Shown one piece after another: positions 1-64,000 of a DNA stretch of 64,000 nt. The translations under genes and the position numbers were made by a program. This DNA is from Buttiauxella gaviniae (GTDB taxonomy: Bacteria; Pseudomonadota; Gammaproteobacteria; Enterobacterales; Enterobacteriaceae), in assembly GCF_040786275.1 (NCBI RefSeq), contig NZ_JBFMVT010000002.1, positions 1 through 64,000 on the forward strand, read 5' to 3'. The stretch's first letter is position 1. Each line of letters opens with the position of its first letter. The notes under the pieces were generated by a model. The model was not told where the DNA came from, ran no database searches, and saw only the letters and a list, made by a program, of their open reading frames with translations.

Positions 1-138
1 TGGCTGAGTAAGTTTAGGTGTAAATATCTGAGGCATGAAAATATCTGGTAAGGCATGCCCACAGTTCATTGAATTTAATTTCGCCAATAACCATATACAA
101 ATGAAGGATATTTAATTCACCATTGCAGTTGGTAAGCC

Positions 139-300
139 TTAATACCCTGCAGCTTTGTTAGCCGCTTTTATACGATTATCTCTGGCGTCTTTTTGGTTTT
201 TATCAGTCGCCTGCATGATTCCACCAGCGGCCTCCACCCAGTCACTCGCTGTACACCCGGATAATATCAGGCTCAACATAAGCGCGAAAATAGACTTCAT
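139..300 (-). CDS. Small lipoprotein, 53 aa, function unknown
   Basis: A short reading frame starts at ATG 300 with a good ribosome binding site (AGGGA, 8 nt upstream) and stops at TAA 139. The N-terminus is a hydrophobic stretch followed by the lipobox LILSGC (Cys16), so the product should be a lipoprotein cleaved by signal peptidase II and lipidated at Cys16. The mature part is only 38 residues, with a glycine-rich patch and a charged tail rich in Lys, Arg, Asp and Asn. I do not recognise a family. It reads in the same direction as the HbpS-like gene downstream of which it lies, but a hairpin at 434-471 separates them, so it probably has its own promoter. Confidence 0.6.
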   Translation of the reverse strand: MKSIFALMLSLILSGCTASDWVEAAGGIMQATDKNQKDARDNRIKAANKAAGY

Positions 301-433
301 TTTAATTCCCTAATTTCCCATCAATGTATAAAAAACGTCCGTGTAATACTCAGAGTATTTGACGCTCAATATTTTATTTTGACAAAAAATTTTAACATGG
401 GCAAAGGGGAATATTTTCACTGTTGCTTTTAGC

Positions 434-471
434 CGTCACGTTGCAGGTGAAAATATGCCTGCAACGTGACG
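434..471. terminator. Perfect 14-bp stem hairpin
   Basis: Two 14-base arms (434-447 and 458-471) are exact reverse complements around a 10-nt loop. The hairpin lies just past the stop of the HbpS-like gene (482) and could end its transcript. Neither side has a clear run of T, so a factor-independent terminator is not assured; mRNA 3'-end stabilisation is an alternative. Confidence 0.45.
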
Positions 472-481
472 AAAATCTTTA

Positions 482-982
482 TCAGGATGCGTTGAGGACT
501 GCTTTATTCGCCTCAAGAGCATCAACCGCACATTGCTGATCCAAATGACCGCCCGGCGCACCGCCAATACCAATTGCGCCGATAGTCTGATTATCGACTT
601 TAACCGGTACCCCACCCCCTAATAGCAGGAAGCCTGGAATGTCACGCATATTCTGCGCACCGGCGTTATCCTGCGCACTCTTCATAACGTCGCCAGTGGC
701 ATTTCTGGTGGTCAGAGCGGTATACGCTTTCATACGGCTGGCTTCAACGGTATGAGGGCCTGCGTTATCCATGCGTTTTACTATTTTCACAACGCCTGCA
801 CGGTCCACAACGGTTACCGCAACATTGTAGTTTTTGGCGCTACAAGCCTGAATGGCGCTTTGAGCGAGCTTATCGGCAAACTCCAGTGAGAGATTTTTTT
901 CAGTCAACACGCTGCTGGCAAAAGCGGGCATTGCTACGGCGCTACTGAATAAGGCTGCCGCTAACAAGATGGATTTTTTCAT
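482..982 (-). CDS. Secreted GlcG/HbpS-family (DUF336) protein
   Basis: The 166-residue product belongs by eye to the GlcG/HbpS (haem-degrading/haem-binding, DUF336) family. ATG 982 is chosen because it directly follows AGGGAAG and opens a classical signal peptide (MKKS, hydrophobic core, cleavage after AFA at about residue 22); an in-frame codon at 997 is an alternative. The mature part has the family pattern: VVDRAGVVK, the glycine-rich GGGVPV, then IGAIGIGGAPGG and a D..CA motif near the end. E. coli GlcG is cytoplasmic and shorter, so a periplasmic form is notable. It lies 101 nt downstream of a response regulator on the same strand, with a perfect palindrome (1063-1080) between them. In Streptomyces, HbpS is an extracellular haem-binding accessory protein of the SenS/SenR two-component system. 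A similar role here is inference. Confidence 0.75.
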   Translation of the reverse strand: MKKSILLAAALFSSAVAMPAFASSVLTEKNLSLEFADKLAQSAIQACSAKNYNVAVTVVDRAGVVKIVKRMDNAGPHTVEASRMKAYTALTTRNATGDVMKSAQDNAGAQNMRDIPGFLLLGGGVPVKVDNQTIGAIGIGGAPGGHLDQQCAVDALEANKAVLNAS

Positions 983-1062
983 GGTTTCTTCCCTCAACTC
1001 GGAGTGTTTAATTTACAGGAGTTACGGTAATCAACTATTGAAGACGAAACTATTCGGGCGAA

Positions 1063-1080
1063 TACCTGGTAAACCAGGTA
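1063..1080. promoter_or_regulatory. 18-bp perfect palindrome upstream of the HbpS-like gene
   Basis: Arms TACCTGGT (1063-1070) and ACCAGGTA (1073-1080) are exact complements around AA. The site lies 4 nt beyond the stop of the response regulator and about 80 nt upstream of the HbpS-like start, where an activator would bind. It is a candidate operator of the adjacent response regulator. I saw no second copy upstream of the kinase gene. Confidence 0.4.
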
Positions 1081-1083
1081 ATT

Positions 1084-1698
1084 TTACGTAGTCCCTTTAA
1101 GACCGCCATAGATTTTAATCAGCTTAGCTAGCGAGTTAATTTCCAGCCTGGCAAATAAACTGGCGCGATGCGCTTCGACAGTTCGTGGCGACAACGAAAG
1201 ATCTCGCGCCATCTCTTTGTTGGATTTTCCCTGAATAATCAGCGCCATGACTTCCTGTTCGCGGGCTGAAAGTGTTGCCAGTTTCGCCTGTAAATCAGCC
1301 TGGCTTTCCCGTTGTTGCTGGCTCTCTTTTTGCTGTTCCAGGGCGGCACCCACCGTTTCAAGCAGCAAATCGGCGTCGATGGGTTTGGTCAGAAACTCAA
1401 AGGCTCCGTTCTTAAATGCCCGACGGCAAAGATCGATACTACCGTGTCCCGTCATCATGATAACCGGCAAGGTACTGCCCATTTGCTGCCAGTTTTCCAG
1501 CAGCGTAATGCCCGATTTTCCCGGCATCCGAATATCCAGCAGCAAGCAGCCGTTCAGGCTTTGCAAATCAGGTTCAGATTCCTGAAAGCGTTGCACGCTA
1601 TCGTAGGTTTGCGTCTCCCAGCCCATCGTTGCCAGCAGCGCACTTAACGAAAAGCGTATTGCTTCGTCATCGTCAATAAGATAGATACGTTGCCCCAT
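1084..1698 (-). CDS. FixJ-type two-component response regulator
   Basis: This is a 204-residue response regulator. The N-terminal receiver domain (about 1-120) has acidic residues D9-D11, the phospho-acceptor Asp55 in LLLDIRMPG, Thr83 and Lys105. A glutamine/glutamate-rich linker (about 121-140) leads to a LuxR-type helix-turn-helix (about 141-200, LSAREQEVMALI and RTVEAHRASL). The arrangement matches FixJ/TtrR-type regulators. Start ATG 1698 overlaps the kinase stop codon by one base (TAATG), showing translational coupling and a kinase-regulator operon. An in-frame upstream codon would add 14 residues inside the kinase gene and is unlikely. The target genes are unknown; the palindrome at 1063-1080 and the HbpS-like gene just downstream are the obvious candidates. 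Confidence 0.85.
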   Translation of the reverse strand: MGQRIYLIDDDEAIRFSLSALLATMGWETQTYDSVQRFQESEPDLQSLNGCLLLDIRMPGKSGITLLENWQQMGSTLPVIMMTGHGSIDLCRRAFKNGAFEFLTKPIDADLLLETVGAALEQQKESQQQRESQADLQAKLATLSAREQEVMALIIQGKSNKEMARDLSLSPRTVEAHRASLFARLEINSLAKLIKIYGGLKGTT

Positions 1699-3020
1699 TA
1701 CGCCCCCTTTTGAGTAAGTGGGAAAATCACCGTAAAACATGCGCCTCCGGCGGCACTGTTTTCAGCCTGAATGCTGCCATTAAGCCGCTGAACTAAGGTT
1801 TCGGTCAGCGCCATTCCAAGCCCAAGCCCCTCTTTGCGGGTCGTGAAGAAAGGCATAAAAACTTGCTCCAGCGCCTGTTCGCTCAGCCCTGGGCCGCCAT
1901 CCGTTACCGTCAAAATGATACTGTTTGCGGTTTCGCTAGCATTGATCTCGACCCAGGCTTTCCCCTGCGCTATTTGCTGCTGCGCCTGAATCGCATTATT
2001 GAGCAGGTTATGGAATATCTGCTCAATCCCCAACGGAGAGGCTATCAGCGGTGGCAGTGTTTCAGGAGTGTGATTAATCACTGTGACTTTACCGCGCTCA
2101 ATTTCATTTCCTAAAAGTATCACCACACGGTCCCAAACCTCCCGCAGGTTAACTGGCTGTAAGGGCTGCTCCTCGCTATTCAATTTTTCCCGGAACGCCA
2201 GCAACAGCGCGCTGATTCGTTTTGTTTGCATAACTGAAGCATCAAGCAACGGTTGTGCTTTTTCGGCCTGCTGATGGGCAATAAGCCGTTGTGCCGTTTG
2301 TGAATAACTGAGAATAGCGGTGAGCGGCTGATTTAGCTCATGCACCATCCCCGCCGCTATCTCACCCATCGCATTCAGGCGCGCCAGCTCTGAAAAGTGA
2401 GCGCGTAAATCGGCGATATTGCGCTGGCGTTTGGTCATCTGATATTGAGTATAAAAGTAGATTGCCGCCGCCCAGAAGCCGCCCACCAGGACCAGCATTA
2501 ACCAGGGCAAGCCTCGCCAGTCAGGATTATTGGTTACCGCAAGATTGAGTGGTTGAGAAGGACTTGCCACCTCTTTCTCCCAGCGCCACCAATCCCCTTT
2601 CCCTTCAGCGCCCTGAGTCAGAAGCGGTGTACCTCGCCAGCTTAAACTAAAGTGGCGAAATTTCTGCGTACGGACGAAATCAGCCAACAAGGTAGGTAAA
2701 TCAATGAGTAAAGAACCTTGCGGTGAATTTATCCAGTACGTTCCGGCTCGTGCGGGATTAATGTCCGGGCGCGGCGGTTCATGAGGCTTAGTTTGCCAAC
2801 GTAAAATATAGGGGAACTTTTGCTGCACAACCGCCGGGTCGCTGCTGTTAGAAAGCAGCGCGAGAATGACATCGTTTTGCGAAAGCTTAACCGTGATATC
2901 ACGATACAGAATCCGAAACTCCGCGCTTTGTTCCTCATACTGCTGATTCAACGCGTAGAAAACCACACCGCCGCCAGACAGCACGGTAAGGGTCAGCCAG
3001 ATGAGTACCTTTTTGAACAT
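1698..3020 (-). CDS. Membrane sensor histidine kinase
   Basis: The 440-residue kinase has a transmembrane segment at about 5-25, a periplasmic sensing region at about 26-170, a second transmembrane segment at about 171-192, a HisKA dimerisation domain with phospho-acceptor His227 (MVHELNQPL), and a C-terminal HATPase domain with an N box (HNLLNNAIQAQ), G1 (DGGPGLS) and G2 (GLGLGMAL). The sensing region matches no domain I can name. ATG 3020 is preceded by AGGGA; a GTG eight codons further upstream is possible. The gene overlaps its response regulator by one base. The ligand is unknown. The neighbouring periplasmic HbpS-like protein could act as the sensory partner, by analogy with SenS-HbpS. 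Confidence 0.85.
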   Translation of the reverse strand: MFKKVLIWLTLTVLSGGGVVFYALNQQYEEQSAEFRILYRDITVKLSQNDVILALLSNSSDPAVVQQKFPYILRWQTKPHEPPRPDINPARAGTYWINSPQGSLLIDLPTLLADFVRTQKFRHFSLSWRGTPLLTQGAEGKGDWWRWEKEVASPSQPLNLAVTNNPDWRGLPWLMLVLVGGFWAAAIYFYTQYQMTKRQRNIADLRAHFSELARLNAMGEIAAGMVHELNQPLTAILSYSQTAQRLIAHQQAEKAQPLLDASVMQTKRISALLLAFREKLNSEEQPLQPVNLREVWDRVVILLGNEIERGKVTVINHTPETLPPLIASPLGIEQIFHNLLNNAIQAQQQIAQGKAWVEINASETANSIILTVTDGGPGLSEQALEQVFMPFFTTRKEGLGLGMALTETLVQRLNGSIQAENSAAGGACFTVIFPLTQKGA

Positions 3021-3256
3021 TGAGTCCCTATTCTTATCTTTCACCGCCAGGATTTACCCAGCCAGATTCACGCTTGTTTTCCAAACGTTAGCAGAAATGC
3101 CTTCGTTCGTCTCACCCGCCATGATGCATATAAAGATGAAAATGAATTATTTGCGAGGCGCTTTCCACAAACCTTTTAAGCACATTTTTTTACAGTGCCG
3201 ATAAATTTAAAGTCACCCGTGCAAATTGATACGGTATCCAAATCAACACCAAACTT

Positions 3257-3306
3257 CGTACTGTGTACGAAAAAAAACGATTGACACTCGCACACAGTAC
3301 GATTAA
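3257..3306 (+). promoter_or_regulatory. Promoter and paired operators of the toxin-antitoxin operon
   Basis: Upstream of the toxin there is a palindrome CGTAC-TGT-GTACG (3257-3269), and its left part recurs inverted as CACAGTACG (3293-3301). Between and over them lies a promoter: TTGACA at 3281-3286 and a weaker -10 near 3303. The second operator covers the -35 to -10 spacer. This is the expected layout for autorepression by a type II antitoxin or toxin-antitoxin complex. Confidence 0.6.
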
Positions 3307-3330
3307 AAATAGACCGCAAGGACAACGCGC

Positions 3331-3699
3331 ATGATGGAATATTTTGAGTTTGTCGAAACGCCAACATTTGTCAGGCAGCGCGAAGGTTTGCTGGATGATG
3401 ACACCTTCCAACAGCTTCAGGAGTATTTGATCAGGCAACATGTGGTCGGCGACACAATAAGGAACACCGGGGGCTGCAAGAAACTCAGATGGAATCGCCC
3501 CGGTACAGGAAAACGTGGCGGCGTGCGGGTTATCTATTACGCAGTGACTTCCAAAGGCCGGCTTTATCTGCTGACGATTTACGCAAAAAACGTCAAGGAC
3601 GATATGACGGAAGCGGAAAAAGCCGTATTCAAGCGGTTAACGGAACATCTGGATCAGGCATTATCAATTCTTCATCACGAAGATTTAAGGACAACATGA
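3331..3699 (+). CDS. RelE/HigB-type toxin
   Basis: The 122-residue product has the pattern of the HigB-2/RelE-like toxins. An N-terminal helical part (VETPTFVRQREGLLDDDTFQQLQEY) is followed by a basic strand region with CKKLRW and GKRGGVRVIYY, then LYLLTIYAKN and the C-terminal KAVFKRL helix. Such toxins are ribosome-dependent mRNA endonucleases. Start codons ATG 3331 and ATG 3334 are adjacent; AAGGA lies at the right distance for either. The toxin gene comes first and overlaps the antitoxin start (ATGATG at 3696). Toxin-first order is typical of the higBA group and differs from relBE. Confidence 0.8.
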   Translation: MMEYFEFVETPTFVRQREGLLDDDTFQQLQEYLIRQHVVGDTIRNTGGCKKLRWNRPGTGKRGGVRVIYYAVTSKGRLYLLTIYAKNVKDDMTEAEKAVFKRLTEHLDQALSILHHEDLRTT

Positions 3700-3989
3700 T
3701 GGATAAGCAACTTTTCGAAGAACTTGTGCAAAGCATGGAAGAGATGGTGGCTATTGAAAAAGGCGAAATGCAGCCAGCACGAGTCCATCGCCACGCAATT
3801 CCCAATGTAAAAGCTTTACGTGAAACCAGCGGTTTAAAACAAGAAGAGTTCGCCCAGGCGGTTGGCGTGAGCCCCTCTCTGGTACAAAGCTGGGAACAAA
3901 AGCGTCGAATTCCTTCCGGGCCATCACTCAAAATATTACTGATGCTGGAGCATAATCCGGCGGTGATTAATGTGCTGCTGGCGCTTTAA
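3696..3989 (+). CDS. HigA/NadS-type HTH antitoxin
   Basis: This 97-residue protein has an N-terminal toxin-binding segment (about 1-35) and a C-terminal Xre/Cro-type helix-turn-helix (about 42-97: LRETSGLKQEEFAQAVGVS, then LVQSWEQKRRIPSG). It starts inside the last codons of the toxin gene (ATG 3696 or 3699), so translation is coupled. It should neutralise the upstream RelE/HigB toxin and repress the operon through the inverted repeats at 3257-3301. No rho-independent terminator is obvious just downstream. Confidence 0.8.
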   Translation: MMDKQLFEELVQSMEEMVAIEKGEMQPARVHRHAIPNVKALRETSGLKQEEFAQAVGVSPSLVQSWEQKRRIPSGPSLKILLMLEHNPAVINVLLAL

Positions 3990-4149
3990 TGTATTTACCA
4001 ATCATTCTTCATGATTATTATTCGGCGCACATTGATTAGTTCCAGACGGCTATTTTTCAGTAATTGCAATAATTGAAAGTATTTTGCGAGCGGCTTTCAA
4101 AGTGAAGAAAGCTACTCTTTTTTGGTAATGGGTTAGCAATATATTTTAT

Positions 4150-4250
4150 ACGCACCTGCAAAATCAGGTGCCAGGATTGGCGTCCTGAATCTTAGTAGAG
4201 ACACATGCATTTAATTCTTATGCATGTTTAGCTCCATTACTTCATAGCGA
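4150..4250 (+). ncRNA. Candidate C4-type antisense RNA (P4/P1 phage immunity)
   Basis: Two adjacent hairpins are visible: GCACCTG/CAGGTGC (4152-4158 with 4165-4171) and CAGGA/TCCTG (4172-4176 with 4183-4187), followed by an ATGCAT/ATGCAT stem (4205-4210, 4220-4225). Two segments are complementary to the downstream leader. TTGGCGT (4177-4183) pairs with ACGCCAA (4333-4339). CCATTACT (4234-4241) pairs with AGTAATGG (4275-4282), which covers the ATG of a mini-ORF. This is the layout of C4 antisense RNA of phages P1, P7 and P4: C4 is processed from the same transcript as its target and blocks a small leader ORF. The match is from memory and by eye; exact ends are uncertain. Confidence 0.5.
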
Positions 4251-4278
4251 TCGGGTTATACTCGCGTTGCAAGTAGTA

Positions 4279-4305
4279 ATGGTGAGCTGGATGGGGGCAT
4301 CATGA
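4279..4305 (+). CDS. Leader mini-ORF, 8 aa (orfX-like)
   Basis: ATG 4279 opens the peptide MVSWMGAS, ending at TGA 4303-4305. The same frame continues without another stop to 4845. The start codon lies inside one of the two segments complementary to the candidate C4 RNA (4234-4241), so the mini-ORF would be the regulated target, coupling translation to the downstream Ash/Icd-like frame. Alternatively the TGA is a mutated CGA and the leader was once part of the longer protein. Confidence 0.35.
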   Translation: MVSWMGAS

Positions 4306-4413
4306 GATGCGCCGATGTCTGCTAAGGTCGGTACGCCAACCCTATCCAGCCCACCACCAGCGAACTTGGCGTTTCCTGCGGTGGTTTTAAAACGCTTAGC
4401 AGAGAACATCCGT

Positions 4414-4845
4414 ATGAAATCTTTATTTTCGAATCCAGTAGTAATCAGCACCAAAAATCTCGACATTATCGATCTCGCCGAACGCTGCGAATTATTAGCC
4501 GATATACTGATTGATAGCGAAACCCCAGCCGAATGCAAAGTGCTTTGCCAACATCTTTATGCCCATCTGGATGCGTTAAAAGAGAATCTTGATAAACCAT
4601 TGTCTACCGCACTTATCGAGCAATTATCTGTCAATCATCCATCAGAATTCCCCGCTTCCCAGGTGTTTGCGGATTCCGATGATTTATGTGATTACAGCCA
4701 GGCGCTAACGCACGTGCTTATCTGCCATGCGTTATCACGACAAACGTCACAGCTAATCAGCGGGCTGTTGATGAGGCTGGTCAATACTCTGGTAGATGAT
4801 TTGAAAACGCCGCGATTCTTGCGGACTCAGGTTCAAATGGCGTAG
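4414..4845 (+). CDS. Ash/Icd-like phage-derived protein, uncertain
   Basis: From ATG 4414 the product is 143 residues, mostly helical in character, with no domain I can name. The frame is open upstream to 4306, and the stretch DAPMSAKVGTPTLSSPP before the chosen start resembles the N-terminal segment of Ash-family or Icd-like proteins of P4-type satellite phages. ATG 4315 (176 aa) is therefore a real alternative start; none of the starts has a strong ribosome binding site. The position downstream of a C4-like RNA and mini-ORF matches the immunity region of such phages. No integrase or attachment site is visible, so this would be a leftover or a domesticated immunity cassette. Function unknown. 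Confidence 0.5.
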   Translation: MKSLFSNPVVISTKNLDIIDLAERCELLADILIDSETPAECKVLCQHLYAHLDALKENLDKPLSTALIEQLSVNHPSEFPASQVFADSDDLCDYSQALTHVLICHALSRQTSQLISGLLMRLVNTLVDDLKTPRFLRTQVQMA

Positions 4846-4858
4846 CAGTCACTCGAGC

Positions 4859-4885
4859 AAAGCTCTCTGCCAGGCAGAGAGCTTT
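4859..4885. terminator. Bidirectional hairpin between the Ash-like gene and hsdS
   Basis: AAAGCTCTCTGCC (4859-4871) and GGCAGAGAGCTTT (4873-4885) are perfect complements. The hairpin separates two convergent genes and has A and T runs at its ends, so it can act on both strands. Confidence 0.7.
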
Positions 4886-4894
4886 CAGCCAAAG

Positions 4895-6319
4895 TCACAC
4901 CTTCTTCTTAGGTTTCTTCGTTTGCGCCGCACGTTCCGCTTTGATTCTTTCCAGTAAAGCAGCGGCGCTGTTTTCCCCGCTGATTAAATCCGGATTGTCT
5001 TTGCGCCACTGTTCGGTCAATTCACCGCGAAACGCTTTAGCCAGAATCGACTGAGTAAGGTTATTGACGCGCTTTTGTGCTTCAGCCACCTGCTTTTCGA
5101 TATTGTCGGCCCAGGCAAACAGTTTTTCGACTCGTCTAAGAATTTCTTTCTGCTCAAATTCACCTGGTAATACCACAATTAGATTTTTTAGATCTTTAGG
5201 AGATAAATTTGGCTGGAGCGTTTCTGACAACTTATCTGAAACTTGAACTTTGAAATAATCAGACTGGAATAGTACTTCAAAAAAATATTTCTCAGTAGAA
5301 TTGGAGAAACTAAATTTACACACTCGTTGATTTAAAACCCCCACGGGTTGTCCCTCAGGGTATCTACATACTTTTAATGTATCATTAGTTATTGGTCGCG
5401 TCAGAGCCATTAAGACATCACCAGGTTTTATTTGATATCGTTCAAATTGCGTGAGATATGGCAACGGAAGGAACTGTTGATTTTTTATTTCAAAATCCCC
5501 ATATTGTACATTCGATATTTTTATTACTGGCACGCCATCAGAGTCGTTAAACTCCGTACTTTTAAATGCATTCCCTGATATAATACTACATGAATCACTC
5601 AAGACTTTAACTTTCCAATTAGTAGAGAAACTCGTCGAAATATTATATTTTGAAAGATTGAGATTCACACTATGATAAGTATGACTACCCCTCCAGTCAG
5701 CAGTTAATCTGCCACTCACCGCAGCACTCAGCACCGCCTGACGGAAACGTTTTAGGCTTTGCGGGATTTGATCGAGACGGGTTTTGATACTGTCGACTAG
5801 GGCTATAATAACATCGAGCTTAGCCGTAATAACTTTCTGCTCCTCGTAAGGAGCGAAAGGGATAACCAGCGACTCAATTGCTTTACCAGATATATTTGGC
5901 TGCGCCCCACCATAAGCAATTTTTAATATATCACTTGATAAATATGATAATAAATAATTTCTGTATGTAATGTTTCCATATTTTTCAGCGCAGAACATCA
6001 GCTTACCGACACGTTGATTTTGAAGTGCAGGGATTTTGTCTATAAATAGACCAAGTTTTCCTGTCGTTGCACCTGACATTGCAATCAACAAATCACCCTT
6101 TATAATTTCGAACCCAACTGGTGCATTTTGGACATGGACAGCTTTTTCCGATGTTGCAACACTACCATCCAGATCTGATATTCTTATCACCGGATAGGTA
6201 GTGTCACTGGGCAGCACATAATCATTGCTTTTAAAAGCGAACCCGTTTTTCAAATACAAATATTCGCCTAAATCCGTAGCCACCCACCCATCAGGCAAAT
6301 TCCCAAATGCCTCAGCCAT
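4895..6319 (-). CDS. hsdS: Type I restriction-modification specificity subunit HsdS
   Basis: The 474-residue subunit recognises the bipartite DNA target for the HsdM/HsdR complex. Two target recognition domains are visible: TRD1 at about 5-165 (begins LPDGWV, with FAFKSNDY) and TRD2 at about 235-395. Each is followed by a helical spacer: KLDVIIALVDSIKTRLDQIP with AVLSAAVSGRLT after TRD1, and VEKLFAWADNIEKQV with SILAKAFRGELTEQWR after TRD2. The tail is lysine-rich. ATG 6319 overlaps the hsdM stop (TGATG); a GTG directly before it is an alternative start. Both TRDs (roughly 5160-5680 and 5880-6240) are visibly richer in A+T than the spacers and the other hsd genes, as expected for exchanged recognition domains. 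The target sequence cannot be read from this. Confidence 0.95.
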   Translation of the reverse strand: MAEAFGNLPDGWVATDLGEYLYLKNGFAFKSNDYVLPSDTTYPVIRISDLDGSVATSEKAVHVQNAPVGFEIIKGDLLIAMSGATTGKLGLFIDKIPALQNQRVGKLMFCAEKYGNITYRNYLLSYLSSDILKIAYGGAQPNISGKAIESLVIPFAPYEEQKVITAKLDVIIALVDSIKTRLDQIPQSLKRFRQAVLSAAVSGRLTADWRGSHTYHSVNLNLSKYNISTSFSTNWKVKVLSDSCSIISGNAFKSTEFNDSDGVPVIKISNVQYGDFEIKNQQFLPLPYLTQFERYQIKPGDVLMALTRPITNDTLKVCRYPEGQPVGVLNQRVCKFSFSNSTEKYFFEVLFQSDYFKVQVSDKLSETLQPNLSPKDLKNLIVVLPGEFEQKEILRRVEKLFAWADNIEKQVAEAQKRVNNLTQSILAKAFRGELTEQWRKDNPDLISGENSAAALLERIKAERAAQTKKPKKKV

Positions 6320-7923
6320 CACTTCCCTTCCCCCAACAGCTCATCCAACAGCACTTTCTGCGCATCGGCTTCGTCGCCTGCGCCCAGCTCGCGCATTAGC
6401 GCGTCCAGCTCACCGATTGCCTGCACCAGCTCGCTCATCGCTTCTGCGGCTAAAACGCCCGGTTCTGGCAGGTTGGCGGCATCTACGCTGCTGTCATCTT
6501 TCAGCCAGGAGATATCCAGTGAATCGCCTTTAGTATCGCGGATCCAGTCGCGAGTAAACTTGCGCCAGCGGCTGGTGGCAAGTTTGTCGGTAACGTCTTT
6601 GTTTTCTTCGCTGTCTGGCGCTTCAATCTCTGCGGCGTTAAAGCTCCATTCGCCTTCTTCGCGCGGGCTTTTCTCATAGACGCTTTCAAACGGTTGCAGA
6701 TGTTTTTCGGTAAACGGTGTGCGTTTACCAAAGCTCGGCATATTGGTACGCAGGTCGTAAACCCAGACGTTTTCGGTGCAGTTTTCGCTCTGTAATTTGT
6801 CGGTGGCGCTGCCTTTGGTGAAGAAGAGCACGTTGGTTTTCACGCCCTGGGCGTAAAAAATGCCGGTTGGCAAACGCAGGATGGTGTGCAGGTTGCATTT
6901 GTTCATCAAGTCGCGGCGCACGCTGGTGCCAACGCCCGCTTCAAACAGCACGTTATCCGGCAGCACGACGGCGGCGCGGCCACCCGGTTTCAGGTTGCGG
7001 TAAATGTGCTGTAGGAAAGCCAGTTGTTTGTTGCTGGTGGAATACGTCAGGTCGTCGCGCGTGATGCTCGCTTCCCCGCCTTTTGACGTACCGAACGGTG
7101 GGTTCGCGAGGATGATATCCGCGCGCGGTAAGCTGGTGCCCGCCATTCCCAACGCGTTGCCCTGGTGCACCACGCCTTCGTCGTCCCCTTCCATGCCGTG
7201 CAGTAAACAGTTCATCAGCGCAAGGCGGCGGGTAGATGGCACCAGTTCCACACCGACATAAGCTTTATTTTTCTGGAAGGCTTTGTCTTTGGCCGACAAA
7301 TCATAAAGATCGTCGGTTTGTTCTTTGATGTACTGATCGGCAGCAATCAGGAAACCCGCCGTCCCGGCAGCCGGATCCTGAATCACTTCGCCAGGCTGTG
7401 GCTTAATGCAGCGCACCATGCTGTTGATTAACGCACGTGGGGTAAAGTACTGGCCCGCACCGGATTTCGTTTCCCCGGCGTTCTTCTCCAGCAGGCCTTC
7501 GTACAAATCACCCAGCCCGTCTTTCTGGGCGCTAAACCAGTCAATCTGGTCAAGGGTGCGGATCATTTGTTCCAGGTGGCGCGGCTCACGCAGGCGGGTT
7601 TGTGCATCGGCGTAAATGGCACTGATGAGCGGGTCGGCATGGACCCGATTATCTTCGGCGTCTTTGCCGGTTGAGAGGGCAAACAGAATTTTTTTGTAAT
7701 CGTTCAGTAATGCTACGCCCGATTTGCCATTCAGATCGGTCCAACGGCAGCCTTCCGGCAGCGTGTGTTTATCCAGCGTTTCCGCTTCGGTATTTTCATG
7801 CACCATTTTGATAAACAGCAGCATGACCAGTTCGCCGACATAATCGCTGTAGTTGATGCCGTCGTCGCGCAGCACATCACACAGGTTCCAAAGCTTTTGT
7901 ACGATATCGTTATTGTTGCTCAT
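6319..7923 (-). CDS. hsdM: Type I restriction-modification methyltransferase HsdM
   Basis: The 534-residue N6-adenine methyltransferase protects the host by modifying the sequence chosen by HsdS. An N-terminal HsdM helical domain (about 1-140) precedes the methylase core with the SAM-binding motif DPAAGTAGFL and the catalytic NPPF motif (IILANPPFGTSKG). ATG 7923 gives the usual N-terminus (MSNNNDIVQKLW); an in-frame codon nine residues upstream lacks support. It overlaps hsdS by one base and follows hsdR by 78 bp. Divergent amino-acid usage in motif I (AAG instead of the commoner ACG) is a small variation and not evidence of inactivity. Confidence 0.95.
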   Translation of the reverse strand: MSNNNDIVQKLWNLCDVLRDDGINYSDYVGELVMLLFIKMVHENTEAETLDKHTLPEGCRWTDLNGKSGVALLNDYKKILFALSTGKDAEDNRVHADPLISAIYADAQTRLREPRHLEQMIRTLDQIDWFSAQKDGLGDLYEGLLEKNAGETKSGAGQYFTPRALINSMVRCIKPQPGEVIQDPAAGTAGFLIAADQYIKEQTDDLYDLSAKDKAFQKNKAYVGVELVPSTRRLALMNCLLHGMEGDDEGVVHQGNALGMAGTSLPRADIILANPPFGTSKGGEASITRDDLTYSTSNKQLAFLQHIYRNLKPGGRAAVVLPDNVLFEAGVGTSVRRDLMNKCNLHTILRLPTGIFYAQGVKTNVLFFTKGSATDKLQSENCTENVWVYDLRTNMPSFGKRTPFTEKHLQPFESVYEKSPREEGEWSFNAAEIEAPDSEENKDVTDKLATSRWRKFTRDWIRDTKGDSLDISWLKDDSSVDAANLPEPGVLAAEAMSELVQAIGELDALMRELGAGDEADAQKVLLDELLGEGK

Positions 7924-8001
7924 TTTTCGTCCTGAATTAGCCTTCTGCAAACGCAGAAGGCTAAATATGAATGGAAATCTTGGGGCGGGAGTTTAGCAGA
8001 A

Positions 8002-11000
8002 TCAGGCGCTTTTTTGTGGCCAGATTGCCTCGTTTAGATCATCGAGTACGCTATCAAGCTGGTCTTCCAGAATTTTGTTCAATTGCTTCGCGCCGCCATC
8101 GTCGGCAAAGCACTGGTTGACGAACTGCTTGTCAATAATCACTTCGTGCACCAGTTGTTTTGCCAGCCGGTCTAACCATTTACGCTGTGGCTTTGTCCAC
8201 GCGTGGCTGGCGTAAATTTCATTCATCGCCAGGGAAACGCGTTGTTCAAACGGCACCAGCGGTTCCCCCAGCGCAGCACGGCGGATATGGCCAATAATGC
8301 TGGCGGCGATATCCTGATTAGTCTGGTTGCGTACGGCAGTTTGCAGTTTCGCTTCGGAGTAGCCCGCTTCATCCAGTAGCAAACGAATTTCTTTAAGTTG
8401 CTCACGTGTCAGGTCACGCGGTTTATTCACCACGACCGATAAGGCAATTGACTGGTTTACCTGCTGGTGAATAAATTCGTTAAAGCTGTCCAGGTAATCT
8501 TCCGGGCGGCTATGCACGCCATAACTTTGGCTGCGTTCTTGCAACTCATCGTAATGGTTGGAGATAACCGGGCGATACAGGCTCCCCGCAATGTGTTTAA
8601 CGTCTTCCAGTTGTGCCAGCAAGCCGCTGTGTTTACGCAAAAATTCAGAGGCCTGGCGTGGACCAATGGTATGCAGATGTTGGTGCAGGTTCTTCGGTTC
8701 AACGCCCCATAATTCGTGTAACTCTTCCAGCTTTTCTTGCAGCTCTGGATTGGTTTCTGCTTTCTTCTGCGCTTTACGCAACACGCGCATGAGCTTCTGG
8801 CTGAGTTCACTCAGCACTACGTCGGCCTGGCTGTCATCGCCATTTTCACCAGGGCTAACGAGTGCTTTTGCCAACAGTTCTGGGTCTGAAAGTTCCCCGA
8901 CCAGTTGATCAAGGGTGATGTTGGGATCTTTAACCAGAGGCTGCATGGTGTTGACGTCACTCAACGCCTCGTAGATATCAACCGGATCGTAAATGCGGAA
9001 GACCGTTTTACCGATGTCATCGCAGCGGCGTGTAGCGCGGCCAATCATCTGTTCGTATAAAATGCGTGATTTCACGCGGCGCATAAACACCAGGTTGCAG
9101 ATGGTGGGTACGTCTATACCAGTGCTGAGCAGGTCAACCGTAATGGCGATATTAGGGTAGCGTTCGTTTTTGTAGAGCTTGATTAGCGTGTCGACTTTAT
9201 CGCTTTTACCGGTGATTTTTTCGACTGCGGCCTGGTTGTAGTTGTCATATGCTTGCTGGAATTCTTCGTCCAACAGGCGTTTTACCATGTCGGCATGCTT
9301 GTCGGTAGCACAGAAAATCAGCGTCTTTTCCTCACCAAACGGGTCAAGTTCTTTAACCAACTGCTGGCAAATGACGCGGTTGAAGTTTTCACTGATGACC
9401 TTGCGGTTAAAAGCATCAACTTCAAAATCCAGTTCATCTTCAAGTTCATCAACTTCAACTTCGCCGGTGTGAACGTTAATGGCGTGTACTTCGCTGCCTT
9501 TATCAAAATGAATGCCGTTTTGCGTCAACAAAGTTTGATAACGAATAGGCGGCTCATGGTCGATAAGCCAGTCGTCCGCAACGGCTTCGCGGTAGGAATA
9601 GACATAAACCGGCTTACCAAAAATTTCACTGGTGTGTTTAGCTGGGGTCGCCGTCAGGCCGATTTTTACCGCATCAAAATAGTCCAGCACACGGCGGTAG
9701 CTGGAAAGATATTGGCTGGCATCACGGGTGGCTAATTCGCCCTCTGTCATTTCCTGGTCAAGCGTATAACCCCGGTGCGCTTCATCAATAATTATGCAGT
9801 CGTACTGATCAACGGGCGGAGGGTTATCCGAAGCGAAAATGCGGCTAACCATGGCTTGTACCGTAGCAACCTGAACTCGGGTTTCTACTTCCGGAGCCAT
9901 ATCCCCCATTTCCGCAATGTTGTAGCTTTGCGCAAGCGTGAGGGTTTGCTCCAGCGGCGCTTCTTTAAATGCGTCAGTCGCCTGGTTGCCAAGTGATGTA
10001 CGGTCAACAAGGAAAAGAATACGCTGGAAACGTTCAGTTTTAAGGAAGCGATAGATCAAGCCAATGATTGTTCGCGTTTTCCCTGTTCCCGTTGCCATTG
10101 CCAGAAGCGCGGTACGAATGTTACGAGAGAGCGTATTCTCCACCGCAATAATGGCTTTTTCCTGGTAATCACGCAGATGCAAATAGCCGAAAGCTTCTTG
10201 CTGGAGTTTTTGTTCAGCTTTTTCTTTGCTGCGTTTTAATTTGTCTAACAGACCGTCTGGCGTATGAAACTGCTGGAGTGCCCGGCGGATATTGTTGTGC
10301 TCACGGACATCGCGAAACCAAGTGCCGGATTGTTCAGCGAGTTGTGGTACATACGCCCTTCCGTTACAGGAATAAACAAACGGTACGTGATAATGGCCGT
10401 CTGATTCATCTGCCCAGGCCACACTTCGACCCGCCAGCTCCCATGCCCCTATAATCGGTGCGGCCAATTTAAAACCTTTGCTGTAGCGCTCTGCCTGGGG
10501 TATTTTCCCCGCAACATCTTCGTTTTCTTTTTTGGCTTCAACTACCGCCATTGGTGTCAGGCCACGGAATAACACGTAATCCGCTCGCCCTTTTTTACCT
10601 TTGTATTCCGTTGGCCATTCGGCAATCGCTTTATCAACGTTCTTTTCCGGGCGGGCACCTTTTGCCCATGTCGACTCTTTACTATCTGCGGTCCAGCCTG
10701 CTTCCGTAAGTTTTTGATCAATGAGCAGACGAGTTAATTCTTCGTTCAGGGAGATATATTTGCTGGCAAGCTGAGTTTTCTTCGAAACTTGCTGTTTCTG
10801 TTCGTTCGCCTGTTTCTCATCCTTGGCCGCTAGCTGCTCCTGAAGCACCTTCAGCTTCGCTTCGTATTCCTGCTGAAGCTGCAACAGTTGCTCTTCTTGC
10901 TGCTTAGATGCGGTTGCCAGCGTTTTAGACTCATTTTCCATCTCATAAGCCAGCGCTTCATAATCTGCTTTCTCTTTTGCTAACAGTTCCTGAAGTTGTT

Positions 11001-11526
11001 GGCTGGAATCTAACTGAACATTAGCTGTATTGAGTTCACTTTTTAAGTTGTCAATTTCGGTCTGAAGCTCTCTGAGCTGCATACTTGGATCGGCAGGAGG
11101 ATTAAAGGGGCCAGGCTTAAAGGCTGTGCCTTGTTTACCAAAAGACTGGTGGAACCAGATAGCCAATGCGCGCGCAATTTTTAAACCTTCCAGCGCTTCT
11201 TTATGTTTTGTTCTGAACTGGTGTGTGGCTTTATTACCTTCAACCCGTAGCGTATGGAATAAATCCTTTACCATCGGCTCAAATTTTAATTCTCGTTGCA
11301 GGCGGAAAAGCAGATCCGCCTGAGAAAGCTGCTCATCAAATTCAATCCCCGCCAGAGCAGCAATATGTTGCGCTAGAGCTTCACCCAACTGACGTAGCTT
11401 GATTAACGTTGTATTTGGATCGCTGGGAAAGATGTTTTCTGCCGCAGAAGCTATTTGCACAAAAAGAGGATCATGCTCGGCAAGAAAATTGAAATTCGCC
11501 GAAACGGCATTAGGTATTGATTTCAA
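8002..11526 (-). CDS. hsdR: Type I restriction endonuclease subunit HsdR
   Basis: This is the motor and nuclease subunit, 1174 residues and similar in layout to EcoKI HsdR. An N-terminal DUF4145-like region (about 10-130, with PNTTLIKLRQLGEA) is followed by a long coiled coil (about 155-260), the nuclease domain (VDKAIAEWP, YVLFRGLTPMAVVEAKKEN) and a superfamily 2 helicase core with Walker A MATGTGKT, the DEAH box (IIDEAHRGY) and motif VI (QMIGRATR). I chose the TTG at 11526: it has AGGGAG about seven bases upstream and gives MKSIPNAVSANFNFL, colinear with known HsdR N-termini. An upstream TTG (11568) adds 14 unmatched residues. The gene is first in the operon hsdR-hsdM-hsdS, with its promoter in 11527-11687. 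Confidence 0.93.
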   Translation of the reverse strand: MKSIPNAVSANFNFLAEHDPLFVQIASAAENIFPSDPNTTLIKLRQLGEALAQHIAALAGIEFDEQLSQADLLFRLQRELKFEPMVKDLFHTLRVEGNKATHQFRTKHKEALEGLKIARALAIWFHQSFGKQGTAFKPGPFNPPADPSMQLRELQTEIDNLKSELNTANVQLDSSQQLQELLAKEKADYEALAYEMENESKTLATASKQQEEQLLQLQQEYEAKLKVLQEQLAAKDEKQANEQKQQVSKKTQLASKYISLNEELTRLLIDQKLTEAGWTADSKESTWAKGARPEKNVDKAIAEWPTEYKGKKGRADYVLFRGLTPMAVVEAKKENEDVAGKIPQAERYSKGFKLAAPIIGAWELAGRSVAWADESDGHYHVPFVYSCNGRAYVPQLAEQSGTWFRDVREHNNIRRALQQFHTPDGLLDKLKRSKEKAEQKLQQEAFGYLHLRDYQEKAIIAVENTLSRNIRTALLAMATGTGKTRTIIGLIYRFLKTERFQRILFLVDRTSLGNQATDAFKEAPLEQTLTLAQSYNIAEMGDMAPEVETRVQVATVQAMVSRIFASDNPPPVDQYDCIIIDEAHRGYTLDQEMTEGELATRDASQYLSSYRRVLDYFDAVKIGLTATPAKHTSEIFGKPVYVYSYREAVADDWLIDHEPPIRYQTLLTQNGIHFDKGSEVHAINVHTGEVEVDELEDELDFEVDAFNRKVISENFNRVICQQLVKELDPFGEEKTLIFCATDKHADMVKRLLDEEFQQAYDNYNQAAVEKITGKSDKVDTLIKLYKNERYPNIAITVDLLSTGIDVPTICNLVFMRRVKSRILYEQMIGRATRRCDDIGKTVFRIYDPVDIYEALSDVNTMQPLVKDPNITLDQLVGELSDPELLAKALVSPGENGDDSQADVVLSELSQKLMRVLRKAQKKAETNPELQEKLEELHELWGVEPKNLHQHLHTIGPRQASEFLRKHSGLLAQLEDVKHIAGSLYRPVISNHYDELQERSQSYGVHSRPEDYLDSFNEFIHQQVNQSIALSVVVNKPRDLTREQLKEIRLLLDEAGYSEAKLQTAVRNQTNQDIAASIIGHIRRAALGEPLVPFEQRVSLAMNEIYASHAWTKPQRKWLDRLAKQLVHEVIIDKQFVNQCFADDGGAKQLNKILEDQLDSVLDDLNEAIWPQKSA

Positions 11527-11687
11527 AGCACAACTCCCTTGATGAAAAACAAAGAAAATACGCTGCAACGGAAGGAAAGAATAGGTGAAGCAAAGGAAAT
11601 CATACTGTTAAGCGAACGCATATCAAGTGATATGCGTCAACTCATTAGCTATTGATGATATGAATTATTGAATTGTGACGTTTACGG

Positions 11688-12098
11688 TTAAACCACCGCC
11701 GTCGTCAGCCGTGAAGTACAACAAAGCCTTCCCTGCTCGTCGCTGATTTCTATTTGCCACACCTGATGGCGACGGCCAACGTGCACCGCGGTACACACGC
11801 CACGCACGATGCCTTCGCGGGCTGAACGTAGATGGTTAGCGTTGACTTCAAGGCCGACAATTTTCTGCTCGCCTTCGGTACACAAATAGCCCGCTACCGA
11901 ACCGAGTGTTTCCGCCAGCACGACGGACGCTCCGCCGTGCAACAGGCCAAACGGCTGACGAGTGCGATTATCCACCGGCATGGTGGCTTCGAGCTCATTG
12001 TCGCTAATGCGGGTAAACACAATCCCGACATGCTCGACCATATTGTCAGCGCCCATTTTATTGAGCGCTTCAAGACTCACTTCACGGCGCCAGATCAT
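11688..12098 (-). CDS. menI: 1,4-dihydroxy-2-naphthoyl-CoA thioesterase MenI
   Basis: The 136-residue hotdog-fold thioesterase has the same length as E. coli YdiI/MenI. It hydrolyses DHNA-CoA in menaquinone biosynthesis. The hotdog helix carries the motif FGLLHGGASVVLAETLGS with the catalytic Glu63, and LEVNANHLRSAREG forms the next conserved strand. Its start overlaps the end of ydiJ by 4 bases, so the two are cotranscribed and translationally coupled as in E. coli. In E. coli the next genes downstream are the suf operon; here the hsd island takes that place. Confidence 0.95.
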   Translation of the reverse strand: MIWRREVSLEALNKMGADNMVEHVGIVFTRISDNELEATMPVDNRTRQPFGLLHGGASVVLAETLGSVAGYLCTEGEQKIVGLEVNANHLRSAREGIVRGVCTAVHVGRRHQVWQIEISDEQGRLCCTSRLTTAVV

Positions 12099-15000
12099 CC
12101 CAGAATCTCCAGTAGTGCCTGTAGCGGATGGCGAACACCGTTGCCTTCAACGCGTTTGACCTGGCTGCGGCAGGAATAACCGGTTGCGAGGCAGCGTTGA
12201 CGTGGCAGGCGCTGCATTGCCTGATGCCATGAAAGCTCATATATCCCGAGCGAGTTCGCATGGTTTTTCACTTCATGCCCGTAGGTTCCCGCCATGCCGC
12301 AACAGCCGACGCTGACGTTTTCCAGTTTTGCGCCAAAGCGTGCAAAAATTGCGGCCCACTGGTTCGGTGCAGTCGGCAGCGCGGTCACTTCCGTACAGTG
12401 ACCGAACAGATACCAGGATTCGCCGCCAACGGTTGCCGGTTCGTGTTTTTCCAGTACCGCAGGCAACCATTCATGCACCAGTTGCACGTGGAAATCACCG
12501 CGATCTTCACCCAGCGTTTGCTTGTACTCGTCGCGATAACAGAGCACCAGCGCCGGGTCGACGCCCACCATCGGCATGCCTAGTTTCGCGATACGGTTCA
12601 GGAACTCAGAAGTTTTACGCGCGGTGCGGGCAAACTTTTGCAGGAAGCCTTTGATGTGCTGCGCTTTGCCGTTCGGTGAGAATGGCAATACAACCGGATC
12701 CAGCCCAAGTTTTTCAACCAGTTTCACAAAATCAGCCACCACTTGCGCATCGTAGTAACTGGTAAACGGATCCTGCACCACCAGCACCGTTTTTGCCCGC
12801 TGTTCTGGGCTGTAACGCTCAAGCTGCTCAAGCGTGGTGTTCGCAGAAGTATGCCCGACCAACTGTTGCTGTAACGACGGCGTGGAAAGCATCGGCAGAT
12901 CAATCATGCCGATATGTCTGGCAGAAAGATTGCGCACCCACGGCTGGCTCATAAAGAAGTTAAAGGTTTTTGGCGCGCGAGCCATTAACGGGGCGTAACT
13001 TTCGACGGTAGCCACCAGATGGTCGCGCATCGGGCGCAAATAACGCGTGTGATAGAGCTGTAAGAAGCGCGAGCGGAATTCCGGCACGTCGATTTTGATC
13101 GGGCATTGCGTGGAACAGGCTTTGCACGCCAGGCAACCGGACATCGCCTCTTTCACTTCATGTGAGAAATCGTACTCGCCTTTGCGGGCATGCCAGGAAT
13201 TACGGCTACGTTCGATAAGCGTGCGTAAACTGGCACGTTTTTCAGGGAGCTGTTTTTCAAGCGCGTCCGGGTCAACGCCACGATCCGCCAGCAGACGCAG
13301 CCATTCACGTGTCAATGTCGCGCGCCCTTTCGGAGAATGAATGCGGTTGCTTGTGATTTTCATCGACGGGCACATCGGGCTTTTCACATCGAAGTTAAAG
13401 CACAAGCCGTTGCCATTACACTCCATCGCCCCGCGCCAGGATGTACGCACGGCAATCGGAATTTGGCGATCAAACGTGCCGCGCTTAACCGCATCGACCT
13501 GCATCATCGGGTCGTCAACGCCGAGCGGCGGGCAAATTTTGCCTGGGTTGAGACGGTTATCCGGGTCAAATACCGCTTTAATACGGCGCAGTTCTTCGTA
13601 CAGCGTTTCGCCAAAGAATGCCGGGCTGTATTCGGCGCGGAAACCTTTCCCGTGCTCGCCCCACAGCAGGCCGCCGTATTTTGCGGTGAGCGCAACCACA
13701 TCGTCAGAAATGCGTTTCATCAGCACTTCCTGATGAGGGTCGGTCATATCCAGCGCCGGGCGCACGTGCAATACGCCCGCATCAACGTGACCAAACATGC
13801 CGTAACTCAGGTTATGGCTATCAAGCAGAGCGCGGAATTCGGTGATGTAATCCGCCAGATGATGCGGGGGTACGCAGGTATCTTCTGCGAAGGGAATCGG
13901 CTTCGCCTGCCCTTTTGCATTGCCCAACAGGCCAACCGCTTTTTTACGCATATTATAGATGCGTTCAATGCCTGCCAGTTCGCTGCAAACCTGCCAGCCG
14001 ATAACGCCTCCCTCTCCCTGAGCCATCAATGAATCCAGGCGTTCACACAGGTCAGCAACCTGGCCTTCGATAAGCTCTAGATCGTCACCCGCAAATTCCA
14101 CGATGTTCAGGCCAAGCATCTCTTTGCCGGGCACATCGGTGATTAATTCACTCACTGAATGCCACACGATGTCTTCCCGCGCCAGGTTCAGGACTTTCGA
14201 ATCAACGGTTTCAACCGAAAGCGCCCGCGCTTCCACCATAAATGGCGCGTTACGCAGCGCGGAGTCGAAAGAGTCATATTTGATGTTCACCAGGCGGCGC
14301 ACTTTCGGCAGGCGCGTGATGTCCAGCTTCGCCTCGGTGATAAACGCCAGCGTGCCTTCTGAGCCACAAAGAATGCGCGTCAGGTCAAATTTTGAGAGGT
14401 CGTCATTAAAGACGTGGCGCAGATCGTAGCCGGTCAGGAAGCGGTTCAGTTTTGGGAATTTGTCGATAATCAGCGGGCGCTGTTCGCGGCAGCGCTCAAG
14501 CACAGTGTGATAAATTTTCCCGATTGGGCTTTCATCGCGCCCCAAATCTTCAGCGAGCATTGTCGCCATTGGGTGAGTGTCGAGAATATCCCCGCCAAGC
14601 AATACCGCGCGCACGCCCATCACATGATCAGACGTTTTACCGTAAACCAACGAGCCTTGCCCGGAGGCATCGGTGTTAATCATGCCGCCGAGCGTTGCGC
14701 GGTTGCTGGTGGAAAGTTCAGGCGCGAAGAAATAACCGTAAGGTTTCAGATATTGATTGAGCTGATCTTTAATCACGCCCGCTTCCACTCGCACCCATCC
14801 CTGCTCGGGATTGATTTCGATGATGCGGTTCATATAGCGTGACATGTCGACCACAATGCCTTTATTGAGCGACTGGCCGTTGGTGCCAGTGCCGCCGCCG
14901 CGCGGGGTAAAGACCAGCGATTTAAAGCGTTCTTCCGAGGCAAGCCGCGCAAGTAGCGCGACATCGGCTGTGGAACGTGGGAACAGCACTGCATCCGGCA

Positions 15001-15151
15001 ACAGTTGATAAATACTATTGTCGGTGGCCATTGTCAGCCTGTCAGCGTAGCTGGTGGCGGTATCGCCGGTAAAACCCTGTTGTTCCAGTGCCTGCAAAAA
15101 ATTGAGCACCAATTGAACAAGACCTGGTGCCTGAGAAATTTGTGGGATCAT
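12095..15151 (-). CDS. ydiJ: FAD-linked/4Fe-4S dehydrogenase YdiJ
   Basis: The 1018-residue protein, equal in length to E. coli YdiJ, is a large flavin and iron-sulfur oxidoreductase; the family is linked to D-2-hydroxyglutarate oxidation. An N-terminal FAD-binding PCMH domain (about 45-270, with FTPRGGGTGTNGQSLN) is followed by the FAD-oxidase C-terminal domain (to about 540), a ferredoxin-type segment CLACKACSTQCP (near residue 670), and a C-terminal region with a cysteine-rich CCGMAGTYGHE motif as in glycolate oxidase iron-sulfur subunits. The protein is thus a natural fusion of GlcD-like and GlcF-like parts. It is divergent from ydiK and overlaps menI. Confidence 0.93.
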   Translation of the reverse strand: MIPQISQAPGLVQLVLNFLQALEQQGFTGDTATSYADRLTMATDNSIYQLLPDAVLFPRSTADVALLARLASEERFKSLVFTPRGGGTGTNGQSLNKGIVVDMSRYMNRIIEINPEQGWVRVEAGVIKDQLNQYLKPYGYFFAPELSTSNRATLGGMINTDASGQGSLVYGKTSDHVMGVRAVLLGGDILDTHPMATMLAEDLGRDESPIGKIYHTVLERCREQRPLIIDKFPKLNRFLTGYDLRHVFNDDLSKFDLTRILCGSEGTLAFITEAKLDITRLPKVRRLVNIKYDSFDSALRNAPFMVEARALSVETVDSKVLNLAREDIVWHSVSELITDVPGKEMLGLNIVEFAGDDLELIEGQVADLCERLDSLMAQGEGGVIGWQVCSELAGIERIYNMRKKAVGLLGNAKGQAKPIPFAEDTCVPPHHLADYITEFRALLDSHNLSYGMFGHVDAGVLHVRPALDMTDPHQEVLMKRISDDVVALTAKYGGLLWGEHGKGFRAEYSPAFFGETLYEELRRIKAVFDPDNRLNPGKICPPLGVDDPMMQVDAVKRGTFDRQIPIAVRTSWRGAMECNGNGLCFNFDVKSPMCPSMKITSNRIHSPKGRATLTREWLRLLADRGVDPDALEKQLPEKRASLRTLIERSRNSWHARKGEYDFSHEVKEAMSGCLACKACSTQCPIKIDVPEFRSRFLQLYHTRYLRPMRDHLVATVESYAPLMARAPKTFNFFMSQPWVRNLSARHIGMIDLPMLSTPSLQQQLVGHTSANTTLEQLERYSPEQRAKTVLVVQDPFTSYYDAQVVADFVKLVEKLGLDPVVLPFSPNGKAQHIKGFLQKFARTARKTSEFLNRIAKLGMPMVGVDPALVLCYRDEYKQTLGEDRGDFHVQLVHEWLPAVLEKHEPATVGGESWYLFGHCTEVTALPTAPNQWAAIFARFGAKLENVSVGCCGMAGTYGHEVKNHANSLGIYELSWHQAMQRLPRQRCLATGYSCRSQVKRVEGNGVRHPLQALLEILG

Positions 15152-15177
15152 TGACTTTCCGACCCTGCCTGACGTTG

Positions 15178-15236
15178 TATACCCATTATCCTTCAGGCTG
15201 CAGAGGTGTTGGCTGCAACTCGAATGCTAAAGGGTA
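15178..15236. repeat. ERIC-like element with internal deletion, diverged
   Basis: The segment begins TATACCC (15178) and ends with an inverted AGGGTA (15236). Between them CTTCAGGCTGCAG, GTTGGCTGC and GCAACTCGAAT follow the two outer ends of the enterobacterial repetitive intergenic consensus, without its central part. It lies between the divergent genes ydiJ and ydiK. Confidence 0.6.
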
Positions 15237-15417
15237 AAAGAGTTGTGAGTTATCGTTTGCGTTTGCTTCCATTTATTTTTTAACACATTTTATTCAGACA
15301 TTCCTGCCTGTTTTGCACCTGTCAAAAATCAAGGAAATACATCATCATTAACACATCCGCTTCGCGGCTTTAACGCAGGCACTTTGCCCGTTATCTGTTA
15401 TTAAGGTGATTTTATCT

Positions 15418-16518
15418 ATGGTTAAAGTCAGTCAGCCAAAGGATCTACTGCAGATCCTGCTGTCAGTGTTGTTTATTTCGGTGATGATCATCGCCTGTTT
15501 GTGGATAGTTCGCCCATTTGTTCTCGGTTTTGCGTGGGCAGGAACGATTGTCATTGCCACATGGCCTCTCATGCTTAAAGTGCAGCGTTTATTGTGGGGG
15601 AAACGTTCGCTTGCCGTAATCGTAATGACGCTGTTGTTATTGATGTTGTTTGTTATTCCCGTCGCGCTGTTAGTGAATAGTCTGGTGGATAACAGCGGCC
15701 CGGTTATCGACTGGGCAACCAAAGGCAATATGGAGCTGCCGAAATTTGAGTGGCTGCATGCCGTGCCTCTAATTGGCGACAAACTTTATTCGGGCTGGAA
15801 TACGCTGGTTGATAGCGGCGGCAGCGCGATTATGGCGAAGGTGCGTCCGTATATCGGCACCACAACAACCTGGTTCCTCGGCCAGGCGGTGCACGTCGGC
15901 AGCTTCCTGATGCATTGCGCCCTAATGCTGCTCTTTAGCGTGCTGCTCTATGCCAAAGGTGAAACGCTGGGCAACGGTATTCGTCACTTTGCATTCCGCC
16001 TGGCCGGCACGCGCGGCGATGCGGCAGTGCTACTGGCAGGCCAGGCCATTCGCGCCGTTGCGCTAGGTGTGGTTGTCACCGCGCTGGTTCAGTCGGTGCT
16101 GGGCGGTGTGGGTCTTGCCGTGGCAGGTATACCGAATGCAACGCTGCTCACCGTGGTGATGATGCTGTGCTGCCTGGTGCAAATCGGGCCATTGCTGGTT
16201 TTAGTGCCGTCAATTGTCTGGCTGTACTGGTCCGGGGACAACACCTGGGGCACCGTGCTGTTGGTGTGGAGTTGCGTCGTCGGCACCATGGATAACGTGA
16301 TTCGCCCGGTGCTGATTCGTATGGGGGCGGATTTGCCGATGATCCTGATTCTTTCCGGTGTTATCGGGGGGTTAATCGCATTTGGCATGATTGGCTTGTT
16401 TATTGGGCCGGTTCTGCTCGCGGTGTCTTATCGTTTGATTTCAGTCTGGATGCATGAAGCCCCGCAGCCTCAAGAAGATCCCGACGAAGTCGTAGAAATT
16501 CTCGACGAACATCAGTAA
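15418..16518 (+). CDS. ydiK: AI-2E family inner-membrane protein YdiK
   Basis: This 366-residue integral membrane protein is colinear with E. coli YdiK, a member of the AI-2E transporter/PerM family. Hydrophobic segments follow each other through the protein, with the conserved block VRPYIGTTTTWF near the middle and VIRPVLIRMGADLP with GVIGGLIAFGMIGLFIGPVLLA toward the C-terminus; the acidic tail is cytoplasmic. ATG 15418 has AAGG upstream; GTG 15406 would add four residues. The substrate is not established. It is divergent from ydiJ and followed by rprA, the same order as in E. coli. Confidence 0.92.
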   Translation: MVKVSQPKDLLQILLSVLFISVMIIACLWIVRPFVLGFAWAGTIVIATWPLMLKVQRLLWGKRSLAVIVMTLLLLMLFVIPVALLVNSLVDNSGPVIDWATKGNMELPKFEWLHAVPLIGDKLYSGWNTLVDSGGSAIMAKVRPYIGTTTTWFLGQAVHVGSFLMHCALMLLFSVLLYAKGETLGNGIRHFAFRLAGTRGDAAVLLAGQAIRAVALGVVVTALVQSVLGGVGLAVAGIPNATLLTVVMMLCCLVQIGPLLVLVPSIVWLYWSGDNTWGTVLLVWSCVVGTMDNVIRPVLIRMGADLPMILILSGVIGGLIAFGMIGLFIGPVLLAVSYRLISVWMHEAPQPQEDPDEVVEILDEHQ

Positions 16519-16520
16519 CG

Positions 16521-16554
16521 AAAAAACTGTTGCTCTCAGTAATGGGAGCAACAG
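16521..16554 (-). terminator. Hairpin downstream of ydiK
   Basis: CTGTTGCTC (16527-16535) and GAGCAACAG (16546-16554) form a perfect stem. The A-run at 16521-16526 gives a U-run on minus-strand transcripts, so it should stop readthrough from the glycosidase side. It may also end ydiK mRNA less efficiently. Confidence 0.55.
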
Positions 16555-16717
16555 AGCAAAACTATTTAACATCTCTTATCAATTCACACCGCTATCTCTT
16601 CTGTTCAAGCCTTTGATTCCACCACAACGCGTTATTATGAGCCTAACCGTTTACTTTCTATTAACTATTGAGACGAATCCGAGAGACGCTCCAGGACCAG
16701 ATGCCTACTATTACTTC

Positions 16718-16819
16718 ACGGCTATGAATCAACGCATTGATTTATAAGCATGGAAATCCCCTGAGTGAAACAACGAATTGCTGTGTGTAGTCTTTGCCCA
16801 TCTAAGATGGGCTTTTTTT
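16718..16819 (+). ncRNA. rprA: RprA small regulatory RNA
   Basis: The segment matches the E. coli sRNA RprA closely. The 5' stem (AATCAACGCATTGATTTATA), the rpoS-pairing region ATGGAAATCCCCTGAGTGAA, and the terminator GCCCATCTAAGATGGGC followed by eight T are all present. RprA activates translation of rpoS with Hfq and also represses csgD and other targets. The position just after ydiK is the same as in E. coli. Upstream, GAGACGAATC near 16671 and a CTACTATT -10 region at 16706-16713 resemble the RcsB-activated rprA promoter. Confidence 0.93.
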
Positions 16820-16828
16820 TATCCCTTT

Positions 16829-16892
16829 ATCCCCGTCATACTTCAAGCTACAGCGGTGTTGGCTACACTCACAAACCCCAGTCATTTACTCA
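16829..16892. repeat. Half ERIC-like element abutting the glycosidase stop codon
   Basis: The sequence CCGTCATACTTCAAGCTACAG, then GTTGGCTACACTCAC and CCCCAGTCATTTACT follows about half of the ERIC consensus and stops exactly at the stop codon (16890-16892) of the GH3 gene. The other half is absent, so this is a truncated copy. Confidence 0.6.
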
Positions 16893-19268
16893 AAGATGTT
16901 CAATCTTGCAGTGACTCACCATTCGCCATTTACCATCGATTACCCTCGTGTCGCCACTCACCTTCACATATCCGGAACCTCTAATGTCCGCACTGGAAGC
17001 TCCAACGCGAATCTCAAATTCGCCGGGTTCCACAATGCGTTCCCCGCGACGTGAGGTGAAATTCAACATATCTGTTGGGACGGTAAAAGTGAGTCGTGCG
17101 CTGGCGCCTGGGTCGAGTTGCACCCGTTGGAACGCTTTTAATTCCTGAACAGGGCGCACCATTGAGGCGACTTTATCGTGTACGTAAAGCTGCACAACTT
17201 CACTCCCGGCCACCGTTCCGCTATTGCTGACTGTAATGTTCACTACCACTTCACCGTTTTCGTTTGCAACGGTATCACTGGCAACCTCAAGTGGGCCGTA
17301 ATTGAATTCGGTCCAGGTTTTACCGTAACCAAACGGGTAACGTGAGCCAAAATGGAAGGCAAACGGTGTGCCACCGCTTTTCAGTTTGTGGTTGTAGTAA
17401 TACGGTACCGCACCGGCACTTTTGGGAATGGAGACGACCAGTCGCCCGCCAGGTTCGGCGCGTCCGGTAAGCACATCCGCAATCGCGTATCCCCCTTCCT
17501 GCCCTGGTGCCCAGGCCATCAGCAACGCCGCAACGTTATCTTCCTGGCCGCCCAAATTGTAGGGACGCCCGCCCGTCATCACCACCACCACCGGTTTACC
17601 GGTCGCAATCAGTTCATCAAGCAATTGCTGCTGCACGCCCGGCAGCGTCAGGCTATCCGTATCGGAGCCTTCCCCTACGGTGCCGCTCTGGAATAAACCG
17701 GATAAATCCCCTACGCACAGCACCACAACATCGCTTTGCGACGCCGTTTTTACCGCTTCAGGAATGAGGGATGTGTCTTTCGAGACGGGCGATTCCTGCA
17801 TCGGTTTGCCACCGCTATCGCCTGGGAAAACCGGCGCCCCCGCCATGCGTTTTTCGATAATGTGGCAGCCTTTGGCGTACGACACATTATCGCGACCCAA
17901 TTGTTCACGCAGCGCTTCTAGCGGGGTGGTGACCTGCGAGGTTTGTTCGAGCATATCGCTGATAATAAGATGCACCGGAAAACTGTAGCCGCTTAACAAC
18001 GCGAGCGGATCGTCAGCCGTTGGGCCAATCACCGCCACGCGCGGCGTGCCACGCAACGGCAAAACGCCATTATTTTCAAGCAGGGTGATTGAGCGGGTAG
18101 CCACTTCGCGGGCGATTTTTTTTGTCGATTCCGTTTGCAGCACCACGCCGTTTTCATCTCGATAGGGATGCTCAAACAGGCCGAGACGGAATTTTTCTTT
18201 CAGTACGCGGCCTACAATTTCATCGATCTTTTTCATGGAAATCAGACCGCGATCCACCGCTTCGGCAAGATGACGGGCGCAATCGTCTTTCGGCAACTCC
18301 ACATCCAGCCCGGCGTTAAACGCCAGCGCCGCAGATTCCGCCGCATCATGGGAAACGCCGTGGTGTTGATGCAATAAACTCACGCCGCCGTAATCCGCCA
18401 CAATAAGCCCATCGAAGCCCCACTGCTCACGCAAAACGGTGGTCATCAGGAATTCATCCGAATGGCCCGGCTGGTTATCAATATCGTGGTAAGCAGGCAT
18501 GACTGAGCCCGCATCGGCGAGTTTTACCGCCATTTCAAAAGGCAGCAGGAAAGTGTCATTGAGTTCGCAAAAACCAAGGTGAACCGGCGCGTGGTTTCGT
18601 GCGCCTTCACTAAACGAATGGCCGACAAAATGTTTTAACGTTGCTAACAGGTCGCGATTTTTCCCCTGCAAACCTTTCACGTAATGGGTCGCCATCATGC
18701 CCACGAGCCACGGATCTTCGCCAAAAGTTTCCTCTGTTCTTCCCCAACGTACATCACGTGAAACATCCAGCACCGGAGCCAAACCCTGATGGCAGCCCGT
18801 GGAACGCGCCTCGTCACCAATCGCGTTGGCAGCACGCTCAATGAGATCTAAGTCCCAGGTGGAACCATAGTTGAGCGAGGAAGGGAACAACGTGGCATCT
18901 TTGCACAGCAGGCCGACCAAACATTCCTCATGAAACAGTGCGGGAATACCCAGTCGAGTCTCTTCTACGAGGGTTTTCTGCAAACGGTTGGCGGCGCGAA
19001 CGCCCTCTTTCGCATCAACAATATGAGTGCCTAACGGCCTGGTAATTTGCCCGACGCCCAGTTTAAGCCGCTCTGCCAGCGCCTTCTGTTGGGTTGTTCC
19101 AGAAAATTCATCACTCAAATCTATACGTTCGCGGTGTTGACCATCGCTTTGCAAAATTAACCACTGGGCGTGCATTTGCGCGAATTTTTCTTCCGGCGTC
19201 ATACGCGACAGCAGGTCGGCAACACGTTCATTTAAAGGGCGGTGAGCATCTTTATAAATGGCAGACAT
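16890..19268 (-). CDS. Cytoplasmic GH3 family glycosidase (beta-glucosidase/xylosidase type)
   Basis: The 792-residue glycoside hydrolase family 3 enzyme has no signal peptide, so it acts on sugars taken up into the cytoplasm. Domains in order: a TIM barrel (about 10-340) with FHEECLVG, KHFVGHS (from 212) and the nucleophile Asp292 in LIVADYGG; a GH3 C-terminal alpha/beta domain (about 390-620); and a fibronectin III-like domain (about 690-765). It is not periplasmic BglX, which has a signal peptide. It is divergent from a GPH-type sugar transporter (19590-20990), so the pair probably imports and cleaves a plant beta-glucoside or xyloside. Its last codons run into a truncated ERIC-like repeat. 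Substrate unknown. Confidence 0.85.
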   Translation of the reverse strand: MSAIYKDAHRPLNERVADLLSRMTPEEKFAQMHAQWLILQSDGQHRERIDLSDEFSGTTQQKALAERLKLGVGQITRPLGTHIVDAKEGVRAANRLQKTLVEETRLGIPALFHEECLVGLLCKDATLFPSSLNYGSTWDLDLIERAANAIGDEARSTGCHQGLAPVLDVSRDVRWGRTEETFGEDPWLVGMMATHYVKGLQGKNRDLLATLKHFVGHSFSEGARNHAPVHLGFCELNDTFLLPFEMAVKLADAGSVMPAYHDIDNQPGHSDEFLMTTVLREQWGFDGLIVADYGGVSLLHQHHGVSHDAAESAALAFNAGLDVELPKDDCARHLAEAVDRGLISMKKIDEIVGRVLKEKFRLGLFEHPYRDENGVVLQTESTKKIAREVATRSITLLENNGVLPLRGTPRVAVIGPTADDPLALLSGYSFPVHLIISDMLEQTSQVTTPLEALREQLGRDNVSYAKGCHIIEKRMAGAPVFPGDSGGKPMQESPVSKDTSLIPEAVKTASQSDVVVLCVGDLSGLFQSGTVGEGSDTDSLTLPGVQQQLLDELIATGKPVVVVMTGGRPYNLGGQEDNVAALLMAWAPGQEGGYAIADVLTGRAEPGGRLVVSIPKSAGAVPYYYNHKLKSGGTPFAFHFGSRYPFGYGKTWTEFNYGPLEVASDTVANENGEVVVNITVSNSGTVAGSEVVQLYVHDKVASMVRPVQELKAFQRVQLDPGASARLTFTVPTDMLNFTSRRGERIVEPGEFEIRVGASSADIRGSGYVKVSGDTRVIDGKWRMVSHCKIEHL

Positions 19269-19589
19269 AATATTCCCCTTTCGATTTCAGCCATCCGCGT
19301 AACCGTTCGCGGAGATGATTTTAATCATCAATATGGGTGATGAATGGGGGCCCAAACAATTGTCAGAATAACCCGTAAGATTACGTTTTTTGGTTTTTAG
19401 CCGTAAGTGTGACGAGATTCAAAAATATATCGCGGTTTAAGATTATTCCTCTGAAACCTTAGGGGATAAGAGATAACTCCGTCACAATTGGAAAGAAACA
19501 TAAAACACAAATGAAAAATTACAATACTCCTCTTCACATTCGCGACATATAACTACTGGCATATTCCGGCTTTAAATAAAGGTGAATGT
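19269..19589. promoter_or_regulatory. Divergent promoter region of the glycosidase/transporter pair
   Basis: Two palindromes lie just upstream of the glycosidase: CCGCG-taaccgtt-CGCGG (19295-19312), whose centre resembles a LacI/GalR-type operator, and GATGATT-tt-AATCATC (19314-19329). A half-conserved CRP-like site TGTGA-n6-TCAAA is at 19408-19423. The segment next to the transporter is A+T-rich. A sugar-responsive regulator plus catabolite control would fit; none of these sites is proven. Confidence 0.4.
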
Positions 19590-20990
19590 ATGTCGGTGTT
19601 AACGGAAAAGATTACTAACAGAGAAAAACTAGGTTTTGGGCTAGGCGATGCGGCAAGTCACATCGTTTTTGATTCATCAGTCGCCATTCTGGCTTATTTT
19701 TATACGAATATTTACGGTTTACCCCCGGCGGTCATGGGGACTCTATTTTTAGTCGTCAGGGTTCTGGATGCGATTACTGACCCTATTATGGGGGCGATTG
19801 CCGATCAGACGAAAAGCCGTTGGGGCCGTTTCCGCCCGTGGTTATTAATTATCTGTGTGCCCTTCGCGGTCAGTTGCGTACTGGTTTATTCCACTCCTGA
19901 TTTTGACCAAACGGGTAAAATCGTTTACGCCGTGCTCGCTTATATATTTATGACGTTAATGTATACCGCGATAAATATCCCTTACTGCTCGTTAGGGGCG
20001 GCGATTACGTCCGACCCACAAGAAAATCTTTCATTGCAATCATGGCGTTTTGCCATTGCGCCAATCGGCGGTGCGATGGGAACTGCGTTGATTCTGCCGC
20101 TGGCTGATTTTATTGCCCCAGGGGACAGAGCATCAGGCATGCAGTGGGCAATGGGTATCTTCGGCGTTATTGGCTGCGTAATGTTCCTGGTCTGTTTTAT
20201 TACCACTCGCGAGCGTATTACACCGGTAAAAGAAGAAAACCTGAATATTATGCGCGATGTGCGCGTGCTACTAAAAAATGACCAGTGGCGAATTCTTTCG
20301 GTTTATAACCTTGCCATGCTATGCGGTGTGGTTGTGCGTGGCAGTCTGTTGGTCTATTTCGTGCAATATATTCTGCATCAGGGCAGCGGCATTATTTCTA
20401 TATTTATGCTGGCTACCACCGTTGCCGCCGTCTTTGGCAGTTTGTTTGCAAAACATCTCGGCGGTTGGATGTGTAAAATCCGTGCTTCCATTTGGGTTAA
20501 CGTGCTCAGTGCGCTGATCGGGCTGTTATTCTTAGTGTTGCCTACGAATTACTGGATGCCTGCATTTATCGTCCATATTATGCTTAATATTTTGCAGGGC
20601 ATTAACGCGCCGCTGCAATGGTCGATGATTACCGATGCGAATAATTATGGCGAGTGGAAAACCCAGCGTCGAATTACCGGCATGAACGTAGCCGCCAATA
20701 TATTCATTATTAAGTTGGGTGTAGCCATCGGTGGGGCTTTAACAGGATGGGGCCTGGCATTGTTTGGCTACCAGTCAGGTGTTGAGCAGCAGTCCGCCGA
20801 AGCGGTTCGCGGTGTGTTGATTCTGTTTACTGTATTACCGGCTATTTTCTACTTAATTACTGCTATCTCGATTCGTTATTACAAATTAACGGAAGAGAGG
20901 ATGAACAGTATTGTGAGCGACCTTCGTATTGGGAAGTTCCAGACAGAGAGTGATATTCCGGTAGCGTTAAGTCCTAAAGCACTATCGTAA
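19590..20990 (+). CDS. GPH family sugar/glycoside:cation symporter
   Basis: The 466-residue transporter has about 12 hydrophobic segments and the family signature DPIMGAIADQTKSRWGRFRPW after the second segment, as in MelB, YicJ and XynB. GLGDAASHIVFDS at the N-terminus is also typical. It should import a glycoside together with a cation across the inner membrane. It is divergent from the GH3 glycosidase with a 321-bp shared control region. The start ATG 19590 follows AAAGGTGA. No sugar-specific regulator gene lies next to it; the LacI-type regulator at 34355-35329 is 13 kb away and only a possible partner. Confidence 0.9.
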   Translation: MSVLTEKITNREKLGFGLGDAASHIVFDSSVAILAYFYTNIYGLPPAVMGTLFLVVRVLDAITDPIMGAIADQTKSRWGRFRPWLLIICVPFAVSCVLVYSTPDFDQTGKIVYAVLAYIFMTLMYTAINIPYCSLGAAITSDPQENLSLQSWRFAIAPIGGAMGTALILPLADFIAPGDRASGMQWAMGIFGVIGCVMFLVCFITTRERITPVKEENLNIMRDVRVLLKNDQWRILSVYNLAMLCGVVVRGSLLVYFVQYILHQGSGIISIFMLATTVAAVFGSLFAKHLGGWMCKIRASIWVNVLSALIGLLFLVLPTNYWMPAFIVHIMLNILQGINAPLQWSMITDANNYGEWKTQRRITGMNVAANIFIIKLGVAIGGALTGWGLALFGYQSGVEQQSAEAVRGVLILFTVLPAIFYLITAISIRYYKLTEERMNSIVSDLRIGKFQTESDIPVALSPKALS

Positions 20991-20997
20991 AAACTGG

Positions 20998-21067
20998 CGG
21001 ATGTCGCTTTCGCTAATCCGCCCTGCAATTACGGTTTCCCAGGTCGGATTAGCGAAAGCGACATCCG
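20998..21067. repeat. Perfect 23-bp inverted repeat between convergent genes
   Basis: Arms 20998-21020 and 21045-21067 are exact reverse complements, each containing CGGATGTCGCTTTCGC, separated by 24 nt. They lie between the convergent transporter gene and ppsA. The core GGATG...CATCC resembles REP/BIME palindromes. The element probably ends or protects both transcripts. Confidence 0.65.
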
Positions 21068-21075
21068 ACTTTTAT

Positions 21076-23448
21076 TTACTTATTAGCTTCTGCCAGACTC
21101 AGCCAGGTTTGCACCACGGTATCTGGGTTCAGAGAAAGACTGTCGATCCCCTCCTCCATCAGCCAGGCAGCAAAATCTTCATGGTCGGAAGGCCCCTGAC
21201 CACAAATACCGACGTATTTTCCCTGTTTCTTCGCCGCTTTAATTGCCATCGACAGCAGCGCTTTTACTGCATCGTTGCGCTCGTCAAACAGTTCAGAAAC
21301 CACGCCAGAATCGCGATCCAGACCCAAAGCCAACTGCGTCATATCGTTGGAACCAATCGAGAAACCATCAAAATATTGCAGGAACTCATCGGCCAGTAAG
21401 GCGTTCGATGGGATCTCACACATCATAATGATTTTCAGACCGTTCTCACCGCGCTTCAGCCCCTGACGCTCCAGCTCTTCAACAACCGCTTTAGCCTGAG
21501 CCACGGTACGCACAAACGGCACCATCACTTCGACGTTTGTCAGGCCCATATCGTTACGCACACGTTTCATCGCAGCGCATTCCAGGGCGAAACAATCGCG
21601 GAAGCTGTCAGCGACGTAGCGACCTGCGCCACGGAAGCCAAGCATCGGGTTTTCTTCTTCCGGTTCATAACGCTCGCCGCCCACCAGGTTGGCGTATTCG
21701 TTAGATTTGAAGTCCGAAAGACGGACGATCACGCGCTTCGGCCAGAATGCCGCACCCAACGTTGCAATGCCTTCCGTCAGGCGGCCAACGTAAAACTCAA
21801 CCGGATCGTCATAGCCCTTCATCATTTCGCGGATTTCGTTTTGCAGCGCAGGTTCTTGCTGGTCGAACTCCAGTAGCGCACGCGGGTGCACGCCAATCAT
21901 ACGGTTGATGATAAATTCCAGACGCGCAAGCCCCACGCCTTCGTTCGGTAGGCAGGCAAAATCAAAGGCGCGGTCAGGGTTACCCACGTTCATCATTATT
22001 TTCAGCGGCAGATCCGGCATGGTATCGACCGTTGAGCTTTTCACGCTGAAATCCAATATTTCCTGATAAACATAACCGGTATCGCCTTCTGCGCATGAGA
22101 CCGTCACGTTCTGGTCATCGGTCATGCGTTCGGTAGCATCACCGCAGCCTACGACCGCCGGGATCCCCAGCTCACGGGCGATAATCGCCGCGTGACAGGT
22201 ACGCCCGCCGCGGTTGGTGACAATCGCCGCCGCTTTTTTCATGATCGGTTCCCAGTCAGGGTCGGTCATATCGGTGACCAATACATCGCCTGGCTGAATA
22301 CGATTCATCTCGCTGATATCGTGGATCACTTTTACCGGACCCGCGCCAATGCGGTGGCCGATGGCGCGCCCTTCAGCAATAATTTTACCGTGGTCGTGCA
22401 GTTGATAGCGCTCCATCACCTGGCCTTGAGAACGCACGGTTTCCGGACGAGCCTGTACGATAAATAACTTACCGGTATGCCCATCTTTGGCCCATTCGAT
22501 GTCCATTGGGCGACCATAGTGTTTCTCAATTTGCACTGCCTGTTTAGCCAGTTCCTGGACTTCTTCAGGTGTAATAGAGAATTTGTCGCGATCAATCTGG
22601 GGCACGTCTTCAATGCGAACCTGCTTGCCATGTTCCTGGCTTGCGGCATACACCATACGGATTTTTTTCGAACCCATATTACGGCGCACGATCGACGGTT
22701 TACCGGCTGCAAGGGTTGGCTTGTGAACGTAAAATTCATCCGGGTTAACCGCCCCCTGCACCACCATTTCACCAAGGCCATAGGCCGAGGTGATAAACAC
22801 CACCTGGTCGAAACCGGATTCGGTGTCGATGGAGAACAGTACACCGGAAGAGGCGAGATCCGAACGGACCATACGCTGCACGCCCGCAGAGAGCGCGACG
22901 CCACGGTGGTCATAACCCTGGTGAACACGATATGAAATTGCGCGGTCGTTAAACAGCGACGCAAAGACATGCTTCACGGCAACCAGTACCGCGTCATAGC
23001 CCTGCACGTTGAGGAAAGTTTCTTGTTGTCCGGCAAACGAGGCATCCGGCATATCTTCTGCTGTGGCGGAAGATCGCACCGCGAAAGAAGCATCTGCATC
23101 GTCTGAGGAAAGTTGTTCGTAGGCGTCGTGAATCGCCTTTTCCAGCTCAGGCTGGAATGGTGTATCGATTATCCATTGGCGGATTTGCGCGCCCGCTTTG
23201 GCAAGCTGCGTCACATCATCAATATCCGTTTTATCCAGCAGCTCATAAATACGCTGGTTTACGCCACTTTGGTCAAGAAAAAGGTTAAACGCTTCGGCCG
23301 TGGTGGCAAAACCATTCGGCACGGAAACACCCATACCTGAAAGGTTAGTAATCATTTCACCCAGAGAGGCATTTTTGCCTCCGACCCTGTCTACATCATT
23401 CATGCCGAGTTGGTTGTACCAAAGCACCAGCGGTGACGAGTTGGACAT
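21076..23448 (-). CDS. ppsA: Phosphoenolpyruvate synthase
   Basis: This 790-residue enzyme makes PEP from pyruvate and ATP (giving AMP and phosphate) for gluconeogenesis. An N-terminal ATP-binding domain (about 15-345) is followed by the phosphohistidine domain with the catalytic His in [15 protein letters not shown], and a C-terminal PEP-binding TIM barrel ([19 protein letters not shown]-like end with GICGQGPSD). ATG 23448 gives [15 protein letters not shown]; codons further upstream are not supported. The gene is divergent from ppsR and has a Cra site at 23532-23547, as in E. coli where Cra activates ppsA. Confidence 0.97.
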
Positions 23449-23531
23449 CGAAACAATCCTTTTGTGATATATGAATGAGAAATACATTACATCCTTTTTA
23501 GATTGGCATAATTATATGAGGGAATAAAACA

Positions 23532-23547
23532 GGTGAATCGTTCAAGC
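23532..23547. promoter_or_regulatory. Cra (FruR) binding site upstream of ppsA
   Basis: GGTGAATCGTTCAAGC matches the Cra consensus (TGAAnCGnTTCA type). It lies 84 bp upstream of the ppsA start. In E. coli, Cra activates ppsA from a site of the same sequence type. Confidence 0.8.
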
Positions 23548-23698
23548 AAAATAAAAATTTGAAATTTTCAGATATATTTACCTTCCGCATAACCTATTGA
23601 TTATTAATTTAATCCCTATATTAATAAAGGGTTAATGATTTGATGAAATTGAACTGGGCATTTTATTAAAAATAAAAACTACGTTTCATTTTTAAAAA

Positions 23699-23727
23699 TT
23701 GACTGCGATTGATCCAGGACGGATAGT
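23699..23727 (+). promoter_or_regulatory. Probable ppsR promoter
   Basis: TTGACT (23699-23704), a 17-bp spacer and GATAGT (23722-23727) form a reasonable sigma-70 promoter 46 bp before the ppsR start. The rest of the ppsA-ppsR interval (23449-23772) is A+T-rich and contains no reading frame. Confidence 0.5.
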
Positions 23728-23772
23728 TTTAATTTATGCTTCACCTAACGTCGTTACTTTCAGGATGAGAAA

Positions 23773-24606
23773 ATGGACAACGCAGTCGACAGGCAGGTTT
23801 TTTATATTTCTGATGGCACCGCTATTACCGCCGAAGTGCTCGGCCATGCGGTGATGTCGCAATTCCCGGTGGCGATCAACAGCATTACTCTGCCGTTTGT
23901 TGAAAACGAAAGTCGCGCGAACGCCGTGAAAGAACAAATCAATGCGATTTATCAGCAATCTGGCGTGCGCCCTTTAGTGTTCTACTCCATCGTGTTACCG
24001 GAAATTCGCGACATCATTTTGCAAAGTGAAGGCTTTTGTCAGGATATTGTGCAGGCTCTCGTCGCGCCTTTGCAGCAAGAATTGAAACTCGATCCCACGC
24101 CTGTTGCGCACCGCACCCATGGTTTGAATCCGGGGAATTTAATTAAGTATGACGCCCGTATTGCCGCCATTGATTACACTTTGGCGCACGATGACGGCAT
24201 TTCGATGCGTAACCTCGATCAGGCGCAAGTTATCCTGTTAGGCGTTTCGCGCTGCGGGAAAACACCGACCAGTTTGTATCTCGCCATGCAGTTCGGCATT
24301 CGGGCGGCGAACTATCCGTTTATTGCTGACGATATGGATAACATCCAACTGCCGGCGGTACTCAAACCGCTGCAGCACAAACTTTTTGGTCTGACAATTA
24401 ACCCGGAGCGCCTTGCCGCCATTCGTGAAGAACGCCGTGAAAACAGCCGTTACGCGTCATTGCGCCAGTGCCGACTGGAAGTCGCAGAAGTCGAAGCGCT
24501 GTTCCGTAAGAACCAGATTCGTTATTTGAATAGTACTAATTATTCCGTTGAAGAGATGGCGACCAAAATCCTGGATATCATGGGATTGAATCGCCGCATG
24601 TACTAA
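23773..24606 (+). CDS. ppsR: PEP synthase regulatory kinase/pyrophosphorylase
   Basis: The 277-residue DUF299 protein switches PEP synthase off and on by ADP-dependent phosphorylation and phosphate-dependent dephosphorylation of a conserved threonine near the catalytic histidine. The P-loop [15 protein letters not shown] is at about 153-167. The length equals the E. coli protein (277). It is divergent from its target ppsA and followed by aroH. Its stop codon lies inside the TrpR operator of aroH. Confidence 0.96.
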
Positions 24607-24618
24607 CAAGCTAGTGCA
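24600..24618 (+). promoter_or_regulatory. TrpR operator of aroH
   Basis: GTACTAACAAGCTAGTGCA matches the E. coli aroH operator and the TrpR consensus (two CTAG-type half-sites). It includes the last codon and stop of ppsR (TAC TAA) and lies about 150 bp upstream of aroH. It should mediate tryptophan-dependent repression of aroH. Confidence 0.75.
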
Positions 24619-24765
24619 AAAGTGCAATTTTGTATGGTAGGGTGTACAGAATCTGGCGGTAACGATTCAGTTTTACGGTTGAATTCAACATAAATTGGTT
24701 TATCGTGACTGCCATCACTTCCCGGTACTCCTGCCGAGCTGAAGACAAAATTTCTGAGACACCCA

Positions 24766-25812
24766 ATGAATAAAACAGATGAATTGCGCACCGCGCGCAT
24801 CGACAGTCTGGTTACACCTGCGGAGCTGGCACAGCGTTTGGCTGTATCCCAGGAGGTTGCGCAAAACGTAACTGCCTCACGTCGTCGTATCGAAAAAATC
24901 CTTAACGGCGAAGACAACCGCCTGCTGGTTATTGTTGGCCCCTGCTCGATTCATGACCTTGATGCCGCGATGGACTATGCCTTGCGCCTGCAAGCCGCGC
25001 GTGAAAAACATCAGCATCGCCTTGAAATCGTGATGCGTACCTATTTTGAAAAACCACGCACCGTGGTGGGCTGGAAAGGTCTGATCTCCGATCCCGATTT
25101 AAACGGCAGCTACCGCGTAAACCACGGTATTGAGCAGGCACGCCGCTTGCTGTTGCAGGTTAATGAATTGGGTGTGCCGACCGCCACCGAATTCCTGGAT
25201 ATGGTGATCGGGCAGTATATTGCCGATTTAATCAGTTGGGGCGCGATTGGCGCTCGTACTACTGAGAGCCAAATCCACCGTGAAATGGCCTCTGCACTTT
25301 CTTGCCCGGTCGGCTTCAAAAACGGCACCGACGGCAATACGCGGATTGCCGTCGATGCAATTCGTGCGGCCAGAGCCAGCCATATGTTCCTCTCCCCTGA
25401 TAAACACGGGCAGATGACCATTTACCAGACCAGCGGCAACCCGTATGGCCATATCATTATGCGTGGCGGCAAACAGCCAAACTACCACGCAGCCGACATC
25501 GCAGCCGCCTGTGACAGCCTGCATGAGTTTGATTTACCAGAACAATTGGTGATTGATTTCAGCCATGGTAACTGCCAGAAGCAGCATCGCCGCCAGTTGG
25601 AAGTGTGCGAAGACGTCTGCAATCAGATTCGCAACGGTTCGCGCGCCATTGCCGGCGTGATGGCCGAAAGTTTTATTCGCGAAGGCACTCAGAAAATCGT
25701 GGCCGGGCAACCGCTGGTTTACGGCCAGTCGATTACCGATCCTTGTCTGAACTGGGAAGATACTGAAACGCTGCTCGATATGCTGGCGGAAGCGACGAAG
25801 AGTCGTTTCTGA
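24766..25812 (+). CDS. aroH: 3-deoxy-7-phosphoheptulonate synthase, Trp-sensitive
   Basis: The 348-residue class I DAHP synthase condenses PEP and erythrose 4-phosphate, the first step of the shikimate pathway. Conserved blocks VIVGPCSIHD-like (LLVIVGPCSIHDLDAAM), YFEKPRTVVGWKG, GARTTESQIHREMAS, GFKNGTDG and DFSHGNCQKQHR are all present. The assignment as the Trp-feedback isozyme rests on position (ppsR-aroH, as in E. coli), length and the TrpR operator upstream. A weak hairpin (25819-25844) follows the stop. Confidence 0.95.
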   Translation: MNKTDELRTARIDSLVTPAELAQRLAVSQEVAQNVTASRRRIEKILNGEDNRLLVIVGPCSIHDLDAAMDYALRLQAAREKHQHRLEIVMRTYFEKPRTVVGWKGLISDPDLNGSYRVNHGIEQARRLLLQVNELGVPTATEFLDMVIGQYIADLISWGAIGARTTESQIHREMASALSCPVGFKNGTDGNTRIAVDAIRAARASHMFLSPDKHGQMTIYQTSGNPYGHIIMRGGKQPNYHAADIAAACDSLHEFDLPEQLVIDFSHGNCQKQHRRQLEVCEDVCNQIRNGSRAIAGVMAESFIREGTQKIVAGQPLVYGQSITDPCLNWEDTETLLDMLAEATKSRF

Positions 25813-25918
25813 TTACCCGATGGGTAGCGTCATGGCTGCCCATCAAACTTCTTGTTTACCCGCCTCTTTCCCCAAACGCCCAAAATTGATCCATTCACAA
25901 ATTTCTTACAAATAGTGC

Positions 25919-25960
25919 TTGATGGTGAAACACAGTTTATTGATAATGATTATCATTGTT
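25919..25960 (+). promoter_or_regulatory. Fur box and promoter of the haem operon
   Basis: TTGATG (25919-25924), 17 bp, then GATAAT (25942-25947) make a good promoter. The 19-mer GATAATGATTATCATTGTT (25942-25960) is a near-perfect Fur box covering the -10. Iron-loaded Fur should repress hemP-hmuRSTUV. Confidence 0.85.
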
Positions 25961-25992
25961 ACATTGATTGGCATTTGTATACAGAGTGACAC

Positions 25993-26157
25993 ATGAATAA
26001 AACATTCACCGCTACGAATACGCAATCTGCGGCTATTCCCCGTCAGATCGACAGTAAGCAGTTGCTTGGCCCTGACGGGCGCGTGGTTATCATCCACGAA
26101 GGCCAACAATATCAATTACGTCAAACTCAGGCCGGGAAACTCATCCTGACTAAATAA
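25993..26157 (+). CDS. hemP: Hemin uptake protein HemP
   Basis: This 54-residue HemP/YdiE-family protein has the family pattern [29 protein letters not shown], ending GKLILTK. HemP is the small first gene of haem operons in many proteobacteria; in some it acts as a regulator of the haem receptor. It starts 33 nt after the Fur box and is followed by hmuR in the same direction. In E. coli only ydiE remains at this place; here a full haem operon follows. Confidence 0.93.
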
Positions 26158-26211
26158 CCACCCAAAATAGCCCTCAAAATCATTCGCATTACATCGTGAC
26201 GGCAAAAGAAT

Positions 26212-26249
26212 GCAGCCAACAAAGATGTAACCCGAAGTATGAAGAGGGA
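26212..26249. repeat. Degenerate ERIC end in the hemP-hmuR interval
   Basis: GCAGCCAAC, then TGTAAC and GAAGTATGA, follows one end of the ERIC consensus in reverse orientation, with several mismatches. It would be transcribed between hemP and hmuR. Confidence 0.4.
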
Positions 26250-26315
26250 AACGCAAGCCACCCAGGTCATCCCCAGGCAGCCAGCGAATAACATTTTTCC
26301 TATGGAGATTTGCGC

Positions 26316-28292
26316 ATGCCTGCTTTACACACAGTCGGATTCCGCCTGTCATTACTGACTGTTGCGATTTTTACAGCCCTGCCCGCGAGTGCGAAAGACG
26401 ATCAAGTTACCGTGGTGGCAACCGGGAATGAACGTAGTACGTTTGAAGCCCCCATGATGGTTACGGTGATTGACGCCAATACCCCTGAAAGCCAAACCTC
26501 TTCTTCTGCCGCAGACATGTTGCGCCGTGTGCCAGGAATCACCCTTTCCGGCACCGGCCGCACCAACGGCCAGGATGTCAGCATGCGCGGTTACGATCGT
26601 CGTGGTGTGTTGATGCTGGTCGATGGCGTTCGCCAGGGCACGGATACCGGGCATCTCAACAGCACATTTATTGATCCCGCGTTGATCAAGCGTATCGAGG
26701 TCGTACGTGGCCCCTCTGCCCTGCTTTATGGGAGTGGTGCGCTGGGCGGTGTGATTTCTTACGATACAGCAGATGCCAGCGACTTACTGTATGAAGGGCA
26801 AAATAGCGGTTACCGCGTGTTTGGAACCGGCGCGACGGGCGACCACAGTGTGGGTATGGGGGCCAGCGCCTTTGGGCGTACTGATAATCTTGATGGTGTG
26901 GTGGCGTGGTCCAGCCGTGACCGCGGCGACATTCGCCAAAGCGACGGTGAAACCGCCCCTAACGATGAAAACATCAGTAACTTCCTGACCAAAGGCACCT
27001 GGTATATCGACCCGGCGCAATCTCTGGCGGGTTCTTTGCGTTACTACAATAACGCCGCTCAGGAACCGAAAAACCCACAAACGACGAACGCCGATCCCAG
27101 CAATCCGATGGTGGATCGCTCAACCATCCAGCGTGATGCGCAACTCAAATACCATATTGGCCCCGATCAAAGCGACTGGCTGAACGCTGATGCCACAGCT
27201 TACTGGTCTGAAGCACGTATTAATGCCCAGGGCCAAACTGACGGAGGAGAATTCCGCAAGCAAACCACCAGCGGCGGCAAACTTGAAAACCGCAGCCGTT
27301 TGTTTACCGACAGCTTCGCCGCTCATTTACTGACTTACGGCGGGGAATACTATCGCCAGGATCAAAAGCCCGGCGGCAATACCACCGGTTTCCCTCAGGC
27401 GAAAATCAATTTCGGCTCGGGCTGGTTGCAAGATGAGATCACCCTGCGTGACCTGCCAGTGACAATTCTGGGCGGTACGCGTTATGACGATTATAGCGGT
27501 AGCAGCGATGGCTATGACGATGTGAATGCCGATAAGTGGTCGTCTCGCGGCGCACTTTCCGTTACGCCAACCGACTGGCTGATGTTTTTCGGCTCTTATG
27601 CACAAGCCTTCCGCGCACCGACCATGGGCGAGATGTACAACGACGCGAAGCACTTCTCCATCGGCACGCGTTACACCAACTATTGGGTGCCCAATCCCAA
27701 TCTGCGTCCGGAAACCAATGAGACGCAAGAGTACGGTTTTGGCCTGCGATTTGACGATTTAATGCTGGCAGAAGATGGCCTCGAATTTAAAGCGAGCTAC
27801 TTCGATACCAATGCGAAAGATTACATTTCCACCACTGTCGATTTCGCCAGAGCGACCACCATGTCCTACAACGTCCCTAACGCCAAAATCTGGGGTTGGG
27901 ATATGACGGCAAAATACTCCAGCAGTTGGTTCAGTTTAGATCTGGCCTATAACCGTACTCGCGGTAAAGACACCGATACCGGCGACTGGATTGCAAGTCT
28001 CAATCCGGACACCGTCACCAGCATCCTCGATATTCCGGTAGCCCATAGCGGTTTCTCCGTGGGCTGGGTGGGGACTTTTGCTGAGCGCTCAACGCACATC
28101 AGCAGCAGCTACAGTGAGCAGGCCGGTTACGGCGTGAATGATTTCTATATCAGCTATAAAGGCCAACAGCAGTTGCGCGGGCTGACCACTTCCCTGGTGC
28201 TGGGTAACGCCTTTGATAAGGAATACTGGTCGCCACAGGGGCTCCCACAAGATGGCCGTAACGGCAAAATCTTCGTTAGTTATCAATGGTAA
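26316..28292 (+). CDS. hmuR: TonB-dependent haem receptor
   Basis: This 658-residue outer-membrane receptor binds haem or haemoproteins and imports haem with TonB energy. A signal peptide (cleavage near ASA at about 26) is followed by a TonB box-like DDQVTVVAT, a plug domain (about 40-150, DMLRRVPGI and RIEVVRGPSALLYGSGALGG), and a beta-barrel ending in aromatic W (VSYQW). The FRAP and NPNL motifs with an intervening His (AQAFRAPTMGEMY...KHFS...NPNLRPE) are diagnostic of HemR/HmuR/ChuA receptors. ATG 26316 has GGAG nine bases upstream; TTG 26310 is less likely. It is the first structural gene of hmuRSTUV. Confidence 0.93.
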   Translation: MPALHTVGFRLSLLTVAIFTALPASAKDDQVTVVATGNERSTFEAPMMVTVIDANTPESQTSSSAADMLRRVPGITLSGTGRTNGQDVSMRGYDRRGVLMLVDGVRQGTDTGHLNSTFIDPALIKRIEVVRGPSALLYGSGALGGVISYDTADASDLLYEGQNSGYRVFGTGATGDHSVGMGASAFGRTDNLDGVVAWSSRDRGDIRQSDGETAPNDENISNFLTKGTWYIDPAQSLAGSLRYYNNAAQEPKNPQTTNADPSNPMVDRSTIQRDAQLKYHIGPDQSDWLNADATAYWSEARINAQGQTDGGEFRKQTTSGGKLENRSRLFTDSFAAHLLTYGGEYYRQDQKPGGNTTGFPQAKINFGSGWLQDEITLRDLPVTILGGTRYDDYSGSSDGYDDVNADKWSSRGALSVTPTDWLMFFGSYAQAFRAPTMGEMYNDAKHFSIGTRYTNYWVPNPNLRPETNETQEYGFGLRFDDLMLAEDGLEFKASYFDTNAKDYISTTVDFARATTMSYNVPNAKIWGWDMTAKYSSSWFSLDLAYNRTRGKDTDTGDWIASLNPDTVTSILDIPVAHSGFSVGWVGTFAERSTHISSSYSEQAGYGVNDFYISYKGQQQLRGLTTSLVLGNAFDKEYWSPQGLPQDGRNGKIFVSYQW

Positions 28293-28301
28293 GGAAGCAA
28301 A

Positions 28302-29333
28302 ATGACTCAGCGTTATGAAAACTGGTTGCAGTACAAACAACAGCATCCGAAAAAATATGCTCGCGACATCGCAAAACTGATGAATATCAGCGAAGCAGAA
28401 CTGACTCATGCCCGCGTAGGGCACGATGCCTGGCGTTTAAAAGGCGAAATCCGCGACATGCTGACATCCCTTGAAAGCGTGGGTGAAATCAAGTCCATTT
28501 GCCGGAACGAATATGCGGTGCATGAACACATTGGGCGTTTTGAAAATCAGCAGCTTCACGGCCACGCCGGACTGGTTCTTAACCCGCGCGCGCTGGATTT
28601 ACGGTTGTTCCTGAATCAATGGGCTTTCGCTTTCCACGTACGTGAAACAACCGCTCGCGGTGAGCGTCAGAGCATTCAGTTCTTTGATCATCAGGGCGAT
28701 GCGCTGCTGAAGGTTTACACCACCGATAACACGGATTTCGCCGCCTGGGGCCAAATGTTGGCGACCTATATTTACGCGGATAATCCCGAGCTCGAGCTGC
28801 AAGCGGCGCAAGAAAGCGTGATGACACCCGCGGTCGACGGTCAGCAGGTGGAAGCCGAATGGCGCTCTATGCGCGACGTGCATCAATTCTTTGGTTTACT
28901 AAAGCGCCACCAGTTGACTCGCCAACAGGCGTTCCGCCTGGTGGCCGAAGATCTGGCCTGCCAGGTGGATAACAACGCGCTGACACAATTACTGGGACAA
29001 GCTAAACAAGATAAAAACGAAATTATGGTATTTGTGGGCAACCAGGGCTGCGTGCAGATATTCACCGGCGTCGTTGAAAAAGTCGTGCCGATGGATAACT
29101 GGATCAACATTTTCAACCCGCAATTCACGCTGCACTTGTTAGCCGACACCATCGCCGAAAGCTGGGTGACGCGTAAGCCAAGTGGCGATGGTTTCGTGAC
29201 TAGCCTTGAACTGTTCGCGGCGGACGGCACGCAAATCGCGCAACTCTATGGCCAGCGCACCGAAGGCGAGCCGGAGCAACAGCAGTGGCGTACCCAGCTT
29301 GAAGCCCTGGTAAACAAAGGATTGGCTGCATGA
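28302..29333 (+). CDS. hmuS: Hemin-degrading factor HmuS
   Basis: The 343-residue cytoplasmic protein of the HmuS/ChuS/HemS family is built of two repeated halves. It binds imported haem and in ChuS/HemS degrades it with iron release. Recognisable blocks are [15 protein letters not shown] at the N-terminus and [18 protein letters not shown] in the second half. It starts 9 nt after hmuR with AAGGAAG as binding site and overlaps hmuT by 4 bases. Confidence 0.93.
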
Positions 29334-30145
29334 AACGCTGGTTAATTGCCCTGCTCGCTTTGCCTGCGATTGCCGCCGCCAATGAACGCGTGGTGGCCAT
29401 TGGCGGTGACGTAACAGAAATTGCTTACGCATTAGGATCGGGCGACCAGTTGGTCGCTCGTGATAGCACCAGTTTACATCCGGCGGCGGCCACTAAACTG
29501 CCTGACGTGGGCTATTTACGCCAGCTCAATGCGGAAGGGATTCTGGCGATGCGCCCTACGCTTGTGCTGGCCAGCGCTCAGGCAAAGCCTTCGTTAGCCC
29601 TTGAGCAGGTTGCGAGTAGCAAGGTTAACGTCGTAACTATTCCGGCGAATAATTCGCTGGAAGGCATTGATGAAAAAATTGATGCGGTCGCACAAGCGAT
29701 GGGGAAAACGGTTCAAGGCGATGCTTTGCGCAAACAAGTGCATAGCAAGCTGGCGTCCATTCCTCAAAAACCTTTGCCGGTGAAAGTCTTGTTCATCATG
29801 AGTCATGGTGGCATGACGGCAATGGCTGCCGGGCAAGAAACGGCGGCGGATGCCGCTATTCATGCGGCAGGTTTGCAGAATGCGATGCAAGGCTTCAAAC
29901 GTTATCAGCCTATGTCTCAGGAAGGGGTGATTGCGAGCCAACCGCAACTGGTGCTGATCACCTCAGACGGCGTGAAAACGCTGGGCGGCGAAGCTAATGT
30001 CTGGACGTTGCCGGGGCTTGCACAAACCCCTGCTGGGAAAAATCGCCAGTTGTTAGTGGTCGATGATATGGCGCTGCTCGGTTTTGGGCTGCAAACGCCG
30101 GATGCCATTCTTGCGTTACGCAATAAAGCGGAGCTTGTTCCTTGA
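29330..30145 (+). CDS. hmuT: Periplasmic haem-binding protein HmuT
   Basis: This is the 271-residue substrate-binding protein of the haem ABC importer. The signal peptide [17 protein letters not shown] is followed by the class III fold with [19 protein letters not shown] and [20 protein letters not shown], where Tyr in VGYLR is a likely haem ligand, as in the ShuT/HmuT family. It overlaps hmuS by 4 bases and hmuU by 4 bases, showing tight translational coupling. Confidence 0.93.
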
Positions 30146-31143
30146 TACGCCGTTGCCTGCCTCAGCGCGCCCTGCTCGCCATGGTTATTTTGCTGCTGGC
30201 GCTCTCTTTAGTTGCCGCAAACTTAGGCGCAATGCGGCTTTCTATCGCCGTATTGTGGCAAGCCCAGGATGAAGCGTTGCGCCATATTTGGCTTAATATC
30301 CGCCTGCCGCGTGTCCTTTTAGCCACGCTGGTCGGCGGTGCGCTGGCGCTTTCAGGTTGTGTGATGCAGGGGCTGTTTCGGAACCCGCTCGCTGACCCTG
30401 GATTACTGGGGATCAGCAGCGGTGCCGCGCTGGCGGTGGGGTTTTCAGTCGTGCTGCCGCTGACGCTTCCGGTTGTTCTGGCGTTGTATGTTCCGATGCT
30501 GGCGGCTTTTCTTGGAAGTCTCGCCGTTACGCTGGTGATTTTCTTTCTCAGCCGCCAGGGCAATAACAGTCTTTCGCGCCTGTTGTTAGTGGGTATCGCC
30601 ATTAATGCGCTGTGTGGCGCGGCGGTCGGCGTGTTGTCGTGGATTAGCAATGATGCTCAGCTACGCCAGTTATCCCTTTGGGGAATGGGGAGTCTCGGGC
30701 AGGCACAGTGGTCAACGTTACTTGCCACCGCCTCGTTGATTGTTCCGGCGTCAGTTGCCATCGCATTTTTATCTAACCGGCTCAATCTGTTGCAGCTTGG
30801 CGACGAAGAAGCCCATTACCTTGGCGTGGACGTTAAAAAAACGCAGCGGCAATTACTGATTTTAAGTGCGCTATTAGTGGCGGCCGCCGTTGCCATAAGC
30901 GGCGTGATCGGTTTTGTCGGCCTTGTCGTTCCACATTTAGTGCGAATGTGGCTTGGGGCCGATCATCGCTGGTTGATTCCCGGTTCGGTGCTGGCGGGCG
31001 CGATGTTATTGCTGGTAGCCGATACGCTGGCCCGCACATTGGTTGCCCCTGCGGAAATGCCCGTGGGTTTGCTGACCAGCCTGCTCGGCGGCCCGTGGTT
31101 TTTAGCACTAATATTCCGCTCCAGGAGGGAAACGGATGGCTGA
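30142..31143 (+). CDS. hmuU: Haem ABC transporter permease HmuU
   Basis: The 333-residue FecCD-family permease has about ten transmembrane segments. Typical motifs are [38 protein letters not shown] and [16 protein letters not shown]. The frame begins with TTG 30142, which overlaps the hmuT stop (TTGA); an ATG at 30181 would remove 13 residues. I prefer TTG because it couples with hmuT and the first hydrophobic segment is then complete. It overlaps hmuV by 8 bases. Confidence 0.92.
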
Positions 31144-31915
31144 TTTACTTCAGGCGCAAAATGTTACGCTGCGCCTCGGCGCTCGGGCATTGCTTGACGA
31201 CATTAATCTGACGCTTTCGGCGGGTGAAGTTGTGGCATTAATCGGCCCGAACGGTGCGGGCAAATCCACGCTTTTGCGCGTGCTGACGGGCTTTCAACCG
31301 CCTGATAGCGGTGAAATCACTCTGGCCGGGCGGGCGTTGAGGGAATGGTCGGGTGAAGCGTTATCACGTAAACGGGCGGTTATGCGCCAGCGCAGCGGGA
31401 TGGCCTTTAGCTGGTCGGTCGAGGATGTCATCACCATGGGGCGAGCGCCGTGGGCCGAGAAAGAGACGCGAGCCATCGTCCAGGAAGTGATGGCGCTGAC
31501 AGGCTGCGATGCGCTCGCCGGGCGTGATTTTTGCCAGCTTTCCGGGGGTGAACAGCAGCGCGTCCAGCTTGCTCGCGCGTTGGCGCAGTTATGGTTTGAA
31601 GGCCAGCCCCACGGCTGGCTGTTTTTGGATGAGCCGACGTCCGCCCTGGATTTGTATCATCAGCAGCATATTTTGCGCCTGCTGCGTCGTTTATCGCTGA
31701 TGGGGACGTTGTCAGTTTGCGTTGTGCTGCATGACTTAAATCTGGCGGCGCTCTGGGCAGACCGAATTGTGTTGCTGCATGAAGGGCGCCTGGTGGCAAA
31801 TGGTTCGCCGCAGCAGGTGCTGGATGAATCCACGCTGCAGCATTGGTATCAGGCGGATTTGCGGGTGTTCAGACATCCTGAACACCCGGTTCCACAGGTG
31901 TGGTTAAAGCAGTAA
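31136..31915 (+). CDS. hmuV: Haem ABC transporter ATPase HmuV
   Basis: The 259-residue ATPase energises haem import with HmuU and HmuT. The Walker [12 protein letters not shown] (about 39-49), signature LSGGEQQRVQLARAL, Walker B WLFLDEPTSALD and switch His (VVLHDLNLAALWADR) are intact. It is the last gene of the haem operon and is convergent with selO. Confidence 0.94.
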   Translation: MADLLQAQNVTLRLGARALLDDINLTLSAGEVVALIGPNGAGKSTLLRVLTGFQPPDSGEITLAGRALREWSGEALSRKRAVMRQRSGMAFSWSVEDVITMGRAPWAEKETRAIVQEVMALTGCDALAGRDFCQLSGGEQQRVQLARALAQLWFEGQPHGWLFLDEPTSALDLYHQQHILRLLRRLSLMGTLSVCVVLHDLNLAALWADRIVLLHEGRLVANGSPQQVLDESTLQHWYQADLRVFRHPEHPVPQVWLKQ

Positions 31916-31945
31916 CGATTTTTGTTGGATGTCGCTACGCTGCTC

Positions 31946-33391
31946 TCAACTTGAACAGCTCACTTCTAACCGTTTGCCCCAGTCCGGCGGGCGTTGTGTA
32001 AACTCGTCCGGGTGGTCGGCAAACGGTTGTTGCAGCGTTTCATGTAATTGCGCCAAAACACTCACATCGCCCTGCTCTGCGGCGTCAATCGCTCGTTGAG
32101 CCAGCCAGTTACGCAAAACTACGGATGGATTGGCGGCTTTCATCGCCTGTTGGCGCTGTTCATCATTTATCTGCTCGGTTTGCAGACGTGCGCGATAGCA
32201 GGTAAACCAACTGTCAAAAGCAGCGCGGTCAATAAATTCGTCGCGTAACGGCGAGCTGGCGGAGTTCTGCTCCGTCAGGCTCAACATTCTGAATGTCCGC
32301 GTGTAATCACTTCCCTCTTTTGCCATCAATCCGAACAGCTCGGTCAAAATTTCGTTATCCGCGGTTTGTTCGGTCAGTAACCCCAGCTTGCCACGCATCA
32401 GTTCTCCGAAGGCTTTCATCAGCGCAAACTGATAATGGTCGAGCAACTCATTGAGCCATTCCACCGAAATAAACGGGGACAGCGTTTGGGCGAGCCGCTG
32501 TAAATTCCAGAGCCCTACCGCAGGCTGATTATCAAAGGCATAACGCCCCTGATGATCGGAATGGTTGCAGATAAAATCGGGCTGATAATCGTCGAGGAAG
32601 CCATACGGGCCGTAATCCATGGTCAGACCGAGAATCGACATATTGTCGGTATTCATGACGCCATGCGCGAACCCTACGGTTTGCCAGTGAGCAATCATCT
32701 GCGCGGTACGTTCGACAACATCCCGGAACCAAAGCGTGTACTTTTCATCTTCATCAACCAAATGCGGCCAGTGATGGGCGATGACGTAATCTGCCAGGCG
32801 CTGAACCTTTTCCGGTTCGCGGCGATAATAGAAATGTTCAAAGTGACCAAAGCGGACGTGACTTTGCGCCACACGCATTAGCATGGCACCTTGTTCGGTG
32901 GTTTCGCGCTGCACGGGCGTATCGCTGGTGACAATAGTGAGCGCACGCGTGGTGGGAATACCCAATCCGTGCATGGCTTCACTGGCGAGAAACTCACGCA
33001 CGGTTGAACGCAGCACCGCGCGGCCATCGCCCATGCGGGAATAAGGCGTCAGGCCAGCCCCTTTCAGGTGCCAGTCGAATTTACGACCATCCGCTAATTG
33101 TTGCTCACCGAGCAAAATTCCTCGCCCGTCGCCTAGCTGACCGGCCCAGACGCCGAACTGATGCCCGCTGTATACCTGAGCCAGCGGCTGCATACCTTGC
33201 AGCAGCGTTTCACCGCTCCAGATACCTGCGTGGGCTTCATCAAACAGGGAAGAATTAAGCTCAAGGTCGGCGGCAAGCGCCCGGTTATAGTAAAACAGCC
33301 GGGCGTTATGCAGCGGTGTTGGCTTCAGCGCCGTATAAAAACCGGGCAGTTCATCGTGCCAGCTATTGTTAAAAACAGGGTTATGGGTCAT
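31946..33391 (-). CDS. selO: Protein adenylyltransferase SelO
   Basis: The 481-residue pseudokinase-fold enzyme (E. coli YdiU/SelO, 478) transfers AMP to serine, threonine or tyrosine of target proteins under oxidative stress. Landmarks are [39 protein letters not shown] and the metal-binding [20 protein letters not shown] 33391 directly follows a strong GGAGG; codons further upstream are not supported. The C-terminus ends CSS, where a C-terminal Cys is the equivalent of the selenocysteine of animal SelO. It lies downstream of ydiV on the same strand. Confidence 0.95.
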
Positions 33392-33455
33392 GGAACCTCC
33401 TGCCGATAGTGTAGTGCTTATATGGGGGTTTAAACACGGCACATTGGCAGGGGTA

Positions 33456-34187
33456 TTAGTTCAAGGAGGAATCTTCCGATGAGAATCCGTCTTTCAGCGT
33501 TTGCGCGGAAACGCCTGGCCAGAGATTTCCCTGCATCGCATAGCCGGTTAACGCCTCTATTTGCCGACGTGAAACGTCATTATCAATACCGGTGACGACC
33601 AGAGTCTGGCAAAACGGTGAAAGCTGCGCACGCAGTGCCAACAAAAATGGCTCAAATGAACGTTGTTTCATTTGCTTATGAATAAATGATTTATCCAAAA
33701 ATACACGTTTAAATAGCCCATCAAAGATAGGTTTAGTGGTCGCCATTCCTGCACCAAAATTGCCCAGCACTAATGGATAATTCTTACCTAGCGCCATTAA
33801 ACGCGTATTTTGATTGCCAAGATTTAACTCAGGGAAGTTTTCATTGACTACAAATTCAATGAAGGAGAGACGCGCCAAACGGGCATGCAACTCTGGGCTG
33901 GCCAAAATTGCATCAACAATTGCCGCGCTTATATTTACCCATACCACCTTGTTTTGAGTCTTAAAAAACGCTTGATAGTTTTCGAGTAAATCTATTTGCT
34001 CATTGAATAATATTAATTGTTGTTCTGATTTAATAACCGCCGAAACTAATTCTGTTGGAATACGCACGGGCGCATCAACACCAACAAAATTCACTATTAA
34101 TTCAAACCCTGGAACTTCACCATCCGCTAGATGAATAGGTTGGAAATAAAAATCTGAATGATATTGTGCATCGAGGGCGAGGATCAT
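33456..34187 (-). CDS. ydiV: Degenerate EAL-domain anti-FlhDC factor YdiV
   Basis: This 243-residue EAL-like protein is colinear with E. coli/Salmonella YdiV (RflP). That protein does not degrade cyclic-di-GMP but binds FlhD and directs FlhDC to ClpXP, lowering flagellar expression. The signature EAL is replaced by ELI (residues 29-31, GFELIVNF), and other metal ligands are absent, so it should be catalytically inactive. [15 protein letters not shown] and [16 protein letters not shown] match YdiV. A 15-bp palindrome, CATCGTG-a-CACGATG, lies at 34220-34234, 33 bp upstream of the start. selO follows 64 bp downstream. Confidence 0.85.
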
Positions 34188-34354
34188 ATTGCCAACCGTA
34201 TAGAAATTGAGGTGGATGGCATCGTGACACGATGAACATCCAGCGTTAACTGGATTGATTTTATTAGAATTAAGTACAATTTCGTCCCTGAAAGTAGATC
34301 AGAATTATCTATGAATATGATTATATTATCCTGGTTATCCTGCCGTCGCCAGTT

Positions 34355-35329
34355 TTAACAAATACGACGAACGGAATCACGGTGGATTATCTCGGGTAAA
34401 AAAGATTCATTCTTACAATGATTATCCAATAATTTGCGGATAGCGAAGCGGGCCATTTCCGTTATCGGAAAATGGACGCTGGTTATTGCCGGGCGGACAA
34501 ATGCGGCGCGTTCTCCGCTGTCATAACAAATAAGTGAGATATCCTGGGGAATGCGCAGCCCACGCTCGGTGACGGCAAGCATCGCACCAATGGCCAGTTC
34601 TTCGTTACAGCAATAAATTGCCGTTGGACGGATATTTTCTAAAAGCTGAGAAGCCAGTTGATAGCCCGCGGGCATATCATACTCCCCCCCTAACACCGCC
34701 GCAGGCACAAGTCCTGCGTTGCTCATGGCATCAAGAAACCCTTGTCGACGTAACAGACTCGATGAGCGGCTGCTGGGCCCGTGCAGGCAGACAATCGAGG
34801 TATGGCCTGCGTCAATAAAAACCTGGGTGGCAAGTGCGCTCGCCAAACGGTGATCAAAGACCACGCACCGATCTTCCAGGCCCTGCACTTCGCGGTCTAA
34901 TACAATAAATTTGCGATCGAGCTCGGCCAACTGGAGAAGAGTTTCATCGGTAATGGCACGAACGTGTAATACCAGGCCATCGCAGCGCAAATTAAAAAGA
35001 CGTTGAATCGCGCTCCGCTCTTTTTCGGCGGTGTCTCGCCCCTGGGTGACTAATAATTGCTGGCCCTGAAGTTCAGCTTCGCTTTGTACGGTATCCATGA
35101 GTGCGCCAAAGAAGCCACCGCGATAAGAGGTCGTGACGAGGCCAAGCGTATGGCTTTGGCTGGAGGCTAATGCACGGGCTGCCGGATTTGGGGAATAACC
35201 CAGTTCGGCAATTGCCGCTTCAACATTAATACGCGTTTGCGCTTTGACTTTAGTATCGCCATTGACCACGCGTGAAACGGTTGCCCGGGACACGCCTGCG
35301 CTGGCGGCAACATCTTCCAGAGTAACCAT
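34355..35329 (-). CDS. LacI/GalR family transcriptional regulator
   Basis: The 324-residue regulator has an N-terminal LacI-type helix-turn-helix (LEDVAASAGVSRATVSRVVNGD, residues 3-24), a hinge (NPAARALASSQSHTLGL) and a periplasmic-binding-protein-like sugar domain to the C-terminus. It resembles GalR/AscG-type repressors of sugar genes. No sugar gene lies next to it: ydiV is downstream and nlpC upstream, both on the same strand. It may control a distant locus, for example the GH3/GPH pair 15 kb away, which has a LacI-like palindrome at 19295; that is inference. It is not part of the E. coli order here (ydiV-nlpC are adjacent there), so it is an insertion. Confidence 0.9.
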   Translation of the reverse strand: MVTLEDVAASAGVSRATVSRVVNGDTKVKAQTRINVEAAIAELGYSPNPAARALASSQSHTLGLVTTSYRGGFFGALMDTVQSEAELQGQQLLVTQGRDTAEKERSAIQRLFNLRCDGLVLHVRAITDETLLQLAELDRKFIVLDREVQGLEDRCVVFDHRLASALATQVFIDAGHTSIVCLHGPSSRSSSLLRRQGFLDAMSNAGLVPAAVLGGEYDMPAGYQLASQLLENIRPTAIYCCNEELAIGAMLAVTERGLRIPQDISLICYDSGERAAFVRPAITSVHFPITEMARFAIRKLLDNHCKNESFLPEIIHRDSVRRIC

Positions 35330-35468
35330 GTGCGACTATCCTTCAGGGGGAGCGAGATATTCCCGGATATTACCTGAAATTATAAGCGGGACATGGATTA
35401 ACCGTGCAATTGCTGAAGGGAATCACGTTTAGGGCCATTGCTGGCCCTACGCAAGGAGAAGTAACGAA

Positions 35469-35930
35469 CTAGATACGACGAGCCTGCCAGAATTTTTTAC
35501 GCCAGTAGACGTTATCCAGCGAGGAACGCATCACGCCCCGGCTGGTCGAGGCATGAATAAATTGGTTGTCGGTGTCATAAATGCCGACATGCAGGCCACT
35601 TTCACCGGAACCGGTTTTAAAGAAAACCAAATCGCCGGGAAGCAAATCGTCTTTATCAATTTCAGTGCCGATTTTCGCCTGCTGGCGAGTTTCACGCGGC
35701 AATTGTAGCTCGAAGCGATCCCGGAAAGTGATTGAAACAAAGCCGGAGCAGTCGACACCGCGACGACTCATTCCGCCATAACGATAAGGCGCGCCACGCC
35801 AGCCGTTGAGCTGATCATTGAGCTTGGCAATCACCGTTATCGAATCTGACAAACGAGAATTCGGCGGGGGCGCATGATGGCTACACCCTGCGAGTACCAG
35901 ACAGGCCACTACAATAATCCATACGCGCAT
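35469..35930 (-). CDS. nlpC: NlpC/P60 lipoprotein peptidase
   Basis: The 153-residue lipoprotein has lipobox LVLAGC (Cys16) and an NlpC/P60 cysteine peptidase domain (about 35-150). The catalytic Cys is in RGVDCSGFV, the first His in GLHVGIY and the third residue in FIHAST. The family cleaves D-Glu-meso-DAP links in peptidoglycan peptides. It lies downstream of btuD in the same direction, as in E. coli. Confidence 0.95.
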   Translation of the reverse strand: MRVWIIVVACLVLAGCSHHAPPPNSRLSDSITVIAKLNDQLNGWRGAPYRYGGMSRRGVDCSGFVSITFRDRFELQLPRETRQQAKIGTEIDKDDLLPGDLVFFKTGSGESGLHVGIYDTDNQFIHASTSRGVMRSSLDNVYWRKKFWQARRI

Positions 35931-36011
35931 TTTCAGGCTTGATCCTCACCCGTTTAAAATTTTCAGTAATTTAGCGCTTACCCATGATTTGATGCAAGTT
36001 TTTACCAGCAA

Positions 36012-36758
36012 CTAAAGTGGGGCTATTAGCATACTGTGCCCTTCAATCTGCAATCGGCGGAAGTGCATGTTATAGGCTGTCGCTAAATGTTGCGGAGACA
36101 GCACTTCATCTCGACTACCCTGCGCAATCATTTTACCCGCCCGTAATAACCAGACGGTGTGCGCGTGTCGCAAACTGTGGTTTAAATCATGGCTACTCAT
36201 CACCACCGCAATGCCCGCCTCGCAAAGCGCCACCAGAATTCGGTCAAGCGCCGTTTGCTGGGCCACATCCAGGCTGTTCATCGGCTCATCCAACAACAAT
36301 AAACGCCCATGTGGATTGAGCTCGGGATGAATTTGCAGCACCACTGCCGCCAGGCGTACGCGCTGCCATTCGCCACCCGAAAGCTGATTGACCCCGCGGC
36401 TGAGTTTATCTGCCAGACCCAAATCATCGACCAGTTTCAGCATGACTGAATCTGTGTGACTAACGGGCTGGTGCAACTGCAAATAGTGCCAGACGGGCAT
36501 GGAAAACGGCGGCATCTGCTGCTGGGAAAGATAAGCCCGATTGTGAGCCAATTGCGTAGGCTGCCAGTCGCTAAGATCACGCCCTTCAAAGATTATCTGC
36601 CCCGCACCCGCGCTTAACCCTGCAGCTCGCGTCAGCAGCGTACTTTTCCCCGCACCGTTTGGCCCCACCAAATGCACCAACTCGCCGGGTTGAACCGTAG
36701 CGGAAATCGGGCCAAGGCGCTCCGCTACAGCAACGTTACTCAGTTGCAACAATGACAT
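36012..36758 (-). CDS. btuD: Vitamin B12 ABC transporter ATPase BtuD
   Basis: The 248-residue ATPase powers BtuCD-F import of cobalamin. Walker [12 protein letters not shown], signature [13 protein letters not shown], Walker [13 protein letters not shown] and the switch SSHDLNHSL are present. ATG 36758 overlaps the btuE stop by one base (TAATG). The order is btuC-btuE-btuD in the direction of transcription, as in E. coli. Confidence 0.95.
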
Positions 36759-37306
36759 TATCTCGCCAACGCCGATTTAATCGCATTCACAACTGTTGGG
36801 TCGTCAGGTGTCATATCCGGTGAAAAACGCGCTATCACCTGGCCATCACGGCCAATGAGGAATTTTTCGAAATTCCAGAGAATATCGCCCACGCGGGCAG
36901 GCGCACGGCCTTTACTGCTCATGCGTTCGAGGAATCCGCTGCCTTCTGGTGCCACGGCCTGCGGGGCGGCGGCAACCAGTTTTTGGTACAGCGGATGACG
37001 ATTTTCGCCGTTCACTTCAAGCTTGCTGAACATTGGGAAGGTCACGCCGTAGGTGGTGCTGCAAAACGTTTTGATCTCTTCTTCGCTGCCCGGTTCCTGG
37101 CCCAGGAACTGATTGCATGGGAATCCCAGAACCGAGAACCCCTCGTGCTCAAACTCTTTTTGCAGATTTTCTAATTGCTCGTATTGCACCGTCAGGCCGC
37201 ATTTTGAGGCAACGTTCACCAGCAGCAGCACTTTGCCCTTCCAGTTTTTGAGCGTTGTGGCTTCACCGTCAATAGTGTTGACTTCAGTGTTGAGAATGTC
37301 TTGCAT
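36758..37306 (-). CDS. btuE: Glutathione/thioredoxin peroxidase BtuE
   Basis: The 182-residue glutathione peroxidase family protein (E. coli 183) reduces peroxides. The peroxidatic Cys is in NVASKCGLT, and the conserved [14 protein letters not shown] and [12 protein letters not shown] (with catalytic Trp) follow. Despite its name it is not required for B12 transport; it sits between btuC and btuD and is translationally coupled to btuD. Confidence 0.95.
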
Positions 37307-37334
37307 TACGTCCCCTTAGTTTGACTGCGGTTCA

Positions 37335-38315
37335 TTATTTTCCAGCTTTTAATAATAGCCAGATAAACACAGGTGCGCCTAACGTTGCGGTCACAACGCC
37401 AATCGGTAACTCTGCTGAAGCCAATGCCAGGCGCGCAATAATATCGGCCCCAAGCAGCACGGTTGCTCCGGCAAGCGCACTCGCCGGAAGTAAAATGCGG
37501 TGATCGTTCAACCCTTTCAGGCGCAGCATATGGGGAATGACGAGGCCAATAAAACCAATCGCCCCTGCCAGCGCAACGCTAACACCCACCAGCCAGCCGG
37601 TGGCGATTACCAGAATGTTTCGCCAGAGCCAGACCGGCAGCCCCAACTGGCGGGCCGACATTTCGCCCAGCACCATCAGATTCAGCGGCGCATAGTTACG
37701 ACACAGCCACAGCATGACGGGTAATAGCGTCACCATCAGCCACCATTGCCGCCAGTCGATACCGCCAAACCCGCCCATCATCCAGTACATAAGCTGGCGT
37801 AAATCCAGACTGGTACTGAAATAGATAGCCCAGGTCATCAGTGCGCTACAGATGATCCCCAGAGCGACGCCCGCCAGTAATAAACGGCTATTCGATAGAT
37901 GTCTTCTTGAAAAGCGCAGCAAGATAAACGTAATAACCAGCGCCCCCAGAATGGCACAGATACCTAACGCCCAGCCCGGAAGCATTCCTTGCCCAAGCAA
38001 CACCGCCGCAACTAGCGCAACACCTGCTCCGTTAGAGACACCAAGCAAACCGGGCTCAGCCAGTGGGTTCTCAAACAGCGCCTGCATAATCGTGCCAGAA
38101 ATCGCCAGCGCCGCGCCGACCAGCAGTACAGCCAATGTGCGAGGCATGCGAATTTGCCAGATAAACAGCCGCGCATCTTCGCGCATCCAGTGTAAGGGGG
38201 AATACCACCGATCTCCGGCGCATAAACTCAGCACCGCCATGCCCAACATTGCGCAAAGCAGAGTGAGTAGCCAGAAGCGTTCGAGACGATGCTGCCTTGC
38301 GACATAAGTATGCAT
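37335..38315 (-). CDS. btuC: Vitamin B12 ABC transporter permease BtuC
   Basis: The 326-residue FecCD-type permease has about ten transmembrane segments. It forms the cobalamin channel with BtuD. Family motifs are [39 protein letters not shown] and [15 protein letters not shown]. It is separated from upstream ihfA by a terminator (38395-38423), so it likely has its own promoter in 38316-38394. Confidence 0.95.
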
Positions 38316-38394
38316 CTGGTTGATGAGATCCGATTAGTAACAATTGATAAAGTTGATTTTACGGGGGATTTTCAGCGCAGGACAAGAAGAAAAG

Positions 38395-38423
38395 AAAAAG
38401 GCCGCTATAGGCGGCCTTTTTGG
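38395..38423 (-). terminator. Terminator of the pheST-ihfA operon
   Basis: GGCCGC-tata-GCGGCC-type hairpin (38399-38416), flanked by A-run and T-run on both sides, directly after the ihfA stop at 38434. It is a classical rho-independent terminator. Confidence 0.85.
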
Positions 38424-38433
38424 TTAATTCAGG

Positions 38434-38733
38434 TTACTCGTCTTTTGGCGACGCGTTTTCAACCCTACTTTTCAACTTCTGACCAGGTCGGAAGGTCACT
38501 ACACGGCGTGCCGTGATAGGAATATCTTCACCGGTCTTCGGGTTACGCCCGGGACGTTGGTTTTTATCGCGTAAGTCAAAATTACCAAAGCCTGATAGTT
38601 TAACCTGCTCGCCGTTTTCCAGAGCGCGACGAATCTCTTCGAAAAACAGTTCTACCAACTCTTTAGCATCACGTTTGCTAAGCCCTAGCTTATCAAACAG
38701 ATATTCTGACATTTCAGCTTTTGTAAGCGCCAT
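38434..38733 (-). CDS. ihfA: Integration host factor alpha subunit
   Basis: The 99-residue DNA-bending protein (E. coli IhfA, 99) pairs with IhfB. The start [20 protein letters not shown], the DNA-contacting arm with [14 protein letters not shown] and the end [10 protein letters not shown] are close to the E. coli protein. It begins 4 nt after the pheT stop and is cotranscribed with pheST, and probably also has an internal promoter in pheT as in E. coli. Confidence 0.98.
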
Positions 38734-38737
38734 ACGT

Positions 38738-41125
38738 TCAATCCCTCAATGATGCCTGGAATCGCTCTTTTAATGCCTCTACACATTTTGCAACGGTAGC
38801 GGCAATCTCCTCTTCTTCGAGTGTACGGCCCGTATCCTGTAGGATAAGGCTAATGGCAAGGCTCTTATAACCTTCGGCTACACCTTTACCACGGTACACA
38901 TCAAACAAGTTTACGCCAACTACCTGATTTGCGCCAACTTTCTTACATTCGACCAAAACATCTGCTGCGGGAACGTTTTCTGCGACCACAACAGCGACGT
39001 CACGACGGTTCGCCGGGAAACGAGAAATTTCTTTCGACTCAGGCACAGCGCGGTCTGCAAGCTTGTTCCATAACACTTCGAACACCAGCGTACGGCCATT
39101 CAGAGATAGCTTGCGCTCAAGCTCTGGATGCACAACACCAATGAAACCAATGTATTCACCGTGTAAATAAATGGCTGCGCTTTGGCCCGGATGCAACGCC
39201 GGATTGGTTGCTGCTTTAAATTCGATGTCTGAAAGTTTACCTGTCAGATCGAGAACCGCTTCGAGATCGCCCTTCAAATCATAGAAGTCGACGGTATTAC
39301 GCGCCAGATCCCAATGCTCTTCATAGCGGTTGCCGCAGATTGCACCAGCCAGCATAAGATCCTGACGGATACCCAAGTCTGCCTGAGTATCAGGAACAAA
39401 GCGTAAGCCAGACTCAAAAATACGCACGCGTGCCTGCTGGCGGTTTTGGTTATAAACCACGGTATTGAGCAGACCTGTCAACAAAGACAAACGCATGGCT
39501 GACATTTCGCTGGAAATTGGGCTCGGCAGAATCAGATTTTCCTCACCCGGGTGCAGCAGTTGTTGAACTTTTGGGTCAACAAAGCTGTAGGTGATCACTT
39601 CCTGATAGCCTTTATCCACCAGCATGGTTTTCACACGCTTGAGAGAAAGGTCTGCTTCGCGATGGCTGCCCATGATAAGACCCGCTTGAACCGGCTCATC
39701 TGGAATGCTGTTATAGCCATAAACGCGGGCAACTTCTTCAACCAGATCTTCTTCAATCTGCATATCAAAGCGCCAGCTAGGGGCGACGGCTGTCCACTGG
39801 TTATCACCTTCAGTCACTTCACAACCCAGACGACGCAGAATGTCGCTAACCTGCGCATCTTCAATATGATGGCCAATCAGACGATCCAGTTTACTGCGAC
39901 GCAGAGTAATTGTGGCAGCTTTTGGCAGATATGCTTCGTTAGTTACATCGATAACCGGGCCAGCCTCACCGCCGCAGATGTCAATCAGCAAACGAGTAGC
40001 ACGTTCCATCGCTTTATATTGCAGCGCAGAATCCACGCCACGCTCATAACGATGAGAGGCATCAGTATGCAGACCGTGGCGACGCGCGCGGCCAGTGATA
40101 GATAGCGGGCTGAAGAATGCGCATTCCAGCAGTACGTTCTGGGTTTCATCATTAACGCCAGAGTGTTCGCCACCAAAGATACCGCCCATTGCCAGCGCTT
40201 TTTTATGGTCGGCAATGACCAGCGTATCGGCATTCAGCTTCGCTTCGTTGCCATCAAGCAGCGTCAGGGTTTCACCCTCTTCCGCCAGACGCACAACAAT
40301 GCCGCCTTCGATGCGGTTCAGGTCGAACGCATGCATCGGTTGGCCAAGTTCCAGCAGCACGTAGTTAGTCACGTCAACAACGGCATCGATAGAACGAATA
40401 CCGCAACGACGCAGTTTTTCTTTCATCCACAGCGGCGTTGGCGCTTTAACGTTGATACCTTTGACAACACGGCCCAGGTAGCGCGGGCAGGCTTCAGGCG
40501 CATCCACACGAATTGGCAGCGTATCGGCGATAGTTGCGGCCACGGTAGCCATTTCTGGTTCGTTTAATGGCAGCTTGTTCACCACCGCAACATCACGGGC
40601 CACACCGATGATACCGAGGCAGTCGGCACGGTTTGGCGTTACGCTGATTTCGATAGTGTTGTCGTCAAGTTTCAGGTATTCGCGGATATCAGTCCCGATT
40701 GGCGCATCCAAAGGCAGTTCGATAATCCCGTTATGGTCATCGGAAATACCCAGCTCGGAGAACGAGCACAGCATGCCTTCTGACGGCTCACCACGCAGTT
40801 TCGCCGCTTTAATTTTGAAATCGCCTGGCAGCAAAGCACCGACGGTTGCGACAGCAACTTTCAGGCCCTGACGGCAGTTTGGCGCACCACAAACGATGTC
40901 TAACAGACGCTCGCCACCGACGTTTACTTTTGTCACACGCAGTTTGTCAGCGTTTGGATGTTGGCCGCACTCCACCACTTCACCCACTACGACGCCATTA
41001 AATGCGCCGGCAACGGCATCAACACCATCAACTTCAAGACCAGCCATAGTGATTTGGCTAGAAAGCTCCTCACTGCGGTTGGCTGGATTTACCCATTCGC
41101 GTAACCAGAGTTCACTGAATTTCAT
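38738..41125 (-). CDS. pheT: Phenylalanyl-tRNA synthetase beta subunit
   Basis: The 795-residue subunit (E. coli 795) works as an alpha2-beta2 enzyme with PheS. Order of domains: N-terminal region, tRNA-binding OB fold (about 40-155), B3/B4 editing domain (about 210-380), B5 domain (about 405-475), catalytic-like core and the C-terminal anticodon-binding domain (from about 700, [14 protein letters not shown]). It starts 14 nt after pheS. Confidence 0.98.
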
Positions 41126-41139
41126 TGGATATTCCGCCT

Positions 41140-42171
<1,032 letters not shown>

Positions 42172-42192
42172 CTAATAGAAAAATGAAATGCC

Positions 42193-42222
42193 AAAAAAAA
42201 AGCCTCCATTATGGAGGCTTTC
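42193..42222 (-). terminator. Attenuator terminator of pheST
   Basis: AGCCTCCATtATGGAGGCT hairpin (about 42201-42219) with a run of eight U on the minus transcript (42193-42200), between pheM and pheS. An alternative pairing of CGTTTC/GAAACG-type segments around pheM provides the antiterminator, as in E. coli phenylalanine attenuation. Confidence 0.85.
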
Positions 42223-42266
42223 GGCGCTATTTTTCGTTTCTTTTCTTACGCGCAAAGCCCCCTGAT

Positions 42267-42311
42267 TCAGGCGCTAAAGTAAAAAAAGAAACGGAAAATA
42301 GCAGCGTTCAT
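42267..42311 (-). CDS. pheM: pheST leader peptide PheM
   Basis: The 14-residue peptide MNAAIFRFFFYFSA contains five phenylalanines, three consecutive. It differs from E. coli PheM only at the last residue. Ribosome stalling at Phe codons when tRNA-Phe is uncharged prevents formation of the attenuator at 42193-42222. Confidence 0.95.
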   Translation of the reverse strand: MNAAIFRFFFYFSA

Positions 42312-42394
42312 GCTTGCAGTTACCTTATTTGTCAATTTTAAACCGCACCAGACAGGAGGCGTGGCTAAAACAGTCAACAGATTAATTATGTTAG

Positions 42395-42423
42395 AAATTA
42401 AAAGAGGGAGACAAGCTCCCTCT
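42395..42423 (-). terminator. Hairpin after rplT
   Basis: AGAGGGAG (42403-42410) and CTCCCTCT (42416-42423) form a stem 11 nt beyond the rplT stop; the minus transcript continues with TTTTAATTT. A terminator, probably partial, since pheST can also be reached from upstream. Confidence 0.7.
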
Positions 42424-42433
42424 AATAACCGGC

Positions 42434-42805
<372 letters not shown>

Positions 42806-42835
42806 CTATATTCTGAATTAATTAAAAAGTTCTGC

Positions 42836-43033
<198 letters not shown>

Positions 43034-43129
43034 TTAATAACTTTCCACTTCGCATTGTTAATAAAACGAACCAGAAGGCGAACAAAACTCACGAGGCCGA
43101 AACCTCGCGAGAACTGTTACTTGATGGCC

Positions 43130-45605
<2,476 letters not shown>

Positions 45606-45619
45606 TATAAGTCCTTATT

Positions 45620-45650
45620 CGCAGTGGTGACCCATACGCAAGATCACGTG
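45620..45650 (-). promoter_or_regulatory. thrS translational operator (tRNA-Thr mimic)
   Basis: On the minus strand the leader reads GTGATC-TTGCGTATG-GGTCAC, a 6-bp stem with a 9-nt loop containing CGT, the anticodon of a tRNA-Thr. It lies 15-45 nt before the thrS start and matches domain 2 of the E. coli thrS operator, where ThrS binds and blocks ribosome loading. The rest of the interval 45651-45963 is A+T-rich and holds promoters for both sides but no other gene I can see. Confidence 0.85.
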
Positions 45651-45963
45651 CAACATAAAATGTTATTTAAATTCATCTAGTTGCGTAGCCATCTGACCAA
45701 CAATTGTCGGATTGGTACACAATCATGTACACAAATGAAGTTTCACAACGCTTCAATATTCACTTGATGCCGCCGATGGTAACATTAAAAAAACGGGGAA
45801 TACATAAATGTGGTCATTTAGACCGTTATCAGAAAAGTCTATCGTGGAAATTTACCCCCACTCTTCTCATTTGATAGCCATTAGTTGATGTGACATACCC
45901 CCCTAAGAATGGTAACTTCACCCTCATTATTAGCATTGTTATTGAAACTATCAGGAAACGTGA

Positions 45964-46119
45964 ATGGACCTTTTTGATGAGTCTTATGAGCAGCATAAGC
46001 AATCTGTAGGTAATCAGGAAGCACACTGGAATGCTTGGCTTGCGCGTCATCCGTTGGTGCTTGTCGCTGTAGCTGCAGTTACCATCTGTATTATTTTGTT
46101 GGCCATGTATTTATCGTAA
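45964..46119 (+). CDS. Small single-pass membrane protein, 51 aa
   Basis: ATG 45964 follows AGGAAA at a good distance. The 51-residue product has a polar, Gln/His-rich N-terminal half (MDLFDESYEQHKQ) and one strong transmembrane segment (about 31-50, LVLVAVAAVTICIILLAMYL) ending at the C-terminus. It would sit in the inner membrane with the N-terminus in the cytoplasm. I do not recognise a family. It is divergent from thrS and read toward a LysR-type regulator 83 nt downstream. Confidence 0.65.
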   Translation: MDLFDESYEQHKQSVGNQEAHWNAWLARHPLVLVAVAAVTICIILLAMYLS

Positions 46120-46202
46120 CGCCCCCTTTCTTTGAGATTTAACCCACCGGCACGGATCGCCTTTATCGACTTTTCCATCACTAAGGTAGCACTGAGGTTG
46201 AT

Positions 46203-47126
46203 ATGGCCTGGAATATGAACGATCTGTCTGTTTTTGTCGCCGTGATAAGCAATAAAAGCATTACGGCTGCGGCCAATAAACTCGGAATACAAAAATCAAC
46301 TATCAGTCGCTCACTTGAAAGGTTAGAAAGTCATCTTCATGTCAGATTAATTGAAAGAAATAACCGAAACATTCGCCCAACATCAGACGGCCAGCGCCTA
46401 TATGAAGAGTTATTACCCACATTAGATAAGCTGGATAGTATTTATCGCGAATTTATGGGTGGCGGAGCGAGTGGAAATATCAACATTTCAACAACAATAG
46501 CATTTTCCCGGGAAATTATTTCCCCTGCACTTTTTAACTTCACTGATGAAAATCCAAATATCACCTTAAATATAAAATCAACAACCGGGTATATGGATTT
46601 TTATCATGACAATATCGATATTGCCATTAAATTAGGTGCCTCTTCGCCTTCTGACTGCTATGCCAAAAAGTTGTTCACCGTCCAACTATGCTGGTATTGC
46701 TCACCAGCCTATCTGGAAAAACATCCTGAAGTGGCTGATGCCTCTTATTCTGAATTAACCAGGCACATTCGATTTGTTCACTCCCAGGAAAATTACCCTG
46801 ATAAATTCAAACTTAAAGAGTCCGATGCCGCCCTTGATTTAAATACTTTACCCGGCGTAAACGTTTTAGAAGATGTGCTTATGATCAGAGATGCCATTAT
46901 TAGCGGTAGCGGTGTCGGGTTATTGCCTGATGTTTATTGTAATACCCACGTGAGTAAAGGCCGTCTAATTAAAATAGCCCCACAACTGTTGGTATCGCCT
47001 CATGTAGACGTGCTTGCTATTTACCCGGGTAACTCTCGTTTATCGTCTAAGCTCGCGTTAGTATTATCATTTTTAGAAAAAGCCGTTGCCGCCTATCTGG
47101 CCCATTCTAGTGGAGAAACCAAATAA
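46203..47126 (+). CDS. LysR-type transcriptional regulator
   Basis: The 307-residue regulator has a winged helix-turn-helix at the N-terminus (about 5-65: VFVAVISNKSITAAANKLGIQKSTISRSLERLE) and a LysR substrate domain (about 90-295). ATG 46203 has GAGG at 8 nt; an internal ATG at 46215 is the start closer to family alignments. The coding sequence is visibly A+T-rich compared with neighbours such as thrS. It is tail-to-tail with an MFS transporter gene, so it is not the usual divergent LysR-target pair. Effector unknown. Confidence 0.9.
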   Translation: MAWNMNDLSVFVAVISNKSITAAANKLGIQKSTISRSLERLESHLHVRLIERNNRNIRPTSDGQRLYEELLPTLDKLDSIYREFMGGGASGNINISTTIAFSREIISPALFNFTDENPNITLNIKSTTGYMDFYHDNIDIAIKLGASSPSDCYAKKLFTVQLCWYCSPAYLEKHPEVADASYSELTRHIRFVHSQENYPDKFKLKESDAALDLNTLPGVNVLEDVLMIRDAIISGSGVGLLPDVYCNTHVSKGRLIKIAPQLLVSPHVDVLAIYPGNSRLSSKLALVLSFLEKAVAAYLAHSSGETK

Positions 47127-47135
47127 TAATATCAA

Positions 47136-48320
47136 TCAGTCACCATGAGATTGGTTGGTTTTTATCCAGCTGACATAAATCCCAGCCAAAATTCCTGTAG
47201 CCGCGATAAATATAAAAAAGCCCTGCTGGATATTGACAGAAACTAATTTGAGCATAGGCGCGCTCAACGCCTGGCCTAAAAAATAGGCCATCACAAACCC
47301 ACTCAATAATCCCGGGCGATGTCTGGCGGGGCTGATATCAATCACCATATGAGTAAGCGTAGGTAACAGTAAACCAAAACCTATTCCAGCACACAGTAAT
47401 GTTCCCATTAACCAAAACGTTGGTGTTACAACGGCGAAGGGCATGATTGCCAGGCTTAGAAAAATGAAGCAGATAACCAACAATCTTGTTTGTCCAAATC
47501 GATGTTTAAGCCGCTGATAAAACCCTGCGCACGTTGCCGAGATAAGGCTCATTAATGCCATAAGAATACCGATATTTCCTGCACTCAGCCCAAAGTTTGT
47601 GCTTAGGTCAAACGGAATATGGATAAGCACCAGGTAATAAATGAACATGCCCAACCCACCAAGAAAATACAAAGGCATCACCGAGCGTAACAGGCCATAA
47701 TTAAACTTTTCACAGATGGGATGTTTAGGCAAAGACTTAACTGAAAACAAGGCTAAAAAGAATACCGGAAGCGATAATAAATAAAGACTAAAAGGTAGTC
47801 GCCATGAGACCTGCGCCAGAGCTCCGCTGGCAAGAACAAAGATTACCCCTCCAAGATTAACCGCTATTGATTGTTGCGCGACAAAGCGTGTGCGCCTCTC
47901 TCCCTGAAAGAGCGAACCAATCAAATGATTGATAAGCGTCATACAAATTGCAATTGCTACACCGAGCAGTAAACGTCCCACCCAAAGTACTGCCAGGGAA
48001 TGGCTCCAAAGTCCGCAACTTCCTGCTGATGCGTAAAGCAATAATCCCGATAACAGAACTCGTCGCTCGCCATAGCGCTGAATTAAGCGATTAACAAAAG
48101 GAGAAAAAAGCACCACTGCGACCGCCGGTAAACTCATTAACAATGAAACACCGAACGATGATTTAAATACCTGCCCAAGAGTTGCTAAAGAAGGGGCGAT
48201 CGCAGCATTTGCCATTACCAACAAACTACTGCCCATCAGTAAGCATGCCCTTAATATATTCAAACTGTTAGATGTAGACAGGTTTTTGGCCGGATGTTGA
48301 AAAGTGGAAGGAGAGTTCAT
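47136..48320 (-). CDS. MFS transporter, drug/metabolite exporter type
   Basis: The 394-residue protein has about 12 hydrophobic segments and the MFS loop motif RLIQRYGERRVLL between segments 2 and 3. It resembles the small multidrug or sugar efflux families (AraJ/YnfM-like DHA1). It ends 9 bp from the LysR-type gene on the opposite strand. The interval 48321-48490 upstream is A+T-rich with likely promoter sequence. Substrate unknown. Confidence 0.88.
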   Translation of the reverse strand: MNSPSTFQHPAKNLSTSNSLNILRACLLMGSSLLVMANAAIAPSLATLGQVFKSSFGVSLLMSLPAVAVVLFSPFVNRLIQRYGERRVLLSGLLLYASAGSCGLWSHSLAVLWVGRLLLGVAIAICMTLINHLIGSLFQGERRTRFVAQQSIAVNLGGVIFVLASGALAQVSWRLPFSLYLLSLPVFFLALFSVKSLPKHPICEKFNYGLLRSVMPLYFLGGLGMFIYYLVLIHIPFDLSTNFGLSAGNIGILMALMSLISATCAGFYQRLKHRFGQTRLLVICFIFLSLAIMPFAVVTPTFWLMGTLLCAGIGFGLLLPTLTHMVIDISPARHRPGLLSGFVMAYFLGQALSAPMLKLVSVNIQQGFFIFIAATGILAGIYVSWIKTNQSHGD

Positions 48321-48490
48321 TTTATCCGTAATAAGTAAATTAACTGTCTTATTACTATCTCTTTTTCTATCTTATTTTTATAGTCGCATATCGGCAACGC
48401 AGTGTTGCGTAATTCATTCATCTTATTTCTTGCCGATTTAAATCCTCGCAAAATGGCTATCTGATATTTAAGTGGCAAATTTTAGATATA

Positions 48491-48519
48491 AAAAAACCGG
48501 GCATCATGCTCCGGTTTTT
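48491..48519 (-). terminator. Rho-independent terminator
   Basis: AAAACCGG and CCGGTTTTT arms around an 8-9 nt loop, with T-runs on both strands. It ends the small periplasmic gene at 48607-48837 and separates it from the MFS gene. Confidence 0.75.
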
Positions 48520-48528
48520 ATTTCATGC

Positions 48529-48592
48529 TATACCCGTCATGCTTCAAGTTGCATGTGCGTTGGCTTTCCTGCAACTCGAATTATTTTGGGTA
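48529..48592. repeat. ERIC-like element lacking its centre
   Basis: The 64-bp unit starts TATACCCGTCATGCTTCAAG and ends GCAACTCGAATTATTTTGGG plus TA. Both are the outer ends of the 126-bp ERIC consensus, joined without the central palindrome. The two halves (TTGCATGTGCG, CCTGCAACTCG) can still pair to form a hairpin. Confidence 0.7.
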
Positions 48593-48606
48593 AGCATGAA
48601 CAATTA

Positions 48607-48837
48607 TTACGACCAATCACCTGCCACCAACGTATGCACATTAAAGGCGTCATCCATTGATTGACCGGTGGACTGCGCGCCAGGCTGGATATTAGAGCCG
48701 GCTTCAATGTCGCTCGCATGCCAGGTGGCCGTTGGTGCAGTTTGTGTTGTAGTGGTCGATGCAGGAACTGCTGCAAATGCGCCAAATGAAAGCACGGAAA
48801 GTGCAACGGCGACAGTGGCATATTTAATAGATTTCAT
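48607..48837 (-). CDS. Small secreted protein, 76 aa, function unknown
   Basis: From ATG 48837 (or ATG 48843, two codons earlier) the product has a signal peptide (MKSIKYATVAVALSVLSFG, cleavage after AFA) and a short Thr/Gln-rich mature part (TTTTQTAPTATWHASDIEAG) ending DWS. The mature chain has no cysteine and no recognisable domain. The N-terminus looks like those of small stress-induced periplasmic proteins (BhsA/YdgH type), but the mature part does not contain the DUF1471 pattern. It is followed by a terminator at 48491-48519. Confidence 0.65.
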   Translation of the reverse strand: MKSIKYATVAVALSVLSFGAFAAVPASTTTTQTAPTATWHASDIEAGSNIQPGAQSTGQSMDDAFNVHTLVAGDWS

Positions 48838-49076
48838 AATCATTTTTCTCTTATTTAGTGGGCCAGCAAGTTTTTTGCTTGCTACCAAACAAGAGTAGAT
48901 CCAGATCACACTTTTCACAAGGCTGTTTATTTATCAAATTGTGCAGAATATACAGGAATTATGACGAAACGGCAAATTAAGGAGAGATTGTGAAGAAAGT
49001 TAACTTAAATTCATTTTATTTAAAATAAAACTCTGGACCAAAATAATAATAGCACGCATTGATAAAATAAAACAAT

Positions 49077-49098
49077 AAAGCCGGGAATAACCCGGCTT
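49077..49098 (-). terminator. Terminator of ydiY
   Basis: AAGCCGGG-aataa-CCCGGCTT hairpin 7 nt beyond the ydiY stop, followed on the minus strand by a T-rich tract. Confidence 0.8.
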
Positions 49099-49104
49099 CA
49101 CTCA

Positions 49105-49863
49105 TTACATCTTATAACCCAGCGTCACAGCGGTACGTCTGTCGGTGTGTTCTGGCGCTGAATCTGGCGGATTCGAGTTCCAGGTGACGTTATAGCCAAC
49201 ACGCAAACCAAAGTGCTCATTGATTGCCACTTCCAGTGCAGTCTCAGAGTTTACCGTTGTGTCATCACTACCCAAGACGGAAACACCCTGGATAAATTTG
49301 GCATTATCGGTCAACTGCCAATTATAGATACCGGATGCATAACCTAATGGCTGAGTCTTGTGACCGCCATCGGCGTACTCGTCATAACGAACACCAGGAC
49401 CAAATTCCACACGCAGGCTGTGTACCGGACCATTCAAGAACTGGCGACCGTAACCCGCAGTGAGCACATCCCTTGCCTGATAACCGTTGTAGCGGTCAGT
49501 TAACCAGCTCGCCTGACCAAACAGGTAATCGTTGTCAGTCACGTTATAACGGCTACGACCCCCTACAGAATAAGTCTCAGAAGATCGCTCATTGTTTGAG
49601 GATGTGTTGTTTGCATTGCCCCACAGTGACCAGGCAGTAGAGGTTTGATACCAGGTCATATTGGAGTTCGCGGTCAGCGATGAGCTCGTGCTGTTGCCTG
49701 ATTGCGCAAGATAGCCCGCATTCAGATTTCCTTCGAACGGTTTCTTCGCGGTCGAAGGGTCATCCATGACAGTGAAAACCGAATTATCTGCAATTGCAAA
49801 GTGACTCAATAGCGCACTTCCGGTCAGCAAAATTGCAGCCGGTACTGTCTTAACAAAATTCAT
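49105..49863 (-). CDS. ydiY: DUF481 outer-membrane-type protein YdiY
   Basis: The 252-residue protein is colinear with E. coli YdiY, reported as acid-inducible. A signal peptide (to about 25) is followed by a DUF481 beta-barrel-like domain (GNLNAGYLAQSGNS, YLFGQASWLTDRYNGY, VLTAGYGRQFLNGPVHSLRVEFGPGVRYD) and a C-terminal LGYKM with alternating hydrophobic residues. It is probably an outer-membrane protein of unknown function. In E. coli pfkB is the divergent neighbour; here pfkB is missing. Confidence 0.92.
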   Translation of the reverse strand: MNFVKTVPAAILLTGSALLSHFAIADNSVFTVMDDPSTAKKPFEGNLNAGYLAQSGNSTSSSLTANSNMTWYQTSTAWSLWGNANNTSSNNERSSETYSVGGRSRYNVTDNDYLFGQASWLTDRYNGYQARDVLTAGYGRQFLNGPVHSLRVEFGPGVRYDEYADGGHKTQPLGYASGIYNWQLTDNAKFIQGVSVLGSDDTTVNSETALEVAINEHFGLRVGYNVTWNSNPPDSAPEHTDRRTAVTLGYKM

Positions 49864-50152
49864 TTAGTTATCCGCACAACATAAAAAGAAACCATCAAGG
49901 TTCCGGAATCTTTTCTCTGAATCAAATATTTATGAGCCAAGAAAGGTTACAAATTATAAAAAAGCCAGAATAACATAGCAATGAATTCTTCTTTCATTTT
50001 TTGAATAAGAGAGCTCTTAAAACGTCTTTATTTTCATAAACATAGTTCATCGTTGACTTTTACAAATCATTTGATAAATCAGGGTGTTAATTGACGTTCC
50101 TTCCCATGAATCAGTGCTACGCTTTATGCCGAAGCCAAATTAAGGAGGATAT
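49864..50152. other. Long A+T-rich interval where E. coli has pfkB
   Basis: The stretch upstream of ydiY has no reading frame of note. It contains a GAGAGCTCTT palindrome near 50009 and a possible promoter toward the right: TTGACT near 50053 and TTGATAAAT near 50072. No remnant of the 6-phosphofructokinase II gene is visible. Confidence 0.5.
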
Positions 50153-50281
50153 ATGGCCCTGATTTTCTCACGGACACGGGTTTCGACTCTGGGCACCAGT
50201 ATTCATTTATCCTCAAGCCCCCTGGCTCACAGCTTGTCGCTTCGGCAAAAGTCGCCATTTCTGGCAGAGCAGCTATGCTAA
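50153..50281 (+). CDS. Candidate 42-aa small ORF with strong ribosome binding site
   Basis: ATG 50153 follows AAGGAGG at 5 nt, one of the strongest Shine-Dalgarno sequences in the window. The frame runs 42 codons (MALIFSRTRVSTLGTS, then a Ser/Leu-rich middle, ending AEQLC) to TAA 50281, 29 nt before ydiZ. The peptide has no transmembrane segment and no known family. It could be a small protein, or a leader peptide for ydiZ. Codon content looks ordinary except for several rarer Ser codons. Confidence 0.35.
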   Translation: MALIFSRTRVSTLGTSIHLSSSPLAHSLSLRQKSPFLAEQLC

Positions 50282-50309
50282 AACCTTCGGGATAACAATG
50301 AGGTGAACC

Positions 50310-50600
50310 ATGAGTAGCGGAGACATTGAGCGCTATGTAGTGACATTAAAATTCCATGAACACAATCTGACAGATCTGAATGAGCTTAATAACCATCTGA
50401 CACGCGGCGGTTTTTTACTCACTCTCTCCGATGATGACGGGAAAGTTCATGAACTTGGTATCAACACTTATGGATTGATAAGCCCTCTCAGCCAGACGGA
50501 GGTTGAAGAGTTAGCGCGCGGCCTTGGCAAACTGGCGCTGGGCGTCGAACCTGAAGTTTTGGTCACCACCTGGGATGAGTGGCTGCAACAGGGCCAATAG
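50310..50600 (+). CDS. ydiZ: Conserved small protein YdiZ
   Basis: The 96-residue acidic cytoplasmic protein resembles E. coli YdiZ in length, position (before yniA) and pattern (LNNHLTRGGFLLTLSDDDGKVHELG, with TWDEWLQ at the end). Function is unknown. It starts after GAGGTGAACC. yniA follows after 104 nt on the same strand. Confidence 0.8.
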   Translation: MSSGDIERYVVTLKFHEHNLTDLNELNNHLTRGGFLLTLSDDDGKVHELGINTYGLISPLSQTEVEELARGLGKLALGVEPEVLVTTWDEWLQQGQ

Positions 50601-50704
50601 CCCTGTTTTGAAAATCCTGACCGGGGATGTGCGTTAGTTCGAAGTTTGACCCGGTGAAGAGCTGATAAGCTAATGATCGACCAGACAACCTGGGGAGAAG
50701 CATC

Positions 50705-51565
50705 ATGTGGCAAGCCGTTAGTCGTCTGTTAAGTGAACAACTCGGCGCAGCAGAAATAGAACAACGCACAGAATTACCCGGCGGAGAAATCCATGCCGCC
50801 TGGCGCATTCACTATGCCGGTCACGAGATTTTTGTCAAAAGCGATGCGCGGGAGTTGTTACCCATTTTTACTGCCGAAGCCGATCAGCTTGAGTTACTCT
50901 CCCGCAGTAACACCGTACGAGTTCCCAAAGTCTGGGCCGTGGGTACTGACCGTGATTACAGTTTCCTGCTGCTGGAATATCTACCAGCGAAACCGCTCGA
51001 TGCCCATAATGCCTTTTTGCTAGGGCAGCAGCTCGCTCGTTTACACCAATGGAGTGACCAGCCGCAGTTTGGGCTCGATTTTGATAACGATCTCTCTACC
51101 ACACCACAGCCCAACGCCTGGCAGCGACGCTGGTCGACCTTTTTTGCGGAGCAACGCATCGGCTGGCAGTTAGAGCTCGCCGCTGAAAAAGGAATACAGT
51201 TTGGCGATATCGATCCTATCGTCGAATTTGTTCACCAGGCACTTGCCTCCCACCAGCCGCAGCCGTCATTACTGCATGGCGACTTGTGGTCGGGAAACTG
51301 TGCGATGGGGGCTGACGGGCCGTTTATCTATGATCCGGCCTGTTACTGGGGCGATAGAGAGTGCGATCTGGCGATGCTCCCTCTGCATCCGGATCAGCCA
51401 CCGCAAATTTATGACGGCTACCAATCCGTTTCTCCTCTTCCCGCCGATTTCCTCGAACGCCAGCCCATCTATCAGCTTTATACCTTGTTTAACCGGGCGA
51501 TTTTGTTTGGCGGCCAGCATTTAGTGGTCGCGCAAAAAGCCCTCGACAGAGTGCTGGCAGCTTAA
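50705..51565 (+). CDS. yniA: Fructosamine kinase family protein YniA
   Basis: The 286-residue kinase of the fructosamine-3-kinase/aminoglycoside phosphotransferase superfamily matches E. coli YniA. The nucleotide-binding N-lobe has FVKSDARELLPIFTAEADQL, and the catalytic loop reads LLHGDLWSGNC followed by IYDPACYWGDRECDLAM with the metal ligand Asp. The family phosphorylates ketoamines (fructosamines, ribulosamines) for protein deglycation. A terminator follows at 51572-51599. Confidence 0.93.
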   Translation: MWQAVSRLLSEQLGAAEIEQRTELPGGEIHAAWRIHYAGHEIFVKSDARELLPIFTAEADQLELLSRSNTVRVPKVWAVGTDRDYSFLLLEYLPAKPLDAHNAFLLGQQLARLHQWSDQPQFGLDFDNDLSTTPQPNAWQRRWSTFFAEQRIGWQLELAAEKGIQFGDIDPIVEFVHQALASHQPQPSLLHGDLWSGNCAMGADGPFIYDPACYWGDRECDLAMLPLHPDQPPQIYDGYQSVSPLPADFLERQPIYQLYTLFNRAILFGGQHLVVAQKALDRVLAA

Positions 51566-51571
51566 AAGCCT

Positions 51572-51599
51572 CGCCACTCCCTTCAGGAGTGGCGTTTTT
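51572..51599 (+). terminator. Terminator of yniA
   Basis: CGCCACTCC-cttca-GGAGTGGCG stem (51572-51594) followed by TTTTT. It separates yniA from convergent yniB. Confidence 0.9.
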
Positions 51600-52136
51600 C
51601 TAGATGAAGCCCAATAAAGAAAAGAAGAAATAGCCGAGGACAATAATGATGACGGGTAAGATGTAGAGCGGGAAAATTTGCAGGAAAATAGTATGTCGCG
51701 GAACGACGATTTTTGCATCAATCTGGGCTTTCGTTAACCCTTCAGGGCCCTTGGCCTGCTCCAGAATCAACTGGTCCTGCACGCCTTCCCGAAGAAATTT
51801 CGCCTGGCGGCTCATGCGCGCGCCGGATGCCTGTAATGCAAGGCCAATAAAAATCAGCGCAAGGATTATCCAGAACAGGACGTTAGCCTGTTGGTGGAAC
51901 TCCGGCTGCGGCGAGTTGTACCAGAAGAAATTTAAAAACGGCGTGTTAAAACGCATCATCTCAATCATCACATGCGCAAAATCAAGCATCACAGCGTTAA
52001 TGCCTGCCTGTTTTTCGCTATGTTGATACATAAACTTCAAAATCGAAATCAGTGTCGAAATCACCGCCGGGATAAAAATTACCCAGCCAGCCACACGTTT
52101 GAGTACGGCAATGCGTCCAGCTTGTTGATACGTCAT
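51600..52136 (-). CDS. yniB: Inner-membrane protein YniB
   Basis: The 178-residue membrane protein (E. coli 178) has hydrophobic segments at about 13-32, 85-105 and 155-177. NTPFLNFFWYNSPQPEF is a conserved stretch. Function is unknown. It is convergent with yniA and divergent from yniC, as in E. coli. Confidence 0.9.
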   Translation of the reverse strand: MTYQQAGRIAVLKRVAGWVIFIPAVISTLISILKFMYQHSEKQAGINAVMLDFAHVMIEMMRFNTPFLNFFWYNSPQPEFHQQANVLFWIILALIFIGLALQASGARMSRQAKFLREGVQDQLILEQAKGPEGLTKAQIDAKIVVPRHTIFLQIFPLYILPVIIIVLGYFFFSLLGFI

Positions 52137-52329
52137 TCGTTCCCCTTGGTTAAGACGTAACTTGCACGCACAAAGTTTACCCTGTCCGGGGTAATTTCGC
52201 CTGAGCTTTACGGGCGATTTTCACAAAGCAGTGGCATGATGTGGTATTTCCAGCTATTGATAAGGGATCTTATCTCAATGCAATTCCCCTACGCGAAGCG
52301 TTGCGGGGCTAACTGACAGGAGTCGATAA

Positions 52330-52998
52330 ATGGCTGTAACGCGCCAGATTTTAGCTGCGATTTTTGATATGGACGGTTTACTGGTTGATTCTGAACCATT
52401 ATGGGATGAGGCCGAACTGGAGGTCATGGAAAGCATTGGTGTGGATATCTCCCGCCGTGACGAACTTCCAGACACTCTCGGTCTGCGTATCGATCTGGTT
52501 GTGGATCTATGGTTTGCCCATCAGCCATGGAATGGCCCGTCACGTGAAGAAGTGACCCACCGCATCATTACCCGCGCCATTACATTAGTTGAAGAGAAGC
52601 GCCCTCTTCTTCCCGGCGTACGTGAAGCCGTGGCTTTGTGTAAAGCACAAGGTCTGAAGGTGGGCCTGGCTTCAGCTTCTCCTCTGCATATGCTGGAGCG
52701 TGTGCTGGAAATGTTTGACCTACGTTCTCAGTTTGATGCGATTGCGTCAGCAGAACACCTGCCGTACAGCAAACCGCATCCGCAAGTCTATCTTGATGCC
52801 GCCGCTAAACTGGGCGTCGACCCTCTGGCCTGTGTGACGCTTGAGGACTCGGTGAATGGCATGATTGCCACCAAAGCGGCACGCATGCGCTCGATCGTCG
52901 TGCCTGCGGAAGAAAATCGTAGCGATGAACGCTGGATCCTGGCGAATGTAAAACTACCTTCGCTGGTTGAATTACGCGCCGAACATCTGATTGGCTAA
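52330..52998 (+). CDS. hxpB: HAD hexitol/sugar-phosphate phosphatase HxpB (YniC)
   Basis: This 222-residue HAD phosphatase matches E. coli YniC/HxpB, which hydrolyses 2-deoxyglucose 6-phosphate, mannitol 1-phosphate and sorbitol 6-phosphate. Motif I IFDMDGLLVDSEP (catalytic Asp pair), motif II LASASP, and motifs III/IV KPHPQVYL and LEDSVNGMIA are intact. ATG 52330 follows AGGAG. Confidence 0.94.
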   Translation: MAVTRQILAAIFDMDGLLVDSEPLWDEAELEVMESIGVDISRRDELPDTLGLRIDLVVDLWFAHQPWNGPSREEVTHRIITRAITLVEEKRPLLPGVREAVALCKAQGLKVGLASASPLHMLERVLEMFDLRSQFDAIASAEHLPYSKPHPQVYLDAAAKLGVDPLACVTLEDSVNGMIATKAARMRSIVVPAEENRSDERWILANVKLPSLVELRAEHLIG

Positions 52999-53005
52999 AT
53001 TTTGA

Positions 53006-53029
53006 GATGCGGGATCCCCCGCATCTTTC
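53006..53029 (+). terminator. Terminator of hxpB
   Basis: GATGCGGG/CCCGCATC stem with a tight loop, followed by TTTCT. Confidence 0.7.
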
Positions 53030-53151
53030 TCAAAATCATACCTGCGTCAAAATTATTAAAACGCCATTTCATATTCATTTGAATTTATTCCTCCCCCTAT
53101 CTACTCTTAATCCACACGCGCAATAGCGCTTTTCCGGATATCGGGGTAACT

Positions 53152-53913
53152 ATGATTCTCAATGCTTTTAATCTGCAAGGCAAAGTCGCCATTGTCACAG
53201 GATGTGATACGGGCTTGGGCCAGGGAATGGCGATCGGTCTTGCCGAAGCCGGGTGTGACATCGTCAGCGTTAGCCGAAAAGTCCCTCACGAAACGGCGCA
53301 AAAAGTACAGGATCTGGGCCGCCGCTTTATCGCAATTCAGGCCGATTTAAGCCAGCAAGACGCGATACCCGATATCATTGAGCAAGCCGTCGCCGGTATG
53401 GGAAAAATAGATATTCTGGTGAATAACGCCGGAACCATTCGCCGTGAAGATGCTCTGGAATTTAGCGAGAAAAACTGGGACGACGTGATGAATCTGAACA
53501 TTAAATCGGTGTTCTTTCTCTCTCAGGCGGTGGCAAAACAGTTCATCAAGCAGGGAAACGGCGGCAAAATCATTAATATCGCCTCCATGCTCTCATTCCA
53601 GGGCGGGATCCGCGTCCCTTCTTATACCGCATCGAAAAGTGCCGTGCTCGGCGTTACGCGGCTGCTGGCAAACGAATGGGCGCAATACAATATCAATGTG
53701 AATGCCATCGCCCCGGGGTATATGGCCACGAACAATACGCAGCAACTGCGCGATGACGAAGCCAGAAGCCAGGAAATTCTCGACCGTATCCCTGCCGGTC
53801 GCTGGGGCGTTCCTTCCGATCTGCAAGGCCCGATTGTTTTCCTCGCCTCAAGCGCTTCGGATTATGTTAACGGCTACACCATTGCCGTCGACGGAGGGTG
53901 GCTAGCCCGCTAA
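53152..53913 (+). CDS. kduD: 2-dehydro-3-deoxy-D-gluconate 5-dehydrogenase KduD
   Basis: The 253-residue short-chain dehydrogenase is very close to E. coli KduD, which reduces 5-keto-4-deoxyuronate-derived DKII to 2-keto-3-deoxygluconate in pectin and uronate breakdown. The NAD-binding VTGCDTGLGQGMA, NNAG, and catalytic Ser/Tyr-Lys (NIASMLSFQGGIRVPSY-TASK) are intact. The partner kduI is not present nearby, and in E. coli kduD is in the kduID operon elsewhere. Here it stands alone between hxpB and ydjM. A GC-rich hairpin (53922-53939) follows. Confidence 0.9.
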   Translation: MILNAFNLQGKVAIVTGCDTGLGQGMAIGLAEAGCDIVSVSRKVPHETAQKVQDLGRRFIAIQADLSQQDAIPDIIEQAVAGMGKIDILVNNAGTIRREDALEFSEKNWDDVMNLNIKSVFFLSQAVAKQFIKQGNGGKIINIASMLSFQGGIRVPSYTASKSAVLGVTRLLANEWAQYNINVNAIAPGYMATNNTQQLRDDEARSQEILDRIPAGRWGVPSDLQGPIVFLASSASDYVNGYTIAVDGGWLAR

Positions 53914-53989
53914 ACATGCCGCCGCCGAACAATCGGCGGTAGCAAAATGTTACGCCGTCACCTCTTCCGTCTACTGTATAAAATCCCTA

Positions 53990-54009
53990 TACTGTATGAA
54001 TCGACAGTT
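53990..54009 (+). promoter_or_regulatory. LexA box upstream of ydjM
   Basis: TACTGTATGAATCGACAGTT matches the LexA consensus CTGT-N8-ACAG. An upstream TACTGTATAAAATCCC (from 53972) looks like a second, weaker half-site. E. coli ydjM is SOS-regulated by similar paired boxes. Confidence 0.85.
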
Positions 54010-54026
54010 TTCATCCAGGTAGTATC

Positions 54027-54617
54027 ATGACGGCGGAAGGCCATCTTCTTTTTTCTATAGCCTGCGCAGTATTCGCAAAAAACGCCGAACTCACGCCTGT
54101 GCTCGCCCAGGGAGACTGGTGGCACATTGTGCCTTCGGCCATTCTCACCTGCTTGCTGCCCGATATTGATCATCCCAAGTCATTTTTGGGGCAGCGTTTG
54201 CCCTGGATTGCAAAACCCATTGCGCGAGCCTGCGGCCATCGCGGTTTTACCCATAGCTTGTTTGCCGTCTTTGCAAGCCTTGCATTGTTCTACCTGAAAG
54301 TTCCGGAAACCTGGCTCATTCCTGCGGATGCGCTGCAAGGTATGGTGCTCGGTTATTTAAGCCACATTCTCGCCGATATGCTGACTCCTGCCGGCGTGCC
54401 GCTGCTCTGGCCGTGCCGCTGGCGTTTCCGCTTCCCCATCGTCAGACCACAAAAAGGCAACCAACTTGAGCGGGCTATATGTATGGCATTGTTTGGCCTT
54501 GCGGTGTGGATGCCGCAAAGTTTGCCCGATAACAGTGCAGTACGATGGTCATCCCATGTGATAATTTCCATGCAAATGACCTTTAATAGCCTTTTAAATA
54601 ACCACCTGGAACGATAA
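54027..54617 (+). CDS. ydjM: SOS-induced membrane protein YdjM
   Basis: The 196-residue YdjM/DUF457 family membrane protein (predicted membrane-bound metal-dependent hydrolase) has conserved metal-ligand motifs: MTAEGHLLFS with His, LLPDIDHPKS, and CGHRGFTHSLFA, plus HILADMLTPAGVPLLWPC. Several membrane segments follow. A LexA box lies directly upstream, so it belongs to the SOS regulon. The cellular role is not established. Confidence 0.93.
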   Translation: MTAEGHLLFSIACAVFAKNAELTPVLAQGDWWHIVPSAILTCLLPDIDHPKSFLGQRLPWIAKPIARACGHRGFTHSLFAVFASLALFYLKVPETWLIPADALQGMVLGYLSHILADMLTPAGVPLLWPCRWRFRFPIVRPQKGNQLERAICMALFGLAVWMPQSLPDNSAVRWSSHVIISMQMTFNSLLNNHLER

Positions 54618-54750
54618 TTAAACGAAATCATTCAAAATGTAATAAACAATTCTTTTTGAATATAAGCGTCGTTATTCGCTTCTGGTACGATTTACAGAAT
54701 AAAGATGGCAATCAGTCCATCTATCAATAATCCACTCAGGAGAAACGGGG

Positions 54751-56142
54751 ATGAATTTTCCACTTATAGCGAACGTTATCGTGTTCGTTATTCTGCTGCT
54801 ATTGCTGGCGCAAACTCGCCACAAGCAGTGGAGTCTGGCTAAAAAAGTACTGCTCGGTTTGGTTATCGGCGTCGTGTTTGGCCTTGCGCTGCACACTATC
54901 TATGGTGAAGACAGCCCGGTCCTCAAACAATCAATCCAATGGTTTAACGTCGTCGGTAACGGCTATGTACAACTGTTGCAGATGATCGTCATGCCTTTAG
55001 TGTTCGCCTCTATTTTGAGCGCGGTTGCACGCCTGCATAATGCCTCTTCATTAGGTAAAATCAGCGTTCTGACTATCGGGACGCTGCTATTTACCACGTT
55101 AATTTCTGCGCTTGTCGGTGTGCTGGTCACCAACCTGTTTGGTTTGACAGCGGAAGGTCTGGTTCAAGGTACCGCAGAAACGGCCCGTCTGAGCGCAATC
55201 GAAACCACTTACGTGGGTAAAGTTGCTGACCTGAGCGTTCCGCAATTGATTTTGTCCTTCGTGCCGAAAAACCCGTTTGCTGACCTGACCGGGGCTAACC
55301 CGACGTCAATCATTAGCGTCGTAATTTTCGCCGCCTTCCTGGGTGTTGCTGCCCTGAAATTGCTCAAAGACGACGCGCCGAAAGGCGAGCGTGTACTGGT
55401 TGCCATTGATACTCTGCAAAGCTGGGTGATGAAACTGGTGCGTCTGGTGATGCAACTGACGCCATACGGCGTGCTTGCCCTGATGACCAAAGTAGTTGCC
55501 GGTTCAAACCTGCAAGACATCATCAAACTCGGTAGCTTCGTGGTAGCGTCTTACCTGGGTCTGGCGATTATGTTCGGCGTACACGCGGTACTGCTGGCCG
55601 TTAACGGCGTCAGCCCGCTGAAATACTTCCGTAAAGTTTGGCCGGTACTGACATTCGCGTTCACCAGCCGCTCCAGTGCAGCAAGTATTCCATTGAACGT
55701 GGAAGCACAAACTCGCCGTCTGGGTGTGCCTGAATCTATCGCAAGCTTTGCGGCCTCCTTCGGGGCAACAATTGGCCAGAACGGCTGTGCGGGTCTGTAC
55801 CCTGCTATGCTTGCCGTGATGGTTGCGCCAACCGTTGGTATTAACCCGCTTGATCCGGTATGGATTGCTACGCTTGTCGGTATCGTAACCGTAAGCTCCG
55901 CAGGTGTTGCAGGTGTCGGCGGCGGGGCAACATTCGCCGCGCTGATTGTTCTGCCAGCCATGGGCCTGCCGGTAACGCTGGTGGCCCTGCTGATTTCCGT
56001 TGAGCCGTTGATCGATATGGGTCGTACCGCTCTGAACGTCAGCGGGTCTATGACCGCCGGGACTATCACCAGCCAACTGATGAAACAGACCGATAAAGAA
56101 TTACTGAACAGTGATGAAGAAGCTGAACTGGCGCATCGTTAA
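54751..56142 (+). CDS. tcyP: L-cystine:H+/Na+ symporter TcyP
   Basis: The 463-residue DAACS (dicarboxylate/amino acid:cation symporter) protein is colinear with E. coli YdjN/TcyP, the high-affinity L-cystine and S-sulfocysteine importer. Hydrophobic segments run throughout; the re-entrant loop motif [16 protein letters not shown] and the substrate-binding [22 protein letters not shown] are present. ATG 54751 follows AGGAG. It ends in a strong terminator. Confidence 0.95.
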
Positions 56143-56180
56143 CCAGTAGCAAAACAACTGTAGAATCTGCGACAATACAA

Positions 56181-56208
56181 CGGCTCCTGTGAAAGGAGCC
56201 GTTTTTTT
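56181..56208 (+). terminator. Terminator of tcyP
   Basis: CGGCTCCT-gtga-AAGGAGCCG stem (56181-56201) followed by seven T. Confidence 0.92.
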
Positions 56209-56275
56209 ATCTATAACTTAGAGCCCCCGCATAGGGAGCCATAACTCTAGCGCCTTCTACGGACCCCTTTCCTCT

Positions 56276-56962
56276 ATGAAACGACTCTGTATCCTGTTCT
56301 TCATTTGCATGTCTACGGCATGGGCAGAAATGCCTGACAACCCTTATCTGAAGCATGCGCAAGCCGGTGACAGCCGCGCCCAATTTTATCTGGCGGACAC
56401 CCTATTCAGCGCAGGCGAATATCAGCAAGCAGAAAGCTGGGCGGCAAAATCGGCGGCTCAGGGCGATGCGGATGCTCTGGCGTTACTCGCGCAGCTAAAA
56501 ATTCATAACCCCGCCACAGCGGATTTTAAGCAGGCTCAACCGCTAGCGGAGCAGGCCGTACAGCGCGGTAGCCTGGCAGGGAAAGTAACGCTTGCGCGTA
56601 TTCTCGTTAACACTCAGGCGGCTAAAACGGATTACCCTGCCGCCATCAAGCTGCTGGAAAGTGCCTCGCAAGATATTGAAAGTGATTCAGCCGTCGACGC
56701 ACAGATGTTCTTAGGTTTGCTTTACGCAAGCGGCGTCGGTGTTCCGCAAGACGATGAAAAAGCGACATTCTGGTTTAAGCGCAGCTCGGTGATTTCCCGT
56801 TCAGGTTATGCAGAATACTGGGCTGGAATGCTCTTTTTAAACGGAGAGAAAGGTTTTATCGCTGTCAATAAACAACGGGCGTTGCAGTGGCTGAACCTGA
56901 GCTGCACCGAAGGCAATGATACGGGATGTGAAGTGTTTGAACAGATCAGCAACGGCGGGTAA
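56276..56962 (+). CDS. Periplasmic Sel1-repeat protein
   Basis: The 228-residue protein has a signal peptide (MKRLCILFFICMSTAWA) and Sel1/TPR-like repeats: HAQAGDSRAQFYLADTLF, SAAQGDADALALLAQL, QRGSLAGKVTLARIL, DAQMFLGLLYASGVGVPQDDEKA and a last one ending LNLSCTEGNDTGCEVF. Such proteins act as protein-interaction scaffolds in the periplasm. The mature part holds two cysteines near the end (CTEGNDTGC) that could form a disulfide. The specific partner is unknown. The gene lies between tcyP and cedA; I do not recognise an E. coli equivalent at this place. Confidence 0.8.
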   Translation: MKRLCILFFICMSTAWAEMPDNPYLKHAQAGDSRAQFYLADTLFSAGEYQQAESWAAKSAAQGDADALALLAQLKIHNPATADFKQAQPLAEQAVQRGSLAGKVTLARILVNTQAAKTDYPAAIKLLESASQDIESDSAVDAQMFLGLLYASGVGVPQDDEKATFWFKRSSVISRSGYAEYWAGMLFLNGEKGFIAVNKQRALQWLNLSCTEGNDTGCEVFEQISNGG

Positions 56963-57013
56963 ATCCACCGTTATTCGGAAACCAGGTTTCGCGTAGAAAC
57001 CTCATCCCAGCCC

Positions 57014-57250
57014 TTAAATCTCATTCTCATGTCTAACCTGCGTCGCCCAGCGCTGTGCCGATTCCGGCAAGGTAAAAGGCGGCGACTGGCGAAATGCATC
57101 CCCCACCAGCACAAAAGCCACATAGCGATTGCGTAGCATCCACACATCTTTAAATCCTTCTACTCGCCATGCATGGGCTGGCGGCGCAGGTTCAACACGC
57201 GGTCGATACGTAATAACGGGACGAGTATTTGGTTGGCGCAACGGTTTCAT
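57014..57250 (-). CDS. cedA: Cell division activator CedA
   Basis: The 78-residue basic protein is clearly CedA: VEGFKDVWMLRNRYVAFVL and LPESAQRWATQVR match the E. coli protein. CedA restores division in over-replicating dnaA(cos) cells and has been found bound to RNA polymerase. It is divergent from katE, as in E. coli. The ribosome binding site is weak. Confidence 0.93.
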   Translation of the reverse strand: MKPLRQPNTRPVITYRPRVEPAPPAHAWRVEGFKDVWMLRNRYVAFVLVGDAFRQSPPFTLPESAQRWATQVRHENEI

Positions 57251-57406
57251 AGGCTATGGAATCAAAACTAAATAGATGAACAACTTCACTATGATAGCGG
57301 AGAATGCCCCTCCTCGTCTCGCGTTGAGATGACCTTGTTCTATAGTTAAAGCTGTTTTGGCTCTTCAAAGCATCGTTATAACAAGACAAGAACAGGAGAT
57401 GAGTTA

Positions 57407-59665
57407 ATGTCGAAGCACGATAAACACCCGTTAAATCATAGTGCACCCATACACGACGCCGATGAATCCAGACCCGGTATGGACTCGCTGGCCCCAGAAG
57501 ATGGATCTCACAAACCCACCACCGATCCTAGCCCACCGGGAGCTCAGCCTACCGCACCAGGCAGTTTTAAAAGCCCGGACACCTCTAACGAAAAACTAAA
57601 ATCGCTTGATGTGCATCGTAAAGATGGGGAAAACTTCCCGCTCACCACCAATCAGGGCGTACGCATCGCCGACGATCAGAACTCATTGCGCGCGGGAACG
57701 CGTGGGCCTACGCTGCTTGAAGATTTTATCCTGCGGGAAAAAATCACCCATTTTGACCATGAGCGTATTCCCGAGCGTATCGTTCATGCGCGCGGTTCCG
57801 CGGCACACGGCTACTTCCAGCCCTACAAAAATATGGCGGACGTAACCAAAGCCGATTTCCTTTCTGACCCGGATAAAATCACCCCTGTTTTTGTCCGCTT
57901 TTCTACGGTACAAGGCGGCGCGGGTTCAGCCGATACCGTGCGTGATATTCGCGGATTTGCCACCAAGTTTTATACCGAAGAAGGTATTTTCGATTTAGTG
58001 GGCAATAACACCCCGGTATTTTTCATTCAGGACGCGCATAAATTTCCGGATTTCGTCCACGCCGTAAAACCCGAGCCACACTGGGCTATTCCGCAAGGTG
58101 GCAGCGCCCACGATACTTTCTGGGATTATGTCTCCCTGCAACCCGAAACGCTGCACAACGTCATCTGGGCGATGTCTGACCGTGGCCTGCCGCGCAGCTA
58201 TCGCACCATGGAAGGTTTCGGCATCCATACTTTCCGTATGATCAATGCCGAAGGCAAAGCCACATTCGTTCGCTTCCACTGGAAACCTACGGCGGGTAAA
58301 GCCTCCCTGGTTTGGGACGAGTCACAAAAACTGACCGGGCGCGATCCCGATTTCCACCGCCGCGATCTTTGGGAATCTATTGAAGCAGGTGATTTCCCGG
58401 AATATGAACTGGGCCTGCAATTAATTCCTGAAGAAGATGAGTTTAAATACGACTTCGATTTGCTTGATCCGACCAAATTAATTCCGGAAGAGCTGGTCCC
58501 TGTTCATCTTGTTGGCAAAATGACGCTCAACCGTAATCCGGATAACTTTTTCGCGGAAAACGAACAGGCGGCGTTCCATCCCGGCCACATCGTTCCCGGC
58601 CTGGATTTCAGTAATGACCCGCTATTGCAGGGGCGTTTGTTCTCCTACACCGATACACAAATTAGCCGCCTCGGCGGCCCGAACTTCCATGAAATCCCGA
58701 TTAACCGCCCTGTGTGCCCGTATCACAATTTCCAGCGTGACGGCATGCACCGCATGGATATCGACAGCAATCCAGCCAATTACGAACCAAACTCCATCAA
58801 CGATAACTGGCCGCGCGAAACGCCTCCAGGCCCGAAACGCGGCGGCTTTGAAAGTTATCAGGAACGCGTCGAAGGGCATAAAGTTCGTGAGCGCAGCCCG
58901 TCGTTCGGGGAATACTATTCTCAGCCTCGTCTGTTCTGGCAAAGCCAGACGCCTGTCGAGCAGCAGCATATTATCAACGCGTTTAGCTTTGAGTTATCGA
59001 AGGTTGCAAGGCCTTATATCCGTGAAAGAGTGTTAGATCATCTGACCCATATTGATATTTCTCTCGCCCAACCGGTCGCGGAAAATCTGGGTATTGAGCT
59101 GTCCGATGAGCAGATGCACGTCGCACCACCAAAAGACGTGAACGGCCTGAAGAAAGATCCGAGTCTGAGTTTGTACGCAGTGCCGAGCGGCACAGTGAAA
59201 GGCCGTGTAGTGGCGATTTTACTCAATGAAACCACCAATGCTGCAGATGTCTTAGCCACCATGAAGGCATTAAAAGCGCAAGGCGTGCATACCAAACTAC
59301 TCTTCTCGCGGATGGGCGAAATTAGCGCAGATGATGGTTCCCTGCTGCCTATCGCGGCCACCTTCACCGGTTCCCCGTCGGTGACGGTGGATGCGGTGAT
59401 TGTGCCGGGGGGCGATTTGAAATCCATTCTGAATAACGGCGATGCGGCCTACTATCTGCTGGAGGCGTATAAGCATCTGAAAGTCATTGGCCTTGCCGGA
59501 GATGCGCGCCAGTTTAAAGCGAAACTGGGCATTGATGCCCAGGGAGAAGAAGGTGTCGTTGAAGGTGACACTGTCACTGCCAAATTCACCAGTGAATTCC
59601 TTAAACTTCTTGCCGCCCATCGGGTCTGGGCGCGCGACAGTAAAATCGCTCACCTGCCCGCGTAG
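57407..59665 (+). CDS. katE: Catalase HPII
   Basis: The 752-residue large-subunit monofunctional catalase (E. coli 753) decomposes hydrogen peroxide in stationary phase. A charged N-terminal extension (about 1-75) precedes the catalase core, with catalytic His in [14 protein letters not shown], the Asn in [10 protein letters not shown] and the haem-ligand Tyr in [16 protein letters not shown]-terminal flavodoxin/class I amidotransferase-like domain runs from about 600 ([19 protein letters not shown]). Expression in E. coli depends on RpoS; RprA, which raises RpoS, is encoded in the same window. Binding site AGGAGATGAGTTA precedes the ATG. Confidence 0.96.
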
Positions 59666-59670
59666 CAAAT

Positions 59671-59702
59671 AAAAAAGCCGTCACAAACGTGACGGCTTTT
59701 TT
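59671..59702. terminator. Bidirectional terminator between katE and osmE
   Basis: AAAAAAGCCGTCAC-aaac-GTGACGGCTTTTTT: a perfect stem with A and T runs on either side, ending both convergent genes. Confidence 0.95.
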
Positions 59703-59715
59703 ACTGAAGAGGGAA

Positions 59716-60057
59716 TTACTTCTGTTTGGTCTGCGGATCGGTATCGTATTCCGCACAGGTCTGATAACCCGAATTCATAACATGACCGGTGTCATCAAGC
59801 GCTACGAAGTAAGTTTCGGTTTTGCCATCACGCTGGCCAAGAATATAAGTCTGGCAAGTACCACGTGCGTGAATCATTGTGACTTCAGAAGACGGTTTAC
59901 CAGCCACCTGCTGGACTTGCTCACGGCTCATCCCTTTTTTCACATCTTTCACAACCGGCGTCGCCACCTGATCTTTGGTGCGGTCATAAGCGGTACAACC
60001 TGCAAGCATTGTCATAACTGCCGCAGCACTTAACATTCCCACTAATTTCTTGTTCAT
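59716..60057 (-). CDS. osmE: Osmotically inducible lipoprotein OsmE
   Basis: The 113-residue lipoprotein has lipobox MLAGC (Cys21) and a SmpA/OmlA-like fold ([19 protein letters not shown]). It matches E. coli OsmE, induced by osmolarity and stationary phase. The function is unclear. ATG 60057 follows GAGG. It is divergent from nadE, as in E. coli. Confidence 0.95.
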
Positions 60058-60321
60058 ATTATATCCTCATTTTTCAGGGTATTGCTCATGCGTGTCAGGT
60101 AAGCCTGGAATACAAAACCGCATTTTTCAACTAATCGGACTAAATGAACGCATTTTAGGATTATTAGACAAAACACCAGGTTAGCTCTCAATCGTTCTAA
60201 TTCGCGCCAAATGGTTCCAACGTAGCAGCATGAGTCTTGTCGTTTTAACCACAAACGGGTAGCTTTAACAAAAGATGACTTTGGCTGCCTGCGCGCAGGC
60301 ATACCGTAACCGGAGGGTTAG

Positions 60322-61149
60322 ATGGCACTGCAACAAGAAATCATTCAGGCGTTAGGGGTTAAACCGCAGGTCGATCCGCAACAAGAAATCCGTGTCAGCG
60401 TCGATTTCCTGAAGTCCTACCTGAAAAAATATTCCTTTATTAAGTCTCTGGTATTGGGTATCAGCGGCGGCCAGGACTCAACCCTGACCGGGAAACTGTG
60501 CCAGCTCGCCATCAACGAAATTCGCGAAGAAACCGGTGACGAAAGCTATCAATTTATCGCGGTACGTTTGCCGTTTGGCGTGCAGGCCGACGAGCAAGAC
60601 TGCCAGGACGCCATCGCGTTTATCCAGCCCGACCGCGTTCTAACAGTGAATATCAAAGGCGCTGTGCTGGCCAGCGAACAGGCGCTGCGCGAAGCGGGCA
60701 TTGAACTGAGCGATTTTATTCGCGGCAATGAAAAAGCGCGCGAACGTATGAAAGCCCAGTACAGCATCGCGGGCATGACCAAAGGCGTCGTTGTGGGTAC
60801 GGATCACGGTGCCGAAGCGGTGACCGGTTTCTTCACCAAATACGGCGACGGCGGCACCGACATCAACCCGATTTTCCGTCTGAATAAACGCCAGGGGAAA
60901 GCACTGCTTAAAACCCTGGGCTGCCCTGAACATCTTTACCAGAAAGCGCCAACTGCGGATCTCGAAGACGATCGCCCTTCTCTGCCGGATGAAGCCGCCC
61001 TTGGCGTCACTTACGAGCAGATCGATGATTATCTGGAAGGTAAAACGCTGGACGAAGCCACCAGCAAAATCATCGAAGGCTGGTATCTGAAAACCGAACA
61101 CAAACGTCGCCCGCCGATCACCGTGTTTGATGACTTCTGGAAAAAGTAA
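60322..61149 (+). CDS. nadE: NH3-dependent NAD+ synthetase
   Basis: This 275-residue enzyme amidates nicotinic acid adenine dinucleotide to NAD+ with ammonia and ATP. The PP-loop [12 protein letters not shown] (from about 51), the [18 protein letters not shown] block and [17 protein letters not shown] are all conserved. No glutaminase domain is attached. ATG 60322 follows CGGAGGG. Confidence 0.97.
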
Positions 61150-61167
61150 GCTGTTTTACCTGTGAAG

Positions 61168-61252
61168 CGGCGGATGGCGCAAGCTTATCCGCCCTACGTT
61201 AACGGTTATTCAATTCTTCCACGCAGGTCGGGTAAGCGCATCGCCACCCGAC
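61168..61252. repeat. Pair of REP elements (BIME)
   Basis: The first unit (61168-61198) contains GCGGATGGCGCAAGCTTATC, the classical REP palindrome. The second (61224-61252) has GTCGGGT and ACCCGAC arms around AAGCGCATCGCC, in inverse orientation. They lie between nadE and the yddG-like gene. Confidence 0.85.
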
Positions 61253-61267
61253 ACATTTCGAGATCGC

Positions 61268-62158
61268 ATGAACAGTGCTACCCAACGCGCCACCGTTTTC
61301 GGCCTCCTCGCCATTCTTCTCTGGAGCACGTCGGTTGGTTTACTGCGCAGTATTAGCGAACACTTTGGCCCGGTGGGCGGTGCAGCACTGATTTACACTG
61401 TCAGCGCGGTTTGCCTCTGTCTGGCGCGTGGTTTACCCAAAATCCGTGAAATCCCGCCCCGCTATTTGTGGATGGGTGGCGCATTGTTTGTCACCTACGA
61501 AATCAGCCTTGCGCTGGCAATCGGGCTTGCCCATAGCCGCGCTCAGTCGCTGGAACTGGGCATGATCAACTATTTGTGGCCCAGCCTGACGATTCTCCTG
61601 GCGCTGTTTATCAACCAACAACGCAGTAATTTATGGCTCTGGCCGGGGCTGGCACTTTCTCTGGCGGGAATTATTCAGGTGATGAAAGGCGATGGAGCAT
61701 GGTCGCCATTGCAGATGTGGCACAACATTCTCGATAATCCGCTGGCGTACGGCCTGGCTTTTGCCGCCGCGCTAATCTGGGCGCTGTACTGCAATATTAC
61801 GCGCCGCTGGAGCGAAGGCAAAAATGGCGTCTCGCTGTTTTTCTGCGCCACCGCCCTCGTGCTGTGGGCCAAGTTCACCTTCGTCAACGAAGCACCGATG
61901 CACTTTACGTGGCCTTCGTCGCTGCAACTGCTGTTTATGGGTATTTCAACGGCGGTCGCTTATTCGGCCTGGAATCATGGCATCCAGCGTGGAAATATGA
62001 CGTTGCTGGCGACAGCCTCGTATTTTACCCCGGTACTTTCCGCGTTAATCGCCAGTTTATGGTTAGGACTACATCCCGGTTGGGCATTCTGGCAGGGTGT
62101 TGCGATGGTGGTTGGCGGGTCGCTTTTGTGTTGGCTGGCAACCCGCCGTTATGGCTAA
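61268..62158 (+). CDS. yddG: EamA/DMT aromatic amino acid exporter, YddG-like
   Basis: The 296-residue protein has ten hydrophobic segments in two EamA repeats. LLWSTSVGLLRSISEHFGPVGGAA, MINYLWPSLTILLALF and the C-terminal GGSLLCWLATRR are close to E. coli YddG, which exports aromatic amino acids. The sequence is diverged enough that it may be a paralogue. In E. coli yddG is elsewhere, so its place beside nadE and the hut genes is different. Its 3' end is 4 nt from the convergent hutU stop. Confidence 0.85.
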   Translation: MNSATQRATVFGLLAILLWSTSVGLLRSISEHFGPVGGAALIYTVSAVCLCLARGLPKIREIPPRYLWMGGALFVTYEISLALAIGLAHSRAQSLELGMINYLWPSLTILLALFINQQRSNLWLWPGLALSLAGIIQVMKGDGAWSPLQMWHNILDNPLAYGLAFAAALIWALYCNITRRWSEGKNGVSLFFCATALVLWAKFTFVNEAPMHFTWPSSLQLLFMGISTAVAYSAWNHGIQRGNMTLLATASYFTPVLSALIASLWLGLHPGWAFWQGVAMVVGGSLLCWLATRRYG

Positions 62159-62162
62159 CGTA

Positions 62163-63848
62163 TTATTCCACCATAGGAAGGTTTAAATCGTGCTGATGAG
62201 CGCATTCCACCGCGCGCTCATAACCCGCATCGGCGTGGCGCATCACGCCCGTTGCCGGGTCATTCCACAGCACTCGCCCTAATCGCACCGCGGCTTCTGG
62301 CGTGCCGTCTGCAACAATCACCACGCCCGCATGCTGCGAGAACCCCATCCCCACGCCGCCGCCGTGATGCAGACTCACCCACGTTGCGCCCCCTGCGGTA
62401 TTTAACAGCGCGTTCAGTAACGGCCAGTCGGAAACCGCGTCTGAACCGTCTTTCATCGCCTCGGTTTCACGATTTGGCGAGGCCACTGAACCGCAGTCCA
62501 GATGGTCGCGGCCAATCACCACCGGCGCTTTCAGCTCGCCGTTGCGCACCATTTCGTTAAACGCTAACCCGGCGAGATGGCGTTCCCCCAGCCCTAACCA
62601 GCAAATACGCGCGGGTAAGCCCTGGAAGGCTATTCGCTCTTGCGCCATATCCAGCCAGCGGTGCAAATTTTGGTTATCCGGGAACAACGCTTTAAGTTTC
62701 GCATCCGTTTTAGCAATATCTTCCGGATCGCCAGAAAGCGCCACCCAGCGGAACGGCCCTTTGCCTTCGCAGAACAGCGGGCGAATATACGCCGGAACAA
62801 AGCCCGGGAAATCAAAGGCATTCTTAACACCTTCATCAAACGCTACCTGGCGAATATTGTTCCCATAATCCACGGTCGGGACGCCCATTTCCCAAAAATC
62901 AAGCATCGCCTGAACGTGAACAGCCATTGACGCACGAGCCGCTTTCTCAACCACTTTGGGCTGTGAGCTTCGCTCGCTCTGCCAGCGTTCAACCGTCCAA
63001 CCCTGGGGTAAATAACCGTTGACCGGATCGTGCGCCGAGGTTTGATCGGTCACAATATCGGGCCTGATGCCGCCCGCTTTGGCACGTTTTACCAGTTCTG
63101 GCAGCAATTCAGCCGCGTTCCCCAGCAGTCCTACGGAAATAGCCTTTTTCTCCACGTTTGCCTGCTCAATCATCGCCAGGGCTTCATCAAGATTTGTCGC
63201 TTTATAATCGAGATAACGGGTGCGCAAGCGGAAATCAATGCGCGACTCCTGGCACTCAATGGTTAATACCGAAGCCCCTGCCAGCACACCGGCCAGTGGC
63301 TGTGCGCCACCCATTCCCCCCAGGCCTGCGGTCAAAATCCACTTGCCGCGCAAATCGCCGCCATAGTGCTGGCGCCCCGCTTCAGCAAAGGTTTCAAATG
63401 TCCCCTGCACGATGCCCTGCGCACCGATGTAAATCCATGAGCCCGCCGTCATTTGGCCGTACATCATCAAGCCGGCTTTATCGAGCTCATGGAAATGATC
63501 CCAGGTTGCCCAGTGCGGCACCAGGTTAGAGTTGGCGATCAATACGCGCGGCGCATCCGCATGCGTGCGGAAAATCCCGACGGGTTTACCTGATTGCACC
63601 AGCAGGGTTTCGTCGGCTTTAAGGTTCCGCAACGACGTGAGGATCTGCTCAAAACAGTCCCAGTTACGCGCGGCTTTGCCGATCCCGCCGTACACCACCA
63701 GATCTTCCGGGCGCTCCGCAACATCTGGATCAAGGTTATTTTGGATCATGCGATAAGCGGCTTCGATCAGCCAGTTTTCGCAATGCAGTGTGCTGCCATG
63801 TGGCGCGCGTACCGTGCGGGCTACCGCCTGTTTTACAGATTCAGTCAT
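62163..63848 (-). CDS. hutU: Urocanate hydratase
   Basis: The 561-residue urocanase converts urocanate to imidazolone propionate, the second step of histidine degradation. The NAD+-binding region with [12 protein letters not shown], the [16 protein letters not shown] block and [17 protein letters not shown] are typical. ATG 63848 gives [18 protein letters not shown]; the longer open frame upstream lies inside hutH. It starts 17 nt after the hutH stop, so the two form an operon. Confidence 0.97.
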
Positions 63849-63865
63849 TGTGCTGGCTCCCGGCA

Positions 63866-64000
63866 TCAGGCCGCTGTAGAAGGAAAGAGTTGAGTAATCA
63901 CCGCAGGTAATTCGCCGCTGGCACCCCACTGGCGCATGCTTTCAATATCAGGGGCTAACAGGCGGTCTTTATCGAGGAAAGCGACACGCTCGCGAATAGC
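63866..64000 (-). CDS. hutH: Histidine ammonia-lyase, C-terminal end (cut by window edge)
   Basis: The last 44 codons are present: a frame entering at 64000 and ending at TGA 63866-63868 encodes [19 protein letters not shown] near the end, which matches the C-terminus of HutH. The enzyme deaminates histidine to urocanate, the substrate of HutU encoded directly downstream. The rest of the gene is outside the window. Confidence 0.85.

What the first reader, a model, noticed from the sequence alone, without database searches (positions are those of the whole stretch)
482..3020. Possible HbpS-SenS-SenR-like three-component sensor in an enterobacterium
A membrane histidine kinase, a FixJ-type response regulator and a signal-peptide-bearing GlcG/HbpS-family protein lie in a row on one strand, the first two overlapping by one base. 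In Streptomyces, secreted HbpS binds haem and controls the SenS kinase, which signals through SenR. Here the regulator is FixJ-like, so this would be an independently assembled version. The window also holds a full haem uptake operon. Seen: gene order, signal peptide, domain motifs. Known: the Streptomyces system. Inferred: that the three proteins work together in sensing haem or redox state.
Basis: partly seen in the sequence, partly recalled or inferred. Interest (0 to 1): 0.62.

Follow-up and report, generated by a model that had tools for sequence, protein, structure and literature searches.

The report
Dedicated two-component switch for HbpS
A sensor kinase, its regulator and a periplasmic protein of the haem-binding HbpS family form one conserved unit in many Proteobacteria, in which the regulator very probably switches on the HbpS-like gene through one highly conserved DNA site; what the sensor detects is still unknown, and haem is not supported.

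Summary
Confirmed: HK (1698-3020), FixJ-type RR (1084-1698) and a secreted HbpS-family protein (482-982) lie in a row on the minus strand of a Buttiauxella chromosome. The unit is no local oddity. Of 398 sampled genomes of the phylum, 19 have the full-length kinase, and all 19 carry HK-RR-HbpS in this order; 77 of the 80 nearest HbpS relatives in named genomes have both HK and RR matches upstream. The wider HbpS family mostly lacks the pair (2 of 88 loci); the unit's HbpS proteins form one clade. A 30-bp operator (26.6 bits) lies at the RR stop codon, before a fixed-distance -10 element. It occurs once per genome in 11 of 12 Buttiauxella; the twelfth has lost the unit. In two genomes where hbpS lies apart, it keeps the operator. 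The kinase has a predicted Cache sensor and is HisKA, unlike the SenS-like kinase (HisKA_3). Residues behind haem, iron and dityrosine chemistry in Streptomyces HbpS are mostly replaced. Shown: conservation, operator. Inferred: activation, ligand, function. Haem sensing is unsupported.

The parts
482..982 (-). hbpS-like gene: exported HbpS/GlcG-family protein, 166 aa; predicted main (perhaps only) target of the regulator
   Evidence: PF03928 114 bits; signal segment 3-26; 14-row alignment with invariant C47, C151, G75, P76, H77, T78
1084..1698 (-). FixJ-type response regulator (receiver + LuxR/GerE HTH), 204 aa
   Evidence: PF00072 75.7 bits, PF00196 66 bits; NCBIfam FixJ 195 bits, under its cut-off of 255
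1698..3020 (-). membrane histidine kinase (HisKA + HATPase_c), 440 aa, one-base overlap with the regulator gene
2505..2957 (-). extracytoplasmic sensor region of the kinase (residues 22-172), predicted Cache fold
   Evidence: AlphaFold2 pLDDT 86.1, pTM 0.80; VIA-align Z 10.8, rmsd 2.7, 147 residues aligned to the KinD sensor 4jgp_B; Foldseek alone weak, best E 1.5e-3
1061..1090 (-). predicted regulator operator TACGTAAAATTACCTGGTTTACCAGGTATT (half-sites GTA / TAC / GTA)
   Evidence: 26.2 bits, only site over 12 bits in the window; 23.5 bits against 7.3 for the next best with a matrix built without Buttiauxella and its nearest relative; once per genome in the genus
1051..1056 (-). conserved CGAATA box downstream of the operator, near the -35 position
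   Evidence: anchored alignment of 42 non-redundant promoters
1024..1029 (-). predicted -10 element (TACCGT here; consensus TAnAnT at a fixed distance from the operator)
   Evidence: first T in 36, A in 41 and last T in 41 of 42 promoters; function inferred

Best explanation
The three genes are a self-contained envelope-signalling circuit. The membrane kinase binds an unknown small ligand through its own periplasmic Cache domain and phosphorylates the FixJ-type regulator. The regulator then binds one three-half-site operator (about -73 to -44 of the predicted start) and activates a promoter with a conserved -10 and no clear consensus -35 hexamer, so that the periplasmic HbpS-like protein is made (with an outer-membrane barrel or an ankyrin-repeat protein where such a gene follows). 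HbpS is thus first of all the output. It most likely binds or neutralises what the kinase reports (a small molecule, metal or oxidative product in the periplasm), so closing a feedback loop. Shown: gene content, conservation, operator, -10, a split of the unit in two genomes with the operator staying at hbpS. Inferred: direction of regulation (activation), ligand, protective role, feedback.
For: Order HK-RR-HbpS in 19 of 19 genomes with full-length HK among 398 of the phylum, in own + 13 relatives and on plasmids of Salmonella, Duffyella, Pantoea, Variovorax, Paracoccus, Maritalea and Defluviimonas. 77 of the 80 nearest HbpS loci have both HK and RR matches upstream. HbpS of the unit is one clade, 93/73 support, 0 of 500 shuffles as clustered. 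Distance matrices of HbpS, RR and HK correlate 0.84-0.90 over 37 non-redundant units, 0 of 2000 permutations as high. Operator: 26.6 bits against 8.5 in shuffled promoters and 11.5 upstream of HK, seen in 53 of 54 non-redundant promoters; once per genome in 11 of 12 Buttiauxella, absent in G008, which keeps only a kinase remnant. Orphan hbpS in L242 and L270 keep it (16.8 and 33.3 bits with both left out of the matrix) while HK-RR sit elsewhere in the same genome. Fixed-distance -10. Cache-like sensor.
Against: No expression, binding or ligand data. Distance correlation can also come from shared species history. In B. cenocepacia L047 the HK-RR is followed by a carbonic anhydrase and a barrel protein, no HbpS match was found in the locus, and the operator-like site lies before the barrel gene, so HbpS is not the only possible output. 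In Shimwellia L219 no kinase match was found in the genome, yet RR and hbpS stay. One non-redundant locus (L276) shows no operator although HK, RR and HbpS are there. Sites also lie upstream of the kinase in L250 and L271 and L286, so autoregulation exists in some lineages. A second core-only match in the own genome lies inside a gene I read as tssC, 129 bp before an hcp-like gene (names recalled); it scores under 12 bits and was set aside. Sites in alphaproteobacteria score lower (10-18 bits). The single-target claim rests on one pattern search per genome; weaker targets could be missed.
Confidence: 0.72

Rival explanations
1. Streptomyces-like input model: the HbpS-like protein is itself the detector. 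It binds haem or iron or is oxidised in the periplasm and then touches the kinase sensor to switch it; the regulator keeps hbpS topped up, as SenR~P does.
For: HbpS family membership; tight linkage, and correlated divergence of HbpS and the sensor region (r 0.845); in S. reticuli HbpS controls SenS and SenR~P activates hbpS (PMC3184428, passages).
Against: The kinase has its own predicted Cache domain. Thr113 (haem) is Phe in 80 of 81 rows; Glu81 is Arg/Lys in 62 of 81; Tyr77 is V, I, L or A in all 81; Asp141 is His/Asn/Ser in 77 of 81; Lys83 and Asp143 are kept in 81 of 81. In L242 and L270 hbpS has left the HK-RR locus.
Confidence: 0.2
2. Metabolic model: the kinase is a carboxylate (or other nutrient) sensor, and HbpS is a catabolic helper that handles a metabolite or a reactive aldehyde, like GlcG, PduO-C or EfgA relatives.
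For: Best sensor fold match is KinD with pyruvate; DctB, PctA and CqsR also rank. Some flanks hold transport or catabolic genes: amino-acid ABC in Pantoea, a tricarboxylate transporter in Paracoccus, genes I read as fumarase and a dicarboxylate transporter in Cedecea and close relatives, names recalled. EfgA of the same family binds formaldehyde (PMC8153426, passages).
Against: Flanking genes change from genus to genus. Within the fetched flanks (about 6 kb each side) no second site over 14 bits lies at a transporter: the extra sites are mirror copies of the palindrome, a neighbour inside the same promoter (L225), or lie before the kinase (L250, L271). A shared fold does not tell the ligand.
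Confidence: 0.25
3. The genes are merely neighbours and hbpS is unrelated to the two-component pair.
For: In the wide family hbpS mostly lies elsewhere (2 of 88 distinct loci have the pair).
Against: 77 of 80 and 19 of 19 linkage, one clade, one operator per genome, operator kept when the genes separate.
Confidence: 0.02

Closest known systems
HbpS-SenS-SenR of Streptomyces (three-component redox/haem system)
   Same: Secreted HbpS-family protein encoded beside a kinase-regulator pair; LuxR/GerE-type regulator in both; SenR~P activates hbpS (PMC3184428, passages), as predicted here.
   Different: Kinase is HisKA with a predicted Cache sensor here, HisKA_3 without a detected sensor family in the S. 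chartreusis relative, and BLASTP finds no significant match (best E 0.43); genes co-directional here, divergent there; signature residues differ. The Introduction of PMC4991794 (read) says only hbpS-like genes of a number of actinobacteria are clustered with senS and senR.
FixL-FixJ / TtrS-TtrR type two-component systems
   Same: FixJ-type receiver-HTH regulator, kinase core of the AtoS/ZraS/TtrS/FixL kind.
   Different: All below their equivalog cut-offs: FixJ 195 of 255, TtrR 146 of 290, AtoS 152 of 646, TtrS 118 of 750.
MSMEG_0243/0244/0246 of Mycobacterium smegmatis
   Same: Exported haem-binding protein next to a two-component pair (PMC7516205, passages).
   Different: MSMEG_0243 is described there as a homologue of Rv0203; the passages report no effect of the deletions in the haem, gas and radical tests, and altered biofilm in the triple deletion.
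GlcG / PduO-C / EfgA / NahX (PF03928 proteins)
   Same: Same sequence family; solved relatives 2a2l, 5cx7, 6bws, 9jth.
   Different: Metabolic or cytoplasmic contexts (PMC8153426, passages); no dedicated kinase-regulator pair known to me (recalled).

Membership tests
HbpS-like protein family (PF03928) | Domain score over the curated cut-off | tested here: met
   114.3 bits, cut-off 25
Functional HbpS of Streptomyces | Haem site Thr113 | tested here: not met
   Phe in 80 of 81 unit rows (position counted by me on the alignment from the E78/K83 numbering in PMC3754957, passages)
Functional HbpS of Streptomyces | Internal iron motif E78xxE81 with K83 | tested here: not met
   E80xxR83 in the window; Glu at the E81 position in 7 of 81 rows; K83 kept in 81 of 81
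Functional HbpS of Streptomyces | Tyr77 (dityrosine) and twin-arginine export | tested here: not met
   V, I, L or A at the Tyr77 position in 81 of 81 rows; the window signal MKKSILLAAALF... has no twin arginine
Functional HbpS of Streptomyces | Octamer, haem binding and degradation | not testable with these tools
   needs purified protein
HbpS-SenS-SenR system | hbpS-like gene next to a kinase and a regulator gene | tested here: met
HbpS-SenS-SenR system | SenS-type (HisKA_3) kinase | tested here: not met
   HisKA 33.3 bits here; HisKA_3 60.2 bits in the kinase beside an hbpS gene 81% identical to that of S. reticuli. That this kinase is SenS rests on gene neighbourhood; SenS itself was not fetched
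HbpS-SenS-SenR system | Gene orientation of the actinobacterial cluster | tested here: not met
   hbpS divergent from kinase-regulator in S. chartreusis L293, one relative only; co-directional here
HbpS-SenS-SenR system | Regulator activates hbpS | tested here: inconclusive
   conserved operator and -10; no expression data
HbpS-SenS-SenR system | HbpS modulates kinase autophosphorylation | not testable with these tools
   -
FixJ equivalog (NF006900) | Score over cut-off 255 | tested here: not met
   195.1 bits
TtrR equivalog (NF040749) | Score over cut-off 290 | tested here: not met
   145.9 bits
Cache sensor domains | Fold of the extracytoplasmic region | tested here: met
   Z 10.8, rmsd 2.7, 147 of 151 residues with KinD 4jgp_B; the listed rows are mostly extracytoplasmic ligand-binding sensor domains (their Cache label partly recalled), Z 8.4 at rank 50. 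Fold evidence only: Foldseek best E 1.5e-3, no Pfam family matched

The most novel reading that the evidence does not exclude
A Proteobacteria-wide signalling system, not described in the papers searched, in which a Cache-domain kinase and its FixJ-type regulator exist essentially for one promoter: they switch on a periplasmic HbpS-family protein, with lineage-specific partners (outer-membrane barrel, ankyrin-repeat protein, or carbonic anhydrase plus barrel in Burkholderia cenocepacia). HbpS-family proteins were thus twice independently wired to unrelated two-component systems, here as induced output that also closes the loop by capturing the kinase's own ligand or its toxic product.
Probability: 0.5. 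Interest if true: 0.72.

Novelty: new variant of a known kind. Interest (0 to 1): 0.6.

Why it matters
The published view (PMC4991794, Introduction) is that only hbpS-like genes of some actinobacteria cluster with kinase-regulator genes. Here a second, unrelated kinase-regulator pair is tied to an HbpS-family protein across three proteobacterial classes, with a DNA site precise enough to mark hbpS genes even where the genes have separated. This gives many HbpS-like proteins annotated 'heme-binding protein' a testable regulatory circuit, warns against reading haem sensing into that annotation, and offers a compact system (kinase, regulator, operator, product) for asking what HbpS-family proteins do in the periplasm.

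Tried and rejected
Gene duplication: the second copy is contig-end redundancy. Link to the haem-uptake operon: no operator there. A disulphide as a mark of the unit: C47 and C151 are in 81 of 81 unit rows and 88 of 88 other rows, so not specific (rows not de-duplicated, L072 and L160 are the same gene). Second operator in the own genome: the core-only match inside tssC (name recalled) scores under 12 bits. OMP partner elsewhere in the own genome: none found at E 0.01 (an empty answer without a positive control). Foldseek with the whole kinase: the 50 rows shown were dominated by kinase cores, so the sensor region was predicted alone. E. coli: no match at near or distant DNA level. Flanking genes as a functional clue: mostly genus-specific. 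Literature: searches showed no paper on this unit in the held open-access library (listings seen; passages read in PMC4991794, PMC3754957, PMC7516205, PMC3184428, PMC8153426, PMC12889525, PMC6421349, and the Introduction of PMC4991794); PMC12889525 was a false hit (DUF3365) and PMC6421349 held only a table row. PMC4923194 was seen as a listing only. Ankyrin link: I recall P. aeruginosa periplasmic AnkB aiding KatB catalase; one search was seen as a listing only, so the oxidative-stress hint is weak.
Full report
What is there. On the minus strand of the window, in the order of transcription: a 440-residue membrane histidine kinase (1698-3020), a 204-residue FixJ-type response regulator (1084-1698, one-base overlap) and a 166-residue HbpS-family protein with an export signal (482-982). 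It sits between genes I read as sufA and ydiJ (names recalled), beside a type I restriction system. The second copy in the assembly is contig-end redundancy.

Is the trio a unit? Kinase relatives were sought with a profile (A2). In 398 genomes drawn over the phylum, matches split cleanly: 19 genomes (own included) with full-length matches of 308-747 bits, and nothing else above 241 bits; the lower rows listed cover mostly the kinase core. All 19 full-length kinases are followed by regulator and HbpS on the same strand; none of the 11 lower-scoring loci inspected from that scan (L180-L190, flanks of 1.5 kb) has HbpS. In 345 genomes of the order the full-length kinase occurs in 13 (one with a stop codon inside), again always with HbpS. 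Exceptions: L219 (regulator only), L242 and L270 (neither). In the wide family the picture is opposite: 98 of 274 genomes of the class have an HbpS-family match at E 1e-15, and of 88 distinct loci from the upper part of that list (89 fetched, L072 and L160 being one place) only 2 have the pair; five others (L095, L117, L136, L150, L153) have a weak match to some other kinase or regulator nearby. The unit's HbpS proteins, orphans included, are one clade (37 of 118 rows, 93/73, bootstrap not fully settled), and HbpS, regulator and kinase distances correlate (0.84-0.90, 37 non-redundant units).

The DNA site. Alignment of the gap between regulator and hbpS showed a conserved block that starts at the regulator's stop codon. 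An expectation-maximisation search in 54 non-redundant promoters gave a 30-bp motif of 26.6 bits (TNCGTAgaaCTACGGAG.....cGcGTAgT), seen in all but L276; shuffled promoters gave 8.5 bits and regions upstream of the kinase 11.5. In 1.1 Mb of loci the matrix finds as a rule one site over 14 bits per locus, just before hbpS; nine loci differ by extra sites (mirror copies, one neighbour inside the promoter, or before the kinase: L225, L250, L253, L254, L257, L266, L267, L271) or by none (L276), and in L047 the site is before the barrel gene (L047 counted apart). 1 Mb of first-order random sequence holds one site over 14 bits. With Buttiauxella and its nearest relative left out of the matrix, the window site scores 23.5 and the next best 7.3. 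A pattern form occurs once per genome in 11 of 12 Buttiauxella genomes (own: twice by contig redundancy), each time at the place expected for the RR-hbpS gap from the kinase coordinates; G008, which keeps only a kinase fragment of residues 18-70, has none. Anchored on the operator, 42 promoters show a CGAATA box and a TAnAnT hexamer at a fixed distance, as expected of a promoter that an activator helps; the direction is inferred.

Natural separations. In L242 (with a barrel gene) and L270, hbpS is away from the kinase but keeps the operator (16.8 and 33.3 bits when both are left out of the matrix). Both genomes encode the full-length kinase and a regulator elsewhere, without HbpS beside them. 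On Shinella and Roseateles plasmids an hbpS-ankyrin pair without adjacent kinase also has operator-like sites (13.6 and 23.5 bits). This points to action in trans on hbpS.

What might it sense and do? The kinase's extracytoplasmic region has no Pfam match, but its model (pLDDT 86.1) aligns with extracytoplasmic ligand-binding sensor domains, best the KinD sensor (Z 10.8, rmsd 2.7, 147 residues); Foldseek alone is weak (E 1.5e-3). The ligand cannot be told from this. The Streptomyces features were mapped on the alignments (81 unit rows, not de-duplicated): haem Thr113 is Phe in 80 of 81, Tyr77 is V, I, L or A in all 81, Glu81 Arg or Lys in 62, Asp141 His, Asn or Ser in 77; Lys83 and Asp143 stay in all 81. 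Asp72 (80 of 81 against 9 of 88 other rows) and His77 (81 of 81 against 36 of 88) mark the unit's proteins. Fourth genes differ: an outer-membrane barrel in 12 of 80 loci and on Salmonella and Duffyella plasmids; an ankyrin-repeat gene in Variovorax and Maritalea (both with a signal peptide) and Defluviimonas; carbonic anhydrase plus barrel in B. cenocepacia without HbpS.

Comparison. The nearest Streptomyces relative on hand (hbpS 81% identical to S. reticuli over 125 residues) has a HisKA_3 kinase and a GerE regulator divergent from hbpS. The kinases give no significant BLASTP match (best E 0.43); the regulators are 24% identical. So this works like, but is not a member of, HbpS-SenS-SenR. 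PMC4991794 (Introduction read) states that only hbpS-like genes of a number of actinobacteria lie with senS and senR; I found no paper on the proteobacterial unit in searches of the open-access library.

Verdict. Real, conserved and coherent; the circuit regulator-to-hbpS is well supported by comparison alone, the haem story is not, and the ligand and the job of HbpS remain open.

Noticed in passing
window 1 to about 7366: Repeated at the end of the same contig (C2 from 4632724; 6277 bases compared, the rest inferred from the contig length): untrimmed circular assembly, not a duplication.
   Followed up: yes
window 4895-11568: Type I restriction-modification genes (specificity, methylase, EcoEI-type restriction subunit) beside the unit; no counterpart among the open frames listed at this place in the Buttiauxella agrestis locus L034.
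   Followed up: partly
window 3331-3989: RelE-like toxin and NadS-family antitoxin pair just upstream of the kinase gene; a similar RelE-like frame is also near the unit in L034 (8521-9000).
   Followed up: no
window 4315-4845: 176-residue frame with no Pfam or NCBIfam match but similar open frames near the unit in L035 (7684-8118) and L039 (10029-10463).
   Followed up: no
L047 8329-9932 (Burkholderia cenocepacia): A kinase-regulator pair of this type is followed by a PF00194 carbonic anhydrase and the barrel protein in place of HbpS; an operator-like site lies before the barrel gene.
   Followed up: partly
L048 8662-9351, L294 4501-5160, L296 4441-5109: An ankyrin-repeat gene follows hbpS in alpha- and betaproteobacterial units; the two read in full (L048, L294) have signal peptides.
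   Followed up: partly
L206, L212, L218: Unit with interrupted frames in Budvicia and in Candidatus Symbiopectobacterium genomes, as if decaying.
   Followed up: no
one search hits H42 and following: About 44%-identical HbpS relatives on many Escherichia albertii plasmids; context not examined.
   Followed up: no
L281 1501-1525 (own genome C2:3727101-3727125): Exact match to the operator core inside a gene I read as tssC, 129 bp before an hcp-like gene; low matrix score, taken as chance.
   Followed up: partly
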